Below the pieces are notes generated by a model. The model did no database searches. It saw nothing but the letters and a program-made list of their open reading frames with translations, and was not told where the DNA came from. A DNA stretch of 64,000 nucleotides from Hydrogenophaga sp. (lineage in GTDB: Bacteria > Pseudomonadota > Gammaproteobacteria > Burkholderiales > Burkholderiaceae_C): the NCBI RefSeq assembly GCF_030158645.1, contig NZ_JAOASO010000085.1:1-64000 (forward strand). The letters are read 5' to 3'. Below are positions 1 through 64,000 of this stretch, piece by piece. Numbering within the stretch: position 1 is the stretch's first letter; each line of letters begins with the position of its first letter. The position numbers were made by a program, and so were the translations under genes.

Positions 1-229
1 ACCACGATGCTGCCGGAGCGATTACCGCGAAAGCGGTTTAGTCCATCGCTGCATAGCGGAAACTGAAAGTCCACCACCAAAGTCGGTGTCAGCACTGAAA
101 AGCCTCCGCTCCACCCAAGCTTGTCTTCGAATGGCGGTTGCAGGGTAATCATGTTCTGCGATCAACGTGTTCAGGCATCACCCCAACTCGATAGCATCCA
201 TCGCAAGACCACCCACCCTTGGCCACGCC
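1..229. other. Left edge, no gene recognised
   Basis: This stretch before the first gene is less GC-rich than the rest of the window. I find no start codon with a convincing ribosome binding site and no recognisable protein in either direction. A minus-strand frame stays open across the left edge and could be part of a gene that lies mostly outside the window, but it matches nothing I know. Confidence 0.4.
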
Positions 230-727
230 ATGAAGCTGCTGATGTGCGCCGCGATGCTGATCGTCCCGTCCTTGGTTTGGGCCGGGCCGTCCCTGTGTCA
301 GCCGTCTGAGGCGGTGGTGTTTGCCTGCCACACGAAAGGTGGCCAGTGGGTGTCTGTTTGTTCGGGCGACGCCGGGCTGAGCTACCGGTTCGGAACAAAG
401 CAGAAAACGGAACTGGAGCTGGCCGACCCGGGGATCGCGCATCCCGATGCGTTTCGCCACTACCACTACTTTCGGGCGGGCGTCGACAGGACGTGGCTGA
501 CCATGCAGACACCCGCCGCTGTCTACGAGGTGTTCTCGGAGTACGAGGCACCGTCGCAACCCACGGCGGGCGTTCGCGTCTTCGACCAGAGCGGGCGGCA
601 ACTGGCCAACCGCTTGTGTGTGGGCCAGGCCGAAGCGCACTGGTACCGCCTGGAGGGCAAGGTGGCGTGTTCGGACGAGGCGGTGAACTCGTGTGTGCCA
701 CCCGTGCCGCTCAAGCAGCGCCCGTGA
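230..727 (+). CDS. Exported cysteine-containing hypothetical protein
   Basis: This encodes 165 residues and no family is recognised. The start at 230 is chosen because it begins directly with a signal peptide: a short basic start, a hydrophobic run (LLMCAAMLIVPSLV) and a likely cleavage after WA near residue 18. An in-frame upstream ATG at 167 would bury this signal. The mature part has paired cysteines (about C23, C33 and C44, and three more near the C-terminus), which suggests a disulfide-stabilised periplasmic or secreted protein. It ends 11 bases before a perfect inverted repeat and is not clearly part of the following operon. Confidence 0.7.
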   Translation: MKLLMCAAMLIVPSLVWAGPSLCQPSEAVVFACHTKGGQWVSVCSGDAGLSYRFGTKQKTELELADPGIAHPDAFRHYHYFRAGVDRTWLTMQTPAAVYEVFSEYEAPSQPTAGVRVFDQSGRQLANRLCVGQAEAHWYRLEGKVACSDEAVNSCVPPVPLKQRP

Positions 728-737
728 ACCTCACGAA

Positions 738-766
738 CACTGTGTCGACAATGTGTCGACACAGTG
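738..766. promoter_or_regulatory. Perfect 13-bp inverted repeat, candidate enhancer site
   Basis: Arm CACTGTGTCGACA (738-750) and arm TGTCGACACAGTG (754-766) are exact reverse complements around a 3-base centre. No T-run follows, so it is a poor terminator. It lies a little over 100 bases upstream of the sigma-54 promoter at 870, the usual distance for an upstream activating sequence of a sigma-54 enhancer-binding protein. The role is inferred from position and symmetry. Confidence 0.6.
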
Positions 767-869
767 GCGTGCCCAGGCGCCGCCCACCGCCAGCGCCTTC
801 TTCCCCCCAACCCCCATAAACCCAACAAATTCAACGCCCTTCCAGCGTTGACACACCCGCTTGCCGCCC

Positions 870-885
870 TGGCACGTTGGTTGCG
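870..885 (+). promoter_or_regulatory. Sigma-54 (RpoN) promoter of the sulfurtransferase operon
   Basis: The sequence TGGCACGTTGGTTGCG has GG at 871-872, exactly ten bases, then GC at 883-884. It matches the RpoN consensus TGGCACG-N4-TTGCW at all but the last position. It lies about 50 bases upstream of the ATG at 934. A weak TTGACA at 848 is present without a matching -10 box. Confidence 0.75.
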
Positions 886-933
886 CTAGAGACCTCAGGC
901 AATCCCGCCTTCCGCCACTTCCGCGAGGTCTCC

Positions 934-1827
934 ATGAGCATTGAAGCCACCCTGATCGCCCCCGCCCAGCTTGCTGCGCTGCAGTCGTCCGAACCCGTCG
1001 TGGTCATCGACACGCGTGACGCGGACACCTTTGCCGCCGGTCACATTCCCGGTGCCGTGAACCTGCGCGAAGTGTTCACCTACCTGGCCACCTCCTCGCC
1101 CGAAGGCTTGCAGGCGCTCAAGGCCACGTTTGCCGAAGCGCTGGGCGCGGCCGGTTTGTCGGGCAAAGAAACGGCGGTGTTTTACGAAGACGCGATGAAC
1201 AGCGGCTACGGCCAGTCGTGCCGCGGCTACTACCTGCTCACCTGGCTGGGCTACCCCAAGATCAAGGTGCTCAACGGCGGCTTCAGCGCCTGGAAATCCG
1301 CGGGCCTGCCCATCTCCACCACGGCCGTGGCGCCCACGCCCGTGACCTTCCCGAGCGACCTGCCCACCGCCGACGTGATGCTCACGCAGGAAGAGGTGAA
1401 GGCCGCGCTGGGCACCGACACCGTGTTGCTCGACGTGCGCGACATCGACGAGTGGATCGGCGAATCGTCGTCGCCTTACGGCAAGGACTTCGCGCCGCGC
1501 AAAGGCCGCCTGCCGGGCGCCAAGTGGCTGGAGTGGTACCGCTTCATGAAGCCCTCGGCCCAAGGCCCGGTGTTCAAGACGCCCGACGAAGTGAAGGCCG
1601 AGTGCGCCACCGCCGGCATCACCACCGACGACACGATTTACCTCTACTGCTTCAAGGGCGCGCGCGCGTCCAACACCTTCCTGGCGCTCAAGCAGGCCGG
1701 CTTCTCTGATGTGCGCATGTACTTCGGCTCGTGGAACGAGTGGTCGCGCGACGAGAGCCTGCCGATCGAGACCGGTCTGCCGGTGGCCAAGTCCACCAAG
1801 AAGCCTGCGCTGGCGCTGGCCGCCTGA
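934..1827 (+). CDS. Two-domain rhodanese-type sulfurtransferase
   Basis: This 297-residue protein has two rhodanese modules (about 6-125 and 150-285), the layout of thiosulfate and 3-mercaptopyruvate sulfurtransferases, which move sulfane sulfur to a thiol acceptor through a cysteine persulfide. The active-site loop of the C-terminal module is CFKGARAS with Cys239. The N-terminal module keeps the fold (VIDTRDADTF, GHIPGAVN) and has an SCRG element. The start at 934 is preferred over the TTG at 877, which lies inside the sigma-54 promoter. It is the first gene of a four-gene same-strand cluster. The loop CFKGARA differs from the classical CRKGVT, so the substrate is open. Confidence 0.88.
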   Translation: MSIEATLIAPAQLAALQSSEPVVVIDTRDADTFAAGHIPGAVNLREVFTYLATSSPEGLQALKATFAEALGAAGLSGKETAVFYEDAMNSGYGQSCRGYYLLTWLGYPKIKVLNGGFSAWKSAGLPISTTAVAPTPVTFPSDLPTADVMLTQEEVKAALGTDTVLLDVRDIDEWIGESSSPYGKDFAPRKGRLPGAKWLEWYRFMKPSAQGPVFKTPDEVKAECATAGITTDDTIYLYCFKGARASNTFLALKQAGFSDVRMYFGSWNEWSRDESLPIETGLPVAKSTKKPALALAA

Positions 1828-1867
1828 GCCTTTCCTTTTCCCCGATTCCTGAACACCTGGAGACACC

Positions 1868-2428
1868 ATGTCCGCTACCGACACGCTCGAGCCTGTGACC
1901 ACCGTCAAGGCGTACCTGCGCCCTATCGACAGCGAGGGCCTCGCGGCCTTCGCCGCCAAGGGCAAGGCCAACCCCGCCAGCCGTGGCACCAACAAGGTCC
2001 ACACCGTCATGGAGGGGCAGTACCGTTCGCTCTCCACCGTGGGCAACCACGCCCCGGTGGTGGTGGACGAGCCGCTACACCTGTTTGGCGAAGACACGGC
2101 CCCGGCGCCCGGCGAGATCGTGCTGTCGGGCCTGGGCGGGTGTCTCGCGGTGGGCATCACGGCGGTGGCCACCTGGAAGGGCGTGAAGCTCAGCAAGCTC
2201 GAGGTCTTCATGGAAGGCGACATCGGCAACCCCGCAGCCTGGGGCGCCGGTGGCGCGCTGGAGAAGCTGCCGGCCGAGATGGGCTTCCAGGCGATCCGCG
2301 TGAAGGTGGTGGTGGAGGGCGATGCGCCGCGCGAGGTGCTCGACGAGATCGTCAAGCACGCCAACTTCTACTCGCCGGTGGCCAACAGCATGCGCAACCC
2401 GATCCCGTTCGAGATCGCGCTGGCCTGA
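1868..2428 (+). CDS. OsmC-like protein with one conserved cysteine
   Basis: This 186-residue protein belongs to the OsmC/Ohr superfamily, whose known members reduce organic hydroperoxides or handle sulfur species with a two-cysteine centre. The first cysteine is in the expected helix (GLGGCLAVG, Cys92). At the place of the second cysteine the sequence reads NFYSPVANS, so Ser169 replaces it. Classical two-Cys peroxidase chemistry is therefore unlikely unless a partner thiol takes part. It lies 40 bases after the sulfurtransferase, with AACACCTGGAGACACC before its ATG. Thiol or persulfide handling alongside the rhodanese is an inference. Confidence 0.82.
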   Translation: MSATDTLEPVTTVKAYLRPIDSEGLAAFAAKGKANPASRGTNKVHTVMEGQYRSLSTVGNHAPVVVDEPLHLFGEDTAPAPGEIVLSGLGGCLAVGITAVATWKGVKLSKLEVFMEGDIGNPAAWGAGGALEKLPAEMGFQAIRVKVVVEGDAPREVLDEIVKHANFYSPVANSMRNPIPFEIALA

Positions 2429-2431
2429 AGG

Positions 2432-2510
2432 CTTCGACAAGCTCAGCCCGAACGGGATTTGTACGCTCGTCCTAACCCACCCCCTCCGTTCGCCCTGAGC
2501 CTGTCGAAGG
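2432..2510. repeat. Dispersed repeat, inverted pair of arms
   Basis: Arm 2432-2455 contains CGACAAGCTCAGCCCGAACG and arm 2486-2510 contains CCGTTCGCCCTGAGCCTGTC. They are near-exact reverse complements around about 30 bases and could form a long hairpin between the OsmC and flavoprotein genes. The same core recurs at 3692, 25630 and 45304. Confidence 0.8.
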
Positions 2511-2534
2511 GCTCACCCACATGTTGGAGCTTGA

Positions 2535-3683
2535 ATGAACCCGAATGACCTGCCCCCCGAGTTGACCCACGAAACACCGGCCCACGCGCTGCTGGCCGCG
2601 GTGCGCGAGGTGGCGCAGGGCCCGTTGGCGGCGGTGGTCGAGTCCATCGACCGCACCGGCTACTACCCGCGCGCAGAGCTGCAGCAGCTCGCCGCGCTGG
2701 GCGCCATGAGCGCCCACCTGGACGGCGACGCCGGCCCCGGTGATTTCGGCCTCTCGATCCGCGCCATGGCCGAGGCCTCGCGCGTGTGCGGCGCCACCGG
2801 CTTCATGATGTGGTGCCAGGCCGTGTGCGGCCTGTACATGCAGCAGTCGGGCAACCCCGCGCTGAACGGCGAGGCGTTGATGGCCCATGTGCGCGGCGAC
2901 ACGCTGGGCGGCACCGCGCTGTCCAACCCCATGAAGAGCTACGCGCAGATCGAAAGCCTGCTGCTCAAGGCCACGCCGGTCGAAGGTGGCTACCTCGTCA
3001 ACGGTTCGCTGCCCTGGGTGAGCAACCTCGGGCCCGACCACGCCTGCGGCGCCATTGCGGCGGTGGTGAACGGCGACGAGCACATCGGCCGTGAGGTGAT
3101 GTTTCTGCTGCGCTGCGACGCGCCCGGCGTGGAGCTGCGCGAATGCCCGAGCTTCTCGGCCATGGAAGGCACGGGCACCTACGCCCTGCGCCTCAAAGAC
3201 CATTTCATCGGCGCCGACGACGTGATCGCCGACGCCGCCAAACCCTTCATTGCCCGCATCCGCGCGGCCTTCGTCATGCTCCAGTGCGGCATGGCGGTGG
3301 GCGTGACGCAAGGCGCCATCGACTCCATCTGGGAGGTCGAAGCGCAGCTGGGTCATGTGAACCAGTTTCTGGAAGACCGGCCCGACGCGCTGCAGGCCGA
3401 GCTGGACGCGCTCACCGCGCGCGTGATGAAGCTGGCCGAGACGCCCTACAACGCCTCGGTGGAGTTTTTCATCGACGTGCTCGACGCCCGCGCCCACGGC
3501 GCTGAACTGTCGTTGCGCGCCGCGCAGTCGGCCCTGTTGCACCAGGGCGCACGCGGCTACCTCATGAGCTCGGCCGTGCAGCGCCGCGTGCGCGAATCGC
3601 ACTTTGTGGCCATCGTCACACCCGCCATCAAACACCTGCGCAAGGAAATCGCGCGGCTCTCCGCCGAGGTGATGCCGGCATGA
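2535..3683 (+). CDS. SfnB/acyl-CoA-dehydrogenase-like flavoprotein
   Basis: This 382-residue protein is an acyl-CoA dehydrogenase-fold flavoenzyme: a helical N-terminal domain, a middle beta domain (about 125-220, including [13 protein letters not shown]) and a C-terminal four-helix domain (about 230-380). With a rhodanese, an OsmC protein and a rubredoxin reductase as neighbours it resembles the SfnB/DszC-type branch linked to organosulfur use rather than beta-oxidation. No substrate can be read from the sequence. The ATG at 2535 follows TTGGAGCTTGA. Its stop codon overlaps the next start (ATGA at 3680), which implies translational coupling to the electron-transfer gene. It could also be a dehydrogenase of unknown substrate. 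Confidence 0.75.
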
Positions 3684-4957
3684 ACACCCCACCGTTCGGG
3701 CTGAGCTTGTCGAAGCCCTCACCAGACGCCACCGTGCAGGCCCTGGCGCCGTGGCAGCAATACATTTGCGACGCCTGCGGCTACATCTACAACGAAGCCG
3801 ACGGGGACCCCGACGGTGGCCTGGCCCCCGGCACGCGCTACGCCGACATCCCCGACGACTGGGCCTGCCCGCTCTGCGGCGTGACCAAGGCCGACTTCAC
3901 ACCGTACACACCCCCCAGCCTCGACGCCTTGCGCGCCGGCCTTCAAACCAGCACGCCGGTGGCCACGCGCGGCGCGGCGGGCGTGCTCATCGTCGGTGCC
4001 GGGCGTGCCGGCTGGCAGATGGCCGAGGCGCTGCGCGCGCTCGACGCCACGCTGCCCATCACCGTGGTCACGGCCTGCGCCGGTGATGTGTACGACAAGC
4101 CCCTGCTGTCCATCGCCATGGCGCGCAGCACCGCGCTGGAGGCCATGGTCAAGGAAAGCGGTGCCGCCGCGGCCGCCCGCCTGAACGTGCGCCTGCTCGG
4201 CCACACCCACGCCGTGCGCATCTGCACCGACACGCAGCAGCTGCGCACCACGCGCGGCGTGCTGCGCTACGACCGGCTGGTGCTGGCCCACGGCGCGCAG
4301 GCCGCGCTACCCCCCACGCTGCCCGCCGCGATGTGCTGGCGCATCAACCACCTCGCGGCGTACCAGAAGCTGCGCTCCGCACTCGGCGACACACCGAAAG
4401 ACGTGGCCATCGTCGGTGCCGGCCTGATCGGCAGCGAGCTGGCCAACGACCTCGCACTCGGCGGCCACCGCATCACGCTGCTGGACGTGCAGACCGAGCC
4501 GCTGGCGCGCTGGAGCGCCGAGGGCGCGGGCAGTCAATTGCTCGACGCATGGAAAGACCTGGCCATCCGCTTCGTGGGCGGTGTGCAGGTGGCGCAGCTG
4601 GAGCAGGTGGCGGGCCGCTACCGCATCACCACCGCCTGCGGCCAGCGCTTCGCGGCCGACCAGGTGATCGCCGCCGCCGGCCTGGCCACACCGCCGCGCC
4701 TGGCGCAGAGCGCCGACCTGAAGTGGGACAACGGCATCGCGGTGGACCCGGCGAACCTGAAGACCAGCGTCGAGCACATCCACGCCATGGGCGACTGCAT
4801 CGCCATCAACGGCCAACCCAGCCGCTTCATCGAACCCATCGCCCGCCAGGCCCGGGCCATCGCTGCCGACATCTGCGGCGCCACCCCGGCGCCCTACGAG
4901 CCGCGCGCGGCGGTGGTGCGGGTCAAGACGACGTCACGGCCGTTGACCTTGCATTGA
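3680..4957 (+). CDS. Rubredoxin fused to FAD/NAD(P)-dependent reductase
   Basis: This 425-residue protein joins a rubredoxin (about 28-77; iron ligands Cys30, Cys33, Cys63 and Cys66 in CDAC and CPLC) to a pyridine-nucleotide-disulfide-type reductase. The FAD motif GAGRAG is near 106, the NAD(P) motif GAGLIG near 246 and the second FAD contact is HAMGDC near the C-terminus. Electrons would pass from NAD(P)H through FAD to the built-in rubredoxin and on to an oxidase, plausibly the flavoprotein encoded just upstream. The first residues after Met (about 5-13, FGLSLSKP) are encoded by a dispersed repeat, so the natural start may be later, for example the GTG at 3734. Fusion in this order is uncommon. 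Confidence 0.85.
3692..3717. repeat. Dispersed repeat copy inside the rubredoxin-reductase N-terminus
   Basis: Contains CCGTTCGGGCTGAGCTTGTC, a single arm of the repeat also found as pairs at 2432-2510 and 45304-45370. Read in frame it encodes PFGLSLSKP just after the annotated start. Confidence 0.8.
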
Positions 4958-4967
4958 CGGCACGGGG

Positions 4968-5369
4968 TCATTCCCGGCGCTCCGCCTGCACCTGCACCAG
5001 CGCCAGTATCACCTCCCTCACCAGCTTGCGCTGCGGCGCCGGCAGGCTGAGGAAGGCCTCGAACACTTCGCGCTCCTGGAAACCCACGCCCTCGTCCCAG
5101 CGTTTGCGGTGCTCCTGCACGCGGTGGCGCACCGCCTGGCCGAAACGCAGCACCTCGGGCTCCACCCGCAGGATCTCCGCCAGCACCAGCAGCTTGTCTT
5201 GCGCGGGAATGGCCTCGCCGCGCAACCAGCGCGACACCGCCTGGAACGACACCGAACGCCCCCAGTAATGGGCATTGAACAGGTTCAACAGCACCCCCGG
5301 ACGGGGCTCCAGCCCGGCGCCCGCCATGGCATCGCGCAGGCGTTGGGCGAATTCGAGCTTGTGTTCCAT
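4968..5369 (-). CDS. XRE-like helix-turn-helix regulator
   Basis: This 133-residue protein has an N-terminal helical DNA-binding region (about 4-70); SFQAVSRWLRGEAIP looks like the recognition part of a lambda-repressor-type fold, with LLVLAEILRVEP after it. The C-terminal half is helical and charged and may serve dimerisation. The ATG at 5369 is chosen over 5402 because the HTH starts there and a palindrome (5371-5392) abuts it, as expected for self-repression. It is divergent from the helicase-like gene at 5479 and convergent with the rubredoxin-reductase gene. Confidence 0.75.
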   Translation of the reverse strand: MEHKLEFAQRLRDAMAGAGLEPRPGVLLNLFNAHYWGRSVSFQAVSRWLRGEAIPAQDKLLVLAEILRVEPEVLRFGQAVRHRVQEHRKRWDEGVGFQEREVFEAFLSLPAPQRKLVREVILALVQVQAERRE

Positions 5370-5370
5370 G

Positions 5371-5392
5371 GACCGAACGCTAGTTTTCGGTC
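5371..5392. promoter_or_regulatory. Inverted repeat abutting the XRE-like gene start
   Basis: GACCGAA (5371-5377) and TTCGGTC (5386-5392) are perfect 7-base arms around 8 bases, one base upstream of the regulator's start codon. It is a candidate operator for autorepression. Confidence 0.5.
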
Positions 5393-5397
5393 GCGTC

Positions 5398-5442
5398 TTC
5401 AATCAACATCGTGTTGTATGCTGAATTCACTTGTTGATTGAA
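5398..5442. promoter_or_regulatory. Long inverted repeat in the divergent promoter region
   Basis: TTCAATCAAC (5398-5407) and GTTGATTGAA (5433-5442) are perfect 10-base arms around 25 bases. A smaller inverted repeat (CAACA-TCG-TGTTG, 5404 onward) and a TATGCT hexamer lie inside or next to it. It is probably an operator controlling one or both divergent genes. Confidence 0.55.
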
Positions 5443-5478
5443 TCTTTCACCCAAGACCACATGCTCAGGGAGGACAAC

Positions 5479-6258
5479 ATGCAGCCCGTCGTGTCGCAAA
5501 ACGTCACGCCCACCACCGCAGAGCTGATGCGCTGGTGGTTTGATCCGCGGTCGCCGCGCGATCGCACCGGCCCCGGTTTTCACGAGGAACAGCGCCGGAT
5601 GATTCTGCAAACGATCGCCAGGCACGAGGCGCTGCACGGCAACGCGCCCGCGCGCGTGCGGCCGGTGCACCGGGTGGCGTTGCCGCCCGGCATCGACCCC
5701 ATGCGCGTGCTGCTGGCCCTGATGCTCTGGCAGCTGCTCAACCGCAACGATGCCCTTGCCGCCGGACGCGACGACCCGCGCTTCACGAACCACTTCGTGG
5801 CCGTGGCCCACCACGCCGCTGCGCGCGAACGCCTCTTCGACGCGTTCTGCGGGGAGCCGGTGCCCGGGGCGCACGGCGCTCGCAATTTCGGCACCGCCGG
5901 TCTGGTGCGGCAGGCCGAGCTGCTCATTCCCGACCACCGCCGAAACGAGGTGTACGGCTTCGTGTGCGCCAGCGTCTGCAGCGGTGCGCAGTTCGTGCGC
6001 CAGCCCATGAGCGACGGGGTGATCGCCATCACCGACGGGCGCCTGGAAGTGCTGGAATGCCTCGCGCGCCTGCCGCGCGCCGTGGTGTTCGACGACGAAA
6101 CGCGCCCGCCCCTGCGGGCGCCCGGTACCGGCAACGCGACCGGACCGGCGTGGCGTCGGCACCTGCGGCGCATGGCCTCGACGCGCGAGGGGCCCTGCAC
6201 GCAGGTGGTGTTCGCCCGGCACGCCCCCGGTGAAGAGGGTGGCTTCAGCGGGTTTTGA
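5479..6258 (+). CDS. Truncated SF2 helicase/type III restriction-like protein lacking Walker A
   Basis: This encodes 259 residues from the ATG at 5479, which follows AGGGAGG at good spacing. Several segments resemble, from memory, the N-terminal half of large restriction-type DEAD/DEAH helicases: a Trp-Trp start (LMRWWFDP), FHEEQRRMILQTIARHEAL, LMLWQLLNRNDALAAGRDDP, RNFGTAGLVRQAELLIP and DGVIAITDGRL. In those proteins the segment before the LWQLLN-like helix holds the ATP-binding GTGKT loop. Here it reads VALPPGIDPMRVLLAL, so the Walker A motif is absent. There is no helicase C-terminal half before the convergent gene at 6265. It could be a decayed remnant or a small protein that kept a binding role. 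The assignment needs a structure or profile comparison. Confidence 0.5.
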   Translation: MQPVVSQNVTPTTAELMRWWFDPRSPRDRTGPGFHEEQRRMILQTIARHEALHGNAPARVRPVHRVALPPGIDPMRVLLALMLWQLLNRNDALAAGRDDPRFTNHFVAVAHHAAARERLFDAFCGEPVPGAHGARNFGTAGLVRQAELLIPDHRRNEVYGFVCASVCSGAQFVRQPMSDGVIAITDGRLEVLECLARLPRAVVFDDETRPPLRAPGTGNATGPAWRRHLRRMASTREGPCTQVVFARHAPGEEGGFSGF

Positions 6259-6264
6259 GCACCA

Positions 6265-7308
6265 TCAGGCGTCGGCGGCTTGTGGGCGCAGCGGAATCAC
6301 GCGCCGCGCGGGCTTCCCGGCCCGCGCCCGCAACTGCCCACAGCCGCCCTCCACGTCCTGCCCGGCCGACTGCCGCAGCTTGGTGAGGATGCCGCGGCGG
6401 TGCAGGCGGCGCGCGATGTCTGCGGCCTGCTCCCAGCTCGGGCGCCGGTAGGGCAGATCGTCCACCGTGTTGTACGGAATCATGTTGAGGATGGCGTGTT
6501 TGCCGTGCAGCAAACGCACGATGCCCTCGATCTCGTCGTCGCCGTCGTTGATGCCGGCCAGCAGCGTCCACTGGTACTGGATGGGATACCCGGTGGCGCG
6601 CGCGTAGCGCTCGCCGGCCTCCACCAGCTCCTCGGGCGTCATGCGCGGGGCGCGGGGCAGCAGCTGTTCGCGCAGGTCGGCCTTGGTGGTGTGCAGCGAG
6701 AGCGCCAGCGCCGGCTTCACACGGGCCAGCGGCAAGGCCTCGAACACGCGCGGATCGCCCACGGTGGAGAACACCAGTTGCTTGTGGCCGATGTTGCCCA
6801 CGGTGCCCAGCAGGTCGATGGCCTCCATCACGTTGTCCAGGTTGTGCGCGGGCTCGCCCATGCCCATGAACACCACCTTCTTCACCGGTCGCAGCGTGCG
6901 GGCCAGCACCACCTGCGCCACGATCTCGGCGCTGCCCACCTGGCGAATGAGACCGCCCTGGCCGGTCATGCAGAACACGCAACCGACCGCGCAGCCCACC
7001 TGCGTGGACACGCACAGGCCGTCGCGCGGCAGCAGCACGCTCTCCACCGTCTGGCCGTCGGCCAGCGCCACCAGCAGGCGCGCCGAGCCGTCTTCGCCCG
7101 GGTGCTCGGACTGCAGCACCGCCAGGCCCGCGAGCTGGTCGGCCACCTCGGGCAGCGCGGCCACCAGCGTGGCCGGCAAAAAGTGCGACAGCTCGCGCCG
7201 CCCACTGTCCTGCGGCAAGGCCTGCGACCACAGGCGCAGCACGCGCTGGGTGTGGCGCGGGTTGGCGCCCAGGGCTGTCAAGCGTTGGCGGAGGTGTTCG
7301 ATGCGCAT
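6265..7308 (-). CDS. Divergent RlmN/Cfr-family radical SAM RNA methyltransferase
   Basis: This 347-residue protein carries the radical SAM iron-sulfur motif CAVGCVFC (Cys106, Cys110, Cys113), the SAM-binding GMGEP (149-153) and the two extra cysteines RlmN/Cfr enzymes need for methyl transfer: Cys99 (DGLCVST) and Cys323 (GGCGQL). RlmN methylates C2 of A2503 in 23S rRNA and some tRNAs; Cfr methylates C8. The sequence departs from typical RlmN after GMGEP (AHNLDNV rather than LLN-type) and is shorter than usual. It stands alone rather than in the usual ndk-rlmN-hisS setting, so it is probably a second paralogue. The upstream Shine-Dalgarno sequence is weak. Confidence 0.85.
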   Translation of the reverse strand: MRIEHLRQRLTALGANPRHTQRVLRLWSQALPQDSGRRELSHFLPATLVAALPEVADQLAGLAVLQSEHPGEDGSARLLVALADGQTVESVLLPRDGLCVSTQVGCAVGCVFCMTGQGGLIRQVGSAEIVAQVVLARTLRPVKKVVFMGMGEPAHNLDNVMEAIDLLGTVGNIGHKQLVFSTVGDPRVFEALPLARVKPALALSLHTTKADLREQLLPRAPRMTPEELVEAGERYARATGYPIQYQWTLLAGINDGDDEIEGIVRLLHGKHAILNMIPYNTVDDLPYRRPSWEQAADIARRLHRRGILTKLRQSAGQDVEGGCGQLRARAGKPARRVIPLRPQAADA

Positions 7309-7328
7309 GGGGGGGTGAAGCTTAGCGC

Positions 7329-8234
7329 TCAGCGCTCGAACAGGGCGGACAACGCAGGCCCGGCCTCGTCGATGAAATGCCGCAGCTTGGCGGGCACGAA
7401 GCGCTGGCCCGGGTACACGAGGTGGATCGGGTCGGTGCGCGCGTGCCAGCCCGGCAGCAGCGGCACCAGGTGCCCGTGGTCGACCTCGCGGCGGCACACG
7501 TAGTCGGGCAGCAGCGCCACGCCCTGGCCGTCGAGTGCGAGCTGGCGGATGAGCCGCATGTCGTTGGCGGCGAAGGCGCAGCGCAACGGCACCTGTGCGC
7601 GGGTCTTGCCGCGTGTGAGCGTCCAGCTGTCGCGCCCCAGCGGGCTGAAGCACAGCGTGGCGTGTTGCGTGAGGTCTTTGGGTGTGCGCAGCGCCGGTGC
7701 GCGCGCGAGGTAGTCGGGGTGGGCAAACGGTGCCCAGCGCGCCTGGCCGATCTGGCGCGCCACCAGGCTCGAGTCGGCCAGCTCGCCGGCGCGCAGCGCG
7801 AGGTCCAGGCCCTGCGCCACGAGGTCGAGCCGGGCGTCGGAAAACACCAGCTCCACCGCCACACCCGGGTGGCGCGCGCGGTAGCCGTTCAGGATGTTGA
7901 GCAATTGGTCGTCGCCCATGTCGATGGGCAACGTGATGCGCAGCAGGCCCTGCGCTTCGTGTTTGCCGGCATCGAGCTGCGCCTCGGCCTGCAGGATGTC
8001 TTCGAGCCCGCGCGCGGCCTGCGCCAGGTAGGTCTGGCCCGCTTCGGTCAGGTGCAGGCGGCGCGTCGTGCGCTGCAGCAGCGTCACACCCAGGCGCTGC
8101 TCCAGCCGGGAAACGCGCACGCTCAGTGTGGACGTGGGCATGCCCATGAGCCGCGCCGCCGCGCTGAAGCCGCCCGCCTGCGCCACGCGCACGAACACCA
8201 GCGTGTCGTTGAGGTCGGGGTTCTGCGGGTTCAT
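7329..8234 (-). CDS. LysR-family transcriptional regulator
   Basis: This 301-residue protein has an N-terminal winged helix (about 8-66, with GGFSAAARLMGMPTSTLSVR) and a periplasmic-binding-like effector domain after about residue 95. It resembles the CrgA/DsdC-like group common in Burkholderiales. It is transcribed divergently from the pirin gene at 8333 across about 100 bases, the usual arrangement for a regulator of its neighbour. No effector can be inferred. Confidence 0.9.
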   Translation of the reverse strand: MNPQNPDLNDTLVFVRVAQAGGFSAAARLMGMPTSTLSVRVSRLEQRLGVTLLQRTTRRLHLTEAGQTYLAQAARGLEDILQAEAQLDAGKHEAQGLLRITLPIDMGDDQLLNILNGYRARHPGVAVELVFSDARLDLVAQGLDLALRAGELADSSLVARQIGQARWAPFAHPDYLARAPALRTPKDLTQHATLCFSPLGRDSWTLTRGKTRAQVPLRCAFAANDMRLIRQLALDGQGVALLPDYVCRREVDHGHLVPLLPGWHARTDPIHLVYPGQRFVPAKLRHFIDEAGPALSALFER

Positions 8235-8332
8235 TGGATTGTTCAGCTCATTGAAAAATGATTTGTGATCTTACCGACTTATCAGCACGGGGCAGGCCCG
8301 GTACAGTGACCCTTCAACAGGAGAACACCCCC

Positions 8333-9217
8333 ATGAAAACCGTTTCTTTCATCCAGCGCAGCGCCGGCGGCCATTGGGTCGGCGACGGCTTTCCGGTGCG
8401 CAGCATGTTTTCGTACAACGACCGGCCCGAGCGCTTCTCGCCGTTTCTCATGCTCGACTACGGCGGCCCCACGCGCTTCGAACCCACCACGAAACAGCGC
8501 GGCGTGGGCCAGCACCCGCACCGCGGCTTCGAGACCGTGACCATCGTGTACGACGGCGAGGTCTCGCACCGCGACTCCAGCGGCGGCGGCGGCACCATCG
8601 GCCCGGGTGAGGTGCAGTGGATGACGGCGGCCAGCGGCATCGTGCACGAGGAATACCACGGTGAGCGCTTTGCCAAAACCGGCGGCCCGTTCGAGATGGT
8701 GCAGCTGTGGGTGAACCTGCCGGCGCGCGACAAGATGGCCGCGCCGGGTTACCAGGGCATTACCCGTGAGCAGATTCCCGAGGTGGCTTTGCCGGACATG
8801 AACGGGGTGGGTGCCGGCACGGCCCGCATCATCGCGGGTGAGCTGCTCGGTGCAAAAGGCCCGGCCCACACCTTCACGCCCATGCAGGTGTGGGACCTGC
8901 GCCTGAAGGCCGGCCACACCGTGACCCTGCCGGCCGCGGCGGGCCACACCACGGCACCGCTGGTGCTGCGCGGGCGCTTGCGCCTGTCCGACGGAAAGGA
9001 AGTGGTGGCGGCCAACCTGCCCGTGTTCTCGCGCGACGGCGAGGGCGTGACGCTGGAGGTGCTGGAAGACAGCACCGTGCTCTGGCTGAGCGGTGAGCCG
9101 ATCGACGAGCCCGTGGTGGGCTATGGTCCGTTCGTGATGAACACCGAGGCCGAGATCCACCAGGCCTTCACGGACTTTCAAAGCGGCAAGATGGGCCGCA
9201 TCACGGCGGAGGTGTGA
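8333..9217 (+). CDS. Pirin-family cupin protein (copy 1)
   Basis: This 294-residue bicupin protein is of the pirin family. The metal-site motif is in the N-terminal cupin: HPHRGFETVT with HRD downstream and GEVQWMTAASGIVHEE. Pirins bind Fe(II) or a similar metal, and some bacterial members have quercetinase activity; others act through protein contacts. The ATG at 8333 is preceded by CAGGAGAACACC. A second pirin follows about 115 bases downstream, separated by a repeat. The divergent LysR gene probably regulates this one. Confidence 0.9.
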   Translation: MKTVSFIQRSAGGHWVGDGFPVRSMFSYNDRPERFSPFLMLDYGGPTRFEPTTKQRGVGQHPHRGFETVTIVYDGEVSHRDSSGGGGTIGPGEVQWMTAASGIVHEEYHGERFAKTGGPFEMVQLWVNLPARDKMAAPGYQGITREQIPEVALPDMNGVGAGTARIIAGELLGAKGPAHTFTPMQVWDLRLKAGHTVTLPAAAGHTTAPLVLRGRLRLSDGKEVVAANLPVFSRDGEGVTLEVLEDSTVLWLSGEPIDEPVVGYGPFVMNTEAEIHQAFTDFQSGKMGRITAEV

Positions 9218-9218
9218 C

Positions 9219-9256
9219 CCCCCGCGCCGCCTGCGGCGTCACCCCCCAAGGGGGGC
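9219..9256. repeat. GC-rich intergenic repeat, family 2
   Basis: CCCGCGCCGCCTGCGGCGTC followed by ACCCCCC (9221-9247) occurs again base for base at 25583-25609. CCCCCC-AA-GGGGGG follows here and can form a hairpin, so it may act as an attenuating element between the two pirin genes. Confidence 0.7.
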
Positions 9257-9331
9257 GCACCTGGCGGCCCGGCAAAGCCGGTTCCGCGGGTGCCTTGGGA
9301 CAGAACTCCGCATCACCACAAGGAAAAGAAA

Positions 9332-10201
9332 ATGTTTGAAATGGTCATCACCGCGCGTGCCGCCGACCTGGGCCACGGCCTCAAGGTTCGGCGTGTGCTG
9401 CCCTATGCCAAGCGCCGCATGGTCGGCCCCTGGATCTTTGTCGACCACGCCGGGCCGGTGACCATCGCCCCCGAGGACACGCACGCCGCCGATGTGCGCC
9501 CGCACCCGCACATCGGCTTGTCGACCGTGAGTTATTTGCTCAGCGGCCAGATCCACCACCGCGACAGCCTGGGGGTGCACCAGCTCATCAACCCCGGCGA
9601 CGTGAACTGGATGACCGCCGGGCGCGGCATCTCACATTCGGAGCGCTTCACGCACCCCGACTCGTTCCAAGGCGGCGGGCTCGAACTCATGCAGCTCTGG
9701 GTGGCCCTGCCCGAAGCCGATGAAGAAACCGACCCGGCCTTCACCCACTACCCTTCCGCCGACCTGCCGGTGCGCGACCAAGGCGGCGTCTGGATGCGCG
9801 TGATCGCAGGCTCGGCCTACGGCATGATCAGCCCGGTGAAGACGCATTCGCCGCTGTTTTACCTGCACACCGAGTGGCAGGCGGGTGCAAGCCTGGCCCT
9901 GCCCGGGGGGTACAGCGAGCAGGCCGTGTACGTGGCGCGCGGCGAGATCGAACATGCCGGCGAAACCTATGTGCCCGGCCAGCTGCTGGTGTTCGGCAAC
10001 GACACCGACGCCGTGATCACCGCGCGCACCCAGAGCACGCTCATGGTCTTTGGCGGCGAGCCGCTGGGCGAGCGCCACGTGTTCTGGAACTTCGTGTCCT
10101 CGCGCAAGGAGCGCATCGAACAGGCCAAGGCCGACTGGGCAGCGGGGCGTTTTGCGCTGCCACCCGACGACAACCAGGAGTGGATTCCGCTGCCGGGGTA
10201 G
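9332..10201 (+). CDS. Pirin-family cupin protein (copy 2)
   Basis: This 289-residue pirin is related to but clearly different from the copy upstream. The cupin metal motif is present (HPHIGLSTVSYLL, then HRDS and GDVNWMTAGRGISHSE). The start at 9332 follows AAGGAAAAGAAA. As with the first copy the biochemical role is open between dioxygenase-type chemistry and a redox-sensing function. Two adjacent divergent pirins suggest non-redundant roles. Confidence 0.9.
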   Translation: MFEMVITARAADLGHGLKVRRVLPYAKRRMVGPWIFVDHAGPVTIAPEDTHAADVRPHPHIGLSTVSYLLSGQIHHRDSLGVHQLINPGDVNWMTAGRGISHSERFTHPDSFQGGGLELMQLWVALPEADEETDPAFTHYPSADLPVRDQGGVWMRVIAGSAYGMISPVKTHSPLFYLHTEWQAGASLALPGGYSEQAVYVARGEIEHAGETYVPGQLLVFGNDTDAVITARTQSTLMVFGGEPLGERHVFWNFVSSRKERIEQAKADWAAGRFALPPDDNQEWIPLPG

Positions 10202-10213
10202 ACCAACGGCATG

Positions 10214-10241
10214 TTGACGACGTTTGGTGTATTCTTACCAT
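10214..10241 (+). promoter_or_regulatory. Candidate sigma-70 promoter of the toxin-antitoxin pair
   Basis: TTGACG (10214-10219), 16 bases, TACCAT (10236-10241), in the only gap before the antitoxin gene. TGGT (10225) and ACCA (10237) flank its centre and could be part of an autoregulatory operator. Confidence 0.35.
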
Positions 10242-10269
10242 TCATCAATCGATCCATCAGGAGCCAGAC

Positions 10270-10482
10270 ATGTCTGCCACCGCCACCCTGTCCAGCAAAT
10301 TCCAGATCTCGATTCCCAAGGCGGTTCGCGACGAACTGCACTGGGAGGCGGGCCAGGAGTTTGTGTTCATTCCCAAGGACAAGGGCGTGCTGGTGATGCC
10401 GGTCCCAGAGCTCAAAGAACTTGCCGGCATCGCCAAAGGCGCGAACGCGGCGGGTTACCGGGATCGCAAGGACCGCTACTGA
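10270..10482 (+). CDS. vapB: AbrB/SpoVT-type antitoxin (VapB-like)
   Basis: This 70-residue protein has a swapped-hairpin DNA-binding domain (ATLSSKFQISIPKAVRDEL) and a charged C-terminal tail (about 48-70) of the kind that blocks a PIN toxin. A ribosome binding site (CAGGAG) lies before the ATG. Its stop overlaps the toxin start (TGATG), the typical coupled arrangement for a VapBC pair. It should repress its own promoter together with the toxin. Confidence 0.88.
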   Translation: MSATATLSSKFQISIPKAVRDELHWEAGQEFVFIPKDKGVLVMPVPELKELAGIAKGANAAGYRDRKDRY

Positions 10483-10877
10483 TGGCGGCGTCTTTGCGGG
10501 TGGTCGACACCTCGGCGTGGATCGAATGGCTGATCGCCTCGCCGGTCGGCAAAAGGCTCGCCAAGGAAATTCCTGACAAAGACCTGTGTGTCGTACCGAC
10601 CATCGTGCAGCTGGAGCTGTCCAAATGGTTGTGGCGCGAACTCGGTGAATCGCAGGCTGATCAGGTGATCGCTTACACGATGAAGTGCCAGGTGGCACCG
10701 CTGGACACCGCCACCGCGCTGCTGGCCGCCGATCTGCACCGCCAACACAAGCTGGCCACGGCCGATGCCATCGTGTACGCCACGGCGGTACAACAAGGTG
10801 CCGAGTTGCTCACCTGCGACGCCCATTTCGAAGGACTGCCCGGCGTGATCCTGGTTACCAAGTCGCCCGTGCGCTGA
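10482..10877 (+). CDS. vapC: PIN-domain ribonuclease toxin (VapC-like)
   Basis: This 131-residue PIN-domain protein keeps the metal-binding acidic residues in their usual places: Asp9 (VVDTSAW), Glu45 (QLELSK), Asp95 (ATADAIVYA) and Asp113 (LTCDAHF). VapC toxins cleave tRNA or rRNA when the antitoxin is lost. The domain is full length with no frameshift, so the toxin looks intact. The gene partner and overlap support the assignment. Confidence 0.9.
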   Translation: MAASLRVVDTSAWIEWLIASPVGKRLAKEIPDKDLCVVPTIVQLELSKWLWRELGESQADQVIAYTMKCQVAPLDTATALLAADLHRQHKLATADAIVYATAVQQGAELLTCDAHFEGLPGVILVTKSPVR

Positions 10878-10896
10878 TTCCCCGGGATTCGTCGAC

Positions 10897-11511
10897 TCAC
10901 ACCCCCAGATAGCGCCCCGGCCGGTGGTTCAAGGTGAGGATGGCGCCGATGGCGACCGCACCCACCACCGACTGCAGCACGCGCTCGGGCGGCACCACCG
11001 CGAACGCGGTGAGCACCACCAGAACGTCCACCGACATCTGGATGGTGCCGGCGCGCAGGCCGCGGGTCTGCTGCAGCCACTGCGCCACGATGTTCACGCC
11101 ACCCACGCTGGCCTGGTGGCGCAGCAAGGCCAGCAGGCCGAAGCCGATGAGAAAGCCGCCGAGCACCGAGGCCACCCAGGGGTTGAGCAGTTCAAACCGC
11201 ACCACGCGCGGCGCCAAGGCGGTGCACAGCGACACCAGCGTCACCGCCGCCAGGCTCTTGAGCGTGAACTCCACGCCCAGCCGCGTCCACGAGAGCCAGA
11301 AGAACGGCAGGCTGAACACAAAGAAGCACAGCGCCAGGTTGAGACCGGTGGCGTAGCTCACCAGAAACGCCACGCCCGCCACGCCGCCCGTGAGCAGGCC
11401 CGCGTGGGCGAACATGGTCATGCCCAGCGCCACAAACAGCGACCCGGCCACAAGCGCATGGCCGTCGTCGAGCCAGGAGTGGGTGAGGCGGATCAAGGGG
11501 GTGGTGGGCAT
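10897..11511 (-). CDS. YitT-family membrane protein
   Basis: This 204-residue protein has five to six predicted membrane segments and the YitT-type signature around LLTGGVAGVAFLVSYATG and SVGGVNIVAQWLQ. It lacks the C-terminal soluble DUF2179 domain seen in Gram-positive relatives. The function of the family is unknown. It is followed by the convergent toxin gene and lies downstream of the oxidoreductase gene on the same strand with about 40 bases between. Confidence 0.85.
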   Translation of the reverse strand: MPTTPLIRLTHSWLDDGHALVAGSLFVALGMTMFAHAGLLTGGVAGVAFLVSYATGLNLALCFFVFSLPFFWLSWTRLGVEFTLKSLAAVTLVSLCTALAPRVVRFELLNPWVASVLGGFLIGFGLLALLRHQASVGGVNIVAQWLQQTRGLRAGTIQMSVDVLVVLTAFAVVPPERVLQSVVGAVAIGAILTLNHRPGRYLGV

Positions 11512-11553
11512 GCGGTATCAAAGCACATCGCGTGCCGCCACCGCCTGCGCCGG

Positions 11554-12573
11554 TCAGAACCCTTCCAGCACGATCTTGCCGCGCGCCTTGCCGCTCTCGA
11601 GCAGCGCGTGGGCACGCCGCAGGTTGGCGGCGTTGATCGTGCCCAGGTGTTCGCCCACCGTGGTGCGCAACTCGCCCGCGTCCACCCGGCGCGCCACCTC
11701 GGTCAGCAGCTGGTGCTGCTCGACCATGTCGGGTGTCTCGAACAGGGAGCGGGTGAACATCAGCTCCCAGTGCAGCGACAAGGCCTTGCGCTTGAGCGCC
11801 AGGATGTCGATGCTGCCGGGCACCGGGTCGTCGATCAGGCCGAGCTGGCCTTGCGGCGCGATCAGCTCGACGATCTGCGCGAAGTGGTGTTCGGTGTGGG
11901 TCAGGCTCACCACGTAGCGCGGCGCGGGCAGGCCGGCCTGCTTCAGCGCATCGGCGAGGGGCTGGCTGTGGTCGATCACATGGTGAGCGCCCAGCGCCTT
12001 CACCCATTCCACGGTTTCGGGCCGCGACGCGGTGCCGATCACGGTCAGGCCCGTGAGCCGGCGCGCCAGCTGCACCAGGATCGAACCCACGCCGCCGGCG
12101 GCGCCGATCACCAGCAGGGCGTCACCCGTTGGCGCGGTGTCGCGCGAGACGCGCAGGCGGTCGAACAGCATCTCCCAGGCGGTGATGGCGGTCAGCGGCA
12201 GCGCGGCGGCGTCGGCGTCCGACAGCGAGCTCGGCGCCAGCGCGGCGATGCGCTCGTCCACCAGGTGCCGCTGGGCATTGGCGCCGGGGCGGTTGATGGC
12301 ACCGGCGTACCAGACGCGGTCGCCGGGCTTGAACATCGTGACCTGCGCGCCCACCGCGCGCACCGTGCCCACGGCGTCCCAGCCCAGCACGGCCCACTGG
12401 CCCTCGGCCGGCACGGAGCGCAGGCGCATCTTGGTGTCCACCGGGTTGACGGCGATGGCCTGGACCTCCACCAGCAGGTCGCGCGGGCCGGGTGCGGGCT
12501 CGGGCAAGTCCACGTCTTGCAGCGACAGCGGATCGGTGATGGGCAGGGCTTGCTGGTAGGCAATGGCTTTCAT
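11554..12573 (-). CDS. Zinc-type alcohol dehydrogenase/quinone oxidoreductase (MDR family)
   Basis: This 339-residue medium-chain dehydrogenase/reductase has an N-terminal GroES-like domain and a Rossmann domain with the NADPH motif VIGAAGGVGSI (about 150-160). No structural or catalytic zinc ligands of the classical alcohol dehydrogenase are seen, which fits the quinone-reductase branch that reduces quinones or enals. The start at 12573 (MKAIAYQ) is typical of the family. It is divergent from a LysR gene across about 100 bases, the likely regulator. Confidence 0.88.
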   Translation of the reverse strand: MKAIAYQQALPITDPLSLQDVDLPEPAPGPRDLLVEVQAIAVNPVDTKMRLRSVPAEGQWAVLGWDAVGTVRAVGAQVTMFKPGDRVWYAGAINRPGANAQRHLVDERIAALAPSSLSDADAAALPLTAITAWEMLFDRLRVSRDTAPTGDALLVIGAAGGVGSILVQLARRLTGLTVIGTASRPETVEWVKALGAHHVIDHSQPLADALKQAGLPAPRYVVSLTHTEHHFAQIVELIAPQGQLGLIDDPVPGSIDILALKRKALSLHWELMFTRSLFETPDMVEQHQLLTEVARRVDAGELRTTVGEHLGTINAANLRRAHALLESGKARGKIVLEGF

Positions 12574-12674
12574 GGAGGGCTTCCGGGTGGTCAATGAATG
12601 ACCGGCAGTGTGCGCGCAGGGTCGCGCCGGTTGAAGCCCCGCAGGGGCGAATCAGTTTCAATGAAAATCGAACG

Positions 12675-13586
12675 ATGACGCGCCTGGCCGACCTGGAACT
12701 CATCACCCACATTGCCGACCTGGGCAGTCTCACCGCCGCCGCCCTGGCGCTGGACTGGTCGCCCGCCGCCGCCAGCGCGGCGCTCAAGCGGCTGGAAGCC
12801 GAGTGGGGTGTGGCCGTGTTCGTGCGCAGCACGCGCAGCCTGCGCCTCTCAGCCGAGGGCGAGCGCCTGATGCCTCATGTGCGCCAGGCACTGCAGGCCA
12901 TGGGCGAGGCGCGCGCGGCAGCCCAGCCGCACCGCCTGGCCCTGCGGGGCGAGCTGCAGATTTCCATGCCGTCCGACCTCGGTCGCCATGTGCTGTTGCC
13001 GTGGCTGGAGACGTTTCAGCAGCGCCACCCGCAACTGGCGCTGCGCCTGCACCTGTCCGACCACAACGCCGATTTGATGCGCGTGCCGGTGGACATTGCG
13101 ATCCGCTATGGCACACCCGCCGACTCGGTGCATGTGGCCTTGCCGCTGATGCCCGACAACCACCGCGTGCTGGTGGCCTCGCCGGCTTACCTGGCGCGGC
13201 ACGGCGCGCCCACGCAGGCGCAGGACCTGGTGGAGCACGAAGCCTTGCGCTTCATGCTCGGCGGCGAAGTGCCCAAGGTGTGGCGCCTGCAGATCGATGG
13301 CCAGTGGGTGGACGTGCCGGTGCGCGGCAGCCGTTCAACCAACGACGGTGAGGTGGTCAAGCGCTGGGCTCTGGCCGGGCTGGGCGTGGCGCACAAGTCG
13401 TGGCTCGATGTGTCGGCCGAACTCGCCGCCGGCCAGCTGGTGCGCGTGAACCCGGCCTGGCTCGGCGAGCCTGCGCCGCTGCACCTGGTGCTGCCGGGCC
13501 GGCGCCAGATCACGCCCGCTGCACGCGCCTTGCGCGACTGGCTCAAGGCGCAGTTGGGTGCGTGGACCAACAGCCTGCGCGCCTGA
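12675..13586 (+). CDS. LysR-family transcriptional regulator
   Basis: This 303-residue protein has an N-terminal winged helix (about 4-62, LGSLTAAALALDWSPAAAS) and a substrate-binding-like C-terminal domain. The ATG at 12675 is chosen over an upstream in-frame ATG because the helix-turn-helix begins at once. It is divergent from the MDR oxidoreductase gene, which it probably controls. Confidence 0.9.
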   Translation: MTRLADLELITHIADLGSLTAAALALDWSPAAASAALKRLEAEWGVAVFVRSTRSLRLSAEGERLMPHVRQALQAMGEARAAAQPHRLALRGELQISMPSDLGRHVLLPWLETFQQRHPQLALRLHLSDHNADLMRVPVDIAIRYGTPADSVHVALPLMPDNHRVLVASPAYLARHGAPTQAQDLVEHEALRFMLGGEVPKVWRLQIDGQWVDVPVRGSRSTNDGEVVKRWALAGLGVAHKSWLDVSAELAAGQLVRVNPAWLGEPAPLHLVLPGRRQITPAARALRDWLKAQLGAWTNSLRA

Positions 13587-13601
13587 CCCGGCGCCTTGTG
13601 C

Positions 13602-14069
13602 TCACAGCCCGAGTTCGGTCAGGCCCGAATGGTCCTGTGGTCGCGCACCCAGCGGCCAATGGAACAGGCGTTCATCTGCCGCAATCGGCCGGTCGTTGAT
13701 GCTGGCGTGGCGCTGCTCCATGTAGCCCTCGGCAGTGAACTGCCAGTTCTCATTGCCGTGCGAGCGGAACCACTGGCCCGAGTCGTCGTGCCATTCGTAG
13801 ACGAAGCGCACCGCGATGCGGTGGTCGGTGAAGGCCCAGAGTTCCTTGATGAGGCGGTACTCCAGTTCCTTCGCCCACTTGCGCACCAGGAAGGCGTGCA
13901 CCTGCTCGCGGCCCACCGGGAACTCCGCGCGGTTGCGCCAGCGCGTGTCCTCGGTGTAGACCTTGACCACGCGGTCGGGGTCGCGTGAATTCCACGCGTC
14001 CTCGGCCATGCGCACCTTCTGCGCAGCGGTCTCGGCCGTGAACGGCGGCAGCGGCGGGCGCGGCTCCAT
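13602..14069 (-). CDS. DUF1348/SnoaL-like nuclear-transport-factor-2 fold protein
   Basis: This 155-residue protein has an NTF2-like fold with conserved features of the DUF1348 family ([43 protein letters not shown]). Its function is not established. Its start overlaps the cyanase stop (CATCA at 14067-14071), so it is translated with cynS as the last gene of the cyanate cluster. A role linked to cyanate or nitrile-type nitrogen use is inferred only from position. Confidence 0.85.
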
Positions 14070-14512
14070 CAGTACTGTTTGTACGGGAGGAATTTGCCGG
14101 ACAGCACCACGTTCACGCGGTCGCCTTTGGGGTCGGCCTGGCGCTGGATGTCCATGCTGAAGTCGATCGCGCTCATGATGCCGTCGCCGAATTCCTCGTG
14201 GATCAGTTCCTTGATGGTGGTGCCGTAGACGCTGACGATTTCGTACCAGCGGTAGATCAGCGGGTCGGTGGGCACGGGCGTGGGCAGCGAGCCTTTGTAG
14301 GGCACGACCTGCAGCCACTTCTGCTCTTCGGTGGTCAGGCCGAAGATCTTGCCCACCACCTTGGCCTCGGCGGCGGACGCCGTCATCTGGCCCAGGCACA
14401 GCGCCGTGGTCCATTCCTTGGACTGGCCCACTTTTTTGGCCACGTCGGCCCAGCTGATGCCTTTGGCGACTTTGGTGGAGATGATCTTTTCGGTGACGTC
14501 GAGTCGGTTCAT
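14069..14512 (-). CDS. cynS: Cyanate hydratase (cyanase)
   Basis: This 147-residue cyanase converts cyanate and bicarbonate to ammonia and CO2 (via carbamate). The length fits the family. The catalytic triad is in place: Arg88 and Glu91 ([13 protein letters not shown]) and Ser114 ([10 protein letters not shown]). The N-terminal part is the helical domain of the decamer. It follows an ABC transporter of the nitrate/cyanate class, which supplies the substrate, and precedes the DUF1348 gene. Confidence 0.97.
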
Positions 14513-14557
14513 GGTTGCCTCGTTGCTTGTGATGAAAAAAGGAAAACGGAAATGGGG

Positions 14558-15430
14558 TCAGTGCGCCTTGGCGCGGCTCACCAGGAAATCAACAATGTGG
14601 TTTCGGAGGTCGTAGTAACCGTCGAGGTGATGGAGTTGCGCGCGTGTGCGGCTGCGCGGCAGCGGGTTCACCACCACCTCGGCCATGCCGCCGGGCTTGT
14701 AGCCGTTCGGCGTTTCGGTTCCGTTGCTCATGAGCAGGATCCGGTCGGCCAGCAGGATGGCTTCGTCCACGTCGTGCGTGATCATGAAAACGGTTTGCTG
14801 CGTCTTGCGCACGATGCCCATCAGCTCGTCCTGGATGGTCCCGCGCGTGAGCGCATCGAGCGCGCCGAAGGGCTCGTCGAGCAACAGCATCTTGGGCTGG
14901 ATGGCGAAGGCGCGTGCGATGCCCACGCGCTGCTTCATGCCGCCGGAGAGCTGGCTGGGCTTCTTGTCGATGGCCGGCGACAGACCCACCAGCGCCACAA
15001 ACTTTTCGGCGTGTTCGTTGATCTGCGTGCGGCTCCAGTCGGGCCAGCGCGACTTCACGGCGAACGCGATGTTCTGGCGCACGGTGAGCCAGGGCATGAG
15101 CGCGTGGCTCTGGAACACCACGCCGCGCTCCAGGCTGGGGCCAGCGATCTCGCGGCCGTCCATGAAGCAGTGGCCGGAGCTGGCGGTGTCCAGACCCGCC
15201 AGCACGTTGAGGATGGTGGTCTTGCCGCAGCCGCTGTGGCCGATGATGCAGACGAACTCGCCCTTGTCGATGGCGAAGGACACGTCGGCGAACACCGGCT
15301 TGTCGGCCTGGAAGGCCTTGGCGAGTTTTTCAACCTGGAGGAAACCGGTCATCTTGGGGGCTTTCGTTGGGGCCGGTGCGGCGGGCTGGGTGGCCACGGG
15401 GCTTTCGCGCACGCTGGTGTCACTCCACAT
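14558..15430 (-). CDS. Nitrate/cyanate-type ABC transporter ATP-binding protein
   Basis: This 290-residue ATPase has Walker A GHSGCGKT, signature LSGGMKQR and Walker [13 protein letters not shown], all intact. It is of the NrtD/CynD/SsuB class that energises uptake of small anions. The first 25 residues or so are a Pro/Ala-rich extension; translation may begin later at [10 protein letters not shown]. Its start overlaps the permease gene by 11 bases. Cyanate is the inferred substrate because cynS is next in the operon. Confidence 0.92.
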
Positions 15431-16283
15431 AGGTCACCGCCTTCTGCAGCTGGGCAAACATGAGGTCGAGCAACATGCCGACCACGCCGATCAACAGCAC
15501 GGCAAAGATCACGTTGGTGAGCGAGAGGTTGTTCCACTCGTTCCAGACGAAGTAGCCCACGCCGGTGCCGCCCACCAGCATCTCGGCGGCCACGATCACC
15601 AGCCACGCAATGCCCATGCTGATGCGCATGCCCGTGAGGATGGTGGGCGCCGCGGCCGGCAGGATCACCTGGAAGGCCTTGCGGATCGGGTTCACTTCCA
15701 GCGTGCTGGCCACGTTGAGCCACTCGCGCTTGACGGCGGACACGCCGAACGCGGTGTTGATCAACATGGGCCACACCGAGCAGATGAAGATCACGAAGAT
15801 GCCGCTCACATCGGAGTCTTTGAGCGTGTAGAGCGCCAGCGGCATCCAGGCCAGCGGGCTGATGGGCTTGAGCACCTGCACGAAGGGATCGAACGCCTTG
15901 CGCATCAGCGGGGACATGCCGATGAGGAAACCCAGCGGAATGGCCACCGCCATGGCGAGCAAAAAGCCCAGGCCCACGCGGCCGAGCGAATGCGCGAGCT
16001 GGATGCCGATGCCCTTGTCGTTCGGACCCTTGTCGTAGAAGGGGTCGGACAAATGCCCCCAGGTGGCCTTCGCCACCTCGATGGGCGGCGGGAAGCCGGA
16101 GCTTTTCTCGGCACCGGGATCCTTGCCCATCATCTTGGCGTACTCGATCTGCTCGGCCGTCATGCCGGTGGACGCACCACCGATGCTCGGGCCGGAGGTG
16201 GACAGCTGCCACGCCCCGATGAACACGCAGAAGATGATCAGCGAGACCAGGGCCGCGCGCAGGTTGAGGCTGGTGGCTTTCAT
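15420..16283 (-). CDS. Nitrate/cyanate-type ABC transporter permease
   Basis: This 287-residue inner-membrane protein has one N-terminal anchor (about 12-30) and five further segments in the binding-protein-dependent permease domain. The EAA-like loop lies around AAPTILTGMRISMGIAW. It includes an unusually long periplasmic segment between the first two helices. It lies 2 bases after the substrate-binding gene and overlaps the ATPase gene. Confidence 0.92.
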   Translation of the reverse strand: MKATSLNLRAALVSLIIFCVFIGAWQLSTSGPSIGGASTGMTAEQIEYAKMMGKDPGAEKSSGFPPPIEVAKATWGHLSDPFYDKGPNDKGIGIQLAHSLGRVGLGFLLAMAVAIPLGFLIGMSPLMRKAFDPFVQVLKPISPLAWMPLALYTLKDSDVSGIFVIFICSVWPMLINTAFGVSAVKREWLNVASTLEVNPIRKAFQVILPAAAPTILTGMRISMGIAWLVIVAAEMLVGGTGVGYFVWNEWNNLSLTNVIFAVLLIGVVGMLLDLMFAQLQKAVTYVE

Positions 16284-16285
16284 GG

Positions 16286-17695
16286 TCAGGTGGCCTTGCT
16301 GATGGCGAAGCTCTTCAGGTATTCAGCCGGCTTCGAAGCGTCAAACGCCTTGCCCATGATGGTGTGCTTGGTGTAGCCACCGCCGGCGGCGAACGGCTGG
16401 CCCAGGTCCTTCATGTGCTTGCGCGCGTCGGTGATCAGGAACACCTTCTCGGCCACGGCCTTGTAGTCCACGTCGCCCTTGATGTAGCCCCAGCGCTGCA
16501 TCTGCGTGAGCATCCACACGGCCATGCTCTGCCACGGCATCGGGTCGAAGTCGGCGCGCTCGGGCACGTTCTGGATCTTGCCCAGGCCGTCGGCAAACCG
16601 GCCGGTGAGCACCTGCGTGAGCACGGCCTCGGGCTGGTTGAGGTACTGGCTGGGCGCGATCACCTTGGCGATCAGTTCGCGGTTCTTCGGGTCGCGCGCC
16701 ATGGCGGCCGAGGTGAGCACCGCGCGGTACAGCGCGGCGAAGGTGTTGGGGTTCTTCTGGATGAACTCGGTGCTGGTGCCGAAGGCGCAGCAGGGGTGGC
16801 CGTTCCAGAGGTCGCGGGTCAGCACGTGGATAAACCCGACTTCGTCGAACACCGCGCGCTGGTTGAACGGATCCGGGCCGAGGAAACCGTCGATGTTGCC
16901 GGCGCGCAGGTTGGCCACCATCTCGGCCGGCGGAATGACGCGCAGCTGCACGTCGGTGTCCGGGTTCAGGCCGTTCTCGGCCAGGTAGTAGCGCAGCAGG
17001 AAGTTGTGGATCGAGTAGTCGAACGGGATGCCGAACTTGAAGCCCTTCCAGTTCTTCGGGTCGCGGTTGTTCTTGTGCTTGAGCGCCAGCGTGATGGCCT
17101 GGCCGTTGATGTTCTGGATGGTCGCCACGTTCATCGGCACGGCGTTGCTGCCCAGGCCCAGGCTGATGGCCAGCGGCATCGGCGAGAGGAAATGCGACGC
17201 GTCGTATTCCTTGTTGATCATCTTGTCGCGCACCAGGGCCCAGCCCGCGGTCTTGGTGACTTCGACGTTGAGGCCCTGCTTCTGGTAGAAGCCCAGCGGC
17301 GCGGCCATGATGAGCGGCGTGGCGCAGGTGATCGGGATGAAGCCGATCTTCAGGTTGGTCTTCTCCAGCGAGCCCTGTTTTTCCTGGGCCATGGCCTGCA
17401 GGCTGGCCACCGGCAACACGCTGGCGATCGCCGCCATGGCCGTGCCCTTGCCCACCGCGCGCAGGAAGCGGCGACGCACCTCGTCGTGCGGGAACAGCGC
17501 CTTGACCAGCGTGGCTTCGATGAACTCGTTGCTGTAGGCCTCGAACTCGGCGGTCTCGCTGCGCCGGCGCAACTCGATGGCCGCACCGTCCGCGGCCACC
17601 TCGGCGTGGTGGTCAGCGATCGTGTGGTCGCGTCCGCAGCTGCACTTGAGCATGAGCGGACGATCGGCGTTGTAGGGATCGAAGAATTCGGACAT
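16286..17695 (-). CDS. NrtA/CynA-type substrate-binding protein with internal Tat signal
   Basis: This 469-residue protein is of the CmpA/NrtA/CynA family, the receptor that captures nitrate, bicarbonate or cyanate for the adjacent transporter. The binding domain runs from about 112 to the end (IGFIPITCATPLIMA). A twin-arginine motif RRRFLRA is at 74-80 with a hydrophobic stretch up to Ala103. About 70 residues precede it, with a small Cys/His cluster (CSCGRDH, Cys18 and Cys20). Export would require cleavage after an unusually long cytoplasmic leader, or the leader may bind metal before export. A later start would remove the cluster, but I see no better one. Confidence 0.88.
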   Translation of the reverse strand: MSEFFDPYNADRPLMLKCSCGRDHTIADHHAEVAADGAAIELRRRSETAEFEAYSNEFIEATLVKALFPHDEVRRRFLRAVGKGTAMAAIASVLPVASLQAMAQEKQGSLEKTNLKIGFIPITCATPLIMAAPLGFYQKQGLNVEVTKTAGWALVRDKMINKEYDASHFLSPMPLAISLGLGSNAVPMNVATIQNINGQAITLALKHKNNRDPKNWKGFKFGIPFDYSIHNFLLRYYLAENGLNPDTDVQLRVIPPAEMVANLRAGNIDGFLGPDPFNQRAVFDEVGFIHVLTRDLWNGHPCCAFGTSTEFIQKNPNTFAALYRAVLTSAAMARDPKNRELIAKVIAPSQYLNQPEAVLTQVLTGRFADGLGKIQNVPERADFDPMPWQSMAVWMLTQMQRWGYIKGDVDYKAVAEKVFLITDARKHMKDLGQPFAAGGGYTKHTIMGKAFDASKPAEYLKSFAISKAT

Positions 17696-17730
17696 GGCGC
17701 GCACCTCGTGAGTTGATGGACGAGGTGGAC

Positions 17731-17748
17731 ATTGCAAGCACCGGGCCA
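17731..17748 (-). promoter_or_regulatory. Sigma-54 (RpoN) promoter of the cyanate cluster
   Basis: On the minus strand the sequence reads TGGCCCGGTGCTTGCAAT: GG, exactly ten bases, GC, in close agreement with the RpoN consensus TGGCACG-N4-TTGCA. It is about 40 bases upstream of the transporter's first start codon. Nitrogen-limitation control through NtrC would be the expected logic. Confidence 0.7.
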
Positions 17749-17812
17749 GATACGGGCCAGGGGTACCCGTTGATCGCCGTGTTTGCCAAGTCGCGGGGCC
17801 TTGGCCGACCTT

Positions 17813-17832
17813 GTGTAGGGCCAGCCCTACAC
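17813..17832. promoter_or_regulatory. Palindrome upstream of the cyanate operon promoter
   Basis: GTGTAGGG (17813-17820), CCAG, CCCTACAC (17825-17832): perfect 8-base arms, about 65 bases upstream of the sigma-54 -24 element. It could be the binding site of an enhancer-binding protein or of the response regulator encoded just upstream. Confidence 0.55.
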
Positions 17833-17854
17833 GGCGGTGGTCAAAACCGGCGAA

Positions 17855-18529
17855 TCAGGGCTTGGCGCGGTGCCGTTCGGCGTAGAGCGCGAGCTCCACG
17901 TCGTTCTTGGTACCGGTTTTCTCGAGCACGCGGGCCCGGTAGGTGCTGACCGTGTTGGGCGCCAGGCCGAGCTGTGCACCAATTTCGCTCACGGTCTGGC
18001 CTTGTGTGAGCAGGCGGTAGACCTGGTGCTCGCGGTGCGACAGGGTTTCGGGCCCGGCCTGCGCGGTGGCGTTGCCCACGGCGGCGGCCAGCGCCTCGGC
18101 CGTGGCCTGCGTGAGGAACACCCCGCCGCCCGCCGCCTTGCGCACGGCGTAGAGCATGTCGTCGGGGTCGGCGCTCTTGTTCAGGTACCCGCACGCGCCC
18201 AGGCGGATGCAGCGCACCGCGTACTGCTTTTCGGGGTAGGTGCTCAGCATGAGCACCGGCAGCAGCGGGTGCTCACGTTTGATGGTCTGCAGCACGTCTA
18301 GCCCGTCGAGCCCGGGCATGGCGATGTCGAGCAGCACCAGGTCCAGGCCGTCGAGCCCGCCGAGCGCGCGCACCTTGGCCAGCACCTCGTCGCCGCTCTG
18401 CGCTTCGGCCACCACCTGCACGTCGGGCGCGTCGGCCAGGATCTGTTTCAGGCCTTCGCGCACGATGCGGTGGTCGTCGCCGATCAGCACGCGGATGGTT
18501 TCGGACAACACGTCGAACACGGTGGTCAT
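17855..18529 (-). CDS. NarL/LuxR-family response regulator
   Basis: This 224-residue protein has a receiver domain (about 12-130, acidic pair Asp18/Asp19 and phosphoacceptor Asp68 in LLDIAMPG) and a LuxR-type helix-turn-helix (about 158-220, LSHREHQVYRLLTQGQ). Its start overlaps the kinase stop codon (ATGA, 18526-18529), so the two form a two-component operon. The next genes on the same strand are the cyanate transporter and cyanase, which makes that operon a possible target. Confidence 0.93.
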   Translation of the reverse strand: MTTVFDVLSETIRVLIGDDHRIVREGLKQILADAPDVQVVAEAQSGDEVLAKVRALGGLDGLDLVLLDIAMPGLDGLDVLQTIKREHPLLPVLMLSTYPEKQYAVRCIRLGACGYLNKSADPDDMLYAVRKAAGGGVFLTQATAEALAAAVGNATAQAGPETLSHREHQVYRLLTQGQTVSEIGAQLGLAPNTVSTYRARVLEKTGTKNDVELALYAERHRAKP

Positions 18530-19764
18530 GCAGGGGCTCCGCTGGGTGTCTGGAGAGGCAGTTCGATCGACAGGCGCATCAGCGTGCCCTGTCCTGGTGC
18601 ACTGGTGATCTGGATGTCGCCGCCGAAATGGCGGGCACGTTCGCGCATGCCCATCACCCCGTAGGCATCGGCGGCTTCAAAGGCCTGGGCCGGTGCACCC
18701 ACGCCGTCGTCCCGCACCGAAAGGCTCAGCACCCCGGCCTGCACGGCGATGCGCACATCGAGATGGCGCGCGCGCGCGTGCCGGCCCACGTTGCTCAACA
18801 TCTCCTGGAAGATGCGGAACACGCCCATGGCCAGGGGGTCGGGCGGGTCGGGTGCGTCGTCCACCTCCATGCACCAGTTCAGGGCCATCTCGGCCGACTG
18901 CACGAATTCCTGCGCCTGCCATTCGAGCGCGGCCCACAGGCCCTGGTGGTCCAGGATGCTGGGGCGCAGGTCGGTGATGATGCGGCCCACGTTGTCCACC
19001 GCGTTCTCGATCAGCCGGCTCATGTTCTGGCACTTGCAACGCATGCGCTCGCGCATGTCGCCCGCGGCTTCCTGCGTGCGCTGCTCCTGCTCGGAGAGGC
19101 GCTTGTCCAGCCAGTTCACGTCCATCTTCAGCGCCACCAGCAGGCTGCCGAGCTCATCGTGCACCTCGCGGGCGATGCGGGTGCGCTCTTCCTCGCGCAC
19201 GGCCTCCGACCGTGCGGCCAGCTCGCGCACCTGCTTGAGCGCGGTGGCCAGTGCGAGCGTGCGCTCACCAACGCGCTCTTCCAGCTCGTCCTTGGCGCGC
19301 TGCAGCGCGTCGGCCGCGCGCTTGCGCTCGGTGATGTCGACGAAGGTCACGACCGCGCCGCGCACCGCGCCGCCGTCGATGATGGGGTGGCTGGAGTACT
19401 CCACCGGGAAGCTGGAGCCGTCGCGGCGCCAGAACACCTCGGTGTCGATGCGACAGGGCAGCCCCTCCAGAAACGCCTTGAAGATCGGGCAGTCTTCCAC
19501 CGGGTAGTGCGCGCCGTCGGCGTGCGAATGGTGGGTGAGGTCGTGCATGTTGCAGCCCAGCAGCTCGCCGGGCTCGAAGCCGATCATGCGGGCGCCGGCG
19601 TGGTTGATGAACACGCACAGGCCGTCCAGATCGATGCCGAAGACGCCCTCGCCGGTGGAGGCGAGCAGCAAAGCCAGCGGATCGCCCCAGGCGCGGGTGT
19701 TCGGTGTGGGTGCGTCGATCTGCATGCACCCGTTGCACGCAATGAATGTGCCAAAGCGGTGCAT
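18526..19764 (-). CDS. NarX/DegS-type sensor histidine kinase with PAS domain
   Basis: This is a 412-residue soluble kinase with no membrane segment. A PAS domain (about 30-150, GVFGIDLDGLCVFINHAG) is followed by a coiled coil (155-190), a HisKA_3 phosphoacceptor helix with His202 (AREVHDELGSLL) and a C-terminal ATPase domain (RDDGVGAP, GVMGMRERA). A CNGC near residue 10 and a CKC in the dimerisation region could respond to metal or redox. A later start at 19725 would remove the CNGC. The PAS signal is unknown. Confidence 0.88.
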   Translation of the reverse strand: MHRFGTFIACNGCMQIDAPTPNTRAWGDPLALLLASTGEGVFGIDLDGLCVFINHAGARMIGFEPGELLGCNMHDLTHHSHADGAHYPVEDCPIFKAFLEGLPCRIDTEVFWRRDGSSFPVEYSSHPIIDGGAVRGAVVTFVDITERKRAADALQRAKDELEERVGERTLALATALKQVRELAARSEAVREEERTRIAREVHDELGSLLVALKMDVNWLDKRLSEQEQRTQEAAGDMRERMRCKCQNMSRLIENAVDNVGRIITDLRPSILDHQGLWAALEWQAQEFVQSAEMALNWCMEVDDAPDPPDPLAMGVFRIFQEMLSNVGRHARARHLDVRIAVQAGVLSLSVRDDGVGAPAQAFEAADAYGVMGMRERARHFGGDIQITSAPGQGTLMRLSIELPLQTPSGAPA

Positions 19765-19817
19765 GGCCGGGGAGCGACGACAATGGGGCCCATCCCCGCA
19801 GCCCACCAGTAGTGCCC

Positions 19818-20423
19818 ATGGCCCTGTTCGACAAACTGTTCGGCGAGCGCTCCACCGCCGCCAGCGCGCGCAAGCGCCGACACCAGCGGGATGGCCAGTC
19901 CAACACCGCCCACCGGGCCGCCGAGCTGCTGCGCTCCAACACGGCACTGGTCCAGTTGACCGAAGCGGAGGCGCTGACGGTGGTGGCCTACATGGAACTG
20001 CGCCACTGCGCCGAGGGCGAGGCCATCATCCGCCAGGGCCACAGCGGCGGTGACGACGGCTTCATGGCGCTGGTGATCGAGGGCGAGATCACGGTCGAAG
20101 CCGTCACGGTGAGCCGCACCGAACCGCTCACGGTCAACGTGCTCGGCCCGGGGCACCTCATGGGCGAGATGTCGCTGATGGACGGCGAAGCCCGCTCGGC
20201 CACCTGCACCGCCAGCACCGAGGTGCGCTGCGCCGTGCTCACCCGCGCGGCCCTGCAAAGCCTGATGGCCGAGGAAGCCACCACCGCCGCCAAGCTGCTC
20301 AGCGCCGTGGCCCAGCGCCTGAGCCAGCGGCTGCGCGAGACCGACACCAAGCTGCAGCTCTACGGTCAACTCGTGCTGTCGATGCAGCAGGAGATCGACC
20401 GCCTGATTCCCGAACAGCCTTAA
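19818..20423 (+). CDS. Cyclic-nucleotide-binding domain protein
   Basis: This 201-residue protein has one cNMP-binding domain (about 45-165) with the phosphate-binding GEMSLMDGEARSATC including the expected Arg. It has no helix-turn-helix and so is not a Crp-type regulator. The N-terminus is basic (ARKRRHQRDG) and the C-terminus is helical, which suggests regulation by protein contact. It is divergent from the histidine kinase gene by 53 bases and overlaps the convergent TerC gene by 4 bases. Confidence 0.85.
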   Translation: MALFDKLFGERSTAASARKRRHQRDGQSNTAHRAAELLRSNTALVQLTEAEALTVVAYMELRHCAEGEAIIRQGHSGGDDGFMALVIEGEITVEAVTVSRTEPLTVNVLGPGHLMGEMSLMDGEARSATCTASTEVRCAVLTRAALQSLMAEEATTAAKLLSAVAQRLSQRLRETDTKLQLYGQLVLSMQQEIDRLIPEQP

Positions 20424-21370
20424 GTGTTTGGAGCCGTTTTCGAGCTCCAGATCATGGTGATGGCGAGGATCGACAGGACGACGCCAAGAGAAACAGCCAC
20501 CGGGATCTTGAAGACGTCGATCAACAGCATCTTGCTGCCGATGAACACCAGGATCACGGCCAGACCGTAGTTCAGCAAGTGGAAGCGGCTGGCCGCGGCC
20601 TGCAGCAGGAAGAACATGGCGCGCAGGCCCAGGATGGCGAACACGTTGCTGGTGAGCACGATGAACGGGTCCTTGGTGATGGCGAAGATCGCGGGGATCG
20701 AATCCACCGCAAAGATCACGTCGGTCAGGCCCACCAGGCAGATCACCATGAACAGCGGCGTGGCAATGCGCTTGCCGTTCTCCACCGTCCAGAACTTCTC
20801 ACCGTCGAAGTTCTTGCTCACCGGCAAGACCTTGCGCAGCAGCTTGAGCGCGGGGTTGTCTTCCAGGCTCGGCTCCTGGCCGGCGGCCCACCACATCTTC
20901 AGACCGGTGAGCACCAGGAAGGCGCCGAACACGTACAGAACCCAGTGGAACTGCGAGATCAGCCAGCCGCCCACCAGGATCATCACCGTGCGCAGCACGA
21001 TGGCGCCCACAATGCCGATCATGAGCACGCGCTTCTGGTAAGCCGCGGGCACGGCGAAGTAGGTGAAGATGAGCAGGAAGACAAAGATGTTGTCGACCGC
21101 CAGGCTCTTCTCGATCAGGTAGCCCGTGAGGAACTCGAGCGACTTCTCGTTGGCAATCGCGCTTGACCCCGTGGTGTCCTTGATGGCGAACCAGAACAAC
21201 ACGTTGAACACGAAGCTCAAGCCCACCCAGACCAGCGACCAGTTGATCGCCTGCTTGACGCTCACCTCCTGCGCGCCCTGCTTCTTGAGCACGACAAAAT
21301 CGACAAACAGGGCCGCCACGACGAACACGACGAAGACGATCCACAGCCACAACGGGGCAATGCTTTCCAT
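20420..21370 (-). CDS. TerC/Alx-family membrane protein, probable manganese exporter
   Basis: This 316-residue protein has about eight membrane segments with the acidic membrane residues typical of TerC/Alx (YLIEKSLAVDNIFVFLLIF and GLTDVIFAVDSIPAIFAI). Alx of E. coli is linked to manganese homeostasis and is induced by Mn2+ and alkaline pH. The start at 21370 sits after a leader that carries a yybP-ykoY manganese riboswitch, which strongly supports a role in Mn2+ export here. Its 3' end overlaps the cyclic-nucleotide-binding gene by 4 bases. Confidence 0.92.
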   Translation of the reverse strand: MESIAPLWLWIVFVVFVVAALFVDFVVLKKQGAQEVSVKQAINWSLVWVGLSFVFNVLFWFAIKDTTGSSAIANEKSLEFLTGYLIEKSLAVDNIFVFLLIFTYFAVPAAYQKRVLMIGIVGAIVLRTVMILVGGWLISQFHWVLYVFGAFLVLTGLKMWWAAGQEPSLEDNPALKLLRKVLPVSKNFDGEKFWTVENGKRIATPLFMVICLVGLTDVIFAVDSIPAIFAITKDPFIVLTSNVFAILGLRAMFFLLQAAASRFHLLNYGLAVILVFIGSKMLLIDVFKIPVAVSLGVVLSILAITMIWSSKTAPNT

Positions 21371-21401
21371 GAGAAACCTCAGATTTGGTGTTGAAGGAAC
21401 A

Positions 21402-21540
21402 CCCCAAGGTCTTGCCATGGCCGCACGGTGTGCGGTTGGGGATTTCCGGCGACCGTCAGGCCGCGTATTGACGAAAATCCCACCCGCCGAGGCCCGGCTG
21501 TGCGCCGGGTGGCAGGTTGACTACTCCCCTTGAAGGGAAG
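21402..21540 (-). ncRNA. yybP-ykoY manganese riboswitch
   Basis: Read on the minus strand, the leader of the TerC gene contains the conserved elements in order: CAAGGGGAGTAG near 21520-21531, a GC-rich variable arm (CACCCGGCGCACAGCCGGG), TTTCGTCAATACG in the middle and GGCAAGACCTTGG near the 3' end (about 21405-21417). These are the hallmarks of the Mn2+-sensing riboswitch class, which in Proteobacteria precedes alx/terC-type genes. Mn2+ binding should raise expression of the exporter. The exact 5' boundary is estimated. Confidence 0.85.
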
Positions 21541-21614
21541 CGCGATTGTGGTGGCGAAACACAAGTTCCACCAACTGAACCACCCTCAGGATTTTCCTGA
21601 AGATCGCACTTGAA

Positions 21615-22661
21615 TCAAGCGGCTTCCTTGTAAAACAGCTCGCGCTTGAGACTGCGCGGAGCCAGCGGCTCCACGCTCTGGTGGATGGCCGCGATGTGCT
21701 CCGGTGTGGTGCCGCAGCAACCCCCCACGATGTTGACCAGACCCTCGGCCGCGAACTCGCGCAGCAGGCGGCTGGTGTCCTCGGGGGTTTCGTCAAAGCC
21801 GGTGTCGCTCATGGGGTTGGGCAGGCCGGCGTTGGGGTAGCAGCTGATGAAGGTGTCGCCCGCGACCTTGGCCAGCTCCTGGATGTAGGGGCGCATCAGC
21901 GCGGCACCCAGCGCGCAGTTCAGGCCCACGGCCAGCGGCTGCAGGTGGCGCACGCTGGCCCAGAAGGCGCTGACGGTCTGGCCGCTCAGGATGCGGCCCG
22001 AGGCGTCGGTCACGGTGCCGCTGATGATCACCGGCAGGCGCTCGCCGCTGTTCTCGAAAAACTCGTCGATCGCGAACAGCGCGGCCTTGGCGTTGAGCGT
22101 GTCGAAGATGGTTTCCACCAGCAGCACGTCGGCACCGCCTTCGACCAGCGCCTCGATCTGCTCCAGGTACGCGGCGCGCAGCTGCTCGAAGGTCACGTTG
22201 CGCGCCCCGGCGTCGTTCACGTCGGGGCTGATGCTGGCGGTCTTGGGCGTGGGGCCGAGCGCGCCGGCCACGAAGCGCGGTTTGTCGGGCGTGCTGAACT
22301 TGTCGCAGGCCGCGCGCGCGATGCGCGCCGAGGCCAGGTTCATCTCGCGGGCCAGGTGCCCCATCTCGTAGTCGTCCTGCGCGATGGTGGTGGCGCCAAA
22401 GGTGTTGGTCTCGATCAGGTCGGCACCCGCAGCCAGGTAGCCCTCGTGGATGTCGCGGATCACATCGGGGCGCGTGAGGCTCAGCAGCTCGTTGTTGCCC
22501 TTGACATCCTTGTGGAAGTCCTTGAAGCGCTCACCCCGGTACTGGGCCTCGCCGAGCTTGAACCGCTGGATCATGGTGCCCATCGCGCCGTCGAGGATGG
22601 CGATGCGGTGTTTCAGGATCTCGGGCAGCGCCTGGGCGCGGGTGTAGGCAGGGGAAGTCAT
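21615..22661 (-). CDS. Homocysteine S-methyltransferase domain protein (N-terminal half of split MetH)
   Basis: This 348-residue protein matches the homocysteine-binding barrel of cobalamin-dependent methionine synthase (start [14 protein letters not shown]; zinc-ligand cysteines in GLNCALGA and GGCCGTTP). Full MetH has about 1,200 residues with folate, cobalamin and reactivation domains. Here the protein ends cleanly at the domain border and the next gene downstream is the unrelated terC. The rest of MetH must be encoded elsewhere, as in other Burkholderiales with a split enzyme. No cobalamin riboswitch is visible in the 79-base gap upstream. Confidence 0.9.
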
Positions 22662-22740
22662 GCCAGGATTGTAAGAACCGGTCGGGTCGGGGGGGCGCAG
22701 CCGGATGGGCGGCCTCGGGCTTTCCCCGACAATAGGCGGC

Positions 22741-23160
22741 ATGAAACACCTCTCGCCCACACAGGCCTGGGCCTGGTTGCAGGCCGAACGCGAGCAGCGC
22801 GAAGCCCGCGGCGACGCCCCGCCGCTGTTTGTGGACGTGCGCATGGAAATCGAATCCCTCTACGTGGGCCGCCCGCCCGGCGTGGAGAACATTCCCTGGT
22901 ACGAATACCCCGACCTCACCCCCGACCCGGCGCGTTTTGCGCAGGCGGTGGAGCGCGAGGCCGGCGACAAACAGCGCCCGGTGCTGCTGATCTGCCGCAG
23001 CGGCAAACGCACGCTGGACGCCGGCAAGGCACTCGAAGCCGCCGGCTTCAGCGAAGTGGCGCACGTGGTGCACGGCTTCGAGGGCGAGCTCAACGAGGAC
23101 TTCAAACGCTCCAGCCTGAATGGCTGGCGGCACGATGGGTTGCCGTGGGAGCAGATGTGA
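22741..23160 (+). CDS. Single-domain rhodanese protein
   Basis: This 139-residue single rhodanese module has an active-site loop CRSGKRT (about residue 85) that would carry a persulfide. It begins with the family's DVR motif ([13 protein letters not shown]). It is divergent from the MetH-half gene and its stop overlaps the recQ start, so the two are translationally coupled. A role connected to RecQ is not implied by the families; coupling may only reflect compact packing. Confidence 0.85.
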
Positions 23161-25058
23161 TCGACATCGCGCCGGAAAGCGAGATCCTGGAGGCCAGCGT
23201 CGGCGTTCTGCAAGAGGTCTTCGGGTTTGACGCCTTCCGCGGCCCGCAGGCCGAGATCGTGGCGCACGTGGGGGGTGGCGGCGACGCGCTGGTGCTCATG
23301 CCCACCGGCGGTGGCAAGTCGCTCTGTTACCAGGTGCCGGCGATCGTGCGCGAGCGCAGCGGTCAGGGCCTCACGGTGGTGGTGTCGCCGCTGATCGCGC
23401 TCATGCACGACCAGGTGGGTGCGCTCCTGGAAGCCGGCGTGGCCGCGGCCTTCCTGAATTCCAGCCTCTCCAGCGAAGACGCGCAGCGCGTGGAAAAAGA
23501 AATGCTGCGCGGCGAACTCACGCTGTTGTATGCGGCGCCCGAACGCCTGACCACGCCGCGTTTTCTGGCCCTGCTCGACTCGCTCAAGGAGCGCGGCAAG
23601 CTCGCGCTGTTCGCCATCGACGAAGCCCACTGCGTGAGCCAGTGGGGCCACGATTTCCGCCCCGAGTACCGGGGCCTGGCCGTGCTGCACGAGCGCTTTG
23701 CCGGCGTGCCGCGCGTGGCGCTCACCGCCACCGCCGACGACCTCACGCGCGCCGACATCGTCGAGCGCTTGCAGCTGCAGGACGCGCGCACCTTCATCAG
23801 CAGCTTCGACCGGCCCAACATCCGCTATCAGCTGGTGGAGAAAAAAGACGCCACCGCGCAGCTGCTGCGCTTCATCCGCGACGAACACACCAGCGGCGAC
23901 GAACACGACGCCGGCATCGTCTACTGCCAGTCGCGCCGCCGGGTGGAAGAGGTGGCCCAGTTGCTGGGCGAGGCCGGGCTCCAAGCCATGCCTTACCACG
24001 CCGGGCTGGACGCGGCCGTGCGGCAGAAACACCAGGACCGCTTCCTGCGCGAGGAGGGCCTGATCATGGTGGCCACCATCGCGTTCGGCATGGGCATCGA
24101 CAAGCCCGACGTGCGTTTCGTGGCCCACCTGGACATGCCCAAGAACATCGAGGGCTACTACCAGGAAACCGGCCGCGCCGGGCGCGACGGCGAACCCGCC
24201 AACGCCTGGATGGCCTACGGCCTGCAGGACGTGGTGAACCAGCGCCGCATGATCGACGAGAGCCCGGCGGCCGAAGAGTTCAAGCAGGTGCTGCGCGGCA
24301 AGCTTGACGCGTTGTTGACGCTGGCCGAAGCCAGCGATTGCCGCCGCGTGCGCCTGCTCTCCTATTTCGGGGAACACAGCGAGCCCTGCGGCAACTGCGA
24401 CAACTGCCTGCACCCGCCGCAGCTCTTTGACGCCACCGAGTCCGCGCGCAAGCTGCTCTCGTGCATCTACCGCGTGCAGCAGTCCAGCGGCACGGCCTTT
24501 GGTGCCGGCCACATCATGGACATCCTGCGCGGCAAGGTCACCGAGAAGGTGACGCAGCACGGGCACGACAAGCTCTCCACCTTCGGCATCGGCGCCGATT
24601 TGTCCGAGACCCAGTGGCGCGCGCTGTTGCGCCAGCTGATTGCCCGCGAGGCGGTGCAGGTGGACGCGGCGCACTACAACACGCTGCACCTGCAGGACGC
24701 GGCGCGCGAGATCTTGAAGGGCCAGAGCGCCGTGTGGCTGAAGTCGCTGGCCGAAAAGGCCGCCGGCTCCGGGCGCGTGAGCCGCCCGCGCAACGCCCGC
24801 GCCGCGGTGGCCGACGACGGCCAGCCGCTCACCCTGGCTGCGCGCGACAGTCTGGACGCGCTCAAGGCCTGGCGTGCCGGCGTGGCGAAGGAGCACAACC
24901 TGCCCGCTTTCGTGATCTTTCACGACGCCACGCTGCGCGCGATCGCCGCCCGCCAGCCCCGCACGCTGGCCGATCTGGACGGCATTGCCGGCCTGGGCGT
25001 CAAAAAGCGGGAGGCCTACGGCGACGAGGTGTTGCGGGTGGTGAGTGCTTTCGGTTGA
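23157..25058 (+). CDS. recQ: ATP-dependent DNA helicase RecQ
   Basis: This 633-residue RecQ helicase unwinds recombination and fork intermediates in the 3' to 5' direction. It has Walker A PTGGGKS (49-55), DEAH followed by [13 protein letters not shown] (aromatic-rich loop, about 155-172), a helicase C domain with the [10 protein letters not shown] motif, the RecQ zinc-binding cysteines ([11 protein letters not shown] then CGNCDNC) and a C-terminal HRDC domain (about 550-633). The GTG start at 23157 overlaps the rhodanese stop. Length and domains are complete. Confidence 0.96.
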
Positions 25059-25233
25059 GCGCAGAGTCGGGCTTCAGGCCCCGACCACCACCATCGGCTG
25101 ACACGCCCGACCGCTCATCGCAAGCGGCCGTTTTCAGCCCTGTCATTGCTCAAGAACGCCCCCCACATGACGATGCTTGAGGTGTACCCGGGGAACGGTC
25201 CCCTCACCCCGAACATCTCGAACGGAGCACTGC

Positions 25234-25578
25234 ATGTTTTCCTGGCTGCCCTGGATTGGCAAAAGCAAAAGGGTTCAGTACCACGACACGCAAGTGCTGG
25301 AGCTGGATTTCCTGGTGGACGAGTTCCACGCCGCGATGGCCGACATCCAGGACCCGGTGCGCGTGCGCATCCACGCCGCGCTGCTCTCCTGCCAAAGCCC
25401 CAAGGACCTCTGGTTCCTGCGCAGCAAGCTCTTTGGCCTGATTTCCAAACACCATTGCGAGAGCGTGGCCAACACCCGCATCGGCCGCCTCGACCAGAAG
25501 CTGCGCTTCTTCGTGGAACACCACCCCGATTATTCGTCGGACGAGTTGCCCAGCAAGCCCATGATGCTGGTTCACTGA
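25234..25578 (+). CDS. Conserved-looking hypothetical protein, 114 residues
   Basis: No family is recognised. The sequence starts with an aromatic stretch (MFSWLPWIG), then basic residues and a mostly helical body rich in Leu, Phe and charged residues (DLWFLRSKLFGLISKHH). There is no signal peptide. A ribosome binding site (ACGGAG) precedes the ATG at 25234. It stands alone between recQ and a terminator and has codon use like its neighbours, which supports a real gene. Confidence 0.65.
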   Translation: MFSWLPWIGKSKRVQYHDTQVLELDFLVDEFHAAMADIQDPVRVRIHAALLSCQSPKDLWFLRSKLFGLISKHHCESVANTRIGRLDQKLRFFVEHHPDYSSDELPSKPMMLVH

Positions 25579-25582
25579 ACCT

Positions 25583-25609
25583 CCCGCGCCGCCTGCGGCG
25601 TCACCCCCC
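25583..25609. repeat. GC-rich intergenic repeat, family 2 (second copy)
   Basis: Identical over 27 bases to 9221-9247, again directly downstream of a stop codon. Confidence 0.7.
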
Positions 25610-25629
25610 TGGGGACGTCCGCTGTGGCC

Positions 25630-25650
25630 CGTCCCGAGCCTGTCGAAGGG
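25630..25650. repeat. Dispersed repeat, partial copy
   Basis: CCCGAGCCTGTCGAAGGG shares the arm core of the repeat at 2432-2510 and 45304-45370 but lacks the second arm. Confidence 0.55.
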
Positions 25651-25672
25651 CGGTTCCACGCTGCCCTGGATG

Positions 25673-25702
25673 AGAAAAGGCCACCGCAAGGTGGCCTTTT
25701 CT
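25673..25702. terminator. Bidirectional intrinsic terminator
   Basis: AGAAAAGGCCACC, loop GCAA, GGTGGCCTTTTCT: a 13-base perfect stem with A- and T-runs on both sides, between two convergent genes. Confidence 0.85.
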
Positions 25703-25716
25703 TTGGGCGTGCGCCC

Positions 25717-28125
25717 TCAGTGGACGAACCCCATGCCACGCGCTTCGCGCACCTCGGGCTTGATGCGGTGTTCGGCTTCGAGTTGGGCGATGAACTCCTC
25801 GGGCTCGAGCACTTCGGCGAGGATCTCCACCTGCCGTTTCACCGCAGCAAAGTCACCGGGGCACAACTGGTCGAGTTTGCTCAGCCGCACCGCGTGTGCC
25901 CCGTCCAGCCTCGACACGTCACCCGCCAGCGCCTCCACCACAAACATGGTTTCGCGCTGCTCGGCGGTGAGCGGCTTGAAACGGATCTTGAAGGTGAATC
26001 GCCGCAGCGCCGCCTGATCGATCCTGTCCATCAGGTTGGTGGTGCAGATGAAAATGCCGGCGAAGCGCTCCATGCCCTGCAGCATCTCGTTGACCTCGGT
26101 GACCTCGTAGGTGCGCTGAGCGCCGCGGCGGTCTTGCAGAAAGCTGTCGGCCTCGTCGAGCAACAGCACGGCCTTCTCGGCCTCGGCCTCGCGGAACATG
26201 GCCGCCATCTGCTGCTCGGTCTCACCCACAAACTTGCTCACCAGGTCGCTCGCGCGGCGGATCATCAACGGGCGCTCCAGCTGCTGGGCCAGGTGCTCGG
26301 CCAGCGCGGTCTTGCCGGTGCCGGGCGCGCCGTGAAAACACAGACAGCCGTGCCCGCGCGCCTTGAGCGCGGCGATCACGCGCGGCAACTCATAACGCGA
26401 CTCGACGTTGAGCATGTCCAGGCTGTACTGCGTGACGCTGGGGCGCTGCACCAGGTCGGGCTTGCGGCCCAGCGCGAGATCGGCGTTTTTCAGCTGCCGT
26501 TCGATCAGCTCGTCGAGCATGGGTGCCGCTGCGAGACGGGCTTTGGTGGTGCGACGCGTGGCGGGTTTGGCGGGGCTGGCAGCCAGCTCGGCGAAGCGCA
26601 CCGCGGTGCGGATCTGCGCGGGCGTGAGGCCTTTGCGCTCGGTGAGTCGCGCCACCAGCGCGTCGGACACCGGCGCGCCTTCCAGCGTCTTGCGCACCAG
26701 CTGCTCGCGCGCTCCGGGCGGCGGGCTCTTGAGTTCGAGGTGGTAGGCAAAGCGGCGGCGAAACGCCGGGTCGATCTGCTCGATGCGGTTGGTCACCCAG
26801 ATCGTGGGCACGGCGTTGGTCTCCAGGATCTGGTTGACCCAGGCCTTGCCGCTGACGCTGCCGGTGTGCGAGGCCGCCACGTGCTCGGCGCGCGCCATGA
26901 TCTGCGCGGCCTCGCTGGAGATCGGCGGGAACACGTCTTCAACTTCATCAAACAGCAGCGCCGAATGCGCCGTGCCTTTGAGGAACACCTGCGCGATCTG
27001 CAGCGAGCGGTAGCGGTCGCGGCCCGAGAGCGCATTGCCGTCGCGGTCGGCGTACTCGACTTCAAAGAGTTCCAGCCCGGCGGCCTGCGCCACCACACGG
27101 GCGAGTTCGGTCTTGCCGGTGCCGGGTGGTCCGTACATCAGCACGTTCACACCCGGTTCCTTGCGCGCCACGGCTTCGCGCAGCAGGCCGCAGAGCAGGC
27201 GCACGTCTTCGCCCACGTAATCGAAGTCTTTGGGCGTGAGCGCCGAGCGCGCGGCCGGGCGGGTGAACACCGCCATGAGTTCGCTCTGCGTGCGGTACTC
27301 ACGCATCAGCACCGGCGGCAGTTTTTCGCTGACCTTCATGAGGTCGGCCAGGTCGGTGATGTTGTGCTCGGAGATGAGGTTTTCCACCATGCCGATGCGC
27401 TCCAGCCGCGAGCCGGCGCGCAGGGCCTCGCCCACCTCGCTGGCCTTCACGCCGGCCACGTCGGCGATGGCCGCGTAGGCTTCGGGCGCGTTGTTCACCT
27501 TGAACTCCACCAGGATGGAGCGCAGGTCGCGCTGGTAACGCGCGAGCGTGCCGTACAGCAGCAAGGCGCGTTCGGCACGGTTGAGCTGCAGCAGGCCGGC
27601 GAGCGCGTCGATGTTTTTCTCGACCAGCGTGGATTGTTTCTTCAACGAGTGGCTGAGCCATTCACCGGTGACGGCCAGCACCGAGAGCAGGTCTTTGGGC
27701 GACTCCTTGGCGTACTCGTCGAGGTAAAAAAACAAGGTGCCTTCTTCGTACGGGCCACGCCACACACCGTAGCGCTCCATGAAGGCGGTGGTCGGCAGCT
27801 TGTCGTGGCCGCTCCAAAGCTCGTTGTCCTTGCAGCGGCGCTCCAGAAATTCGCGCAGGCGCGACAGCACCGTGAGCGGCCAGACCAGATGGCGACCGGC
27901 GAGCGAGAGCAGGGTGTTGAGGTCGCGCCGCACGTTGAAGCGCGGGCCCTGGCGCGCGGCCAGGGTGAGCACGAAATGCGAGCACATCAGATCGAGCACC
28001 GGGGCCTGACGAAGGCCGTGCGGCACGAACACGCGACCCTCGCCCACGAAGGGCGCTCGGCCCTCGCGAGGGTCGGTCGGGGTGCGGCCAGCGGTGATTG
28101 CAGGCTGCACGGAACGCTTGCTCAT
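25717..28125 (-). CDS. Tandem AAA+ ATPase
   Basis: This 802-residue protein has an alpha-helical N-terminal region of about 300 residues and two AAA+ modules. Walker A motifs GPPGTGKT (about residue 332) and GAPGTGKT (about 598) are intact, as are Walker B motifs (ALLFDEVEDVFP and VLLLDEADSFL). Such tandem ATPases act as unfoldases or remodelling machines. The partner and substrate are unknown. The N-terminal domain is not recognised. The start at 28125 follows a strong GGAGGTG. It is a single-gene unit, divergent from the threonine dehydratase gene and ending at a bidirectional terminator. Confidence 0.85.
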   Translation of the reverse strand: MSKRSVQPAITAGRTPTDPREGRAPFVGEGRVFVPHGLRQAPVLDLMCSHFVLTLAARQGPRFNVRRDLNTLLSLAGRHLVWPLTVLSRLREFLERRCKDNELWSGHDKLPTTAFMERYGVWRGPYEEGTLFFYLDEYAKESPKDLLSVLAVTGEWLSHSLKKQSTLVEKNIDALAGLLQLNRAERALLLYGTLARYQRDLRSILVEFKVNNAPEAYAAIADVAGVKASEVGEALRAGSRLERIGMVENLISEHNITDLADLMKVSEKLPPVLMREYRTQSELMAVFTRPAARSALTPKDFDYVGEDVRLLCGLLREAVARKEPGVNVLMYGPPGTGKTELARVVAQAAGLELFEVEYADRDGNALSGRDRYRSLQIAQVFLKGTAHSALLFDEVEDVFPPISSEAAQIMARAEHVAASHTGSVSGKAWVNQILETNAVPTIWVTNRIEQIDPAFRRRFAYHLELKSPPPGAREQLVRKTLEGAPVSDALVARLTERKGLTPAQIRTAVRFAELAASPAKPATRRTTKARLAAAPMLDELIERQLKNADLALGRKPDLVQRPSVTQYSLDMLNVESRYELPRVIAALKARGHGCLCFHGAPGTGKTALAEHLAQQLERPLMIRRASDLVSKFVGETEQQMAAMFREAEAEKAVLLLDEADSFLQDRRGAQRTYEVTEVNEMLQGMERFAGIFICTTNLMDRIDQAALRRFTFKIRFKPLTAEQRETMFVVEALAGDVSRLDGAHAVRLSKLDQLCPGDFAAVKRQVEILAEVLEPEEFIAQLEAEHRIKPEVREARGMGFVH

Positions 28126-28295
28126 CCAGACACCTCCAGAACGTGCTTCCAGTGACGCCGTACCGGGACATCCGGTATTCAAATGGACCATAACCCAGCT
28201 TGATGATTCATGGAAGTGAGTGATGGTCGGTGTTTGTGGGATTTGTCCGGCTTTGAGCCCATGCGCCCAGCGCGCTGCCGGTTCACAATCGCGCG

Positions 28296-29495
28296 ATGCT
28301 GGAACTCCAAGACATTCAAGCCGCCGCCGCCCGCCTGAGCGGGCAGGTGCTGGACACGCCCTTCGTGGAATCGCGCACCATCTCGCAGCTCACCGGCTGC
28401 CAGGTGTTCCTGAAGTTCGAGAACCTGCAGTACACCGCCTCGTTCAAGGAGCGCGGGGCCTGCAACAAGCTGGCGCAGCTGGGTGCCGAGGAGCGCGCGC
28501 GCGGCGTGATCGCGATGAGCGCGGGCAACCACGCCCAGGGTGTGGCGTACCACGCGCAGCGCCTGGGACTGCGTGCGGTGATCGTCATGCCGCGCTTCAC
28601 GCCCGGCGTGAAGGTGGAGCGCACGCGTGGCTTCGGCGCCGAGGTGGTGCTGCACGGCGATTCGCTGGACGAGTCGCGCACCCACGCGCGCGAGCTCGCG
28701 ACGCAGGAAGGCCTGGTGTTCGTGCACCCCTACGACGACGAAGACATCGTGGCTGGCCAGGGCACGGTGGCGCTGGAGATGCTGCGCGAGCAGCCCGACC
28801 TGGACACGCTGGTGGTGGCCATCGGCGGCGGCGGGCTGATCGCCGGCATGGCCACCGCAGCCAAGGCGATCAAGCCGGGCATCGAGGTCATCGGCGTGCA
28901 GACCGAGCGCTTTCCGGCCATGGTCAATGCCATCAAGGGCACCCACCTGCCGCAAGGCACGAGCACCATCGCCGAAGGCATTGCGGTGGGCACACCGGGT
29001 GTGATCACCGAGGCCATCGTGCGCCAGAAGGTGGACGACCTGTTGCTGGTCGACGAGGGCGACATCGAGCAGGCCATCGTGATGCTGCTGGAGATCGAGA
29101 AGACGCTGGTGGAAGGCGCGGGCGCCGCCGGTCTGGCCGCGCTCATCAAGCATCCGCAGCGCTTTGCCGGCAAACGCGTCGGCCTGGTGCTGTGCGGCGG
29201 CAACATCGACCCGATGCTGCTGGCCTCCATCATCGAGCGCGGCATGGTGCGCGCCGGTCGGCTCGCGCGCATCCAGGTGAACGCGCGCGACGTGCCGGGC
29301 AACCTCGCGCGCATCACCGCCACCGTGGCGGACGCGGGCGCCAACATCGACGAGGTGCACCACCAGCGCGCCTTCACGCTGCTGGCGGCGCAGAACGTGG
29401 CCATCGAACTGGTGCTGCAAACGCGCGGGCGCGAGCACATCGCACAGGTGATCGAGCGCCTGCAGCAGGCGGGCTTCGAGACCGCGCTGTTGTGA
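28296..29495 (+). CDS. Threonine ammonia-lyase (threonine dehydratase)
   Basis: This 399-residue PLP enzyme deaminates threonine or serine to the 2-oxo acid. The Schiff-base lysine is Lys51 (SFKERG), with the glycine-rich phosphate loop GGGGLIAGMA. The C-terminal ACT domain (about 327-399) begins at IQVNARDVPGNLAR, as in the TdcB/IlvA group with a single ACT domain. Whether it serves catabolism or isoleucine synthesis cannot be told from the sequence. Confidence 0.92.
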   Translation: MLELQDIQAAAARLSGQVLDTPFVESRTISQLTGCQVFLKFENLQYTASFKERGACNKLAQLGAEERARGVIAMSAGNHAQGVAYHAQRLGLRAVIVMPRFTPGVKVERTRGFGAEVVLHGDSLDESRTHARELATQEGLVFVHPYDDEDIVAGQGTVALEMLREQPDLDTLVVAIGGGGLIAGMATAAKAIKPGIEVIGVQTERFPAMVNAIKGTHLPQGTSTIAEGIAVGTPGVITEAIVRQKVDDLLLVDEGDIEQAIVMLLEIEKTLVEGAGAAGLAALIKHPQRFAGKRVGLVLCGGNIDPMLLASIIERGMVRAGRLARIQVNARDVPGNLARITATVADAGANIDEVHHQRAFTLLAAQNVAIELVLQTRGREHIAQVIERLQQAGFETALL

Positions 29496-29578
29496 GTCCC
29501 GGCGCCGCTGGCGGTTGACGCTGGCGACAGCGCTCTGCATCATGGTCCGGGGCCCGACACACCAACCGGAGGAAGACC

Positions 29579-31039
29579 ATGAACACCAACGCCTTGTGGG
29601 ACTCGCTGCAAAACAACCTGGGCACCCACATCCCGCAGCTGCTCGGGGCGCTGGCCATCTTCATCCTGGGCTGGCTGATCGCGGTGCTGGTGCGGGCGGC
29701 CACGCGCAAGACGCTGGGCTTCAGCGGTGTGAACCACCGTTTCGGCAAGCTCACCGGCACGGGGGTGGACATCGAAGGCGCGGTGGCGCTCGCCTTGTTC
29801 TGGCTGGTGATCCTGCTCACGCTGGTGGCGGTGTTCAATTCGCTGAACCTGGCCATCGTCTCCGGTCCGTTCTCGGCCTTCACCACGCAGCTGTTTGAAT
29901 ACGCGCCGCGCTTGCTGGGCGGCCTGGTGCTGGCGCTGGTGGGCTGGCTGGTGGCCAGCGTGGTGCGGGCGCTGGCGCAGAAACTGCTCGACAGGACCAC
30001 GCTCGACGACCAGCTCTCCGCACACGCCGACATGGCGCCCATGAGCGAGAGCCTGGCGGGCGCGCTGTTCTGGCTGGTGATCCTGCTGTTCGTCCCGGCC
30101 ATTCTGGGCGCGCTGCAACTCGAGGGCCTGCTCGACCCGCTGCGCAGCATGGTCACCAAAACCCTGGACATGCTGCCCAACGCGGTGGCGGCGTTCGTGA
30201 TCGGTGGCGTGGGCTGGATTGTGGCCACCGTGCTGCGCAAGCTCACCACCCACCTCAGCCGCACGGCGGGCATCGACCAGCTGGGCGGCCGCGCGGGTCT
30301 GGGTGAAACGGTGCAGCTCTCCAGCGCCATCGGCCTGCTGGTGTTCATCGCGGTGTTCCTGCCTTCGCTCATCGCCGCACTGGATGCCTTGAAGATCGAG
30401 GCGATCTCGCGCCCGGCCACCGAGATGCTGGGCAAGCTGATGCTGGCTGTGCCCAACATCGTGGCCGCCGGGCTGATCCTGGTCGTCACCTGGCTGGTTG
30501 CCCGTTTCGCCAGTCAGTTGCTGGCCAGCCTGCTGGCCGCCCTGGGTTTTGACACCCTGCCCGCGCGCGTGCAGCTGGCCCATGCGTTCGAGACAACCAG
30601 CGCATCGCAGACGGTGGGCCGGGTGGTGCTGTTTTTCGCCATGCTGTTCGCCACGGTGGAGGCCGCCGCTCAGCTCGGCTTCCGCCAGGTCAGCGACATC
30701 GTGGCCAGCTTCATCCGTTTTGGCGGCGACATCCTGCTGGGCTCGGCCATCCTGGTGATTGGCTTCTGGCTCGCCAACGTGGCGCACGACGCCATCGACC
30801 GGGCCAGCGGCGCGCGCACGCAGGGCCTGGCGCGTCTGGGCCGCTACGCCATCCTCGCGCTGGTCATCGCCATGGGCCTGCGCGCCATGGGCATCGCCGA
30901 CGACATCGTCAACCTCGCCTTCGGGCTCACGCTCGGGGCGGTGGCGGTGGCGTTTGCCCTGTCGTTCGGCCTGGGCGGGCGCGAGGCGGCTGGCAAACTC
31001 ATGGACCACTGGCTCGCCCGTTTGCGCAAAGAGGACTGA
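29579..31039 (+). CDS. Mechanosensitive-channel-like membrane protein (conserved TM-helix repeats)
   Basis: This 486-residue protein has many membrane segments in repeated units of the kind found in MscS-related TM-helix repeat proteins (IPQLLGALAIFILGWLIAVL, then LLGGLVLALVGWLVASVV and MLPNAVAAFVIGGVGWIVA). It lacks the cytoplasmic beta domain and C-terminal vestibule of true MscS. Proteins of this type (CmpX-like) affect membrane tension and stress responses in Pseudomonas. It is followed without a gap by the thioesterase gene. Confidence 0.82.
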   Translation: MNTNALWDSLQNNLGTHIPQLLGALAIFILGWLIAVLVRAATRKTLGFSGVNHRFGKLTGTGVDIEGAVALALFWLVILLTLVAVFNSLNLAIVSGPFSAFTTQLFEYAPRLLGGLVLALVGWLVASVVRALAQKLLDRTTLDDQLSAHADMAPMSESLAGALFWLVILLFVPAILGALQLEGLLDPLRSMVTKTLDMLPNAVAAFVIGGVGWIVATVLRKLTTHLSRTAGIDQLGGRAGLGETVQLSSAIGLLVFIAVFLPSLIAALDALKIEAISRPATEMLGKLMLAVPNIVAAGLILVVTWLVARFASQLLASLLAALGFDTLPARVQLAHAFETTSASQTVGRVVLFFAMLFATVEAAAQLGFRQVSDIVASFIRFGGDILLGSAILVIGFWLANVAHDAIDRASGARTQGLARLGRYAILALVIAMGLRAMGIADDIVNLAFGLTLGAVAVAFALSFGLGGREAAGKLMDHWLARLRKED

Positions 31040-31462
31040 ATGCCCCATTCGCCATCCCCCGTCTCGGTTCAATCGCTGCAGGATCTGCTGTCCGCGTGGT
31101 TCGCGCCCTGGGTCCAGGGCCTGGGAATGCAGGTCGAGTCGTTTGCCGACGGCGAAGTCACGCTTCGCCTGCCGCAAAGCGACCAGCTCGCGCGCGTGGG
31201 CGGCATGCTGTGCGGCCAGGCCATGATGTCGGCCGCCGACACCGCCATGGTGCTGGCCATCGTCTCGCAACTCGGCGAACGCCACATGACCACGGTGCAG
31301 CAGAACACCAGCTTCCTCAAGCCGATCTCGGGCCAGGACGCCCGCGTCACCGCGCGCGTGGTGCGCGCTGGCAAAAACCTGGTGTTTGGCGAAATCGACA
31401 TTTCTGGTGCCACCGACGGACGCAGCGTGTGCCGCGCCAGCACCACCTACGCACTGCTCTGA
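31040..31462 (+). CDS. PaaI-family hotdog-fold thioesterase
   Basis: This 140-residue single hotdog domain has the PaaI-type helix (GGMLCGQAMMSAADTAMVLA) that carries the catalytic acid in the family, here Asp in AADTAM. It probably hydrolyses aromatic or acyl-CoA thioesters. The ATG directly follows the stop of the membrane protein gene (TGAATG), so it is cotranslated. Confidence 0.82.
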   Translation: MPHSPSPVSVQSLQDLLSAWFAPWVQGLGMQVESFADGEVTLRLPQSDQLARVGGMLCGQAMMSAADTAMVLAIVSQLGERHMTTVQQNTSFLKPISGQDARVTARVVRAGKNLVFGEIDISGATDGRSVCRASTTYALL

Positions 31463-31515
31463 GGCATCTGCCTTTAAAATCCCTGGAGTTTTTGAACCTC
31501 CCATCGGAAAACACC

Positions 31516-31659
31516 ATGTCCCAGCACGACCACCACACCCCCAGCGACCAGCCCGAAGACGTGGTCGAGTCCATCGTCCCCCTGATGCCCATCGTGCTGC
31601 CCATCGCCGGCGGCGTGCTGATGTTCCTGCTGGCCTTCATCGCGGTGTTCATGGCCTGA
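31516..31659 (+). CDS. Small membrane protein, 47 residues
   Basis: A charged, His-rich N-terminus (MSQHDHHTPSDQPEDVV) is followed by one membrane helix (VLPIAGGVLMFLLAFIAVFMA) that ends at the C-terminus. No family is recognised. It is preceded by AAAACACC rather than a strong ribosome binding site, but its composition is protein-like and a terminator-type hairpin follows it. Confidence 0.6.
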   Translation: MSQHDHHTPSDQPEDVVESIVPLMPIVLPIAGGVLMFLLAFIAVFMA

Positions 31660-32027
31660 CACCCCCCGCTGTCGGCGCCACGGCCGGACGTCCCCTCGGG
31701 GCGGCCGGCCGTTTCATTTGGCGAAATCGCCGGTTCGCCCAGACTGTCCAATGCATCACGTTATGCGGGTTTTGCATGTAACCAGTTCGTAACCCGGCGC
31801 CCGGTTTCATAAAATCAGAACCTTGGACGACACACGGACCGAGCCGCGGGCACACCAACCCGCCCCTTGTCCCTCTTGCCGGCAGGCGCCAACCGCCTCC
31901 CGACCACAGCGCCGACCACCCTTTCAAGCACAAGGGACCCCTGACAGCCGCCCTGCTGCACGCCCTGCAGCCCGCGGCTGTCCGCGTCTCTGGTGCGCAC
32001 CGGTTATCAACTTCTGGAGCCTTTTCC
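31660..32027. other. Leader region before pckG
   Basis: This 368-base gap holds the terminator-like hairpin at 31680, then an AT-richer segment with a possible sigma-70 promoter (TTCGTA at 31786 and TAAAAT at 31810) and a GC-rich leader. In the leader, ACAGCCGC (31944-31951) can pair with GCGGCTGT (31974-31981) around a CTGC/GCAG inner stem. No open reading frame of note is seen. A regulated 5' leader of pckG is possible. Confidence 0.4.
31680..31720 (+). terminator. Probable terminator of the thioesterase/small-protein unit
   Basis: ACGGCCGG (31680-31687) pairs with CCGGCCGT (31705-31712) around a CCCC/GGGG inner stem, followed by TTCATTT. Confidence 0.5.
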
Positions 32028-33884
32028 ATGAACTCTCCTGTGATGCAGGGCCTGACCCTCAACACCCCGTCCTATGTGAAGAACGCCCGGTTGGTCGCCT
32101 GGGTGGCCGACATGGCCGCCCTGTGCAAGCCCGACACCGTGGTCTGGTGCGACGGCAGCGACGAGGAATACGCCCGCTTGTGCGAACAACTGGTGAGTGC
32201 CGGCACCATGAAGCGCCTGAACCCGGTCAAGCGCCCCAACAGCTTCCTGGCCTGCTCCGACCCGTCGGACGTGGCGCGCGTGGAAGACCGCACCTTCATC
32301 TGCAGCGAGAAGCAGGAAGACGCCGGCCCGACCAACAACTGGAAGGCCCCGGCCGAGATGCGCGCCACGCTGCAGCCGCTGTTCGACGGTTGCATGCGCG
32401 GTCGCACCATGTATGTGGTGCCCTTCAGCATGGGTCCGCTGGGCAGCCCGATTGCGCACATCGGCATCGAGCTCTCCGACAGCGCCTACGTGGCCGTCAA
32501 CATGAAGCTCATGACCCGCATGGGCAAGGCCGTGTTCGACGTGCTGGGCACCGACGGCGAGTTTGTGCCCTGCGTGCACACCGTGGGCGCGCCGCTCGCG
32601 GCGGGCGAAACCGACAAGACGGCCTGGCCCTGCAACCCGACCACCAAGTACATCGTCCACTACCCCGAAACCCGCGAGATCTGGAGCTACGGCTCGGGCT
32701 ACGGCGGCAACGCGCTGCTGGGCAAGAAGTGTTTTGCGCTGCGCATCGCCTCCACCATGGGCAAGCGCCAGGGCTGGCTGGCCGAGCACATGCTCATCCT
32801 GGGCGTGACCAGCCCCGAGGGCAAGAAGTACCACGTGGCCGCGGCCTTCCCCAGCGCCTGTGGCAAGACCAACTTCGCCATGCTGATCCCGCCCAAAGGC
32901 TTTGAAGGCTGGAAGGTCACCACCATCGGTGACGACATCGCCTGGATCAAGCCCCGTGCCGATGGCCGCCTGTACGCCATCAACCCGGAAGCCGGTTACT
33001 TTGGCGTGGCCCCGGGCACCAACACCCTGACCAACCCGAACTGCATGGCCAGCCTGGACCGCGACGTGATCTTCACCAACGTGGCCCTGACCGACGACGG
33101 CGACGTGTGGTGGGAAGGCATGAGCGATGCGCCGGCCCACGCCATCGACTGGCAGGGCAAGGACTGGACGCCGCAGATCGCCAAGGAAACCGGCGCCAAG
33201 GCCGCCCACCCCAACGCGCGCTTCACCGTGGCGGCGACCAACAACCCCGCGCTCGACCCGGCCTGGGACGATCCGTCCGGTGTGCCGATCGACGCATTCA
33301 TCTTCGGCGGTCGCCGCTCCACCACCGTGCCGCTGGTGACCGAAGCCCGCAACTGGACCGAAGGCGTGTACATGGCCGCCACCATGGGTTCGGAGACCAC
33401 CGCCGCCGCCTTCGGCGCGCAGGGCGTGGTGCGCCGCGACCCGTTCGCCATGCTGCCGTTCGCCGGCTACAACATGAGCGACTACTTCCAGCACTGGCTC
33501 GACCTGGGCGCGAAGCTGCAGGGCCAGGGCGCGACCTTGCCCGGCATTTTCTGCGTCAACTGGTTCCGCAAGGACGAAGCCGGCAAGTTCGTCTGGCCCG
33601 GTTTTGGCGAGAACATGCGCGTGCTCAAATGGATGATCGACCGCCTGGAAGGCCGTGGCCAGGGCACCGAACACGCGTTTGGTGTCAGCCCGCGCTACGA
33701 AGACATCCACTGGGATGGCCTGAACTTCTCCACCGAGCAGTACAAGACCGTGACCCACATCGACAAGGCTGCGTGGACACAGGAACTCGCGCTGCACAGC
33801 GAGTTGTTCACGCAGCTGGCCCATCACCTGCCCAAGGAGCTCGAGGAGACAAAAACGAAGATCGAGAAGCGCCTGGCCGCCTGA
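32028..33884 (+). CDS. pckG: Phosphoenolpyruvate carboxykinase (GTP)
   Basis: This 618-residue GTP-dependent PEP carboxykinase converts oxaloacetate and GTP to PEP and CO2 for gluconeogenesis. The kinase loop FPSACGKTN with the hyper-reactive Cys278 and the following NFAML are conserved, as are the GTP-class motifs [18 protein letters not shown]-like at about 120-140 and [15 protein letters not shown]. The length is standard for the family. It is monocistronic with a long leader and strong downstream hairpins. Confidence 0.97.
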
Positions 33885-33903
33885 AGCCGGCAGCCCCCGA
33901 CAC

Positions 33904-33992
33904 GGCCAGCGGCACGATCTGCCGCTGGCCGAAAACCCCCCGGGTCATGAAGCCCGGGCGAAAAAAAAGCCACCGGACCGGGTGGCTTTTTT
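33904..33992 (+). terminator. Tandem terminators of pckG
   Basis: A perfect 11-base stem (GGCCAGCGGCA / TGCCGCTGGCC, 33904-33930) is followed by a stronger one with A- and T-runs (AAAAAAGCCACC / GGTGGCTTTTTT, 33963-33992), which also can terminate the convergent gene. Confidence 0.85.
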
Positions 33993-34021
33993 GTGGGCGC
34001 AGGGCCCGCGGGCCCAGGCGT

Positions 34022-34567
34022 TCAGATGTAGCGGTTGTGCAAGTGGCGCGCGGCACGGGCTTGACCGAGGCGCTCCCAGTACGACACGTCGGGTGCCACG
34101 GCCGCGGCTTGCACCGGCAATCCCAGCGGCGCCAGGGCGTCGTCGAAGGCGCCGACCGGCTCTTCGACATCGGCGCGGGTGCGGGCCAGGGTCAGCTCGC
34201 TCATCAGGCGAGGATCGTGTTTGGCCATTTCCCACAGGCGCGTTTCGGCGCGGGCCTCGGCCATCGACTGCGACCAGCTGTCCAGCACCACGATGCCCCG
34301 GCGGGCCACGCGGCGGGCCGAGTCTGCGAACAAGGCCAGACCAGCGAACACCACCACCCAGAGGAACACCCAGGCCAGCAACAGGTGGCCATCGGCCCAG
34401 GTGCTGATCAAGCGGTCGGCGAGGACCACCATGGCCGCCACCACAGCGGCCAACAACATGGCGGCCAGGCCGCGGGCGCCGTCGGCATTGCGTCGGGCTG
34501 GTGGGGTCGACGGTGTGCGACCGAGGCCCAGAGAAACGGAAGAAGAGGTGGATGCGAGGGTGCTCAT
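34022..34567 (-). CDS. Hypothetical membrane protein with two TM helices
   Basis: This 181-residue protein has a Ser/Thr/Pro-rich N-terminus, two adjacent membrane helices (about 33-50 and 60-80), then a soluble helical C-terminal region (SMAEARAETRLWEMAKHD). No family is recognised. It is followed by the shared terminator with pckG and has its promoter in the 100-base gap to a LysR gene, which might regulate it. Confidence 0.7.
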   Translation of the reverse strand: MSTLASTSSSVSLGLGRTPSTPPARRNADGARGLAAMLLAAVVAAMVVLADRLISTWADGHLLLAWVFLWVVVFAGLALFADSARRVARRGIVVLDSWSQSMAEARAETRLWEMAKHDPRLMSELTLARTRADVEEPVGAFDDALAPLGLPVQAAAVAPDVSYWERLGQARAARHLHNRYI

Positions 34568-34670
34568 GGCGGGCTCCTGAGGAGGAAGTTATGTCTTTTG
34601 GACCACGCAATACTAGGGTTAACCCGCGCATATTCCCAATTTATCTTTGTGATGGATTACATTCGCCACG

Positions 34671-35693
34671 GTGATAAATAGCCTGAACTTTCGAACGCTG
34701 GACCTGAACCTGCTCCGGGTTTTCGACGAGGTCATGACCGAGCGCAATCTCACCCGTGCCGCGCACAACCTCGCGATGACCCAGCCGGCCGTGAGCAACG
34801 CACTGCGCCGGTTGCGCGAGGTGGTCGGTGACGATCTGGTGCGGCGTTCGGGTTACGGGGTGGAGCCCACGCCGCTGGCGCTGAGCCTCTGGCCCTCGGT
34901 GCGGGACGCGCTGCACCTGCTGCGCGAATCGCTGGCCCCGGGCACCTTCGACCCGCTGAACGCCCACAACGCTTTTGTGCTGACCATGGCAGACGCCACC
35001 GCCGCCAAGCTGGTGCCTGGCCTGATGGACATTTTTGAAACCGAAGCGCCCGGGGTGAACCTGCGGGTGCTGCCACTGACCACCCGCGATCCGCGCGATC
35101 TGCTCGAAAGCGGCTCTGCGGATCTGGCCATCGGGCACTTCCCCGGCGTGCTGGCCGAGCTGGGCGCGCTGCACCTGCAGGAGAACAGCCCGCAGTTCCT
35201 GCACCAGCGCCTGTACGACGGCGAATACGTGGTGGTGATGCGCAAAGGTCACCCGCTGGCCGGGCAACCCCTGAGTCTGGACACCTACTGCGAGGCGCGA
35301 CATTTGCTCGTGAGCTTCTCCGGGCGGCCCTTTGGATTCGTGGACGAGGCTCTGGCTGCACTGTCACGCCAGCGGCGGGTGGTGCTGACCGTCAACCAGT
35401 TCTTCACGGCCGGGCGCGTGGTGGCCACGACCGACCTGCTCACGGTGCTGCCTCGCCACTTTGTGGGCGCCACCGGCATGGAACACGAACTCGCCCTGGC
35501 CGACCTGCCCCTGCCCATGACGCCGGTGCATGTGGATGCGCTGTGGCACCGGCAGGCCACCCACAACAGCGCACACCGCTGGCTGCGTGAAGCCGTCGAG
35601 CGGGCCTCGGCGATCGGCTTTCGCAACGTGAAGGCGGCGCTGGGGCCGCCGAAAGCCCGCCAGGCGCGCGTGCGCGCCACGGACGCTGGTTGA
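34671..35693 (+). CDS. LysR-family transcriptional regulator (NodD-like group)
   Basis: This 340-residue regulator has a typical winged helix (about 10-67, RNLTRAAHNLAMTQPAVSN) and effector domain. It begins with GTG at 34671, as shown by the DLNLLRVFDEV start shared by the group. It is divergent from the small membrane protein gene and is followed after 10 bases by the metallophosphoesterase gene, probably cotranscribed. Confidence 0.88.
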   Translation: MINSLNFRTLDLNLLRVFDEVMTERNLTRAAHNLAMTQPAVSNALRRLREVVGDDLVRRSGYGVEPTPLALSLWPSVRDALHLLRESLAPGTFDPLNAHNAFVLTMADATAAKLVPGLMDIFETEAPGVNLRVLPLTTRDPRDLLESGSADLAIGHFPGVLAELGALHLQENSPQFLHQRLYDGEYVVVMRKGHPLAGQPLSLDTYCEARHLLVSFSGRPFGFVDEALAALSRQRRVVLTVNQFFTAGRVVATTDLLTVLPRHFVGATGMEHELALADLPLPMTPVHVDALWHRQATHNSAHRWLREAVERASAIGFRNVKAALGPPKARQARVRATDAG

Positions 35694-35703
35694 CAATGGC
35701 CGC

Positions 35704-36624
35704 ATGAAGATCCAGCTGCTCAGCGACCTGCACCTCGAGGCCAATCCCACGTTCGTGCCCGAGCCGGCGAGCGGCGCCGACCTGCTCGTGCTGGCCGGCG
35801 ACATCGGTTCGTACCAGGTGCGACGCGATGGCAGCGTGATGGACGAGCCGGACTGGGGCCTGCAGCGCTTTTCGCCCCTGCCCCAACACGCCAGCTGGCC
35901 CACGCCGGTGGTGTTCGTGCCGGGCAACCACGAGTACGACGCACTGGATCTGGATCAGGCACACGCCGATCTGCGCAAGACCTGCGACCGGCTTGGCATC
36001 CAGTGGCTGGAACGCGAAACCTTGCAGATGCAGGGCGTGCGCCTGATCGGCACCACACTCTGGAGCGACTACGACGCCTTGGGCGAGCCAGCTGCGGCGC
36101 CCACACCACCGCGCCATGGCCGCGCCGGTGCGGTGGCACCCAGGCGCACAACCGATCCGCTGACCCACCGGCTGCAGCAACGCGAAAAGGCCTTTCGCGC
36201 GGCCAACCACTACCTCGTGAAGATGGGTGGCCAGCGACGGGGCCGCCTGTTCGACGCCGAGGCCATGCGTGAACTGGGACTGGAATGTCAGGACTGGTTG
36301 CGCCGCGCGCTGAACGTGCCGTTCGACGGACCCACCGTGGTGGTCACCCATTTCGCACCCACGCTGCACAGCATGGACCCGCGCTATGGCCGCAGCCCGG
36401 GGACGGCGGGCTTCTGCAATGGCCTGGACGACTTGCTGCCGCTGGCCGACCTCTGGCTGCACGGCCACCTGCACTGTCCGACCGATGTGCAGGTGGGGCG
36501 CTGCCGCATCAAAGCCAATCCGCTGGGGTACCACGACAAGCAAGAGCAAGCGGCCTTCGTGCCCGCGCAATGCATCGAGGTGAACGCGCGCAGGATGGCG
36601 GGCGACCACCCGCAACCTGTTTGA
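35704..36624 (+). CDS. Metallophosphoesterase
   Basis: This 306-residue calcineurin-type phosphoesterase has the metal-binding motifs in order: SDLHLE (Asp8, His10), LAGDIGS, PGNHEYD, VVTHFAP and HGHLHCP. It is probably cytoplasmic, as no signal is seen. The substrate (a phosphodiester or phosphoprotein) cannot be inferred. Confidence 0.88.
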   Translation: MKIQLLSDLHLEANPTFVPEPASGADLLVLAGDIGSYQVRRDGSVMDEPDWGLQRFSPLPQHASWPTPVVFVPGNHEYDALDLDQAHADLRKTCDRLGIQWLERETLQMQGVRLIGTTLWSDYDALGEPAAAPTPPRHGRAGAVAPRRTTDPLTHRLQQREKAFRAANHYLVKMGGQRRGRLFDAEAMRELGLECQDWLRRALNVPFDGPTVVVTHFAPTLHSMDPRYGRSPGTAGFCNGLDDLLPLADLWLHGHLHCPTDVQVGRCRIKANPLGYHDKQEQAAFVPAQCIEVNARRMAGDHPQPV

Positions 36625-36696
36625 GCCAGCGCAAGGAAATGGCCTGCGATGCCTCTAAACTCCAAGGCACCCGACGAACCACACAAGGAGACCCCC

Positions 36697-37119
36697 ATGA
36701 AGATCCTGCTCGCCGTTGATGGCAGCGCGTACACCAAGAAGATGCTGGCCTACCTTGCCACGCACGACGAGATGTTCGGCACCAACAACACCGTCACGCT
36801 CGTGACGGTGCAGCTGCCCCTGCCGCCGCGCGCGCGCGCCGCGGTGGGTGCCGACATTGCGAATGGGTACTACGCCGATGAGTCGGCGAAGATCACAGCC
36901 CCGGTGGTCAAGTTCCTCAAGCGCCACGGCATGGAGCCGACGGTGGTGTCCAAAGTGGGCTCTCCGGGTGAAGCCATCGCCAAGGTGGCCAACGACGGCA
37001 AGTACGACCTGCTGGTGATGGGCTCCCACGGCCACAGTGCGCTGGGCAACCTGGTCATGGGCTCGGTGGCCACGAAGGTGCTGGCGCATTGCGGCGTGCC
37101 GGTGTTGCTGGTTCGCTGA
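36697..37119 (+). CDS. Universal stress protein (UspA family)
   Basis: This 140-residue single Usp domain has the ATP-binding signature GSHGHSALGNLVMGSVATKV (about 110-130) after a MKILLAVDGSAY start. Usp proteins help cells survive stress and bind ATP. AAGGAG lies before the ATG at 36697. It ends at a strong terminator. Confidence 0.92.
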   Translation: MKILLAVDGSAYTKKMLAYLATHDEMFGTNNTVTLVTVQLPLPPRARAAVGADIANGYYADESAKITAPVVKFLKRHGMEPTVVSKVGSPGEAIAKVANDGKYDLLVMGSHGHSALGNLVMGSVATKVLAHCGVPVLLVR

Positions 37120-37135
37120 ACCCGCTTGCGCAGAC

Positions 37136-37163
37136 AAAAAAGGCCGCGATTGCGGCCTTTTTT
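37136..37163. terminator. Intrinsic terminator after the Usp gene
   Basis: AAAAAAGGCCGC, loop GATT, GCGGCCTTTTTT; symmetric, so it may also end the convergent TetR gene. Confidence 0.88.
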
Positions 37164-37185
37164 CTTGTGCGTCGAACGCTGGCGA

Positions 37186-37830
37186 TCAGCGCGATTTCAG
37201 TCCATCGAAGCAGGTGCTGAGCACCATCTCGATGATCTCCTCAACGCTGTACTGGCCCGAGCCCTTGAGAAAACCCAGCACCGGATCGCAGGCCCGTGCA
37301 AAGAGCGTGTAAAGCACGGCGACCGGCGGCAGGGCGTTGTTGAGGCTTCCGTCGGCCTGCGCCTGCGTGATCCAGCCACCCAAACGCTCGCTCACGTCCA
37401 TGAGTCCGTCCACATAGGCTTTGTTGGTGGTGAGCGAGGCGCGCAGGCTGGAATTGGCACTGGGCAGCGATGGCATCTCCCCCGCGAGCTGCACTTCCAT
37501 GGTCCAGCGGGCCACGGCCCTGAGCTGCTCGATCGGCGCGCTCCCGACGCGGCCTTCCAGGCTGTCGAGAAAGGCGCGAGCGCGCTCCATCACACGCACC
37601 ATGGCCGCGGCGGCCAGGTCTTCCTTGCTGGGAAAGTGTTTGTAGAGGCTGGCCTTGGCGATGCCGACTTCGGCGGCGACCTCATCCACCGTCATGGCGT
37701 CAAAGCCTTTTTCGGCCAGCAACCGGTTCACCGCGGAGACGATCGCGTCCTCGCGCGCCAGGTGCATTTGCTGGCGGAAGCTGCGTTTTTGCGGGGTTTC
37801 GGGGGGCGTTTTTTCGACAGCGCTGGTCAT
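37186..37830 (-). CDS. TetR-family transcriptional regulator
   Basis: This 214-residue protein has an N-terminal TetR helix-turn-helix (about 30-75, [20 protein letters not shown]) and a C-terminal ligand-binding helical domain. It is divergent from the fasciclin gene across about 190 bases, where a 14-base palindrome at 37871 is a likely operator. The ligand is unknown. Confidence 0.9.
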
Positions 37831-37870
37831 GGGGCAAGCCTTTTGGTACGGGTTGGATTCTGCCCGATAC

Positions 37871-37884
37871 CGACGAATTCGTCG
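37871..37884. promoter_or_regulatory. Perfect palindrome, candidate TetR operator
   Basis: CGACGAATTCGTCG lies about 40 bases upstream of the TetR gene, within a wider TACCGACG...CGTCGATA context. Autoregulation and control of the divergent fasciclin gene are the likely roles. Confidence 0.55.
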
Positions 37885-38018
37885 ATATCCCTACCGATAA
37901 GTATTGTTACATACTCATTGGTCACGTTTTGACTTGTGAAGGTAGGATTGCGGTCAAGCAGGGGCAAACGTCTCTGCCCCGGTCTCCCGTCTCTTCAACC
38001 CCTCTCAAGGAAATCACC

Positions 38019-38474
38019 ATGAAAAAGACACTGCTCGCATCCCTCCTGGCTTTCGGCGCACTCACCTCGGCCCAAGCCGCCGACATCGTGGACACCGCCG
38101 TGGCCGCGGGTTCGTTCAAAACCCTGGTGACCGCTGTTCAGGCCGCCGGCCTGGTCGACACGCTCAAGGGTCCCGGCCCGTTCACCGTGTTCGCACCCAC
38201 CGACGAAGCCTTCGCCAAGATCCCCAAGGCCACGCTGGACGCCTTGCTGAAAGACAAAGCCGCCCTGACCAAGGTGCTGACCTACCACGTGGTGCCCGGC
38301 AAGGTGATGGCCAAGGACGTGAAAGCCGGCATGGTCAAAACCGTGCAAGGCAGCTCGATCACCGTGGCCACCACCGGCGGTGTGAAAGTGGACTCGGCCA
38401 ACGTGGTCAAGACCGACATCGCGGCCGACAACGGCGTGATCCACGTAATCGACACCGTGATCATGCCCAAGTAA
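38019..38474 (+). CDS. Exported fasciclin (FAS1)-domain protein
   Basis: This 151-residue protein has a signal peptide ([20 protein letters not shown], cleavage after residue 20) and a single FAS1 domain with the conserved segments [12 protein letters not shown] and [12 protein letters not shown]1 proteins are secreted or surface adhesion-type domains. AAGGAAATCACC precedes the ATG. The adjacent divergent TetR gene and palindrome suggest it is regulated. It ends at a strong terminator. Confidence 0.92.
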
Positions 38475-38491
38475 GCGGGCACTTGCTCGCA

Positions 38492-38517
38492 AAAAGCCCC
38501 GCTTCGGCGGGGCTTTT
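38492..38517. terminator. Bidirectional intrinsic terminator
   Basis: AAAAGCCCCGC, loop TTCG, GCGGGGCTTTT, between the fasciclin gene and the convergent LysR gene. Confidence 0.88.
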
Positions 38518-38522
38518 CTGTT

Positions 38523-39440
38523 TCAGGTGGCCGGGCGCAAGTTGTTGGCGGCGGCGTTGCGCAGGGCCTTGCTCAGGGCGTCGAGCACGTCCGAACTCAG
38601 GTTCCAGCAGTGCCAGTACAGCGCCACGCCCAGCCGGTGGCGCGGCGCCAGGTTGACCAGTTCGCCCGATGCAATGAGTTCGCGGACCTGCAGTTCGGGC
38701 ACCACGCTCACGCCCCAGCCGGCCTGCACCGCGCGCACCTGCCCTTCGCTGGACGGCACAAACAACTGCTTGAGCATCACCCGCGGCAGGCCGAAAGCCT
38801 TCATCACGAAGCCGTGCTGCAGGTTGTCCTTGCGGTTGAAGGCCACGAACGGGACCTTGTGGAAGTTGTGTGCGTTCAGCCCCTTGGGGCAATGCTGCGA
38901 AGCGAAATCGGCGCGCGCCACGGCCACGTAGTCCATGCTGCCCAGCGCTTCCATCTTGCAGCCGCGCAGCGCCTGCCCGAGCGATGTGACACAGCCCAGC
39001 ACCTGGCCTTCGCGCAGCCACTCGTGGGTGAACTCCTGGTCGTCGGTGATGATTTCGATCGGCAGCCCGTTCTGCGCCAGGTCGTCCAGTGCGGGCAGGG
39101 CCCAGGTGGCGATGCTGTCGGCGTTGATGGCCACCGAAATGCGCTCCTCTTCGCGGCCGCTGCCGGTGGAACTGGGGGCGAGCTCCTTCAGGTCTTTTTC
39201 CAGATCGGCACGCAGCAACCGCATCATCTTGGCGTGCTTGAGCATGAGCTGGCCAGCCGGCGTGGGCTTGAGCGGGCGGCTGCGCACGATGAGCACGGTG
39301 CCGACCTGCGCCTCCAGGGCCCGCAGGCGTTGCGACACCGCCGACTGCGTGATCGACAGGCGCTGCGCAGCGCGCTCGAAGCCACCCTCTTCAATGATGG
39401 CTGCCAGGCATTCGAGGGCGTCGGGATCGAAGGTGCTCAT
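38523..39440 (-). CDS. ArgP-type LysR regulator
   Basis: This 305-residue LysR protein has an N-terminal winged helix (about 6-64, GGFERAAQRLSITQSAVSQR) and an effector domain that resembles the ArgP/IciA group, which senses lysine or arginine in other bacteria. It is divergent from the D-amino-acid dehydrogenase gene across about 130 bases, so control of amino-acid catabolism is plausible. Confidence 0.82.
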   Translation of the reverse strand: MSTFDPDALECLAAIIEEGGFERAAQRLSITQSAVSQRLRALEAQVGTVLIVRSRPLKPTPAGQLMLKHAKMMRLLRADLEKDLKELAPSSTGSGREEERISVAINADSIATWALPALDDLAQNGLPIEIITDDQEFTHEWLREGQVLGCVTSLGQALRGCKMEALGSMDYVAVARADFASQHCPKGLNAHNFHKVPFVAFNRKDNLQHGFVMKAFGLPRVMLKQLFVPSSEGQVRAVQAGWGVSVVPELQVRELIASGELVNLAPRHRLGVALYWHCWNLSSDVLDALSKALRNAAANNLRPAT

Positions 39441-39488
39441 GGGGTGCTTGAGGGTGCTCGCTGCTCGTATAAGCAGTTCTGATGCTCG

Positions 39489-39505
39489 AAATTTTAGTTT
39501 AATTT
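39489..39505. promoter_or_regulatory. Candidate LysR box before dadA
   Basis: AAATT-TTAGTTT-AATTT has a T-N11-A core with 5-base inverted arms in the AT-rich gap between the ArgP-type gene and dadA. Weak but positioned for a LysR protein. Confidence 0.3.
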
Positions 39506-39569
39506 CGCTTCACTTAGAAGCCGCTTCTTTTCATACTTCGATCAGTTTCATCCCTTTGAGGAACAGATC

Positions 39570-40925
39570 ATGCAGGTCACCATTTTGGGCGCGGGCATCA
39601 TTGGAGTCAGCACGGCGTGGCACCTGCTGGAACGTGGTCACGAGGTGACGCTGGTCGACCGCCAGAGCGACGCCGCGCTGGAAACCAGCTTCGCCAATGC
39701 GGCGCAGATTTCCGTGAGCTACTGCGAGCCCTGGGCCAACAAGGACGCGCCGCTCAAGACCCTGAAGTGGATGTTCTCCGACGAGTCGCCGCTGCTGTTC
39801 CGCCCGCAGCTCGACTGGGCGCAATGGCGCTGGGGCCTGCAGTTCCTGGCGCAGTGCAACGACGCCGCCTTCGAACGCAACGTGGCGCAACTGGTGGCGC
39901 TGGGCTCCTACAGCCACAGCGCGCTCAAGGCCGTGGTGGCCGCCACCGGCATCGACTACCACCGGCTGGAGCGCGGCATTGCGCACTACTACACCGACCA
40001 GAAATCCTTCGACGGGGCCGCCGAAGCGGCTGCCGTCATGCAGCGTTTCGGCGTCAAGCGCCGGGTGGTTTCGCGCCATGAGCTGCTGGCCATCGAGCCC
40101 GCACTCAGCGCGTTTGCCGACCGCATCAAAGGCGGCACCTACACGCAGAGCGACGAATCGGGCGACGCGCGCAGCTTCACGCAACAACTGGCCGCCCTGT
40201 GCGGTCAGCGCGGCGCGCGGCTGATGTTCGGCCACGACATCGAGCGCCTGGACAGCGACGGCCAACAGATCCGCGAAGTGCGGGTGCGCGACCGCCAGAG
40301 CGGCAGCGCGCACGTGCTCAAGGCCGACGCCTTTGTGGTGGCCAGCGGCTCCTACACCACACCGCTGCTCCAAACGATCGGACTGAGCGTGCCGATCTAT
40401 CCCGGCAAGGGCTACAGCGCCACGTTGCCGCTGCTCCAGCCCGAGAAAGCGCCCAGCGTGAGCATGATCGACGACCAGCTCAAGATCGCGGTCTCGCGCC
40501 TGGGCAACCAGCTGCGCGTGGCCGGCACCATCGAGCTCGGCGGGTTTGACCTGTCACTGGACACCCCGCTGGCGAAGAAGCGCTGCGAAATGCTGGTGCG
40601 CCGCATCGAGCAGGTGTTTCCGGGTGTGGCCGACACCCGCACGCCCGAGCAGGGCGGCGACCCCCAGTTCTGGTGCGGCCTGCGCCCGGCCACGCCGACC
40701 AACATCCCGCTCATTGGCCGCCTGCCTTTGAAAAACCTCTGGATCAACGCCGGCCACGGCACGCTGGGCTGGACCCACGGCGCGGGTTCCGGCAAGGCCC
40801 TGGCGGAGCTGATCAGTGGAGAACAACCGGCCATGGACTTCGGCTTTCACGGCATGCCGCGTGCGGCACACGGTGCGTCGACCTCGGCGCGCCTGCGGGT
40901 CGCCCAGCCGCCCGGCCAGGCCTGA
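39570..40925 (+). CDS. dadA: D-amino-acid dehydrogenase
   Basis: This 451-residue FAD enzyme of the DadA family oxidises D-amino acids to 2-oxo acids and ammonia, feeding electrons to the quinone pool at the inner membrane. The FAD motif GAGIIGVSTAWHL starts at residue 6, and the C-terminal WINAGHGTLGWTHGAGSG is typical. The length is slightly above the usual 430 because of an extended tail. GAGGAACAGATC before the ATG provides a ribosome binding site. Confidence 0.9.
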   Translation: MQVTILGAGIIGVSTAWHLLERGHEVTLVDRQSDAALETSFANAAQISVSYCEPWANKDAPLKTLKWMFSDESPLLFRPQLDWAQWRWGLQFLAQCNDAAFERNVAQLVALGSYSHSALKAVVAATGIDYHRLERGIAHYYTDQKSFDGAAEAAAVMQRFGVKRRVVSRHELLAIEPALSAFADRIKGGTYTQSDESGDARSFTQQLAALCGQRGARLMFGHDIERLDSDGQQIREVRVRDRQSGSAHVLKADAFVVASGSYTTPLLQTIGLSVPIYPGKGYSATLPLLQPEKAPSVSMIDDQLKIAVSRLGNQLRVAGTIELGGFDLSLDTPLAKKRCEMLVRRIEQVFPGVADTRTPEQGGDPQFWCGLRPATPTNIPLIGRLPLKNLWINAGHGTLGWTHGAGSGKALAELISGEQPAMDFGFHGMPRAAHGASTSARLRVAQPPGQA

Positions 40926-40931
40926 ATCGGC

Positions 40932-41828
40932 TCAGGGCCGCAGGCGCTCCACCATCCAGCCCTGCAGGTCCATCCACATCTGCCGCATCTCGCTCTCCAG
41001 CGGTGCGCGAAAGGCGTTGGGCAGTTCGATCGTGACCACCGGCATGCCACGGTGCACGCCACCGTAATTGCCCAGGCTGCCGGGGAAGATGCCCACCTGG
41101 TCCAGGTAGAGCCGCCCGAGCTTGGGCGGTGGTGCGCCCGGGCCATCGAAGTCGAGCACGCCGTAGGGTGCGTGGATGCTCACGATCAGGTGCGGCTGAA
41201 AGCGCGCCATTTCCTCGTGCAAAAACCGCGTCTCGGGCTCGGACAGCGGGCTGGGGCCAGGCCAGCGCCGCGGGTCCTTGCGCGTGCGCTGCTCCCAGTA
41301 CACCTTGGCGTCGCTGGCCCAGTTGGGGGTGGGAAAGTTGCGGTTCAGGTCCACGCCGCGCGCGTTCACGCGTTTGGCGGGCCGCGCCAGCAGGCCATCG
41401 GGGTTGAGCACGGGAATGAAGCGCCAGTGCGCATCGGCCGGTTCCTTGAGCGCGTGCTGTATCCAGTGCAAGGCCACCGAGGCCGACGACATTTCGTCGC
41501 CGTGGATGGCCCCCACCACCAGCACGCGCAGGCGCGCTTGTGGCGCCACCACATCGCGCGCGTAGAGCGTGCGCCCCTGTGACGAACGGCCGGTGGTCGG
41601 TGCCAGTTCGGCGGCGTCGCACAGCGCGCGACCCATGTGCGGCAGGCGGGCCGAGAGGTGCACGCAGGGCGCCGCGCTGGCGGGCACCACGGTGCGGTGG
41701 TGCGGCGGTCCGCGCAGCGCCGAGCTGGCTTGCGCACCCGGAACCAGCGCCAGCCCGACGCCCAGCATCAGGGTGGGCAACAACGGCGAACGGGGCTTCG
41801 CGCGGATCAATGGGCTGCTGGGCATCAC
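40932..41828 (-). CDS. Exported M14-family zinc peptidase (murein-peptide amidase-like)
   Basis: This 298-residue protein starts with a likely signal peptide (LLPTLMLGVGLALVPGAQA, about 16-35). It has a zinc carboxypeptidase domain: HGDE zinc ligands near 110, NPDG, the RGVDLNRNFP substrate-binding motif and a catalytic region around VVTIELP. It resembles MpaA-like amidases that recycle murein peptides, but location in the periplasm is suggested by the signal. It ends 7 bases from the convergent dadA. Confidence 0.8.
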   Translation of the reverse strand: MMPSSPLIRAKPRSPLLPTLMLGVGLALVPGAQASSALRGPPHHRTVVPASAAPCVHLSARLPHMGRALCDAAELAPTTGRSSQGRTLYARDVVAPQARLRVLVVGAIHGDEMSSASVALHWIQHALKEPADAHWRFIPVLNPDGLLARPAKRVNARGVDLNRNFPTPNWASDAKVYWEQRTRKDPRRWPGPSPLSEPETRFLHEEMARFQPHLIVSIHAPYGVLDFDGPGAPPPKLGRLYLDQVGIFPGSLGNYGGVHRGMPVVTIELPNAFRAPLESEMRQMWMDLQGWMVERLRP

Positions 41829-41912
41829 GGCATTCTAGGGATGGGACCGGCCAACCGCGGCGATCGCCGAGAATCGTGTCTTTGCCGTTGCACGCTCTGG
41901 ACCCCGCCCACC

Positions 41913-42434
41913 ATGTCTTCTGCCCGCCCAACCGTCCTGCAGGCCCGCGCACCCGATTTCTCGGCGCGCGAGTTCCGAGCCTCGCTGGGCATGTTCGCCA
42001 CCGGCGTGACCATCGTCACCGCGCGCACCGACCAGGGTGAACTCGTGGGCCTCACCGCCAATTCGTTCAACTCGGTCTCGCTGAGTCCGCCACTGGTGCT
42101 CTGGAGCCTGGGCAAATCAGCGGGCTCGATGGCGGCGTTTTCCAATGGACGCCACTACGCCATCAACGTGCTCGCAGCAGACCAGCAGGCGCTGGCCGAA
42201 CAGTTCGCCGCCAAGGACACCGACCGCTGGGCCGGCGTGGCGTTTCGCGAGGGCGGCAACGGCGCGCCCTTGCTCGAAGGCGCCGCCGCGTCGTTCGAGT
42301 GTTTCAACCGCAGCCAGTACGCCGAAGGCGACCACGTGATCTTTGTCGGCGAGGTGGAGCGCTGCAGCCACCGCTCCGACGCCTCACCGCTGCTGTTCCA
42401 CGGCGGGCGCTTCTACACCGAACACCCGCTCTGA
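41913..42434 (+). CDS. Flavin reductase-like domain protein
   Basis: This 173-residue protein has a flavin reductase-like split barrel (about 18-170, with MFATGVTIVTA, GLTANSFNSVSLSPPL and NVLA). Such proteins reduce free FMN or FAD with NAD(P)H for two-component monooxygenases. No monooxygenase gene is next to it, so the partner lies elsewhere or it acts alone. Confidence 0.88.
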   Translation: MSSARPTVLQARAPDFSAREFRASLGMFATGVTIVTARTDQGELVGLTANSFNSVSLSPPLVLWSLGKSAGSMAAFSNGRHYAINVLAADQQALAEQFAAKDTDRWAGVAFREGGNGAPLLEGAAASFECFNRSQYAEGDHVIFVGEVERCSHRSDASPLLFHGGRFYTEHPL

Positions 42435-42488
42435 CCGGCGCGCGCACCAGCGACAGTGCGCCGCGCGCGACCTCGCGACAATGCGCGC

Positions 42489-43391
42489 ATGAGCCCGTCC
42501 AACGCCCGCAAGACCCACCTCGACGCCCTCGCCATCACGCTGCTCGTGGTGTGTTGTGCCTTCTGGGGGTTTCAGCAGATCCTGATCAAGTCCACGGTGG
42601 GCGAAGTGCCGCCGCTGTGGCAAGCCTCGCTGCGCTTCTGGGGGGCGGCGGTGCTGCTCGGGCTGTGGTGCGCGGTGCGTGGTGTGCCCCTGTTCCAGCG
42701 CGACGGCACGCTCAAGGCCGGCCTGCTCGCCGGCGCCCTGTTCGCGGGGGAGTTCGCCTTCATCTACCTCGGGCTGATGCACACCACCGCCTCGCGCCTC
42801 ACGGTGTTCCTCTACACCAGCCCCTTTGTGGTGGCGCTGTTGCTGCCGCGCGTGGTGCCCGGCGAGAAGCTGCGGCGCATCCAGTGGGTGGGCCTGGTGA
42901 TCGCGTTTGCGGCGGTGGCGCTCGCGTTCGGCGAAGGCTTCATGCACGGCTCACCCGTGGCCGGCGCGTGGCTGGGCGATGCCATGGCGCTGGCGGCGGG
43001 TGTGCTCTGGGGCCTGACCACACTGACGATCCGCGCCACGAAACTCGCCAGCGCCAGCCCGGAGAAAACCCTGTTCTACCAAGTGGCCGTGACGGCGGCG
43101 GTGGCGCCCCTCATCTCGCTCGCGTTGGGCGAGGCGTGGTCGCTGGATTACTCGGCGCAGGCCTGGGGTTCGCTGGCCATCCAGACCGTGGTGGGCGCGT
43201 TCGCGAGCTACCTCACCTGGATGTGGATGCTGCGCCACTACCCGGCCACGCAGATGTCGACCTTCACCTTCCTCACGCCGGTGTTCGCGCTGGTGTTCGG
43301 CGTGGTGCTGCTGGGCGAGCCGCTCACGCCGCAGCTGGTGCTGGCCCTGGTGGGTGTGGCGGTCGGCATCGTGCTGGTGAGCAAACGATAG
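42489..43391 (+). CDS. EamA/DMT-family transporter
   Basis: This 300-residue inner-membrane protein has ten predicted helices in two EamA repeats (about 12-145 and 155-298). The family exports metabolites such as amino acids; the substrate is unknown. The start at 42489 is chosen because the first helix begins shortly after (TLLVVCCAFWGFQQILIK). Confidence 0.88.
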   Translation: MSPSNARKTHLDALAITLLVVCCAFWGFQQILIKSTVGEVPPLWQASLRFWGAAVLLGLWCAVRGVPLFQRDGTLKAGLLAGALFAGEFAFIYLGLMHTTASRLTVFLYTSPFVVALLLPRVVPGEKLRRIQWVGLVIAFAAVALAFGEGFMHGSPVAGAWLGDAMALAAGVLWGLTTLTIRATKLASASPEKTLFYQVAVTAAVAPLISLALGEAWSLDYSAQAWGSLAIQTVVGAFASYLTWMWMLRHYPATQMSTFTFLTPVFALVFGVVLLGEPLTPQLVLALVGVAVGIVLVSKR

Positions 43392-43394
43392 CCG

Positions 43395-44399
43395 TCAGCT
43401 CTTTTTCGACAGGCCCAGTCGCTCGATCGTCGCTTTCTCCGCCGCAAACGTGCGCGCCGCATACGCCGTGTAGTCAGCCGTGTTCATGTAGATCGTGGGC
43501 TGGTAGAACTTGTCGAAGGTGGCCTTGACCTCGGGGTCGTCCAGCGTGCTCTTGAAGGCGTCGTGCAGCACCTTCACCACGGCCGGGTCCATGCCTTTGG
43601 GGCCGCCGATGCCGAACGGCGATTCGGTGATGGTGTCCCAGCCGCTTTCCTTCACCGTGGGCACGTCGGGGAAGGCCTTGTTGCGCTCCCGACCCAGCGT
43701 GGCCAGCAGGCGCAGCTTGCCACTCTGCACGTGCGGCGCAAACTCCGTGGTGCCGCTCATCATGCGGATGTGGCCCCCGAGGATGGAACTCATGATTTCG
43801 GCCGAGCCCTTGAACGGGATCGGGTTGAGCTGGATGCCCGCCTTCTCGCTGAACTCTTCGATCGCCAGGTGCGGCGTGGTGCCGGTGCCGGTGTGGCCGT
43901 ATTCGAGCTTGCCCGGGTTGGCCTTGGCGTAGGCCACCATCTCCTTGAGCGTCTTGAACGGTGCGTCGGCCGTGCAGGCCAGGCCGAAGGTGTAGCCGGT
44001 GAGGCAGACGATGTGGGTGAGATCGGTCACCGGGTTGAACGGCATGGTCTGCATGTGCGGCAGGCGGTAAACGCCCAGCGGCAGCTGCGTGAGGGTGTAG
44101 CCGTCGGGCTTGGCCTGCACCATGGCGCTGGCGCCCAGCGTGCCACCCACCCCGGGCTTGTTCTCGATCACCACCGGCACGCCCAGCGCCTTGCTGGCGC
44201 TCTGGGCCAGCGCGCGCATCACGCCGTCGCTGCTGCCGCCGGCGGGCCAGGGTGCGATGAGGGTGATGGGGCGCGACGGAAACTTGTCTTGCGCCCACGC
44301 CGCGCCGCTGAACAAGCCCGGTGCGGCCACCGCAGCGGCGCCACTGGCAGCCAGGGTGAGCGCCTGGCGGCGGCTGACAGAACGGTCGGTGGGCTGCAT
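43395..44399 (-). CDS. Bug-family tripartite tricarboxylate transporter receptor
   Basis: This 334-residue periplasmic solute-binding protein is of the Bug (TctC) family, highly expanded in Burkholderiales. It starts with a Tat-type signal (VSRRQALTLAASGAAAVAAP) ending near AWA, followed by the family's PITLIAPWPAGGSSDG. Genes for TctA/TctB membrane parts are not adjacent, the usual case for orphan Bug receptors. The ligand is unknown. Confidence 0.92.
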   Translation of the reverse strand: MQPTDRSVSRRQALTLAASGAAAVAAPGLFSGAAWAQDKFPSRPITLIAPWPAGGSSDGVMRALAQSASKALGVPVVIENKPGVGGTLGASAMVQAKPDGYTLTQLPLGVYRLPHMQTMPFNPVTDLTHIVCLTGYTFGLACTADAPFKTLKEMVAYAKANPGKLEYGHTGTGTTPHLAIEEFSEKAGIQLNPIPFKGSAEIMSSILGGHIRMMSGTTEFAPHVQSGKLRLLATLGRERNKAFPDVPTVKESGWDTITESPFGIGGPKGMDPAVVKVLHDAFKSTLDDPEVKATFDKFYQPTIYMNTADYTAYAARTFAAEKATIERLGLSKKS

Positions 44400-44482
44400 G
44401 CGCGTCTCCGGTTCTTGGCGGGATCTCCAAGTTAGCGCAAGGACGGTCGGGCCAACAGCGGGTTAGCCCGAAGACCGGGCGC

Positions 44483-46657
44483 TCAGGCCGCCGGGCGGCG
44501 CACCGCGAAATCCACGTACCAGTCGAGACAACCCGGGTTGGCCATGGCCTCCTTGTTGATCACTTTTTCCAGCGGCTGGCCCAGCAGCAGCTTCTTGATC
44601 GGCAGTTCCTGCTTCTTGCCAGACAGCGTGCGCGGGATCTCGGCCACCTGGAACACGTCGTTGGGCACGAAGCGCGGCGAGAGTGCGGTGCGGATGCTGT
44701 CGGTGATGCGCGCGCGCACCGCGTCGTCGAGCGTCACGCCGTCGCGCAGCACCACGAACAGCGGCATGTAGCTCTCGCGACCCAGGTACTCCAGATCGAC
44801 CACCATCGAGTCCATCACCTCGGGCAAGGCTTCGACCGCGCTGTACAGCTCGCTGGTGCCCATGCGCAGGCCGTGGCGGTTGATGGTGGCGTCCGAGCGG
44901 CCATAGATCACACAGGAGCCGTCGGGGTGTATGCGCAGCCAGTCGCCGTGGCGCCAGACGGCGCCGGCGTCGTTGCCGAGATCACCTCCCCCGGGATTTC
45001 GGCCATGACCGGCCGGGTACATGTCGAAGTAACTGCCGAGCAGGCGCTTGTTGTCGACATCGCCCACGAAGTACAGCGGCATCGACGGGATGGGCTGCGT
45101 GCACACCAGCTCACCCACCTCGTCCATCACCGGCAGACCCTGCTCGTTCCAGGCTTCCACGGCGCAACCCATCAGGCGGCATTGCATGCGGCCAGGGGTC
45201 TGCGGGAGCTCGCGGTTGCCGCCGATGAATGCGCCGGCGAAGTCGGTGCCGCCGGAGATATTGCACCACCAGATGTCTGGTTCCTGCTCCGGCTGAACAC
45301 GACTCCGTTCGGGCTGAGCCTGTCGAAGCCCCACGTGGGTGAGCCCGTCGACAGGCCCAGGGCGAACGGAACGAAGCCGCCGGAACTGCTCAGTCCCCCA
45401 GTTCTGCGCATCTTCCGACAGCGGCGAGCCCGTGCTGCCCAAGGCGCGCACCGCCGAGAGATCACCACACGTCGACAGGTCCACACCGGCCTTCAGGCAG
45501 TTCGCAAAAAACGCTGCGCCCGCACCGAAAAAGGTCACGCCTTGCTCGGCCGCAAAGCGCCAGAGGGTGGTCCAGTCGGGCTGGTCTTTGGAGCCACCCG
45601 GATTGCCGTCAAAGATCACGCAGGTGGTGCCACCCAGCAGGCCGCTGGTCTGCGCGTTCCACATCACCCAGCCGGTGGAGCTGTACCAGTGGTAACGCTC
45701 GCCCCAGCTGTTGGGCTCGTAGCTGCAGCCGATGTCGTTGTGCAGGATCTTGAGCGCCAGCGCCACGATGGTGGTGCCGCCGTGGCCGTGCACGATGGGC
45801 TTGGGCAGGCCGGTGGTGCCGCTCGAATACACGATCCACAGCGGGTGGTCAAAAGGCAGCCAGAGCGGCTCGAACTGCGCCACGGCCGTGTCCATGCGCG
45901 CGGTGGCGTCCGCAAACGCGGTGCAGGGTGCGGCGGCTTGCAGCGCCTGGTCGGCGGCCTGTGCATCGTCGGCGGCCAGGTTGGTGTGCAGCACCACGTG
46001 GCGCACCGTGGGCAGGGCCGCGCGCAGCTCGGCCACCACGGCCAGGCGGTCGAAATCGCGCGCGCCGTAGGTCACGCCGTCGCAGGCGATCAGCACCACC
46101 GGTTCGATCTGGCGAAAGCGGTCGAGCACGGCGTGGGTGCCCATGTCGGGTGCGCAGATGCTCCACACACCGCCCACGCTCACGGTGGCCAGAAACGCCA
46201 CCATCGCTTCGGGAATGTTGGGCAAATACGCCGCCACGCGGTCGCCGGGCTGCACGCCCTGGGCCTGCAGGTGCAAGGCCAGCGACGCCACCTGGCGGCG
46301 CAGTTCGGGCCAGCTCATCTCGGTGTGGTGGCCCTTTTCGTTGCGGCTCACGATGGCCATGAAGCCGGCGTCGTGCGCAGGCTGCACGTGGCGCAGCACC
46401 TGCTGCGCGTAGTTGACCCTGGCCCCCGGAAACCACCGGGCACCCGGCATCACGTTGCGCTCCAGCACGGCCGTGTGCGGCGTGGGCGAACACACGTCGA
46501 AGTAATCCCAGATGCTTTGCCAGAAAGCGTCGAGGTCGGTGGTGGACCAGCGCCAGAGCGCGTCGTAGTTGTCAAAGTGCAGGCCGCGCTGGTCGGCCAG
46601 CCACTGCTGGTACAGGCGAATCTGTGGGGTGTGGGGTGGTGTGCTTGTCTCGTTCAT
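44483..46657 (-). CDS. Acetoacetate-CoA ligase with two in-frame repeat insertions
   Basis: This 724-residue ANL-superfamily enzyme activates acetoacetate to acetoacetyl-CoA. The AMP-binding signature YSSGTTGLPKPIVHGHGG, the WWCNISGGTDFAGAF segment specific to this group and the C-terminal RTLSGKKQELPIKKLL with the catalytic Lys are intact. Relatives have about 650-670 residues. The excess comes mainly from two insertions: about 430-452, encoded by the dispersed repeat (VRPGPVDGLTHVGLRQAQP), and about 548-561 (AGHGRNPGGGDLGND), encoded by a second palindromic element. Both keep the frame and lie in surface-loop positions, so the enzyme may still work. Confidence 0.9.
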   Translation of the reverse strand: MNETSTPPHTPQIRLYQQWLADQRGLHFDNYDALWRWSTTDLDAFWQSIWDYFDVCSPTPHTAVLERNVMPGARWFPGARVNYAQQVLRHVQPAHDAGFMAIVSRNEKGHHTEMSWPELRRQVASLALHLQAQGVQPGDRVAAYLPNIPEAMVAFLATVSVGGVWSICAPDMGTHAVLDRFRQIEPVVLIACDGVTYGARDFDRLAVVAELRAALPTVRHVVLHTNLAADDAQAADQALQAAAPCTAFADATARMDTAVAQFEPLWLPFDHPLWIVYSSGTTGLPKPIVHGHGGTTIVALALKILHNDIGCSYEPNSWGERYHWYSSTGWVMWNAQTSGLLGGTTCVIFDGNPGGSKDQPDWTTLWRFAAEQGVTFFGAGAAFFANCLKAGVDLSTCGDLSAVRALGSTGSPLSEDAQNWGTEQFRRLRSVRPGPVDGLTHVGLRQAQPERSRVQPEQEPDIWWCNISGGTDFAGAFIGGNRELPQTPGRMQCRLMGCAVEAWNEQGLPVMDEVGELVCTQPIPSMPLYFVGDVDNKRLLGSYFDMYPAGHGRNPGGGDLGNDAGAVWRHGDWLRIHPDGSCVIYGRSDATINRHGLRMGTSELYSAVEALPEVMDSMVVDLEYLGRESYMPLFVVLRDGVTLDDAVRARITDSIRTALSPRFVPNDVFQVAEIPRTLSGKKQELPIKKLLLGQPLEKVINKEAMANPGCLDWYVDFAVRRPAA
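44972..45015. repeat. Palindromic element inserted in the acetoacetate-CoA ligase gene
   Basis: GTCGTTGCCGAGAT and ATTTCGGCCATGAC form imperfect inverted arms (10 of 14 pairs) around a C-rich centre. The encoded residues (GHGRNPGGGDLGN) do not fit the family between the MYP and VWRHGDWLRI segments. Confidence 0.5.
45304..45370. repeat. Dispersed repeat pair inserted in the acetoacetate-CoA ligase gene
   Basis: TCCGTTCGGGCTGAGCCTGT (from 45304) and the opposing arm ending GGGCGAACGG (45370) are inverted around CCCCACGTGGG. It is the same element as at 2432-2510. It is read through in frame. Confidence 0.85.
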
Positions 46658-46727
46658 GCCGTTGTCCTTTTTTGGCCATCAGGTTAACAGCGCGGGCCCG
46701 CGTTCTGGAAGATGGCGAACGCCGGTC

Positions 46728-46743
46728 TGGCCCTGCGCTTGCG
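46728..46743 (+). promoter_or_regulatory. Possible sigma-54 promoter of the nucleobase permease gene
   Basis: TGGCCCTGCGCTTGCG has GG-N10-GC spacing (GG at 46729, GC at 46741) but weaker flanking agreement than the two other sites. It lies 58 bases before the ATG. A sigma-70 start nearby is an alternative. Confidence 0.35.
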
Positions 46744-46800
46744 GGCACAATCCTTGCGGGCCTCAAGGCCATCCACCACCCACCTCAAGGAGACCCGCAC

Positions 46801-48090
46801 ATGGGCCTGTTCCACTGGACAGAAAAATCATCGGCCACGCTCGACAACGGCGGCGTGATCGCCCCCGACGAACGACTGCCCTGGCCGCAAACGACCGTCA
46901 TGGGCGTGCAGCACGTCATCGCCATGTTTGGCGCCACCGTGCTGGCGCCGCTGCTCATGGGCTTCAACCCCAACGTCGCCATCCTCATGAGCGGCATCGG
47001 CACGCTGATTTTCTTCTTCATCACCGGCGGCAAGGTGCCGAGCTACCTGGGCTCCAGCTTCGCCTTCATCGGCGTGGTGATCGCCGCCAGCGGCTACGCC
47101 GGCCCGGGCCCCAACGCCAACCTGGGCGTGGCCCTGGGCGGCATCATCATTTGCGGCCTGGTCTACACCCTCATCGGTTTCCTGGTGCAGGCCACGGGCA
47201 CGGGGTGGATCGAACGCCTCATGCCGCCGGTGGTCACCGGCACCGTGGTCGCCGTGATCGGTCTGAACCTCGCCGCCATTCCCATCAAGAACATGGCCCC
47301 CACCGGGTTTGACGCCTGGATGCAGGCCATCACCTTCATCAGCGTGGCGCTGGTGGCGGTGTACGCGCGCGGCATGACGCAGCGCCTCCTGATCCTGGTC
47401 GGCCTGATCGTGGCCAGCGTGATCTACGCCGTGCTCACCAACGGCCTGGGCCTGGGCAAACCCATCGACGCCTCGGGCATCGCCAGTGCGCCGTGGTTCG
47501 GCATGCCCACCTTTGCCGCGCCGGTGTTCCAGGCGCAAGCCATGCTGCTCATCGCCCCGGTGGCGCTGATCCTGGTGGCGGAGAACCTGGGCCACATCAA
47601 GGCGGTGAGCGCCATGACCGGGCGCGACCTCAACCCGTATCTCGGCAAAGCCTTCATCGGCGACGGCGTGGCCACCATGGTCAGCGGCGCGGCCGGCGGC
47701 ACCGGCGTGACCACCTACGCCGAGAACATCGGCGTGATGGCCGCCACCAAGATCTACTCCACCGCCATGTTTGTCGTGGCTGCGGTCATCGCCATCGTGC
47801 TGGGCTTCTCACCGAAGTTCGGCGCGCTGATCCAGGCGATCCCGCTGGCCGTCATGGGCGGTGTGTCCATCGTGGTGTTCGGCCTCATCGCGATTGCCGG
47901 CGCCAAGATCTGGGTCGACAACAAGGTCGACTTCTCGGACAACAAGAACCTGCTGGTGGCCGCCATCCCGATCATCCTGGGCACCGGCGAGTACACGCTG
48001 AAGTTCGGCGAATTCGGCCTGGGCGGCATCGGCACCGCCACCTTCGGCGCGATCTTTCTGTATTGGCTGCTCAGCCGCGGCAAGGCCTGA
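46801..48090 (+). CDS. NCS2-family nucleobase:cation symporter (uracil/xanthine permease)
   Basis: This 429-residue membrane protein has 12 to 14 helices and NCS2 features (ALILVAENLGHIKAVSAMTG with the conserved Glu, and AGGTGVTTYAENIGVMA). It imports uracil or a related base with a cation, as UraA does. CAAGGAGACCCGCAC provides a strong ribosome binding site. It stands alone, so the substrate is not narrowed by neighbours. Confidence 0.92.
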   Translation: MGLFHWTEKSSATLDNGGVIAPDERLPWPQTTVMGVQHVIAMFGATVLAPLLMGFNPNVAILMSGIGTLIFFFITGGKVPSYLGSSFAFIGVVIAASGYAGPGPNANLGVALGGIIICGLVYTLIGFLVQATGTGWIERLMPPVVTGTVVAVIGLNLAAIPIKNMAPTGFDAWMQAITFISVALVAVYARGMTQRLLILVGLIVASVIYAVLTNGLGLGKPIDASGIASAPWFGMPTFAAPVFQAQAMLLIAPVALILVAENLGHIKAVSAMTGRDLNPYLGKAFIGDGVATMVSGAAGGTGVTTYAENIGVMAATKIYSTAMFVVAAVIAIVLGFSPKFGALIQAIPLAVMGGVSIVVFGLIAIAGAKIWVDNKVDFSDNKNLLVAAIPIILGTGEYTLKFGEFGLGGIGTATFGAIFLYWLLSRGKA

Positions 48091-48126
48091 CGAACGTCTC
48101 GGGCGAGATGACCTGTGTGTCGGGCC

Positions 48127-48486
48127 TCAGCTCCGCTCGCACCGCCCCATCGCCGTCGCCTGCCCCCGGAAATCGCTGCTCCAGGTCTGCGCCGCCGTGT
48201 CGATCTGGATGCGTTCGTTGTCCACCGCGGTGAGGATCACGGTTTCCTGGATCGCGAAGGTGTAGACCGGCACGCCGTCGATCTGCACCGAGCGCACGCG
48301 TTTTTTGTCATAGCCGATGCTCACCGTGCGGGTCCAGGTGGTGCGCGCCGGCAGGTAGACCGCTTCGCAGACCAGCGTCACTTCGCTGGCGGGCGAAGCC
48401 GCGTTGGGGGACGCCTTGTTTTGTGCCGATGCGGTGAACGGCAATGCAGCGGCCACACAGGCGGCGGTGACGATCGCGGCTTTCAT
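48127..48486 (-). CDS. Exported hypothetical protein, 119 residues
   Basis: It begins with a clear signal peptide (MKAAIVTAACVAAALPFTASA, cleavage about residue 21). The mature protein is a small beta-rich domain with two cysteines (LVCEAVY and GRCERS). No family is recognised. Its start overlaps the stop of the cobalamin adenosyltransferase gene (ATGA), so they are cotranslated, though the link is unexplained. Confidence 0.75.
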   Translation of the reverse strand: MKAAIVTAACVAAALPFTASAQNKASPNAASPASEVTLVCEAVYLPARTTWTRTVSIGYDKKRVRSVQIDGVPVYTFAIQETVILTAVDNERIQIDTAAQTWSSDFRGQATAMGRCERS

Positions 48487-49049
48487 TCAGCCGCACCCTT
48501 GGCCATGCGCTCGCTCTTCCAGTACACGTCGTCGCCGCCGTTCATGCGGTTGAGCACGCGGGCCAGCACGAACATGAGGTCGCTCAGGCGGTTGAGGTAC
48601 TGGCGCGGCGTGTCTTTCAAGGCCTCTTCGTTGCCCAGCGCCACCACCGCGCGCTCGGCGCGGCGGGCCACGGTGCGGCACACGTGGGCCTGGCTGGCCG
48701 CGCGCGAGCCCGCCGGCAGGATGAACTCCTGCAGGCGCGGCAGGGCCTCGTTGTAGGCGGCCAGGGCTTCGTCCAGCGCGATCACGGCTTCGGGCTTGAG
48801 CAGCTCGTAACCGGGAATCGACAGCTCGCCACCGAGGTTGAAGAGCTGGTGCTGGATTTCCACCAGCACGGCCCGCACATCGGGCGCCATCTCTTCGCAG
48901 AGCAGCACGCCGATGTTGGAGTTGAGTTCGTCCACATCGCCCATGGCGTGCACGCGCAGGCTGTTCTTGGAGACGCGGGTGTTGTCGCCCAGACCGGTGG
49001 TGCCGGCGTCGCCGGTGCGGGTGGCGATTTGTGTGAGGCGGTTGCCCAT
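48483..49049 (-). CDS. Cob(I)alamin adenosyltransferase (PduO type)
   Basis: This 188-residue ATP:cob(I)alamin adenosyltransferase makes adenosylcobalamin. Conserved parts are the ATP-binding N-terminus TRTGDAGTTGLGD and the helix motif RRAERAVVAL, with NRLSDLMFVLARV near the C-terminus. The start at 49049 gives the usual MGNRLTQIATRTGD form. AAGGACCTCCC before it is the likely ribosome binding site. Confidence 0.93.
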   Translation of the reverse strand: MGNRLTQIATRTGDAGTTGLGDNTRVSKNSLRVHAMGDVDELNSNIGVLLCEEMAPDVRAVLVEIQHQLFNLGGELSIPGYELLKPEAVIALDEALAAYNEALPRLQEFILPAGSRAASQAHVCRTVARRAERAVVALGNEEALKDTPRQYLNRLSDLMFVLARVLNRMNGGDDVYWKSERMAKGAAE

Positions 49050-49209
49050 GGGAGGTCCTTGATTTGAATGGGGGTTGCCGGATTGTGCAGCGTTGGCCCG
49101 TCGTAACGGAGCGCAGGGAAATGTGACCGAGGCAACGTGAGGCAAGAACGCTGGCTTTGATCGCCGTTGCAGGCGCTAATGGCCACCTGTTCACTCTCAG
49201 GAGACCCCG

Positions 49210-49443
49210 ATGACGCAACGCCGACAACGACTCGCCGACTTCGAAGCCCGCAGCGTGCAACTGATCGCCGCGTGCACGCTGGGCCTGGCCGGCATGGCCA
49301 GTGTGCCGCCGACGCACGCCGCACGCGTCAACGGCCAGGCCGCCAGCCTCACGGGGACCACGGGCCACCCCACGCTCACCGGCAGCACACGTTCCAGCCG
49401 GGCGCCGGCCGTCTTGCTGCCAGCCGGGAAAGTCCGCAGCTGA
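49210..49443 (+). CDS. Small hypothetical protein, 77 residues
   Basis: A basic N-terminus is followed by a hydrophobic stretch (LIAACTLGLAGMASVPP) that could be a signal or anchor, then a Thr/Ser/Gly-rich tail. CAGGAGACCCCG precedes the ATG and supports translation. No family is recognised and the low-complexity tail lowers confidence. Confidence 0.5.
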   Translation: MTQRRQRLADFEARSVQLIAACTLGLAGMASVPPTHAARVNGQAASLTGTTGHPTLTGSTRSSRAPAVLLPAGKVRS

Positions 49444-49521
49444 GTGCGCCCGCGCGGGGCGCCGCGCACGCGGCTGCGGGCTTAAACTGGTTGGTCGATA
49501 CAACCGCGCCGGAGACCGCCC

Positions 49522-50946
49522 ATGAACGCCCCCACCGCCCACAGCCACCTCGCGCCCCCAGTGCACCAGCGCATGGTGCCGCCGGCGTTGATCGCGGCGC
49601 TGCAGGCCCGCTTTGGCGCGCAGTGCTCCACCGCCCTGGTGGTGCGCGAGCAGCACGGCCGCGACGAGTCGGTCTACGAGGTGCCACCGCCCGCCGCCGT
49701 GGTGTTCGCACAGAGCACGCAGGACGTGGCCGACGCGGTGAAGCTCGCCGCCGCCCACCGCGTGCCGGTGATCCCGTTCGGCGTGGGCTCCTCGCTCGAA
49801 GGCCACCTGCTCGCGGTGCAGGGCGGCATCAGCATCGACGTGAGCCGCATGAACAACGTGCTGGCCATCAACGCCGAAGACCTCACCGTGACGGTGCAGC
49901 CCGGCGTGACGCGCAAGGCGGTCAACGAAGCGGTGAAGAGCGAGGGCCTGTTCTTCCCGATCGACCCGGGAGCCGACGCGTCCATCGGCGGCATGGCGGC
50001 CACGCGCGCCAGCGGCACGAACGCGGTGCGCTACGGCACCATGCGCGAGAACGTGCTGGCGCTCGAGGTCGTCACGGCCAGCGGTGAAGTGATCCGCACC
50101 GGCACGCGCGCCAAAAAATCATCGGCCGGCTACGACCTCACGCGCCTGATGGTGGGCAGCGAAGGCACGCTGGGCGTGATCACCGAGGTCACGCTCAAGC
50201 TCTACCCCTTGCCCGAAGCCATCTCGGCGGCCACCTGCTCGTTCCCCAGCATCGAAGCCGCGGTGCGCACCGTGATCCAGGTGATCCAGCTCGGCGTGCC
50301 GATCGCGCGCTGCGAACTGATCGACCACAACACCGTGCGCATGGTCAACGCCCACAGCAAACTGGGCCTGCGCGAGGAAAACATGTTGCTCATGGAGTTC
50401 CACGGCTCGCCCGCGAGCGTGAAGGAACAGGCCGAGACGGTGCAGGAGATCGCGGGCGACTTCGGTGGACAGGCCTTTGAATGGGCCGACACACCCGAAG
50501 AACGCACCCGCCTGTGGACCGCGCGGCACAACGCCTACTTCGCCGCCATCCAGAGCAAGCCCGGCTGCCGCGCCATCAGCACCGACACCTGCGTGCCCAT
50601 CAGCCGCCTGGCCGACTGCCTGCTCGACTCGGTGACCGAGGCCGACGCGGCCGGCCTGCCCTACTTCCTGGTCGGCCACGTGGGCGACGGCAACTTCCAC
50701 TTCGGCTATTTGATCGACCCGACCAAGCCCGAGGAGCACGCCCTGGCCGAGCAGCTCAACCACCAGCTGGTGGCGCGCGCGCTGAGTCTGGAAGGCACCT
50801 GCACCGGCGAGCACGGCGTGGGCCTGCACAAGATGGCGTTCCTGCTCACCGAGGCCGGCAGCGGCGCGGTGGACATGATGCGCACCATCAAGCGCGCGCT
50901 GGACCCGGACAACATCATGAATCCGGGGAAGATCTTCTCGATGTGA
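49522..50946 (+). CDS. FAD-linked D-lactate/glycolate dehydrogenase-type oxidase
   Basis: This 474-residue flavoprotein is of the GlcD/DLD family: PCMH-type FAD-binding domain (about 60-240, with PFGVGSSLEGH and GGMAATRASGTNAVRYG) and a C-terminal FAD-linked oxidase domain (GHVGDGNFHFGYLID, TCTGEHGVGLHK). It oxidises a 2-hydroxy acid such as D-lactate and passes electrons to cytochrome c or quinone. No GlcE/GlcF partners are adjacent, which favours the single-subunit DLD type. Confidence 0.9.
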   Translation: MNAPTAHSHLAPPVHQRMVPPALIAALQARFGAQCSTALVVREQHGRDESVYEVPPPAAVVFAQSTQDVADAVKLAAAHRVPVIPFGVGSSLEGHLLAVQGGISIDVSRMNNVLAINAEDLTVTVQPGVTRKAVNEAVKSEGLFFPIDPGADASIGGMAATRASGTNAVRYGTMRENVLALEVVTASGEVIRTGTRAKKSSAGYDLTRLMVGSEGTLGVITEVTLKLYPLPEAISAATCSFPSIEAAVRTVIQVIQLGVPIARCELIDHNTVRMVNAHSKLGLREENMLLMEFHGSPASVKEQAETVQEIAGDFGGQAFEWADTPEERTRLWTARHNAYFAAIQSKPGCRAISTDTCVPISRLADCLLDSVTEADAAGLPYFLVGHVGDGNFHFGYLIDPTKPEEHALAEQLNHQLVARALSLEGTCTGEHGVGLHKMAFLLTEAGSGAVDMMRTIKRALDPDNIMNPGKIFSM

Positions 50947-51050
50947 GGGTTCGCTGGCTCCAACGCCAAGCCCAAGGGATCACCCGCTCCCGAGCTGCAC
51001 CGAGCGTGGATAGGATAAAAGTCCATTCATCCACACTTCACGGGGGTCAC

Positions 51051-51383
51051 ATGGCGGGTTGGTACGAACTGAACAAGAACGACAAGGGGCAATTTTCGTT
51101 TGTCCTGAAAGCGGGCAACGGCGAAGTCGTTCTTCGCAGCGAAACTTACGAATCGCGCTCCGGTGCCGAAAACGGGATCGCTTCGGTACAGAAGAACTGT
51201 GCCGTGGAGTCGGCCTACGCGCACAGCGACTCGTCGGACGGCCGCTTCTATTTCAACCTCAAGGCCGCCAACCACCAGGTCATCGGCACCAGCCAGATGT
51301 ACAAGACCACCGCCGCGCGTCAGTCGGGCATGGAGTCGGTGCGCACCAACGGACCCACCACGGTGGTCAAAGAAGGCGCTTGA
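51051..51383 (+). CDS. YegP-family (DUF1508) protein
   Basis: This 110-residue protein is two tandem DUF1508 repeats (about 3-50, WYELNKNDKGQFSFVLKA, and 56-102, SDGRFYFNLKAANHQVIG). The function of the family is unknown. It is a single gene between the oxidase gene and parB on the opposite strand. Confidence 0.9.
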   Translation: MAGWYELNKNDKGQFSFVLKAGNGEVVLRSETYESRSGAENGIASVQKNCAVESAYAHSDSSDGRFYFNLKAANHQVIGTSQMYKTTAARQSGMESVRTNGPTTVVKEGA

Positions 51384-51407
51384 TGCGCGGATGGGGTGGC
51401 GGCTTGC

Positions 51408-52322
51408 TCAGCGGCCGCCGCGCAGCTTGTCGATCAGGCCGTTGAGTTCGTCCAGCGAACCGAACTGGATGGCCAGTTCGCCCATCTCCTCGACGCGTCC
51501 GTGGCGCTTGACGCGCTTCTTCACCCGCACCTCGACTTCGGCCATCAACAGGTCGGCCAGCTCTTCTTCCACCCGGCGGATGTCGCGCGATTTGTCTTTT
51601 TTGAGCTTTTGCGGCGACAGCTCAAACTCGGCGCCGAGTTTTTTCACCAGGCTTTCGGCCTCGCGCACCGACATTTTTTTGGCCGCGATCTGGTTGCCCG
51701 CCGTGATCTGGTGGGCCTTGTCCAGCGCCAGCAGCGCACGCGCGTGGCCCATGTCCAGGTCGCCGGCCATCAGCATGGTCTGCACCGGCTCGGCCAGTTG
51801 CAGCAGGCGCAGCAGGTTGCTGGCGGCGCTGCGCGAGCGGCCCACGGCCTGTGCGGCCTGTTCGTGAGTGAGCCCAAACTCTTTCACCAAACGTTGCAGA
51901 CCGTGGGCTTCTTCCAGCGGATTGAGGTCTTCGCGCTGCATGTTCTCGATCAGCGCCATCGCAGCAGCCGACTCGTCGGGCACGTCGCGCACCAGCACCG
52001 GCACGCTCTCCAGCCCGGCCAGCTTCGATGCGCGAAAACGGCGCTCGCCAGCGATGATTTCGTATTTCCCAGCGTCCGGACCAGCGGCGAGCCGGCGCAC
52101 CAGGATCGGCTGCATCACGCCCTGGGCCTTGATGCTCTCCGCCAGCTCGTACAGCGCGCCCTCGTCCATGTGGGTGCGCGGCTGGTACTGACCGGCCACC
52201 AGCTCCGTGAGGGGCAGGTTCGACGGCAGGCTGTCGGGATCGGCCGGCGCGCTGTCGACCACTTTGGGGCCCAGCAAGGCTTCGAGTCCGCGGCCGAGGC
52301 CCTTGGGTTTTTTGGTGACCAT
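51408..52322 (-). CDS. parB: Chromosome-partitioning protein ParB
   Basis: This 304-residue ParB/Spo0J protein has the N-terminal KKPKGLGRGLEALLG, the CTPase/nuclease-like domain with GERRFRASK, the central helix-turn-helix (LTHEQAAQAVGRSRSAASNLLRL-like, about 145-165) and a C-terminal dimerisation helix. It loads at parS sites and spreads, forming the segregation complex with ParA. Four parS sites lie within 4 kb upstream. An alpha/beta hydrolase gene separates it from parA. Confidence 0.95.
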   Translation of the reverse strand: MVTKKPKGLGRGLEALLGPKVVDSAPADPDSLPSNLPLTELVAGQYQPRTHMDEGALYELAESIKAQGVMQPILVRRLAAGPDAGKYEIIAGERRFRASKLAGLESVPVLVRDVPDESAAAMALIENMQREDLNPLEEAHGLQRLVKEFGLTHEQAAQAVGRSRSAASNLLRLLQLAEPVQTMLMAGDLDMGHARALLALDKAHQITAGNQIAAKKMSVREAESLVKKLGAEFELSPQKLKKDKSRDIRRVEEELADLLMAEVEVRVKKRVKRHGRVEEMGELAIQFGSLDELNGLIDKLRGGR

Positions 52323-52339
52323 GGGTCGTCTTTCGAATG

Positions 52340-52888
52340 TCAAAGGTTCAGGAGTTCGGCGAGCACCGCGTGACCGGTGGGCCAGTCGCCCAGGCCGGAC
52401 TCGGCGTTGATGTGGCCAGCCTCGCCCAGGTCGACGAAGCGCGATCCCCAGGCGGTGGCGAAAGCTTGCGCGCGCTCGAAGCTGCAATACGGGTCGTTGC
52501 GGCTGCCGAACAGCACGCTGGAAAACGGCAGGCGCTGCATCGGAATGGGCGCCCAGCTCGGCAGCACCGGGCGCATCTCTTCGCGTTCGGCATCACCGGG
52601 CGCCACCAGCAGAGCGGCCTTGACGCGACCGGTGTTCAGGGAGTGGGACGCCCATGCCGCCGTGTGCAGGCAGCCCAGGCTGTGGGCCACGAGCACAGCG
52701 GGTTCGTCGCAGGTGAACAGCACCTCTTCCAGTCGGGCGATCCAGTCGCCGCGCCGGGGCTGCAGCCAGTCGTGCTGGTCCACCCGGCGGTAGCCGTGGG
52801 TCGTTTCCCAGCGGCTTTGCCAATGCTCGGGCCCGCTGTTCTGCCAGCCGGGCAGGATGAGGACGTTGTGAGGTTTCACGTGAAACAA
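52340..52888 (-). CDS. Alpha/beta hydrolase (RBBP9/YdeN type) between parA and parB
   Basis: This 182-residue serine hydrolase has the family's LPGWQNSGPEHWQ start, nucleophile Ser in AHSLGC (about residue 69), Asp in SRNDPYC and His in GEAGHINAESG. The start is uncertain: TTG at 52888 or GTG at 52879, both inside a parS site, so the first residues (FHVKP) are encoded by parS. No link to partition is known; its place between parA and parB suggests only cotranscription. Confidence 0.85.
   Translation of the reverse strand: MFHVKPHNVLILPGWQNSGPEHWQSRWETTHGYRRVDQHDWLQPRRGDWIARLEEVLFTCDEPAVLVAHSLGCLHTAAWASHSLNTGRVKAALLVAPGDAEREEMRPVLPSWAPIPMQRLPFSSVLFGSRNDPYCSFERAQAFATAWGSRFVDLGEAGHINAESGLGDWPTGHAVLAELLNL
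52872..52887. promoter_or_regulatory. parS site 1
   Basis: GGTTTCACGTGAAACA, 15 of 16 bases of the ParB-binding consensus TGTTTCACGTGAAACA. It spans the start codon of the hydrolase gene, 8 bases after parA. Confidence 0.9.
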
Positions 52889-52895
52889 CCGGACT

Positions 52896-53666
52896 TCAGA
52901 GTTTGTCGATGCGATCGACCATTTCCTTGGCGAACGCGACGAAGGCCTGGCTGCCGCGGGCAGCGGGGTCGAACACCACGCCGGGCAGACCGTAGCTCGG
53001 GGCTTCGGCCAGGCGCACGTTGCGCGGGATCACGGTGTCGAACACCTTGTCGCCGAAGTGGGCCTTGAGCTGGTCGCTCACCTGCTGCTGCAGGGTGATG
53101 CGCGGGTCGAACATGACGCGCAGCAGGCCGATGATGGCCAGATCCTTGTTGAGGTTGGCGTGCACCTGCTTGATGGTGTTGACCAGGTCGGTCAGGCCTT
53201 CGAGCGCGAAGTACTCGCACTGCATGGGCACGATCACGCCGTGCGCGGCGCACAGGCCGTTGAGGGTGAGCATGCTCAAACTCGGCGGGCAATCGATCAG
53301 CACGAAGTCGTAGCTGTCCAGCACGTCGGCCAGCGCGGTTTTCAGTCGCTTCTCGCGCCGCTCCACCTCCACCAGCTCCACTTCGGCGCCCGCCAGTTCG
53401 CGGTTGGCGCCGAGCACGTGGTAGCCGCACTTCTCGGAATACACCGCCGCCTCGGCCACCGAAGCCGACTCCAGGAGTACGTCGTACACGGAGAGCGCCA
53501 TCTGGCGTTTGTCAACGCCCGAGCCCATGGTGGCGTTGCCCTGGGGATCGAGGTCGACCATCAGCACCCGCTGACCCACCTTGGCCAGGCCGGCGGCCAG
53601 ATTCACCGTGGTGGTGGTCTTGCCGACGCCGCCCTTCTGGTTCGCAATGCAAAAGATCTTGGCCAT
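52896..53666 (-). CDS. parA: Chromosome-partitioning ATPase ParA
   Basis: This 256-residue ParA/Soj ATPase has the deviant Walker A KGGVGKTTTT (residues 11-20), the switch LIDCPPSLSM and the DLDPQGNATMG element. It drives segregation of the origin region with ParB-parS. The length is standard. Its gene is followed by parS site 1 and the hydrolase and parB genes on the same strand. Confidence 0.96.
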   Translation of the reverse strand: MAKIFCIANQKGGVGKTTTTVNLAAGLAKVGQRVLMVDLDPQGNATMGSGVDKRQMALSVYDVLLESASVAEAAVYSEKCGYHVLGANRELAGAEVELVEVERREKRLKTALADVLDSYDFVLIDCPPSLSMLTLNGLCAAHGVIVPMQCEYFALEGLTDLVNTIKQVHANLNKDLAIIGLLRVMFDPRITLQQQVSDQLKAHFGDKVFDTVIPRNVRLAEAPSYGLPGVVFDPAARGSQAFVAFAKEMVDRIDKL

Positions 53667-53675
53667 GGGTTCTTC

Positions 53676-54290
53676 TTATTTGGAGATGGCCAGCTTGATG
53701 CCGAAACCGATGAGGAAGATGCCAGCGATCTTTTCCAGCGCACGGCCGATGGCCGGATTGGCGCGCATGCGCTCGGCAAGAAAGTGGGTCAGCAGCGTGA
53801 CCGCCAAGCCGTAAGCGAAGGTGAGCACCGCGATGGTGGCGGCCATGGCGCCAAAAGTCACCAGACCCTTGTGGCGGGCAGGGTCCACGAACAGCGGGAA
53901 GAACGCCATGTAGAACACGATGGCCTTGGGGTTCAGCAGGGTGATGACCATGGCCTGCTGGAAATACTGGCGCGGGCGGATGTTGAGAATGGGTGCATCA
54001 CCCGGTTTGGCCACCAACATCTTGAACCCCAGCCAGGCGAGGTACGCGGCGCCAAGCCACTGCACCGCACTGAACGCCGCCGGGTAGGCCGCGAGCAAGG
54101 CCGCCACACCGGCCACCGCCAGCCACATCAGCACCTGATCACCGGCGATCAGCCCCAGCGTGGCAGCCAGCCCGCCGCGCATGCCGCCTTTGCCGGTGGA
54201 AGTGACCAACGCCAGATTGCCTGGCCCCGGAATGAGCAGAAACACGACGATGGCGGCGACAAAAGCGCCGTAATCTGCGATGCCGAACAT
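53676..54290 (-). CDS. LysE/RhtB-family amino-acid exporter
   Basis: This 204-residue protein has six predicted membrane helices and the family motif PGPGNLALVTSTGKGG (about 20-36). It likely exports an amino acid or derivative. It sits between rsmG and parA on the same strand. Confidence 0.9.
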   Translation of the reverse strand: MFGIADYGAFVAAIVVFLLIPGPGNLALVTSTGKGGMRGGLAATLGLIAGDQVLMWLAVAGVAALLAAYPAAFSAVQWLGAAYLAWLGFKMLVAKPGDAPILNIRPRQYFQQAMVITLLNPKAIVFYMAFFPLFVDPARHKGLVTFGAMAATIAVLTFAYGLAVTLLTHFLAERMRANPAIGRALEKIAGIFLIGFGIKLAISK

Positions 54291-54369
54291 GGAGAACCCC
54301 CGGGAAGTGGAGGGTCGAGTTTACGTGAAGGGTGTTGGCGTCACGGGCGCCATCCGCGCGCCGCCTTGC

Positions 54370-55044
54370 TCAGGCCATCGCGGCAGGGCCGGGACGCATC
54401 CAGACGATGCAGCGCTCGGCGTCCAGCCCGGGCACGTGAAGCTGTTCCACGTGAAACACATCCACGGCAGGCGCCTCGGCAGCCAGCGTGGCCAACTCGT
54501 CACCGGGGTGTTTGCCCTTCATGGCCATCCAGACGCCGCCTTCGTTCAACGCGCCGCTCGACCAGTTCGTGAAATCCACCAGCGAGGCAAAGGCGCGCGA
54601 GCACACGACGTCGAAGCCCTGCCCCGACAAGGCGTTGAGGCTTTCCACGCGGGCGTGCAGCCCCCGCAGGTTGGGCAGCTTGAGCGTGGCGGCCGCCTGC
54701 TGGATGAACGCCGCTTTCTTGGCCACCGTGTCCACGCAGGTCACGTCGATCTGGGGACAGGCGATGGCGATCACCACGCCGGGCAGCCCACCGCCGGACC
54801 CGACGTCCAGCAGTTTCACCGGTCGTTCACCCACCTGTTGGAGCAAAGGCCGGATGGCCGCGAGGCTGTCGAGCAGGTGGTGGGTCATCATCTCGGCCGG
54901 GTCGCGCACGGCCGTGAGGTTGTAGACCTTGTTCCACTTCTGGAGCAGGCCCAGGTAGTCAAGCAACAGATCGACCTGGCGCGCGTCGAGCGCGAGCTGG
55001 AGCGACTGCAGCCCGGCCTGCAGTGTCGTCTTCAAATCGCTCAT
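54370..55044 (-). CDS. rsmG: 16S rRNA (guanine527-N7)-methyltransferase RsmG
   Basis: This 224-residue SAM-dependent methyltransferase (GidB) modifies G527 of 16S rRNA. The SAM-binding [14 protein letters not shown] is at about residues 77-90. Its start overlaps the mnmG stop (ATGA at 55041-55044), the classical gidA-gidB arrangement. The coding sequence includes parS site 2. Confidence 0.95.
54443..54458. promoter_or_regulatory. parS site 2
   Basis: TGTTCCACGTGAAACA, 15 of 16 bases of the consensus, inside rsmG where it encodes FHVEQ. Confidence 0.88.
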
Positions 55045-57014
55045 GCCTCGGCGTCCGCCGCCACCGCCAGGGTGGCGAAACCCTTGAACCCGCCCTTCTT
55101 GAGGTGGATCAGCAGCAGCGAGATGCTCGCCGGGGTGATGCCCGAGATGCGCGAGGCCTGGCCCAGCGTTTCGGGCCGGTGCTTGGCCAGCTTCTGCCGC
55201 GCTTCAAACGACAAGGCCGTGACCTGCAGATAGTCCAGGTCGGTCGGGAGCTTCAGGCCTTCGTAGTGCGACGCCCGCTCCACCTCGTTTTTCTGACGGT
55301 CGATGTAGCCCGAGTACTTGGCGGCGATCTCCACCTGCTCCACCACCACGGCGTGCAGATCGCCCAGGGTTTCACGTGAAACATCCGGGTGCATGTGTTG
55401 ATGGCCGTTCATGGCCATCAAGGCGTCGTAGTGCACGCCCGGCCGGCGCAACAGGTCAAACAGGTTGTGCTCGTGCTCGATCGACTTGCCCAGCACCCGC
55501 TCGCTCTCCACCGGCGGCAGGTTGCGCGGGTTCACCCAGGTGGCTTTCAGCCGCTCTGTTTCACGTGAAACAGCGTCGCGCTTGCGGCAGAAGGCGTCCC
55601 ACTGCGCGTCGCCCACCAGACCCATGCGGCGGCCGGCTTCGGTCAGGCGCATGTCGGCGTTGTCTTCGCGCAGCTGCAGGCGGAACTCGGCCCGGCTGGT
55701 GAACATGCGGTAGGGCTCGGTCACGCCCTGGGTGATCAGGTCATCGACCAGCACGCCCAAGTACGCTTCATCTCGCCCCGGCAGCCAGGCGCCCTCGCCG
55801 CGGCACTGCAGCGCGGCGTTGATGCCGGCGAACATGCCCTGCGCTGCAGCCTCTTCGTAACCGGTGGTGCCATTGATCTGGCCCGCGAAAAACAGGCCCT
55901 GGATCTGTTTGGTCTCGAAACTGCTCTTGAGCGAGCGCGGGTCGAAGTAGTCGTATTCGATGGCGTAGCCGGGCCGCAGGATGTGCGCGTTCTCCAGTCC
56001 CTTCATGCTGCGAACCAGCTGGTACTGGATGTCGAACGGCAGGCTGGTGGAGATGCCGTTGGGGTAGACCTCGTGCGTGGTCAGGCCCTCGGGCTCCAGA
56101 AAGATCTGGTGGCTGTCCTTGTCGGCAAAGCGGTTGATCTTGTCTTCCACGCTCGGGCAGTAGCGCGGGCCCACGCCCTCGATCTTGCCGGTGAACATGG
56201 GGCTGCGGTCAAAGCCGCTGCGGATGATGTCGTGCGTGCGCTCGTTGGTGTGCGTGATCCAGCACGGCACCTGCTGCGGGTGCATCGCCGCGTTGCCCAT
56301 GAAGCTGAACACCGGCACGGGCTGGTCGGCGTTCATGCCGCCGGGCACCCCGTCGCCGGGCTGTTCGGTGCACTGGCTGTAATCGATGCTGCGACCGTCC
56401 AGGCGCGGGGGCGTGCCGGTTTTGAGACGGCCCTGTGGCAGCTTCAGCTCTTTCAGGCGGGCCGACAGCGACACCGCCGGCGGGTCGCCCGCGCGGCCCG
56501 CGGCGTAGTTGTTCAGACCCACGTGGATCTTGCCGTCGAGGAAGGTGCCGGCGGTCAGCACCACCGTGCGGCTGCGGAAGCGGATGCCCACCTGCGTCAC
56601 GGCACCCACCACGCGGTCGCCCTCCACCATCAAGTCATCCACCGCCTGCTGGAACAGCCACAGGTTGGGCTGGTTCTCCAGCATGCGGCGGATCGCGGCC
56701 TTGTAGAGCACGCGGTCGGCCTGGGCGCGGGTGGCGCGCACGGCCGGGCCCTTGGAGCTGTTCAAGATGCGGAACTGGATGCCGCCTTCGTCGGTGGCCA
56801 GCGCCATGGCGCCGCCCATGGCGTCCACCTCTTTCACCAGGTGGCCCTTGCCGATACCGCCAATGCTGGGGTTGCAGCTCATCTGGCCCAGGGTCTCGAT
56901 GTTGTGGGTCAGCAGCAGGGTTCTCTGCCCCATGCGGGCGGCCGCCAGCGCGGCCTCGGTGCCGGCGTGGCCGCCGCCGACGACGATGACGTCAAATTCC
57001 TGGGGATACAACAT
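55041..57014 (-). CDS. mnmG: tRNA uridine-5-carboxymethylaminomethyl(34) synthesis enzyme MnmG
   Basis: This 657-residue FAD enzyme (GidA) acts with MnmE to modify the wobble uridine of several tRNAs. The FAD motif [15 protein letters not shown] is at about 11-25. The family's [13 protein letters not shown] and the C-terminal helical domain are present. The start at 57014 gives the usual [15 protein letters not shown]. Two parS sites lie within its coding sequence and are read as VSRET in both places. Confidence 0.96.
55368..55383. promoter_or_regulatory. parS site 3
   Basis: GGTTTCACGTGAAACA, 15 of 16 bases of the consensus, inside mnmG (encodes VSRET). Confidence 0.9.
55557..55572. promoter_or_regulatory. 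parS site 4
   Basis: TGTTTCACGTGAAACA, a perfect match to the consensus, inside mnmG (encodes VSRET). Confidence 0.93.
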
Positions 57015-57201
57015 GGTGGTGGTCGCTTGTGGGGGGCTGTCTGCCCGGCGCCCCGGGCAACCCGCGATTGTCCCACCGTTGGGCGTTTTCTGCCCCACCC
57101 CGCGCGCACCGCCCACGGCGCTGGCCGGATGGCGCCGCCGCGCCCGAATTTCTAACCTGCATGGCAGCCCAATCCCGGGCCCACCACAGGAAACAAGCCC
57201 C

Positions 57202-57585
57202 ATGAAAATCCCTTGGCTCGTGGCCAGCACCACCGCGCTGGCCTGTTTCAACGCACAAGCCGCCGGCTTCATGTTCGGCATCAGCCACAACTTCGGCGGC
57301 GACACCGGCGTCACTTTCAAGATCCTGTCGACCGACCGGCGCAACCGCCCCGTGGTGGCCGCCGGCGTGAGCTTCTTCCCCGGCGAGGGCCGACGCATCG
57401 GCCTGGACGTGGGTGTGGGCTACAACTTCCGCCAGACCACCGTCACCATCGGCCGCGACCTGGTGATGGAGCGGTTCCAGGTGGCCTGGGGCATCGCCAG
57501 CCGCCGCTGCCCGCCCGCTCAAGCCGCACCACCAGCCTCTCCCCCCGGGTTTGAAGACAGCGGCTTCTTCGACAGCTCGTTCTGA
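57202..57585 (+). CDS. Exported hypothetical protein, 127 residues
   Basis: A signal peptide ([20 protein letters not shown], about residue 20) is followed by a Gly-rich, beta-type sequence that repeats short GVxF/GVGYNF elements and ends in a Pro/Ala-rich tail with SGFFDSSF. It may be a small outer-membrane or periplasmic barrel-like protein. CAGGAAACAAGCCC provides a ribosome binding site. No family is recognised. Confidence 0.7.
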
Positions 57586-57608
57586 GCGAAGGCCGCGACA
57601 ATGGCGGC

Positions 57609-58199
57609 ATGAGCACACTCCCCTCCCTCCTCGTTTTCGCCGGCAGCACCCGCGCCCAGTCCTTCAACCGCCAACTGGCCGCCGCCGCCGCCCGGCACGC
57701 CGCAGCCCAAGGCGCCCAGGTCACCCACATCGAACTGGCCGACTTCGACCTGCCGCTCTACAACGCCGACCTCGAAGCACGCGGCACGCCCGCCGCGGCC
57801 GTGAAGCTCAAGGAGCTGTTCCACGCCCACCCGGCCTGGATCATTGCCTCGCCCGAATACAACGGCAGCTACACCGGCTTGCTCAAAAACACCATCGACT
57901 GGGTCTCCAGCCCCATCAAGGGCGACCCGCTCTGGTCCAGCGGCACCAAACCGTTCGCCGGCAAGGTGGTGGGTCTGCTGAGCGCCTCACCAGGTGCACT
58001 GGGCGGCCTTAGAAGCCTGTCCCACCTCGCTCCGTTGCTATCGAATTTGCAGTGCTGGGTGGCACCGAAGCAGTTTGCCCTGTCCCGGGCCGGCGAGGCA
58101 TTTGACCCCGATGGCCAGCTCTCCACCGAGGCGGCGCGCAACGCGGTGCACGGCGTGGTGGACCAGGTGCTGTGGGCCGGCCAACGCTTGCACGCCTGA
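57609..58199 (+). CDS. NAD(P)H-dependent FMN reductase
   Basis: This 196-residue flavodoxin-fold reductase has the FMN-phosphate loop GSTRAQSFNRQLA (about 12-24) and the characteristic SPEYNGSYTGLLKNTIDWVS. It reduces FMN, quinones or azo compounds. It is the first gene of a same-strand run with ykgJ-like and crp-like genes. Confidence 0.9.
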   Translation: MSTLPSLLVFAGSTRAQSFNRQLAAAAARHAAAQGAQVTHIELADFDLPLYNADLEARGTPAAAVKLKELFHAHPAWIIASPEYNGSYTGLLKNTIDWVSSPIKGDPLWSSGTKPFAGKVVGLLSASPGALGGLRSLSHLAPLLSNLQCWVAPKQFALSRAGEAFDPDGQLSTEAARNAVHGVVDQVLWAGQRLHA

Positions 58200-58215
58200 G
58201 GCTGACGCCACCGCC

Positions 58216-58494
58216 ATGGCCTCAACCGCCCAGGCTTGCCGCCCCGGCTGCGCCGCCTGCTGCACCGCGCCCTCCATCAGCAGCGCGCTGCCCGGGCTGC
58301 CGCTGGGCAAACCAGCCGGCGTGGCGTGCCCGCAGCTGGACGCGGATCTGCGCTGCCGCCTGTTCGGCCTGCCCGAGCGCCCGCCGGTTTGCAGCTCGCT
58401 CGCACCCGGCCCCGAGATGTGCGGCGGGAGCCGCGAACACGCCATGGCCTGGCTGACCCGGCTGGAACACGCCACCCAACCGCAACGCACATGA
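58216..58494 (+). CDS. YkgJ-family cysteine-cluster protein
   Basis: This 92-residue protein is rich in cysteine (CRPGCAACC near the N-terminus, then ACPQLDADLRC and single cysteines later), the pattern of the YkgJ/CxxCxxCC group that binds zinc or an iron-sulfur cluster. The function is unknown. Its stop overlaps the start of the Crp-family gene (ATGA), so the two are coupled. Confidence 0.82.
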   Translation: MASTAQACRPGCAACCTAPSISSALPGLPLGKPAGVACPQLDADLRCRLFGLPERPPVCSSLAPGPEMCGGSREHAMAWLTRLEHATQPQRT

Positions 58495-59144
58495 ACAGCA
58501 CCGACCGGCAGGCCCTGGCCCAGCTCTACCCATCGCTCGCCGAGGCCGTGCCGGCATCCGATGCGCTGACCGTGATGGAGGTGCCCACCGGCACCACCCT
58601 GTTCCGCGAGCAGGAGCCCTGCGGCGGTTTCCCCCTGTTGCTCAGCGGCGAGGTGCGGGTCTCGCGCTCGGCCAGCAGCGGGCGCGAACTGGAGCTCTAC
58701 CGCGTGGTGCCGGGCGACATGTGCCTGGTGTCGTCGTCGTGCCTGTTCGTGGACCAGCCGCTGAGCGCGCACGGCGTCAGCGTCAAACCGACCCGGCTTG
58801 CACTGCTCTCGCCCACCGCGTTTCGCGAAGCGCTGGCCCACGCCGGTTTTCGCGACTTCGTGCTCGGCCTCTTCGCCGCGCGCCTGGCCGACCTCACCGG
58901 CCTGATCGAAGCCATCGCCTTCCAGCGCCTGGACAGCCGACTGGCCGCCGCGCTGCTGGGCCACGGCACACAGGTGCACGCCACCCACCAGGCGCTGGCC
59001 GACGAGCTGGGCACGGTGCGCGAAATCGTCACCCGGCTGCTGCACCGCTTCGAGCGCGACGGCTGGGTCGAACTCTCGCGCGAGTGCATCACCGTGCGCG
59101 ACAGCGCCGCCCTGCGGTCGCTGGCCGCGCTGCAGCCGCGCTGA
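58491..59144 (+). CDS. Crp/Fnr-family transcriptional regulator
   Basis: This 217-residue protein has an N-terminal cyclic-nucleotide-type beta barrel (about 25-125) and a C-terminal winged helix (about 150-215, DELGTVREIVTRLLHRFERD). It lacks the N-terminal Fnr cluster of cysteines but has Cys residues in EPCGG, DMCLV and SSSCLF that might sense redox or a metal. A perfect CRP-type site lies 18 bases after its stop and before the next gene, suggesting that it controls that gene. It is translationally coupled to the YkgJ-type gene. Confidence 0.88.
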   Translation: MNSTDRQALAQLYPSLAEAVPASDALTVMEVPTGTTLFREQEPCGGFPLLLSGEVRVSRSASSGRELELYRVVPGDMCLVSSSCLFVDQPLSAHGVSVKPTRLALLSPTAFREALAHAGFRDFVLGLFAARLADLTGLIEAIAFQRLDSRLAAALLGHGTQVHATHQALADELGTVREIVTRLLHRFERDGWVELSRECITVRDSAALRSLAALQPR

Positions 59145-59162
59145 AGTCCCACCGCCCGGCTC

Positions 59163-59178
59163 TGTGACCCAGGTCACA
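59163..59178. promoter_or_regulatory. CRP-type operator
   Basis: TGTGACCCAGGTCACA is a perfect palindrome and an exact TGTGA-N6-TCACA. It lies about 80 bases upstream of the DUF2892 gene and just after the Crp-family gene, which probably supplies the ligand. Confidence 0.7.
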
Positions 59179-59255
59179 TACCCAGGGCAGACATGAGGGC
59201 CCAATGGCTGCACCCCACCCGGTTCTGCGGTGGCCTCAGTCAACGGAGCAACACC

Positions 59256-59447
59256 ATGACCCAAAACGTCGGCGGCATCGACCGCATCCTGCGCATCACC
59301 ATCGGCCTGGCCCTGATCGCCGCGGCCGCCACCGGCACCGTGGGTTGGTGGGGCTACCTCGGCGTCGTCCCCCTGCTGACCGGCCTCATGGGCTGGTGCC
59401 CGCCCTACGCCCTGCTGGGCTTCAACACCTGCTCGATGAAGAAGTGA
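59256..59447 (+). CDS. DUF2892 (YgaP-like) inner-membrane protein
   Basis: This 63-residue protein has two membrane helices (LRITIGLALIAAAATGTV and YLGVVPLLTGLMG) and the conserved CPPYALLGFNTC motif of the YgaP-type family. In YgaP the domain is fused to a rhodanese; here it is alone. Such genes are often controlled by a Crp/Fnr protein and respond to sulfide or redox conditions; this is inference from family context. A CRP-type operator precedes it. Confidence 0.9.
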   Translation: MTQNVGGIDRILRITIGLALIAAAATGTVGWWGYLGVVPLLTGLMGWCPPYALLGFNTCSMKK

Positions 59448-59457
59448 ACGAGGCCAT

Positions 59458-59484
59458 GGGGCTCACCAGCGTGGGCTGAGCCCC
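59458..59484 (+). terminator. Hairpin after the DUF2892 gene, possible terminator
   Basis: GGGGCTCA pairs with TGAGCCCC (8-base arms) directly after the stop codon. The lack of a T-run makes termination uncertain. Confidence 0.35.
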
Positions 59485-59672
59485 CGGCCAACGCCTTTGC
59501 GTGCAGCCCGGCGCGTGTGGTCCGCACACCGCTTGGCCAACCTCACCGTTCGTGTCAATCCTTCCGCAGCGCTGGGCGTGCGGGTCAGGGTTTGGTCACA
59601 CGTTTTCATGCCGGAACATCCAGACTGAAGTCCCGCCGCCACCCGCTGCGGCCCTTCACGAAAGGACGCTCC

Positions 59673-61616
59673 ATGTACGGTGTTCTGAACTGCGACCGCA
59701 ACCAACTCAACCCCAACCTGCGCTTCTCTTGGGCGACTTACTACTGCGAAACCGGACCTGTGCCAACGACCCCGGCCGATGAGCAGCAGATCACCGCCGT
59801 CCTCACGCAACACCAGCCTGCGCTGGCGCCACCCGACCGGGACCGCGTGCACGCCGAGCTGAAGGCGCTGGTTGGATGGGTGTCGGGCTGCGAGGTTGAG
59901 ATGCTCGAGTTCATGCTGCGGGTCGCCCTGGAGCACCACACGTTGCCGGCCCCTGAGAGGGCCCGGCGCGAGGCCCGGATCAACGCCGTGCTGACCAGTT
60001 ACTTCGGCCCTGAAACGGGTTGGACAAACGAGCAAGCCGGCGTGCTCGGCGGCGTTCGACGCACCGCGGTGCTCACCCCCGACGACCTGCTGGACAACCA
60101 CCTGCGATCCGTGTGCGGCAGCAAAACCCTGCAGTGGGAAGAAGCCCGGCTCAAGCAAAAGCCCTCACCACTGACACCCGAAGAAGTCCAAGAGCGCAAT
60201 GACCTGCTGCGGCTCACCTTGTCGATGTCGGGCGGGCAGATATTTTTGTTCCAGGGCCTGGAAGGCCTTTGCCACCACGCCCTGCCCGGTGAACGCACGC
60301 AACGACGGGCATGCGTCAAGCGAATCATGAACTCCAGCCACAAGATTCGCCTGTGGGAATACGTCTACGCCGTCGGCACAGCCCAGACCACGGGACCCAC
60401 GGTCATCCGCCAGGACGCCCTGTGGGAGGCACTGAGTGCGCTGGACGCCTGGATGAGCCAGCCCGACCATGACCCCAAAACAGACATCAGCACCGAGCTG
60501 ATCCAGCTCGCCATCACCCGCATGCAGGCGCAACAGCTCGCAGCCGAGCGGCGGGCGCAAGCCGTGACCCTGGCAGCGCTGCACCGGGGTGTGAACCTCG
60601 GCGCCATGGGCCGCAAGACGCTGGAGAGTGAAGCAGCCATCGAAGCCTGGATCCTGGCGTTGTCCGCCAACTGGACACCCGCCATCCTGAGGACGCCGAC
60701 GCCGACACCGGCCCCGGCGACGCCGCGACAACTCACCGTCACCGCCGGACAACGGCCCGAGACGGCCCAGACCTGGCGGACCAAGCGCAGCCTCGAAATT
60801 TACAAAGGTCCGGTGGCGCGACGGCGCGGCCCGGCCCAGGAGCGGGTCAACCGGGCAGCGGCGCGCCAGCAACTGCAAGACAGGGCACTCAAGGTCCGCC
60901 AACCGGTGCAAACCAGGCAGCCCACGGTCGTCGACACATGGACCGACCGCGACGTCGACCAGCTGCTGCGCGACACGCTCCTCCAGTCGGCCACCTTCTA
61001 CCTGGCCGAGGCCAACGATCTCATCGAGCTGGCGCGAACGCTGGGTGCGCCCGAGCCAGCCATCCACGCCTGCACGGTCGACGCAGCGTCACTGGCCACC
61101 ATCATCAAGGCCGAAGCCAGCGACGAGCTGCAGGCACGCGACATGTTTGCGCAGGCTGAACAGGCCATCACCGACCTGCGCAGGCAGGTGACCCTCGCCG
61201 AGGCAGAGGCCCGGCTGCGCGGGCGGTTCGACCACTGCCTCACGCTGGCCCTTGCCCGCGAGCCGATGGAGCATGGCAAAGCCCACGGTGGCGTGATCGC
61301 GCAACCCCTCGGACCCAAGGACTGGGGCTGGGTGCAGGCCCGCTACCACCGGCGCTGGCTCAGCGGCGTCACCCGCTACACCACCGAAGACGGCATCTCC
61401 ACCGCCTTGCCCGACGACTGCGCCCTGGCCCTGCACGTGACCGCCAAAAGCCTCAGTGGCTACGCCTTCGACATCTCGGTGCACCTCTGGTACCGCCAGC
61501 CCGGGAAGAGCAGCGCCCCGAGCACCAACACCGAGCCCTACCCGCCCATGAACGAAGAGGACTGGTACGACAGCTACATCCCGTGTGCGGTGCTGCACAT
61601 CCCGCACGCCACGTGA
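59673..61616 (+). CDS. Large protein of unknown function, tandem paralogue 1
   Basis: This encodes 647 residues without a signal peptide, membrane helix or recognised domain. The N-terminal half (about 1-360) is mostly helical and includes VLTPDDLLDNHLRSV. A Pro/Thr/Ala-rich linker (about 340-425) follows. The C-terminal region (about 425-645) is helical with a beta ending: WGWVQARYHRRWLSG, LALHVTAKSLSG and a tail PYPPMNEEDWYDSYIPC. It is clearly homologous to the next gene over the C-terminal 220 residues and in short N-terminal segments. GAAAGGACGC lies before the ATG. The function is unknown. Confidence 0.75.
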   Translation: MYGVLNCDRNQLNPNLRFSWATYYCETGPVPTTPADEQQITAVLTQHQPALAPPDRDRVHAELKALVGWVSGCEVEMLEFMLRVALEHHTLPAPERARREARINAVLTSYFGPETGWTNEQAGVLGGVRRTAVLTPDDLLDNHLRSVCGSKTLQWEEARLKQKPSPLTPEEVQERNDLLRLTLSMSGGQIFLFQGLEGLCHHALPGERTQRRACVKRIMNSSHKIRLWEYVYAVGTAQTTGPTVIRQDALWEALSALDAWMSQPDHDPKTDISTELIQLAITRMQAQQLAAERRAQAVTLAALHRGVNLGAMGRKTLESEAAIEAWILALSANWTPAILRTPTPTPAPATPRQLTVTAGQRPETAQTWRTKRSLEIYKGPVARRRGPAQERVNRAAARQQLQDRALKVRQPVQTRQPTVVDTWTDRDVDQLLRDTLLQSATFYLAEANDLIELARTLGAPEPAIHACTVDAASLATIIKAEASDELQARDMFAQAEQAITDLRRQVTLAEAEARLRGRFDHCLTLALAREPMEHGKAHGGVIAQPLGPKDWGWVQARYHRRWLSGVTRYTTEDGISTALPDDCALALHVTAKSLSGYAFDISVHLWYRQPGKSSAPSTNTEPYPPMNEEDWYDSYIPCAVLHIPHAT

Positions 61617-61658
61617 AGCCGGCCCGCCACCCACTCCTGACGAAACGGAGCAACCACC

Positions 61659-63611
61659 ATGTACGCCTGGATCGAAAAAGCACCGCCCGACGACAAGCTG
61701 CAACTGCGGTGGTGGACATTGGACTGCACGTCTCCACCCGCGGCACCACCGCGGGGGCTTGAGGCGATCCGTGCGCTGCTCGAAGAACGGCGGCACACAC
61801 AACCCGACGCCGAACAGACGCGCCTGCAGACCGCGTTGGAAGCGATGCTGCCGTGGCTCCCGGCCGAACCGGTGGCGCTGGAGCACGGACTGCGCCTGGG
61901 GCTGCTGCACCACAGCCAGCCCGCTGCTGAGCGTGCCCAACGGGAGCAAACCATCGCGCAGCACATGGCCGAAGTGCTCGGACCACCTGCGCAATGGCCA
62001 GCGAGTCGGCGCGAGGCACTGCAAGCCGTGCAACGCATGGCCGTGCTCACCCCCAACCCGTTCATGCACGACCACCTGCCCTCGGTCATCTATACCCATC
62101 TGGCCGCTGACTTCAGCGCTCGCAGCAGCATGCAGGCACTGACGAAAGATGAGCAAGCGTTGGAGCAGGCCGTCAACCACATCATCGAGGTCTGTGGTGG
62201 GCGCCACGTCCCTTGCGCCAAGTCAACCCTGATGGCAGCCTCGCTGCTCGCACCCCCTGGACTTCGGCTGAGCATGGTCGCAATGCTGCTCGATTTCAAA
62301 AACGCAGGACGCGCAGATTGGATCAACGCACTGTTGACAGGGGTGTCAGATCCTTCGTTTCCCGGCTACATCACAGCCCGCTGCGATGCCCTCAATCAGG
62401 GAATGATGCAGCTCAGGCACATGGTTGACAACAAGCTGGAAAGCCCTGCCGAGGCCGCCGAGATCGCCGCCGCGACCGGCCAACACATGCACAACGGCTT
62501 TGTTCAGGCTGCAGCAAAAGCCATGAACGAACTCGTCAACGCACTCGACCAGGGCGTGCCCATGGGCCAGCGCGGCACGCAGGCGCTGCAATGGTGTGCC
62601 GAGCAAGCGCAACGGGAGCAGGAACAGGCCGTGGCGCGAAGCGGCGGCTGGCTTCGCCGCCAGGCCGTCGGCAACCGCCCCCCCGAGACCGCGCCGCTGC
62701 CCGGCGCGATGTCGTCCGACGACGTGACCACGGCGTGGATCGACCAACAAACCGTCGACCTGCTCGAGGGGCCTGTGGCCACCACAGAAGAAGCTCCACC
62801 CCTCGACCGCCGCAAAGCCCGGGAAAAACTGCAGGCCCGCAACACCCGGGCACGCACACCATCCAGCGTGGTGCCCAACACCCCCCGCCAGACCCAACCC
62901 GCTGCGCCGGCCAAACCCACAAAAAACGACGACGACTGGACCGACAACGACGTCACCCTGCTGCTGCAGCAAGCCCTGAGCCACTCGGCGCACTACTTCC
63001 GCGACGAGATCAACGACCTGATCGAGCGCGCGAAGTTGCTGGGCGCGCCCACACCGGTGATCGAACAAGCGCATTCGCTGGTGTCCACGCTGGACGCCAT
63101 CGCCAAAGACCCGCCTGTGCGTGAGTCGGGTCCTCGGCGCACCTTTGCACAAGCCGAGCTCGTCATCCAAGCCATGCGCCAGGCCATCAAGAAGGCCGAG
63201 GGCGACGAGCGCCTTCGCGAGCAGTTCGACCGGGCCCTGACCCTCGCACTGGCCCGCGAAACCCTCAAGCGCGGGCGGCGTTCGGGTGGGCAGATCGCCT
63301 GCCCCCTGAGTCCGGCCGATTGGGGCTGGGTAGAACAGCGCTACCACCGGCGATGGCTCAGTGGCGCGTCCACCCTGGTCACAGAAGACGGCGTGGTGAC
63401 CCCGCTGCGCAACAACGAGGCCTTGGCGCTGCACGTCACCGCCAAAAGCCTCAGCGGGGCCTTGTTCGACGTGTCGGTGCACCTCTGGCGCCGCCACGGC
63501 GCAGCCCGCAGCGCCCCCAGCGACAACCAGGAGCCCTATCCACCCATGAACGAGCACGACTGGTACGACACCTACATCCCCTGCACGGTGCTGCACATCC
63601 CGCCCAAGTGA
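61659..63611 (+). CDS. Large protein of unknown function, tandem paralogue 2
   Basis: This encodes 650 residues. Its layout follows the upstream neighbour: helical N-terminal half (with MAVLTPNPFMHDHLPSV matching the first copy), a Pro/Thr-rich linker (about 340-425) and the conserved C-terminal region (WGWVEQRYHRRWLSG, LALHVTAKSLSG, PYPPMNEHDWYDTYIPC). The N-terminal halves are far more diverged than the C-terminal ones. It begins 42 bases after the first copy with CGGAGCAACCACC before the ATG, so they form an operon from a duplication. The function is unknown. Confidence 0.75.
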   Translation: MYAWIEKAPPDDKLQLRWWTLDCTSPPAAPPRGLEAIRALLEERRHTQPDAEQTRLQTALEAMLPWLPAEPVALEHGLRLGLLHHSQPAAERAQREQTIAQHMAEVLGPPAQWPASRREALQAVQRMAVLTPNPFMHDHLPSVIYTHLAADFSARSSMQALTKDEQALEQAVNHIIEVCGGRHVPCAKSTLMAASLLAPPGLRLSMVAMLLDFKNAGRADWINALLTGVSDPSFPGYITARCDALNQGMMQLRHMVDNKLESPAEAAEIAAATGQHMHNGFVQAAAKAMNELVNALDQGVPMGQRGTQALQWCAEQAQREQEQAVARSGGWLRRQAVGNRPPETAPLPGAMSSDDVTTAWIDQQTVDLLEGPVATTEEAPPLDRRKAREKLQARNTRARTPSSVVPNTPRQTQPAAPAKPTKNDDDWTDNDVTLLLQQALSHSAHYFRDEINDLIERAKLLGAPTPVIEQAHSLVSTLDAIAKDPPVRESGPRRTFAQAELVIQAMRQAIKKAEGDERLREQFDRALTLALARETLKRGRRSGGQIACPLSPADWGWVEQRYHRRWLSGASTLVTEDGVVTPLRNNEALALHVTAKSLSGALFDVSVHLWRRHGAARSAPSDNQEPYPPMNEHDWYDTYIPCTVLHIPPK

Positions 63612-63711
63612 CGCGGGGAATACCTGTCGTCGCCGCGACCCCCACGGGCCGCGGAGGTGCGTACAGTGAAGCGGCCACGGCCATCCGCTGCCGTGCCACC
63701 GGAGACACACC

Positions 63712-64000
63712 ATGCACATCCCATCCCTCAAAGAAGTCGTCAGCGCCGAAGAATGGGCGCTGCGCTGCGACCTCGCCGCCTGCTACCGGCTGGTGGCGGC
63801 CTACGGCTGGAGCGATCTGGTCTTCACCCACATCAGCGCCAAATTGCCCGACTCGGTCACCGGTGGTGAACACCAGTTCCTCATCAACCCCTACGGCCTC
63901 ATGTTCGACGAGATCACGGCGAGCAGCCTGGTCAAGGTCGACATGGCCTGCAACAAACTGCTGGACTCGCCCTTCCCGGTGAACCCGGCCGGCTTCGTGA
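63712..64000 (+). CDS. Class II aldolase/adducin-family protein, partial
   Basis: The first 96 residues are in the window; the gene runs off the right edge. The start at 63712 gives MHIPSLKEVVSAEEWALRC. The family's N-terminal features are visible: YRLVAAYGWSDLVFTHISA and FLINPYGLMFDEIT. Members include aldolases acting on sugar phosphates and related lyases or epimerases. The metal-binding histidines lie beyond the window, so no substrate can be proposed. ACCGGAGACACACC provides a ribosome binding site. Confidence 0.85.
   Translation, partial: MHIPSLKEVVSAEEWALRCDLAACYRLVAAYGWSDLVFTHISAKLPDSVTGGEHQFLINPYGLMFDEITASSLVKVDMACNKLLDSPFPVNPAGFV

Follow-up and report, generated by a model that had tools for sequence, protein, structure and literature searches.

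The four-gene operon described here, encoding a rhodanese, an OsmC-family protein, a flavoprotein and a rubredoxin-reductase, is tied to genes for cyanate uptake and breakdown across many bacteria. Judged from its sequence and that of its relatives, the operon has a probability of roughly one half of encoding the opening part of a pathway by which heterotrophs turn thiocyanate into ammonia, in which SCN- would be oxidatively desulfurated to cyanate and the cyanate passed to cyanase, with thiocyanate serving as a nitrogen source. No description of the four-gene and cyn combination was found in the open-licence PMC literature. The window, i.e. the whole stretch analysed, comprises 64,000 nt (positions 1-64,000 of contig NZ_JAOASO010000085.1) from an assembly of 3.7 Mb that is 92.8% complete.

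All four genes lie on the forward strand, with a sigma-54-type site upstream. The first (934-1827) encodes a two-domain rhodanese (sulfurtransferase; two Pfam Rhodanese stretches) with C239 in the CFKGAR loop and also C96, both invariant in 63 of 63 aligned sequences. The product of the second (1868-2428) is a one-Cys OsmC-family protein, as evident from Pfam (OsmC) and from an alignment in which C92 is invariant (107/107 sequences) and the sole conserved cysteine. OsmC/Ohr peroxidases possess two catalytic cysteines, a pattern from which these C92-only sequences depart. The third gene (2535-3683; Pfam Acyl-CoA_dh_N) specifies an ACAD-fold flavoprotein, a candidate thiocyanate oxygenase, and the fourth (3680-4957; Pfam Rubredoxin and Pyr_redox_2) a rubredoxin fused to a NAD(P)H:rubredoxin reductase-type flavoprotein, the two genes overlapping by ATGA at 3680-3683. 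The four same-strand genes, RpoN promoter, perfect 13-bp repeat and overlap reported in an earlier, sequence-only reading were all seen.

The promoter-like site TGGCACGTTGGTTGCG (-24/-12 type) occupies 870-885 on the forward strand. Upstream, at 738-766, is an inverted repeat made of two TGTCGACA palindromes 11 bp apart, kept in relatives and presumed to be an activator (UAS) site; its perfect 13-bp arms (738-750 and 754-766) have their centre some 118 bp before the -24 box. The promoter hexamers on their own are weak evidence and not significant, as three matches with at most one mismatch to the sigma-54 pattern occur in the window versus a shuffle mean of 2.4. The promoter evidence is strong because the site is conserved across loci, and not because of the motif match alone: a sigma-54 site stands before the first gene in 70 of the 73 loci that have this gene and enough upstream DNA (window included). 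Exact TGTCGACA lies within 260 bp upstream in 40 of these 70 loci, which are related and not independent; the same loci gave 0.003 occurrences per upstream region after shuffling and 0.011 per randomly drawn segment. TGTYRACA pairs of relatives mostly stand 80-160 bp upstream of -24, and L139, which belongs to a different class of the phylum, has such a pair too; no pair was found in L051, L060 and L063. A search for the repeat at other RpoN promoters, suggested with the sequence-only reading, recovered the operon's own site and no second place: TGTYRACA-N3-TGTYRACA (at most one mismatch) occurs exactly once in the assembly, and the reversed-pattern control gave 0. Conservation across loci and genome-wide uniqueness of the pair rule out a chance origin of the site. 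The genome has one rpoN match, and the earlier claim of sigma-54 control with an enhancer-type site agrees with the conservation of both; dependence of expression on them is a prediction.

Joint occurrence of the four genes in relatives had been named beforehand as the point on which the operon reading would stand or fall. The refuting outcome, rare joint occurrence, did not arise: among 80 loci, the best of 193 relatives, 51 have all four genes on one strand, and the figure is 47 of 72 when loci with 2.5 kb or less of upstream sequence are set aside. In 79 of the 80, the ACAD-fold gene is accompanied on its own strand by the rubredoxin-reductase gene; the fusion protein plausibly feeds the flavoprotein, as had been supposed.

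A cyanase and a NitT/TauT (CynABD-like) transporter, missed by the sequence-only reading, are encoded 9-13 kb from the module in the window, and in several relatives their genes stand in line with it and point the same way; therefore the reading moves from organosulfur to thiocyanate/cyanate nitrogen use. On the reverse strand, cynS (14069-14512; PF02560 and TIGR00673 over cut-off) is the only cyanase match of the genome. Adjoining it (14558-17695) is a transporter assigned to the CynABD type, its substrate being a predicted one, which consists of an NrtD/CynD-like ATPase (14558-15430; TIGR01184 just below cut-off), an NrtB/CynB-like permease (15420-16283; TIGR01183 over cut-off) and an NrtA/CynA-like substrate-binding protein (16286-17695; NMT1_2). 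Ahead of these genes, on the same strand, are a LuxR-type response regulator (17855-18529) and a PAS sensor kinase (18526-19764), which may not belong to the module. The start of the kinase is probably near 19725, downstream of a second sigma-54-like site, TGGCACATTCATTGCG (19738-19753, reverse strand), and the TGTYRACA pair is absent before these cyn genes; this, and the lack of a pair in L051, L060 and L063, counts against the thiocyanate reading. The response regulator is present in 31 loci but in none of 37 distant loci; its absence there, shared by the DUF1348 gene of the window, shows that neither gene travels with the module, which likewise counts against that reading.

Within Comamonadaceae alone, synteny could explain the cyn linkage. 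As its sole cause, inherited synteny is ruled out by the control in which 32 window genes (from the first 31 kb) and the activator, 33 queries in all, were compared with the 37 distant loci. These loci had been picked because they carry the flavoprotein, and L137, which is of the same genus, the Neisseria gonorrhoeae locus L099 and L168, a duplicate of L092, were not among them. Matches were recorded for OsmC in 29 loci, CynD in 25 (a count that can include other ABC ATPases), CynA in 23, CynB in 21, the activator in 17, CynS in 16, rhodanese in 12 and the full reductase in 10, while 22 of the 32 window genes had no match and one gene had a single match; the five kinase matches stem in part from the PAS region of long activators. 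A same-direction run OsmC-flavoprotein-reductase-CynABD-CynS-activator is present in L051, L060 and L063, and a similar one in Caballeronia (L092) and Acetobacter. CynS directly follows the reductase in Marinobacter and lies inside the run in L147, and in L164 and L165 the cynABDS genes follow a rhodanese gene. As a point against the thiocyanate reading, the cyn genes and the flavoprotein run form separate units in several loci from another class (L140-L144 and L146), and rubredoxin was not found in these six. The Neisseria gonorrhoeae homologue, near which no cyn or transporter gene was noticed, is not informative.

The association also holds in sampled genomes. Cyanase is present in 12 of 15 flavoprotein genomes versus 58 of 383 without the flavoprotein in a draw from the phylum (own genome included), and in 14 of 25 versus 52 of 275 in a draw from the order. 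The 36 sampled flavoprotein genomes include 27 of OsmC type, of which 23, from 12 families, bear cyanase (in 17 of them at most 12 kb away), and eight of AhpD type, none with cyanase. The latter, together with four OsmC-type genomes (G187, G404, G522 and G669, three of them from one genus), make up the 12 flavoprotein genomes without cyanase, whose existence counts against the thiocyanate reading. The cyanase-free AhpD-type genomes favour a somewhat unlikely explanation, that the flavoprotein acts oxidatively on a different sulfur compound, such as an isothiocyanate, thioamide or sulfonate, to supply sulfur or nitrogen, and that the module goes with cyn genes because nitrogen control is shared or because the transported anions are related. 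The SsuA/SaoX-like binding proteins of ABC2 and the encapsulin sulfur genes near L150 and L160 point the same way. Against it stand the cyanase of the 23 OsmC-type genomes, in line with the module in several, and the neighbourhoods listed, in which no recurring candidate enzyme except AhpD, DUF302 and persulfide dioxygenase was noticed by eye. The NCBIfam Sao system (SaoX/SaoA/SaoP ABC transporter) and the OsmC-related (seleno)protein are among the nearest named families for the transporter and OsmC pieces, but all scores are well below the curated cut-offs.

In the thiocyanate reading, we infer the substrate, reaction, direction of sulfur transfer, site-binding protein and inducer. The NitT/TauT-type transporter would import thiocyanate or cyanate; electrons from NADH would pass through the FAD reductase to rubredoxin and, one at a time, to the flavoprotein, which with O2 would oxidise the sulfur of SCN- and release cyanate. 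The sulfane sulfur may move to the invariant OsmC cysteine and on to the rhodanese, and cyanase would convert cyanate and bicarbonate to ammonia and CO2. When ammonium is scarce, a NifA/CynF-type activator at the TGTYRACA pair would drive the operon via sigma-54. It is tentatively proposed that the flavoprotein represents a novel kind of enzyme: a flavin oxygenase with the ACAD fold, fed by rubredoxin or [2Fe-2S] ferredoxin, that oxidatively desulfurates thiocyanate to cyanate. The sulfur would be accepted by the one-Cys OsmC or by an AhpD-like protein that has repeatedly replaced it. No substrate-specific residue was recognised, which counts against the thiocyanate reading. Sulfane-sulfur genes (persulfide dioxygenase, sulfur-encapsulin genes) occur near the module in four distant loci. 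A Blh-type persulfide-dioxygenase gene adjoins the reductase in L138 and L139, and a rhodanese, an encapsulin-2A shell and a cargo cysteine desulfurase adjoin the flavoprotein in L150, whereas in L160 they lie 1-6 kb past the transporter genes.

The identified first enzymes of thiocyanate breakdown named in the available portions of PMC5328954 and PMC6172326 are the copper dehydrogenase and the cobalt hydrolase only. The cyanate pathway of TcDH (Thioalkalivibrio, Afipia and others) has the same proposed outcome, cyanate and sulfane sulfur followed by cyanase, but TcDH is described in the accessible text of PMC5328954 as a copper enzyme sent to the periplasm, unlike the NADH- and rubredoxin-fed flavoprotein proposed here. 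The scnABC cluster of the cobalt hydrolase, which acts by the carbonyl sulfide pathway, shares with the module a NitT/TauT transporter, cyanase and sulfur-transfer genes (same text), although no COS chemistry is implied for the module. PMC5328954 cautions that cyanase accompanies that pathway too, so cyanase alone is no proof of a cyanate route. A gene for an NHase-type alpha subunit had no match in the own genome, and the control genomes were equally silent. Heterotrophic use of SCN- as a nitrogen source via cyanate is described in the available part of PMC6172326 with its first enzyme not named, and the metatranscriptome reported there held cyanase and no thiocyanate dehydrogenase reads. If the proposal is true, the flavoprotein would be the missing first step of this heterotrophic 'cyanate pathway', adding an enzyme class and assigning a function to a group of OsmC proteins that has lacked one. 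The linkage suggests unrecognised thiocyanate use by ordinary bacteria and names a testable enzyme for the thiocyanate-to-cyanate step, the cyanase-bearing module being a specific candidate in at least 12 sampled proteobacterial families; it would also help to tell which environmental bacteria may clear thiocyanate from mine and coke wastewater.

The presence of rhodanese and cyanase in one module also suits a cyanide oxygenase, in which the flavoprotein would turn HCN into cyanate for cyanase and the rhodanese cyanide into thiocyanate, and oxidative conversion of cyanide to cyanate has been proposed in bacteria. This is considered improbable, as HCN is not known to need an ABC transporter and both persulfide dioxygenase and OsmC would be superfluous. 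According to the available parts of PMC8567248 and PMC6627978, moreover, Pseudomonas pseudoalcaligenes CECT5344 uses cyanide without a cyanate intermediate. A NitC-type cyanide route was set aside, no nitrilase being noticed by eye among the neighbourhoods listed.

Control of the operon is probably exerted by a NifA/CynF-like activator. The conserved activator scores 465.5 bits with the NifA model, below the curated cut-off of 528.85, and its gene in L002/L090 has the GAF, AAA+ and Fis-type HTH architecture (GAF, Sigma54_activat, HTH_8). In L157, L159, L164 and L165 it is divergent to the cyn genes, as published for cynF. In P. pseudoalcaligenes, cynABDS requires CynF, a putative sigma-54-dependent regulator, and is cyanate-induced and ammonium-repressed (PMC6627978, in its accessible text). 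CynFABDS of strain CECT5344 and the module thus share a sigma-54-type activator, likened to CynF by type and not by direct sequence comparison, an NrtABD-like CynABD transporter and CynS, but only in the module do genes for rhodanese, OsmC, flavoprotein and rubredoxin-reductase accompany them; that paper contains none of the terms OsmC, rubredoxin and acyl-CoA. Sigma-54/NifA-type control, the uptake transporters and the ammonium repression of known cyn genes match nutrition better than protection, in which the module would repair or remove thiol-reactive electrophiles, e.g. hypothiocyanite or cyanate. The latter appears quite doubtful, even though OsmC and AhpD-like proteins are thiol proteins and an AraC regulator, matched best by RclR among the NCBIfam models (83.9 bits, cut-off 400), precedes the AhpD-type module of L054.

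The earlier view of an oxidative sulfur pathway stood as to the conserved operon and its sulfur-handling partners, while its SfnB/SfnR organosulfur part was dropped. The SfnB model (TIGR04022) gave 12 genome matches at E<=10, none of them at 2535-3683, and none to the flavoprotein at E<=0.001; in place of SfnR-type control there is the NifA-like activator, divergent to cynABDS in some relatives. On alignment to 8i4p_A, Thr362, present in at least 97% of 125 sequences, takes the usual catalytic position of the YEG-motif Glu (for the alternative position that Glu has in isovaleryl-CoA dehydrogenases, the alignment was inspected only by eye), and the absence of Glu speaks against dehydrogenation of acyl-CoA. 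An ordinary acyl-CoA dehydrogenase operon can hardly be credited, despite the Acyl-CoA_dh_N match and significant matches to acyl-CoA dehydrogenase sequences of the PDB (E 2e-13 with the protein, 1.5e-16 with the profile), since Thr362 stands for this Glu in the family, the four matching curated ACAD models are all far below cut-off and no recurring CoA, thiolase or ETF gene was noticed by eye among the neighbourhoods listed; plain beta-oxidation is rejected for the first and last of these reasons. DszC has the ACAD fold and a sulfur context, and the operon flavoprotein resembles SfnB/DszC-type oxygenases in both. Their partner is a free-flavin reductase, and the operon flavoprotein differs from them in this as well as in the SfnB mismatch, being paired with rubredoxin or ferredoxin and its reductase. 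In L147, a [2Fe-2S] ferredoxin and an FAD reductase take the place of rubredoxin, as in the electron chains of oxygenases.

The four-gene operon of the window, ordinary at first sight, encodes a rhodanese, a one-Cys OsmC protein, a flavoprotein and a rubredoxin-reductase fusion, and proves to form the core of a widespread, cyanate-linked gene module. The sequence bears out the four genes and their order, the overlapping ATGA, the sigma-54 box (870-885) and the 13-bp perfect inverted repeat of the sequence-only reading. Among the best 80 of 193 relatives' loci, the reductase gene adjoins the flavoprotein gene on the same strand in 79, OsmC is present in 73 and rhodanese in 52; the gene-neighbourhood check proposed earlier found all four together in 51 of the 80, and in 47 of the 72 whose upstream DNA exceeds 2.5 kb. 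The four-gene set is a real unit. An activator gene lies within 10 kb in at least 59 of the 80 loci and a cyanase gene within 12 kb in at least 48, both being lower bounds because many loci are short.

A pair of TGTCGACA palindromes (starts at 743 and 754, 11 bp apart) makes up the inverted repeat. A sigma-54 site precedes the first gene in 70 of 73 loci, the sample being the window and those of the best 80 of 193 relatives in which the first gene and sufficient upstream sequence are present. Exact TGTCGACA occurs within 260 bp upstream in 40 of these 70 (window included in both counts), and at least two sites with at most one mismatch in 51, these loci being relatives and so not independent; the background is 0.003 per shuffled upstream region and 0.011 per random window. 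The promoter hexamers by themselves are not significant. No TGTCGACA-type site lies upstream in some loci, e.g. L028, L051, L060, L063, L064, L081 and L088. The site pair also precedes OsmC in L152 and, with one mismatch, in L139, whose genome belongs to another class of the same phylum; L157, L159 and L162 have weaker, two-mismatch forms. The own genome (3.7 Mb) holds the pair at one place, the upstream region of the module.

The conserved activator carries GAF, sigma-54 AAA+ and Fis HTH domains, and its best named family is NifA, with a score under the NifA cut-off. The own-genome copy (L090, 8363-9991) is located near the end of contig C136, and the window starts at the start of contig C85. 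The two contigs probably adjoin at these ends: L011 and L137 carry the activator ∼4-5 kb ahead of the rhodanese gene in the same orientation, and the terminal part of C136 aligns with the beginning of L012, at a point 7.4 kb ahead of the L012 rhodanese gene. In L157, L159, L164 and L165, the activator and the cyn genes diverge, and OsmC and flavoprotein lie on the opposite flank of the activator; cynA is preceded by a rhodanese gene in two of them, L164 and L165. PMC6627978 reports a divergent arrangement of this kind for cynF. Longer activators (∼640 aa) are found in L141, L142, L143 and L146, and those of L141 and L142 partly resemble the PAS kinase of the window.

On the minus strand, the window carries a DUF1348 gene, cyanase, an NrtABD/CynABD-like transporter, a response regulator and the PAS kinase (13602-19764), behind a second sigma-54-like site. 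The kinase and the LuxR-type regulator (17855-19764) precede the cyn genes. Since this site is without the TGTYRACA pair, a second activator may control the kinase, regulator and cyn genes. In L051, L060 and L063 the genes run in one direction as OsmC, flavoprotein, reductase, CynA, B, D, S and activator; comparable runs occur in Acetobacter, Marinobacter and Caballeronia plasmids and in L147, with cyanase inside the last. As a synteny control, the products of 32 genes from the window's first 31 kb, together with the activator (33 proteins in all), were searched against 37 distant loci, where the flavoprotein matched 37 by choice of loci, OsmC 29, CynD 25 (a count that can include other ABC ATPases), CynA 23, CynB 21, activator 17, CynS 16, rhodanese 12, full reductase 10 and kinase 5 (partly the PAS region of long activators). 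Of the 32 window genes, 22, response regulator and DUF1348 among them, matched none of the 37 loci, and one more matched one.

The cyanate link was also evident at genome level. In a phylum draw of 398 genomes (flavoprotein, called at E≤1e-60, in 15; cyanase in 70), cyanase was present in 12 of 15 flavoprotein genomes versus 58 of 383 without it; an order draw of 300 genomes gave 14 of 25 versus 52 of 275, same-family genomes not being independent. Both draws include the own genome and share four flavoprotein genomes, leaving 36 distinct. Typed by the thiol protein gene near the flavoprotein, these comprise 27 OsmC-type, 8 AhpD-type and one cut by a contig end (G588, cyanase present). Cyanase occurs in 23 of the 27 OsmC-type genomes, from 12 families, and 17 of the 23 have it within 12 kb of the flavoprotein; the gene is absent from G187, G404, G522 and G669, and from all 8 AhpD-type genomes.

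The flavoprotein aligns with acyl-CoA dehydrogenases along its length, and the position of the YEG-motif Glu is taken by Thr362, kept in at least 97% of 125 sequences. It gave no match to the curated SfnB model, so the earlier SfnB-like label falls. Depending on the locus, rubredoxin forms part of the reductase or is a protein of its own, and its four Cys are conserved (18 sequences past the length filter). In L147 a [2Fe-2S] ferredoxin adjoins a reductase that shares 67% identity with the L096 one, whose best family is HcaD; several loci from another class showed neither rubredoxin nor [2Fe-2S] ferredoxin next to the flavoprotein. The pairing of one-electron carriers and an FAD reductase would resemble oxygenase chains. 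A REP-like repeat of the GTTCGGGCTGAGCTTGTCGAAG type lies in the OsmC-flavoprotein gap (2429-2534), and is also read as the reductase N-terminus (3680-3724, 15 residues).

OsmC C92 is invariant in 107 sequences, as are rhodanese C96 and C239 in 63. In L138 and L139, the gene adjoining the reductase matches the Blh sulfur-dioxygenase model over positions 138-422 of 423 (E ∼1e-115), with scores of 383 and 389 bits, under the full-length cut-off of 625; a truncated TauE-like frame, under the Pfam cut-off, follows in L139. Sulfur-storage genes follow the flavoprotein in L150 (encapsulin-2A shell, cargo cysteine desulfurase, serine acetyltransferase), and L160 has cargo enzyme, acetyltransferase, rhodanese and a shell match, called by similarity to L150, 1-6 kb beyond the transporter genes. 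On its rubredoxin side, the flavoprotein is flanked by a DUF302-type gene in L130, L132, L134, L157, L162, L163, L164 and L165, two of the eight being shorter copies of regions also represented by longer loci.

Thiocyanate is one anion that such a transporter could carry and that would release both cyanate and sulfane sulfur when its sulfur is oxidized; its oxidation is therefore proposed as the likeliest role, at about even odds; rival readings are held with lower confidence. Thiocyanate, as candidate cargo of the module-linked anion transporter, would be oxidized as SCN- + O2 + NADH + H+ -> OCN- + S(0) on a thiol + NAD+ + H2O, and the cyanate would then be processed by cyanase. In E. coli, cynT is induced by SCN- treatment according to PMC12096828, cyanate contamination not being excluded. 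The gene combination is not described in the open-licence literature searched, including the available parts of PMC5328954, PMC8567248, PMC6627978, PMC8061750, PMC13021748, PMC12096828, PMC8561711 and PMC6172326.

The AhpD-type systems without cyanase count against the thiocyanate reading, since these would have to dispose of cyanate differently or act on a different substrate. In a 60-sequence flavoprotein tree, with branch support read at the family root (0.54), AhpD-type members are spread over at least three positions, one of them next to the group that includes the window; OsmC and AhpD-like thiol proteins thus seem to substitute for each other. Both types are present in Malikia spinosa (L058, L063). 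An SsuA-like ABC transporter accompanies nine AhpD-type sister modules (L054, L055, L057, L058, L069, L148, L151, L160 and L167), with cyanase absent within their locus stretches, and an RclR-like AraC regulator lies ahead of the module in L054. L099 (Neisseria gonorrhoeae, 6001-7068) and the look-alike genomes of L149 and L158 keep the AhpD-like protein and flavoprotein, with no transporter or cyanase noticed adjoining them; L149 and L158 have a rubredoxin. The gonococcal replicon of L099 (NZ_CP119140.1, 2.17 Mb) is listed as a plasmid and is chromosome-sized.
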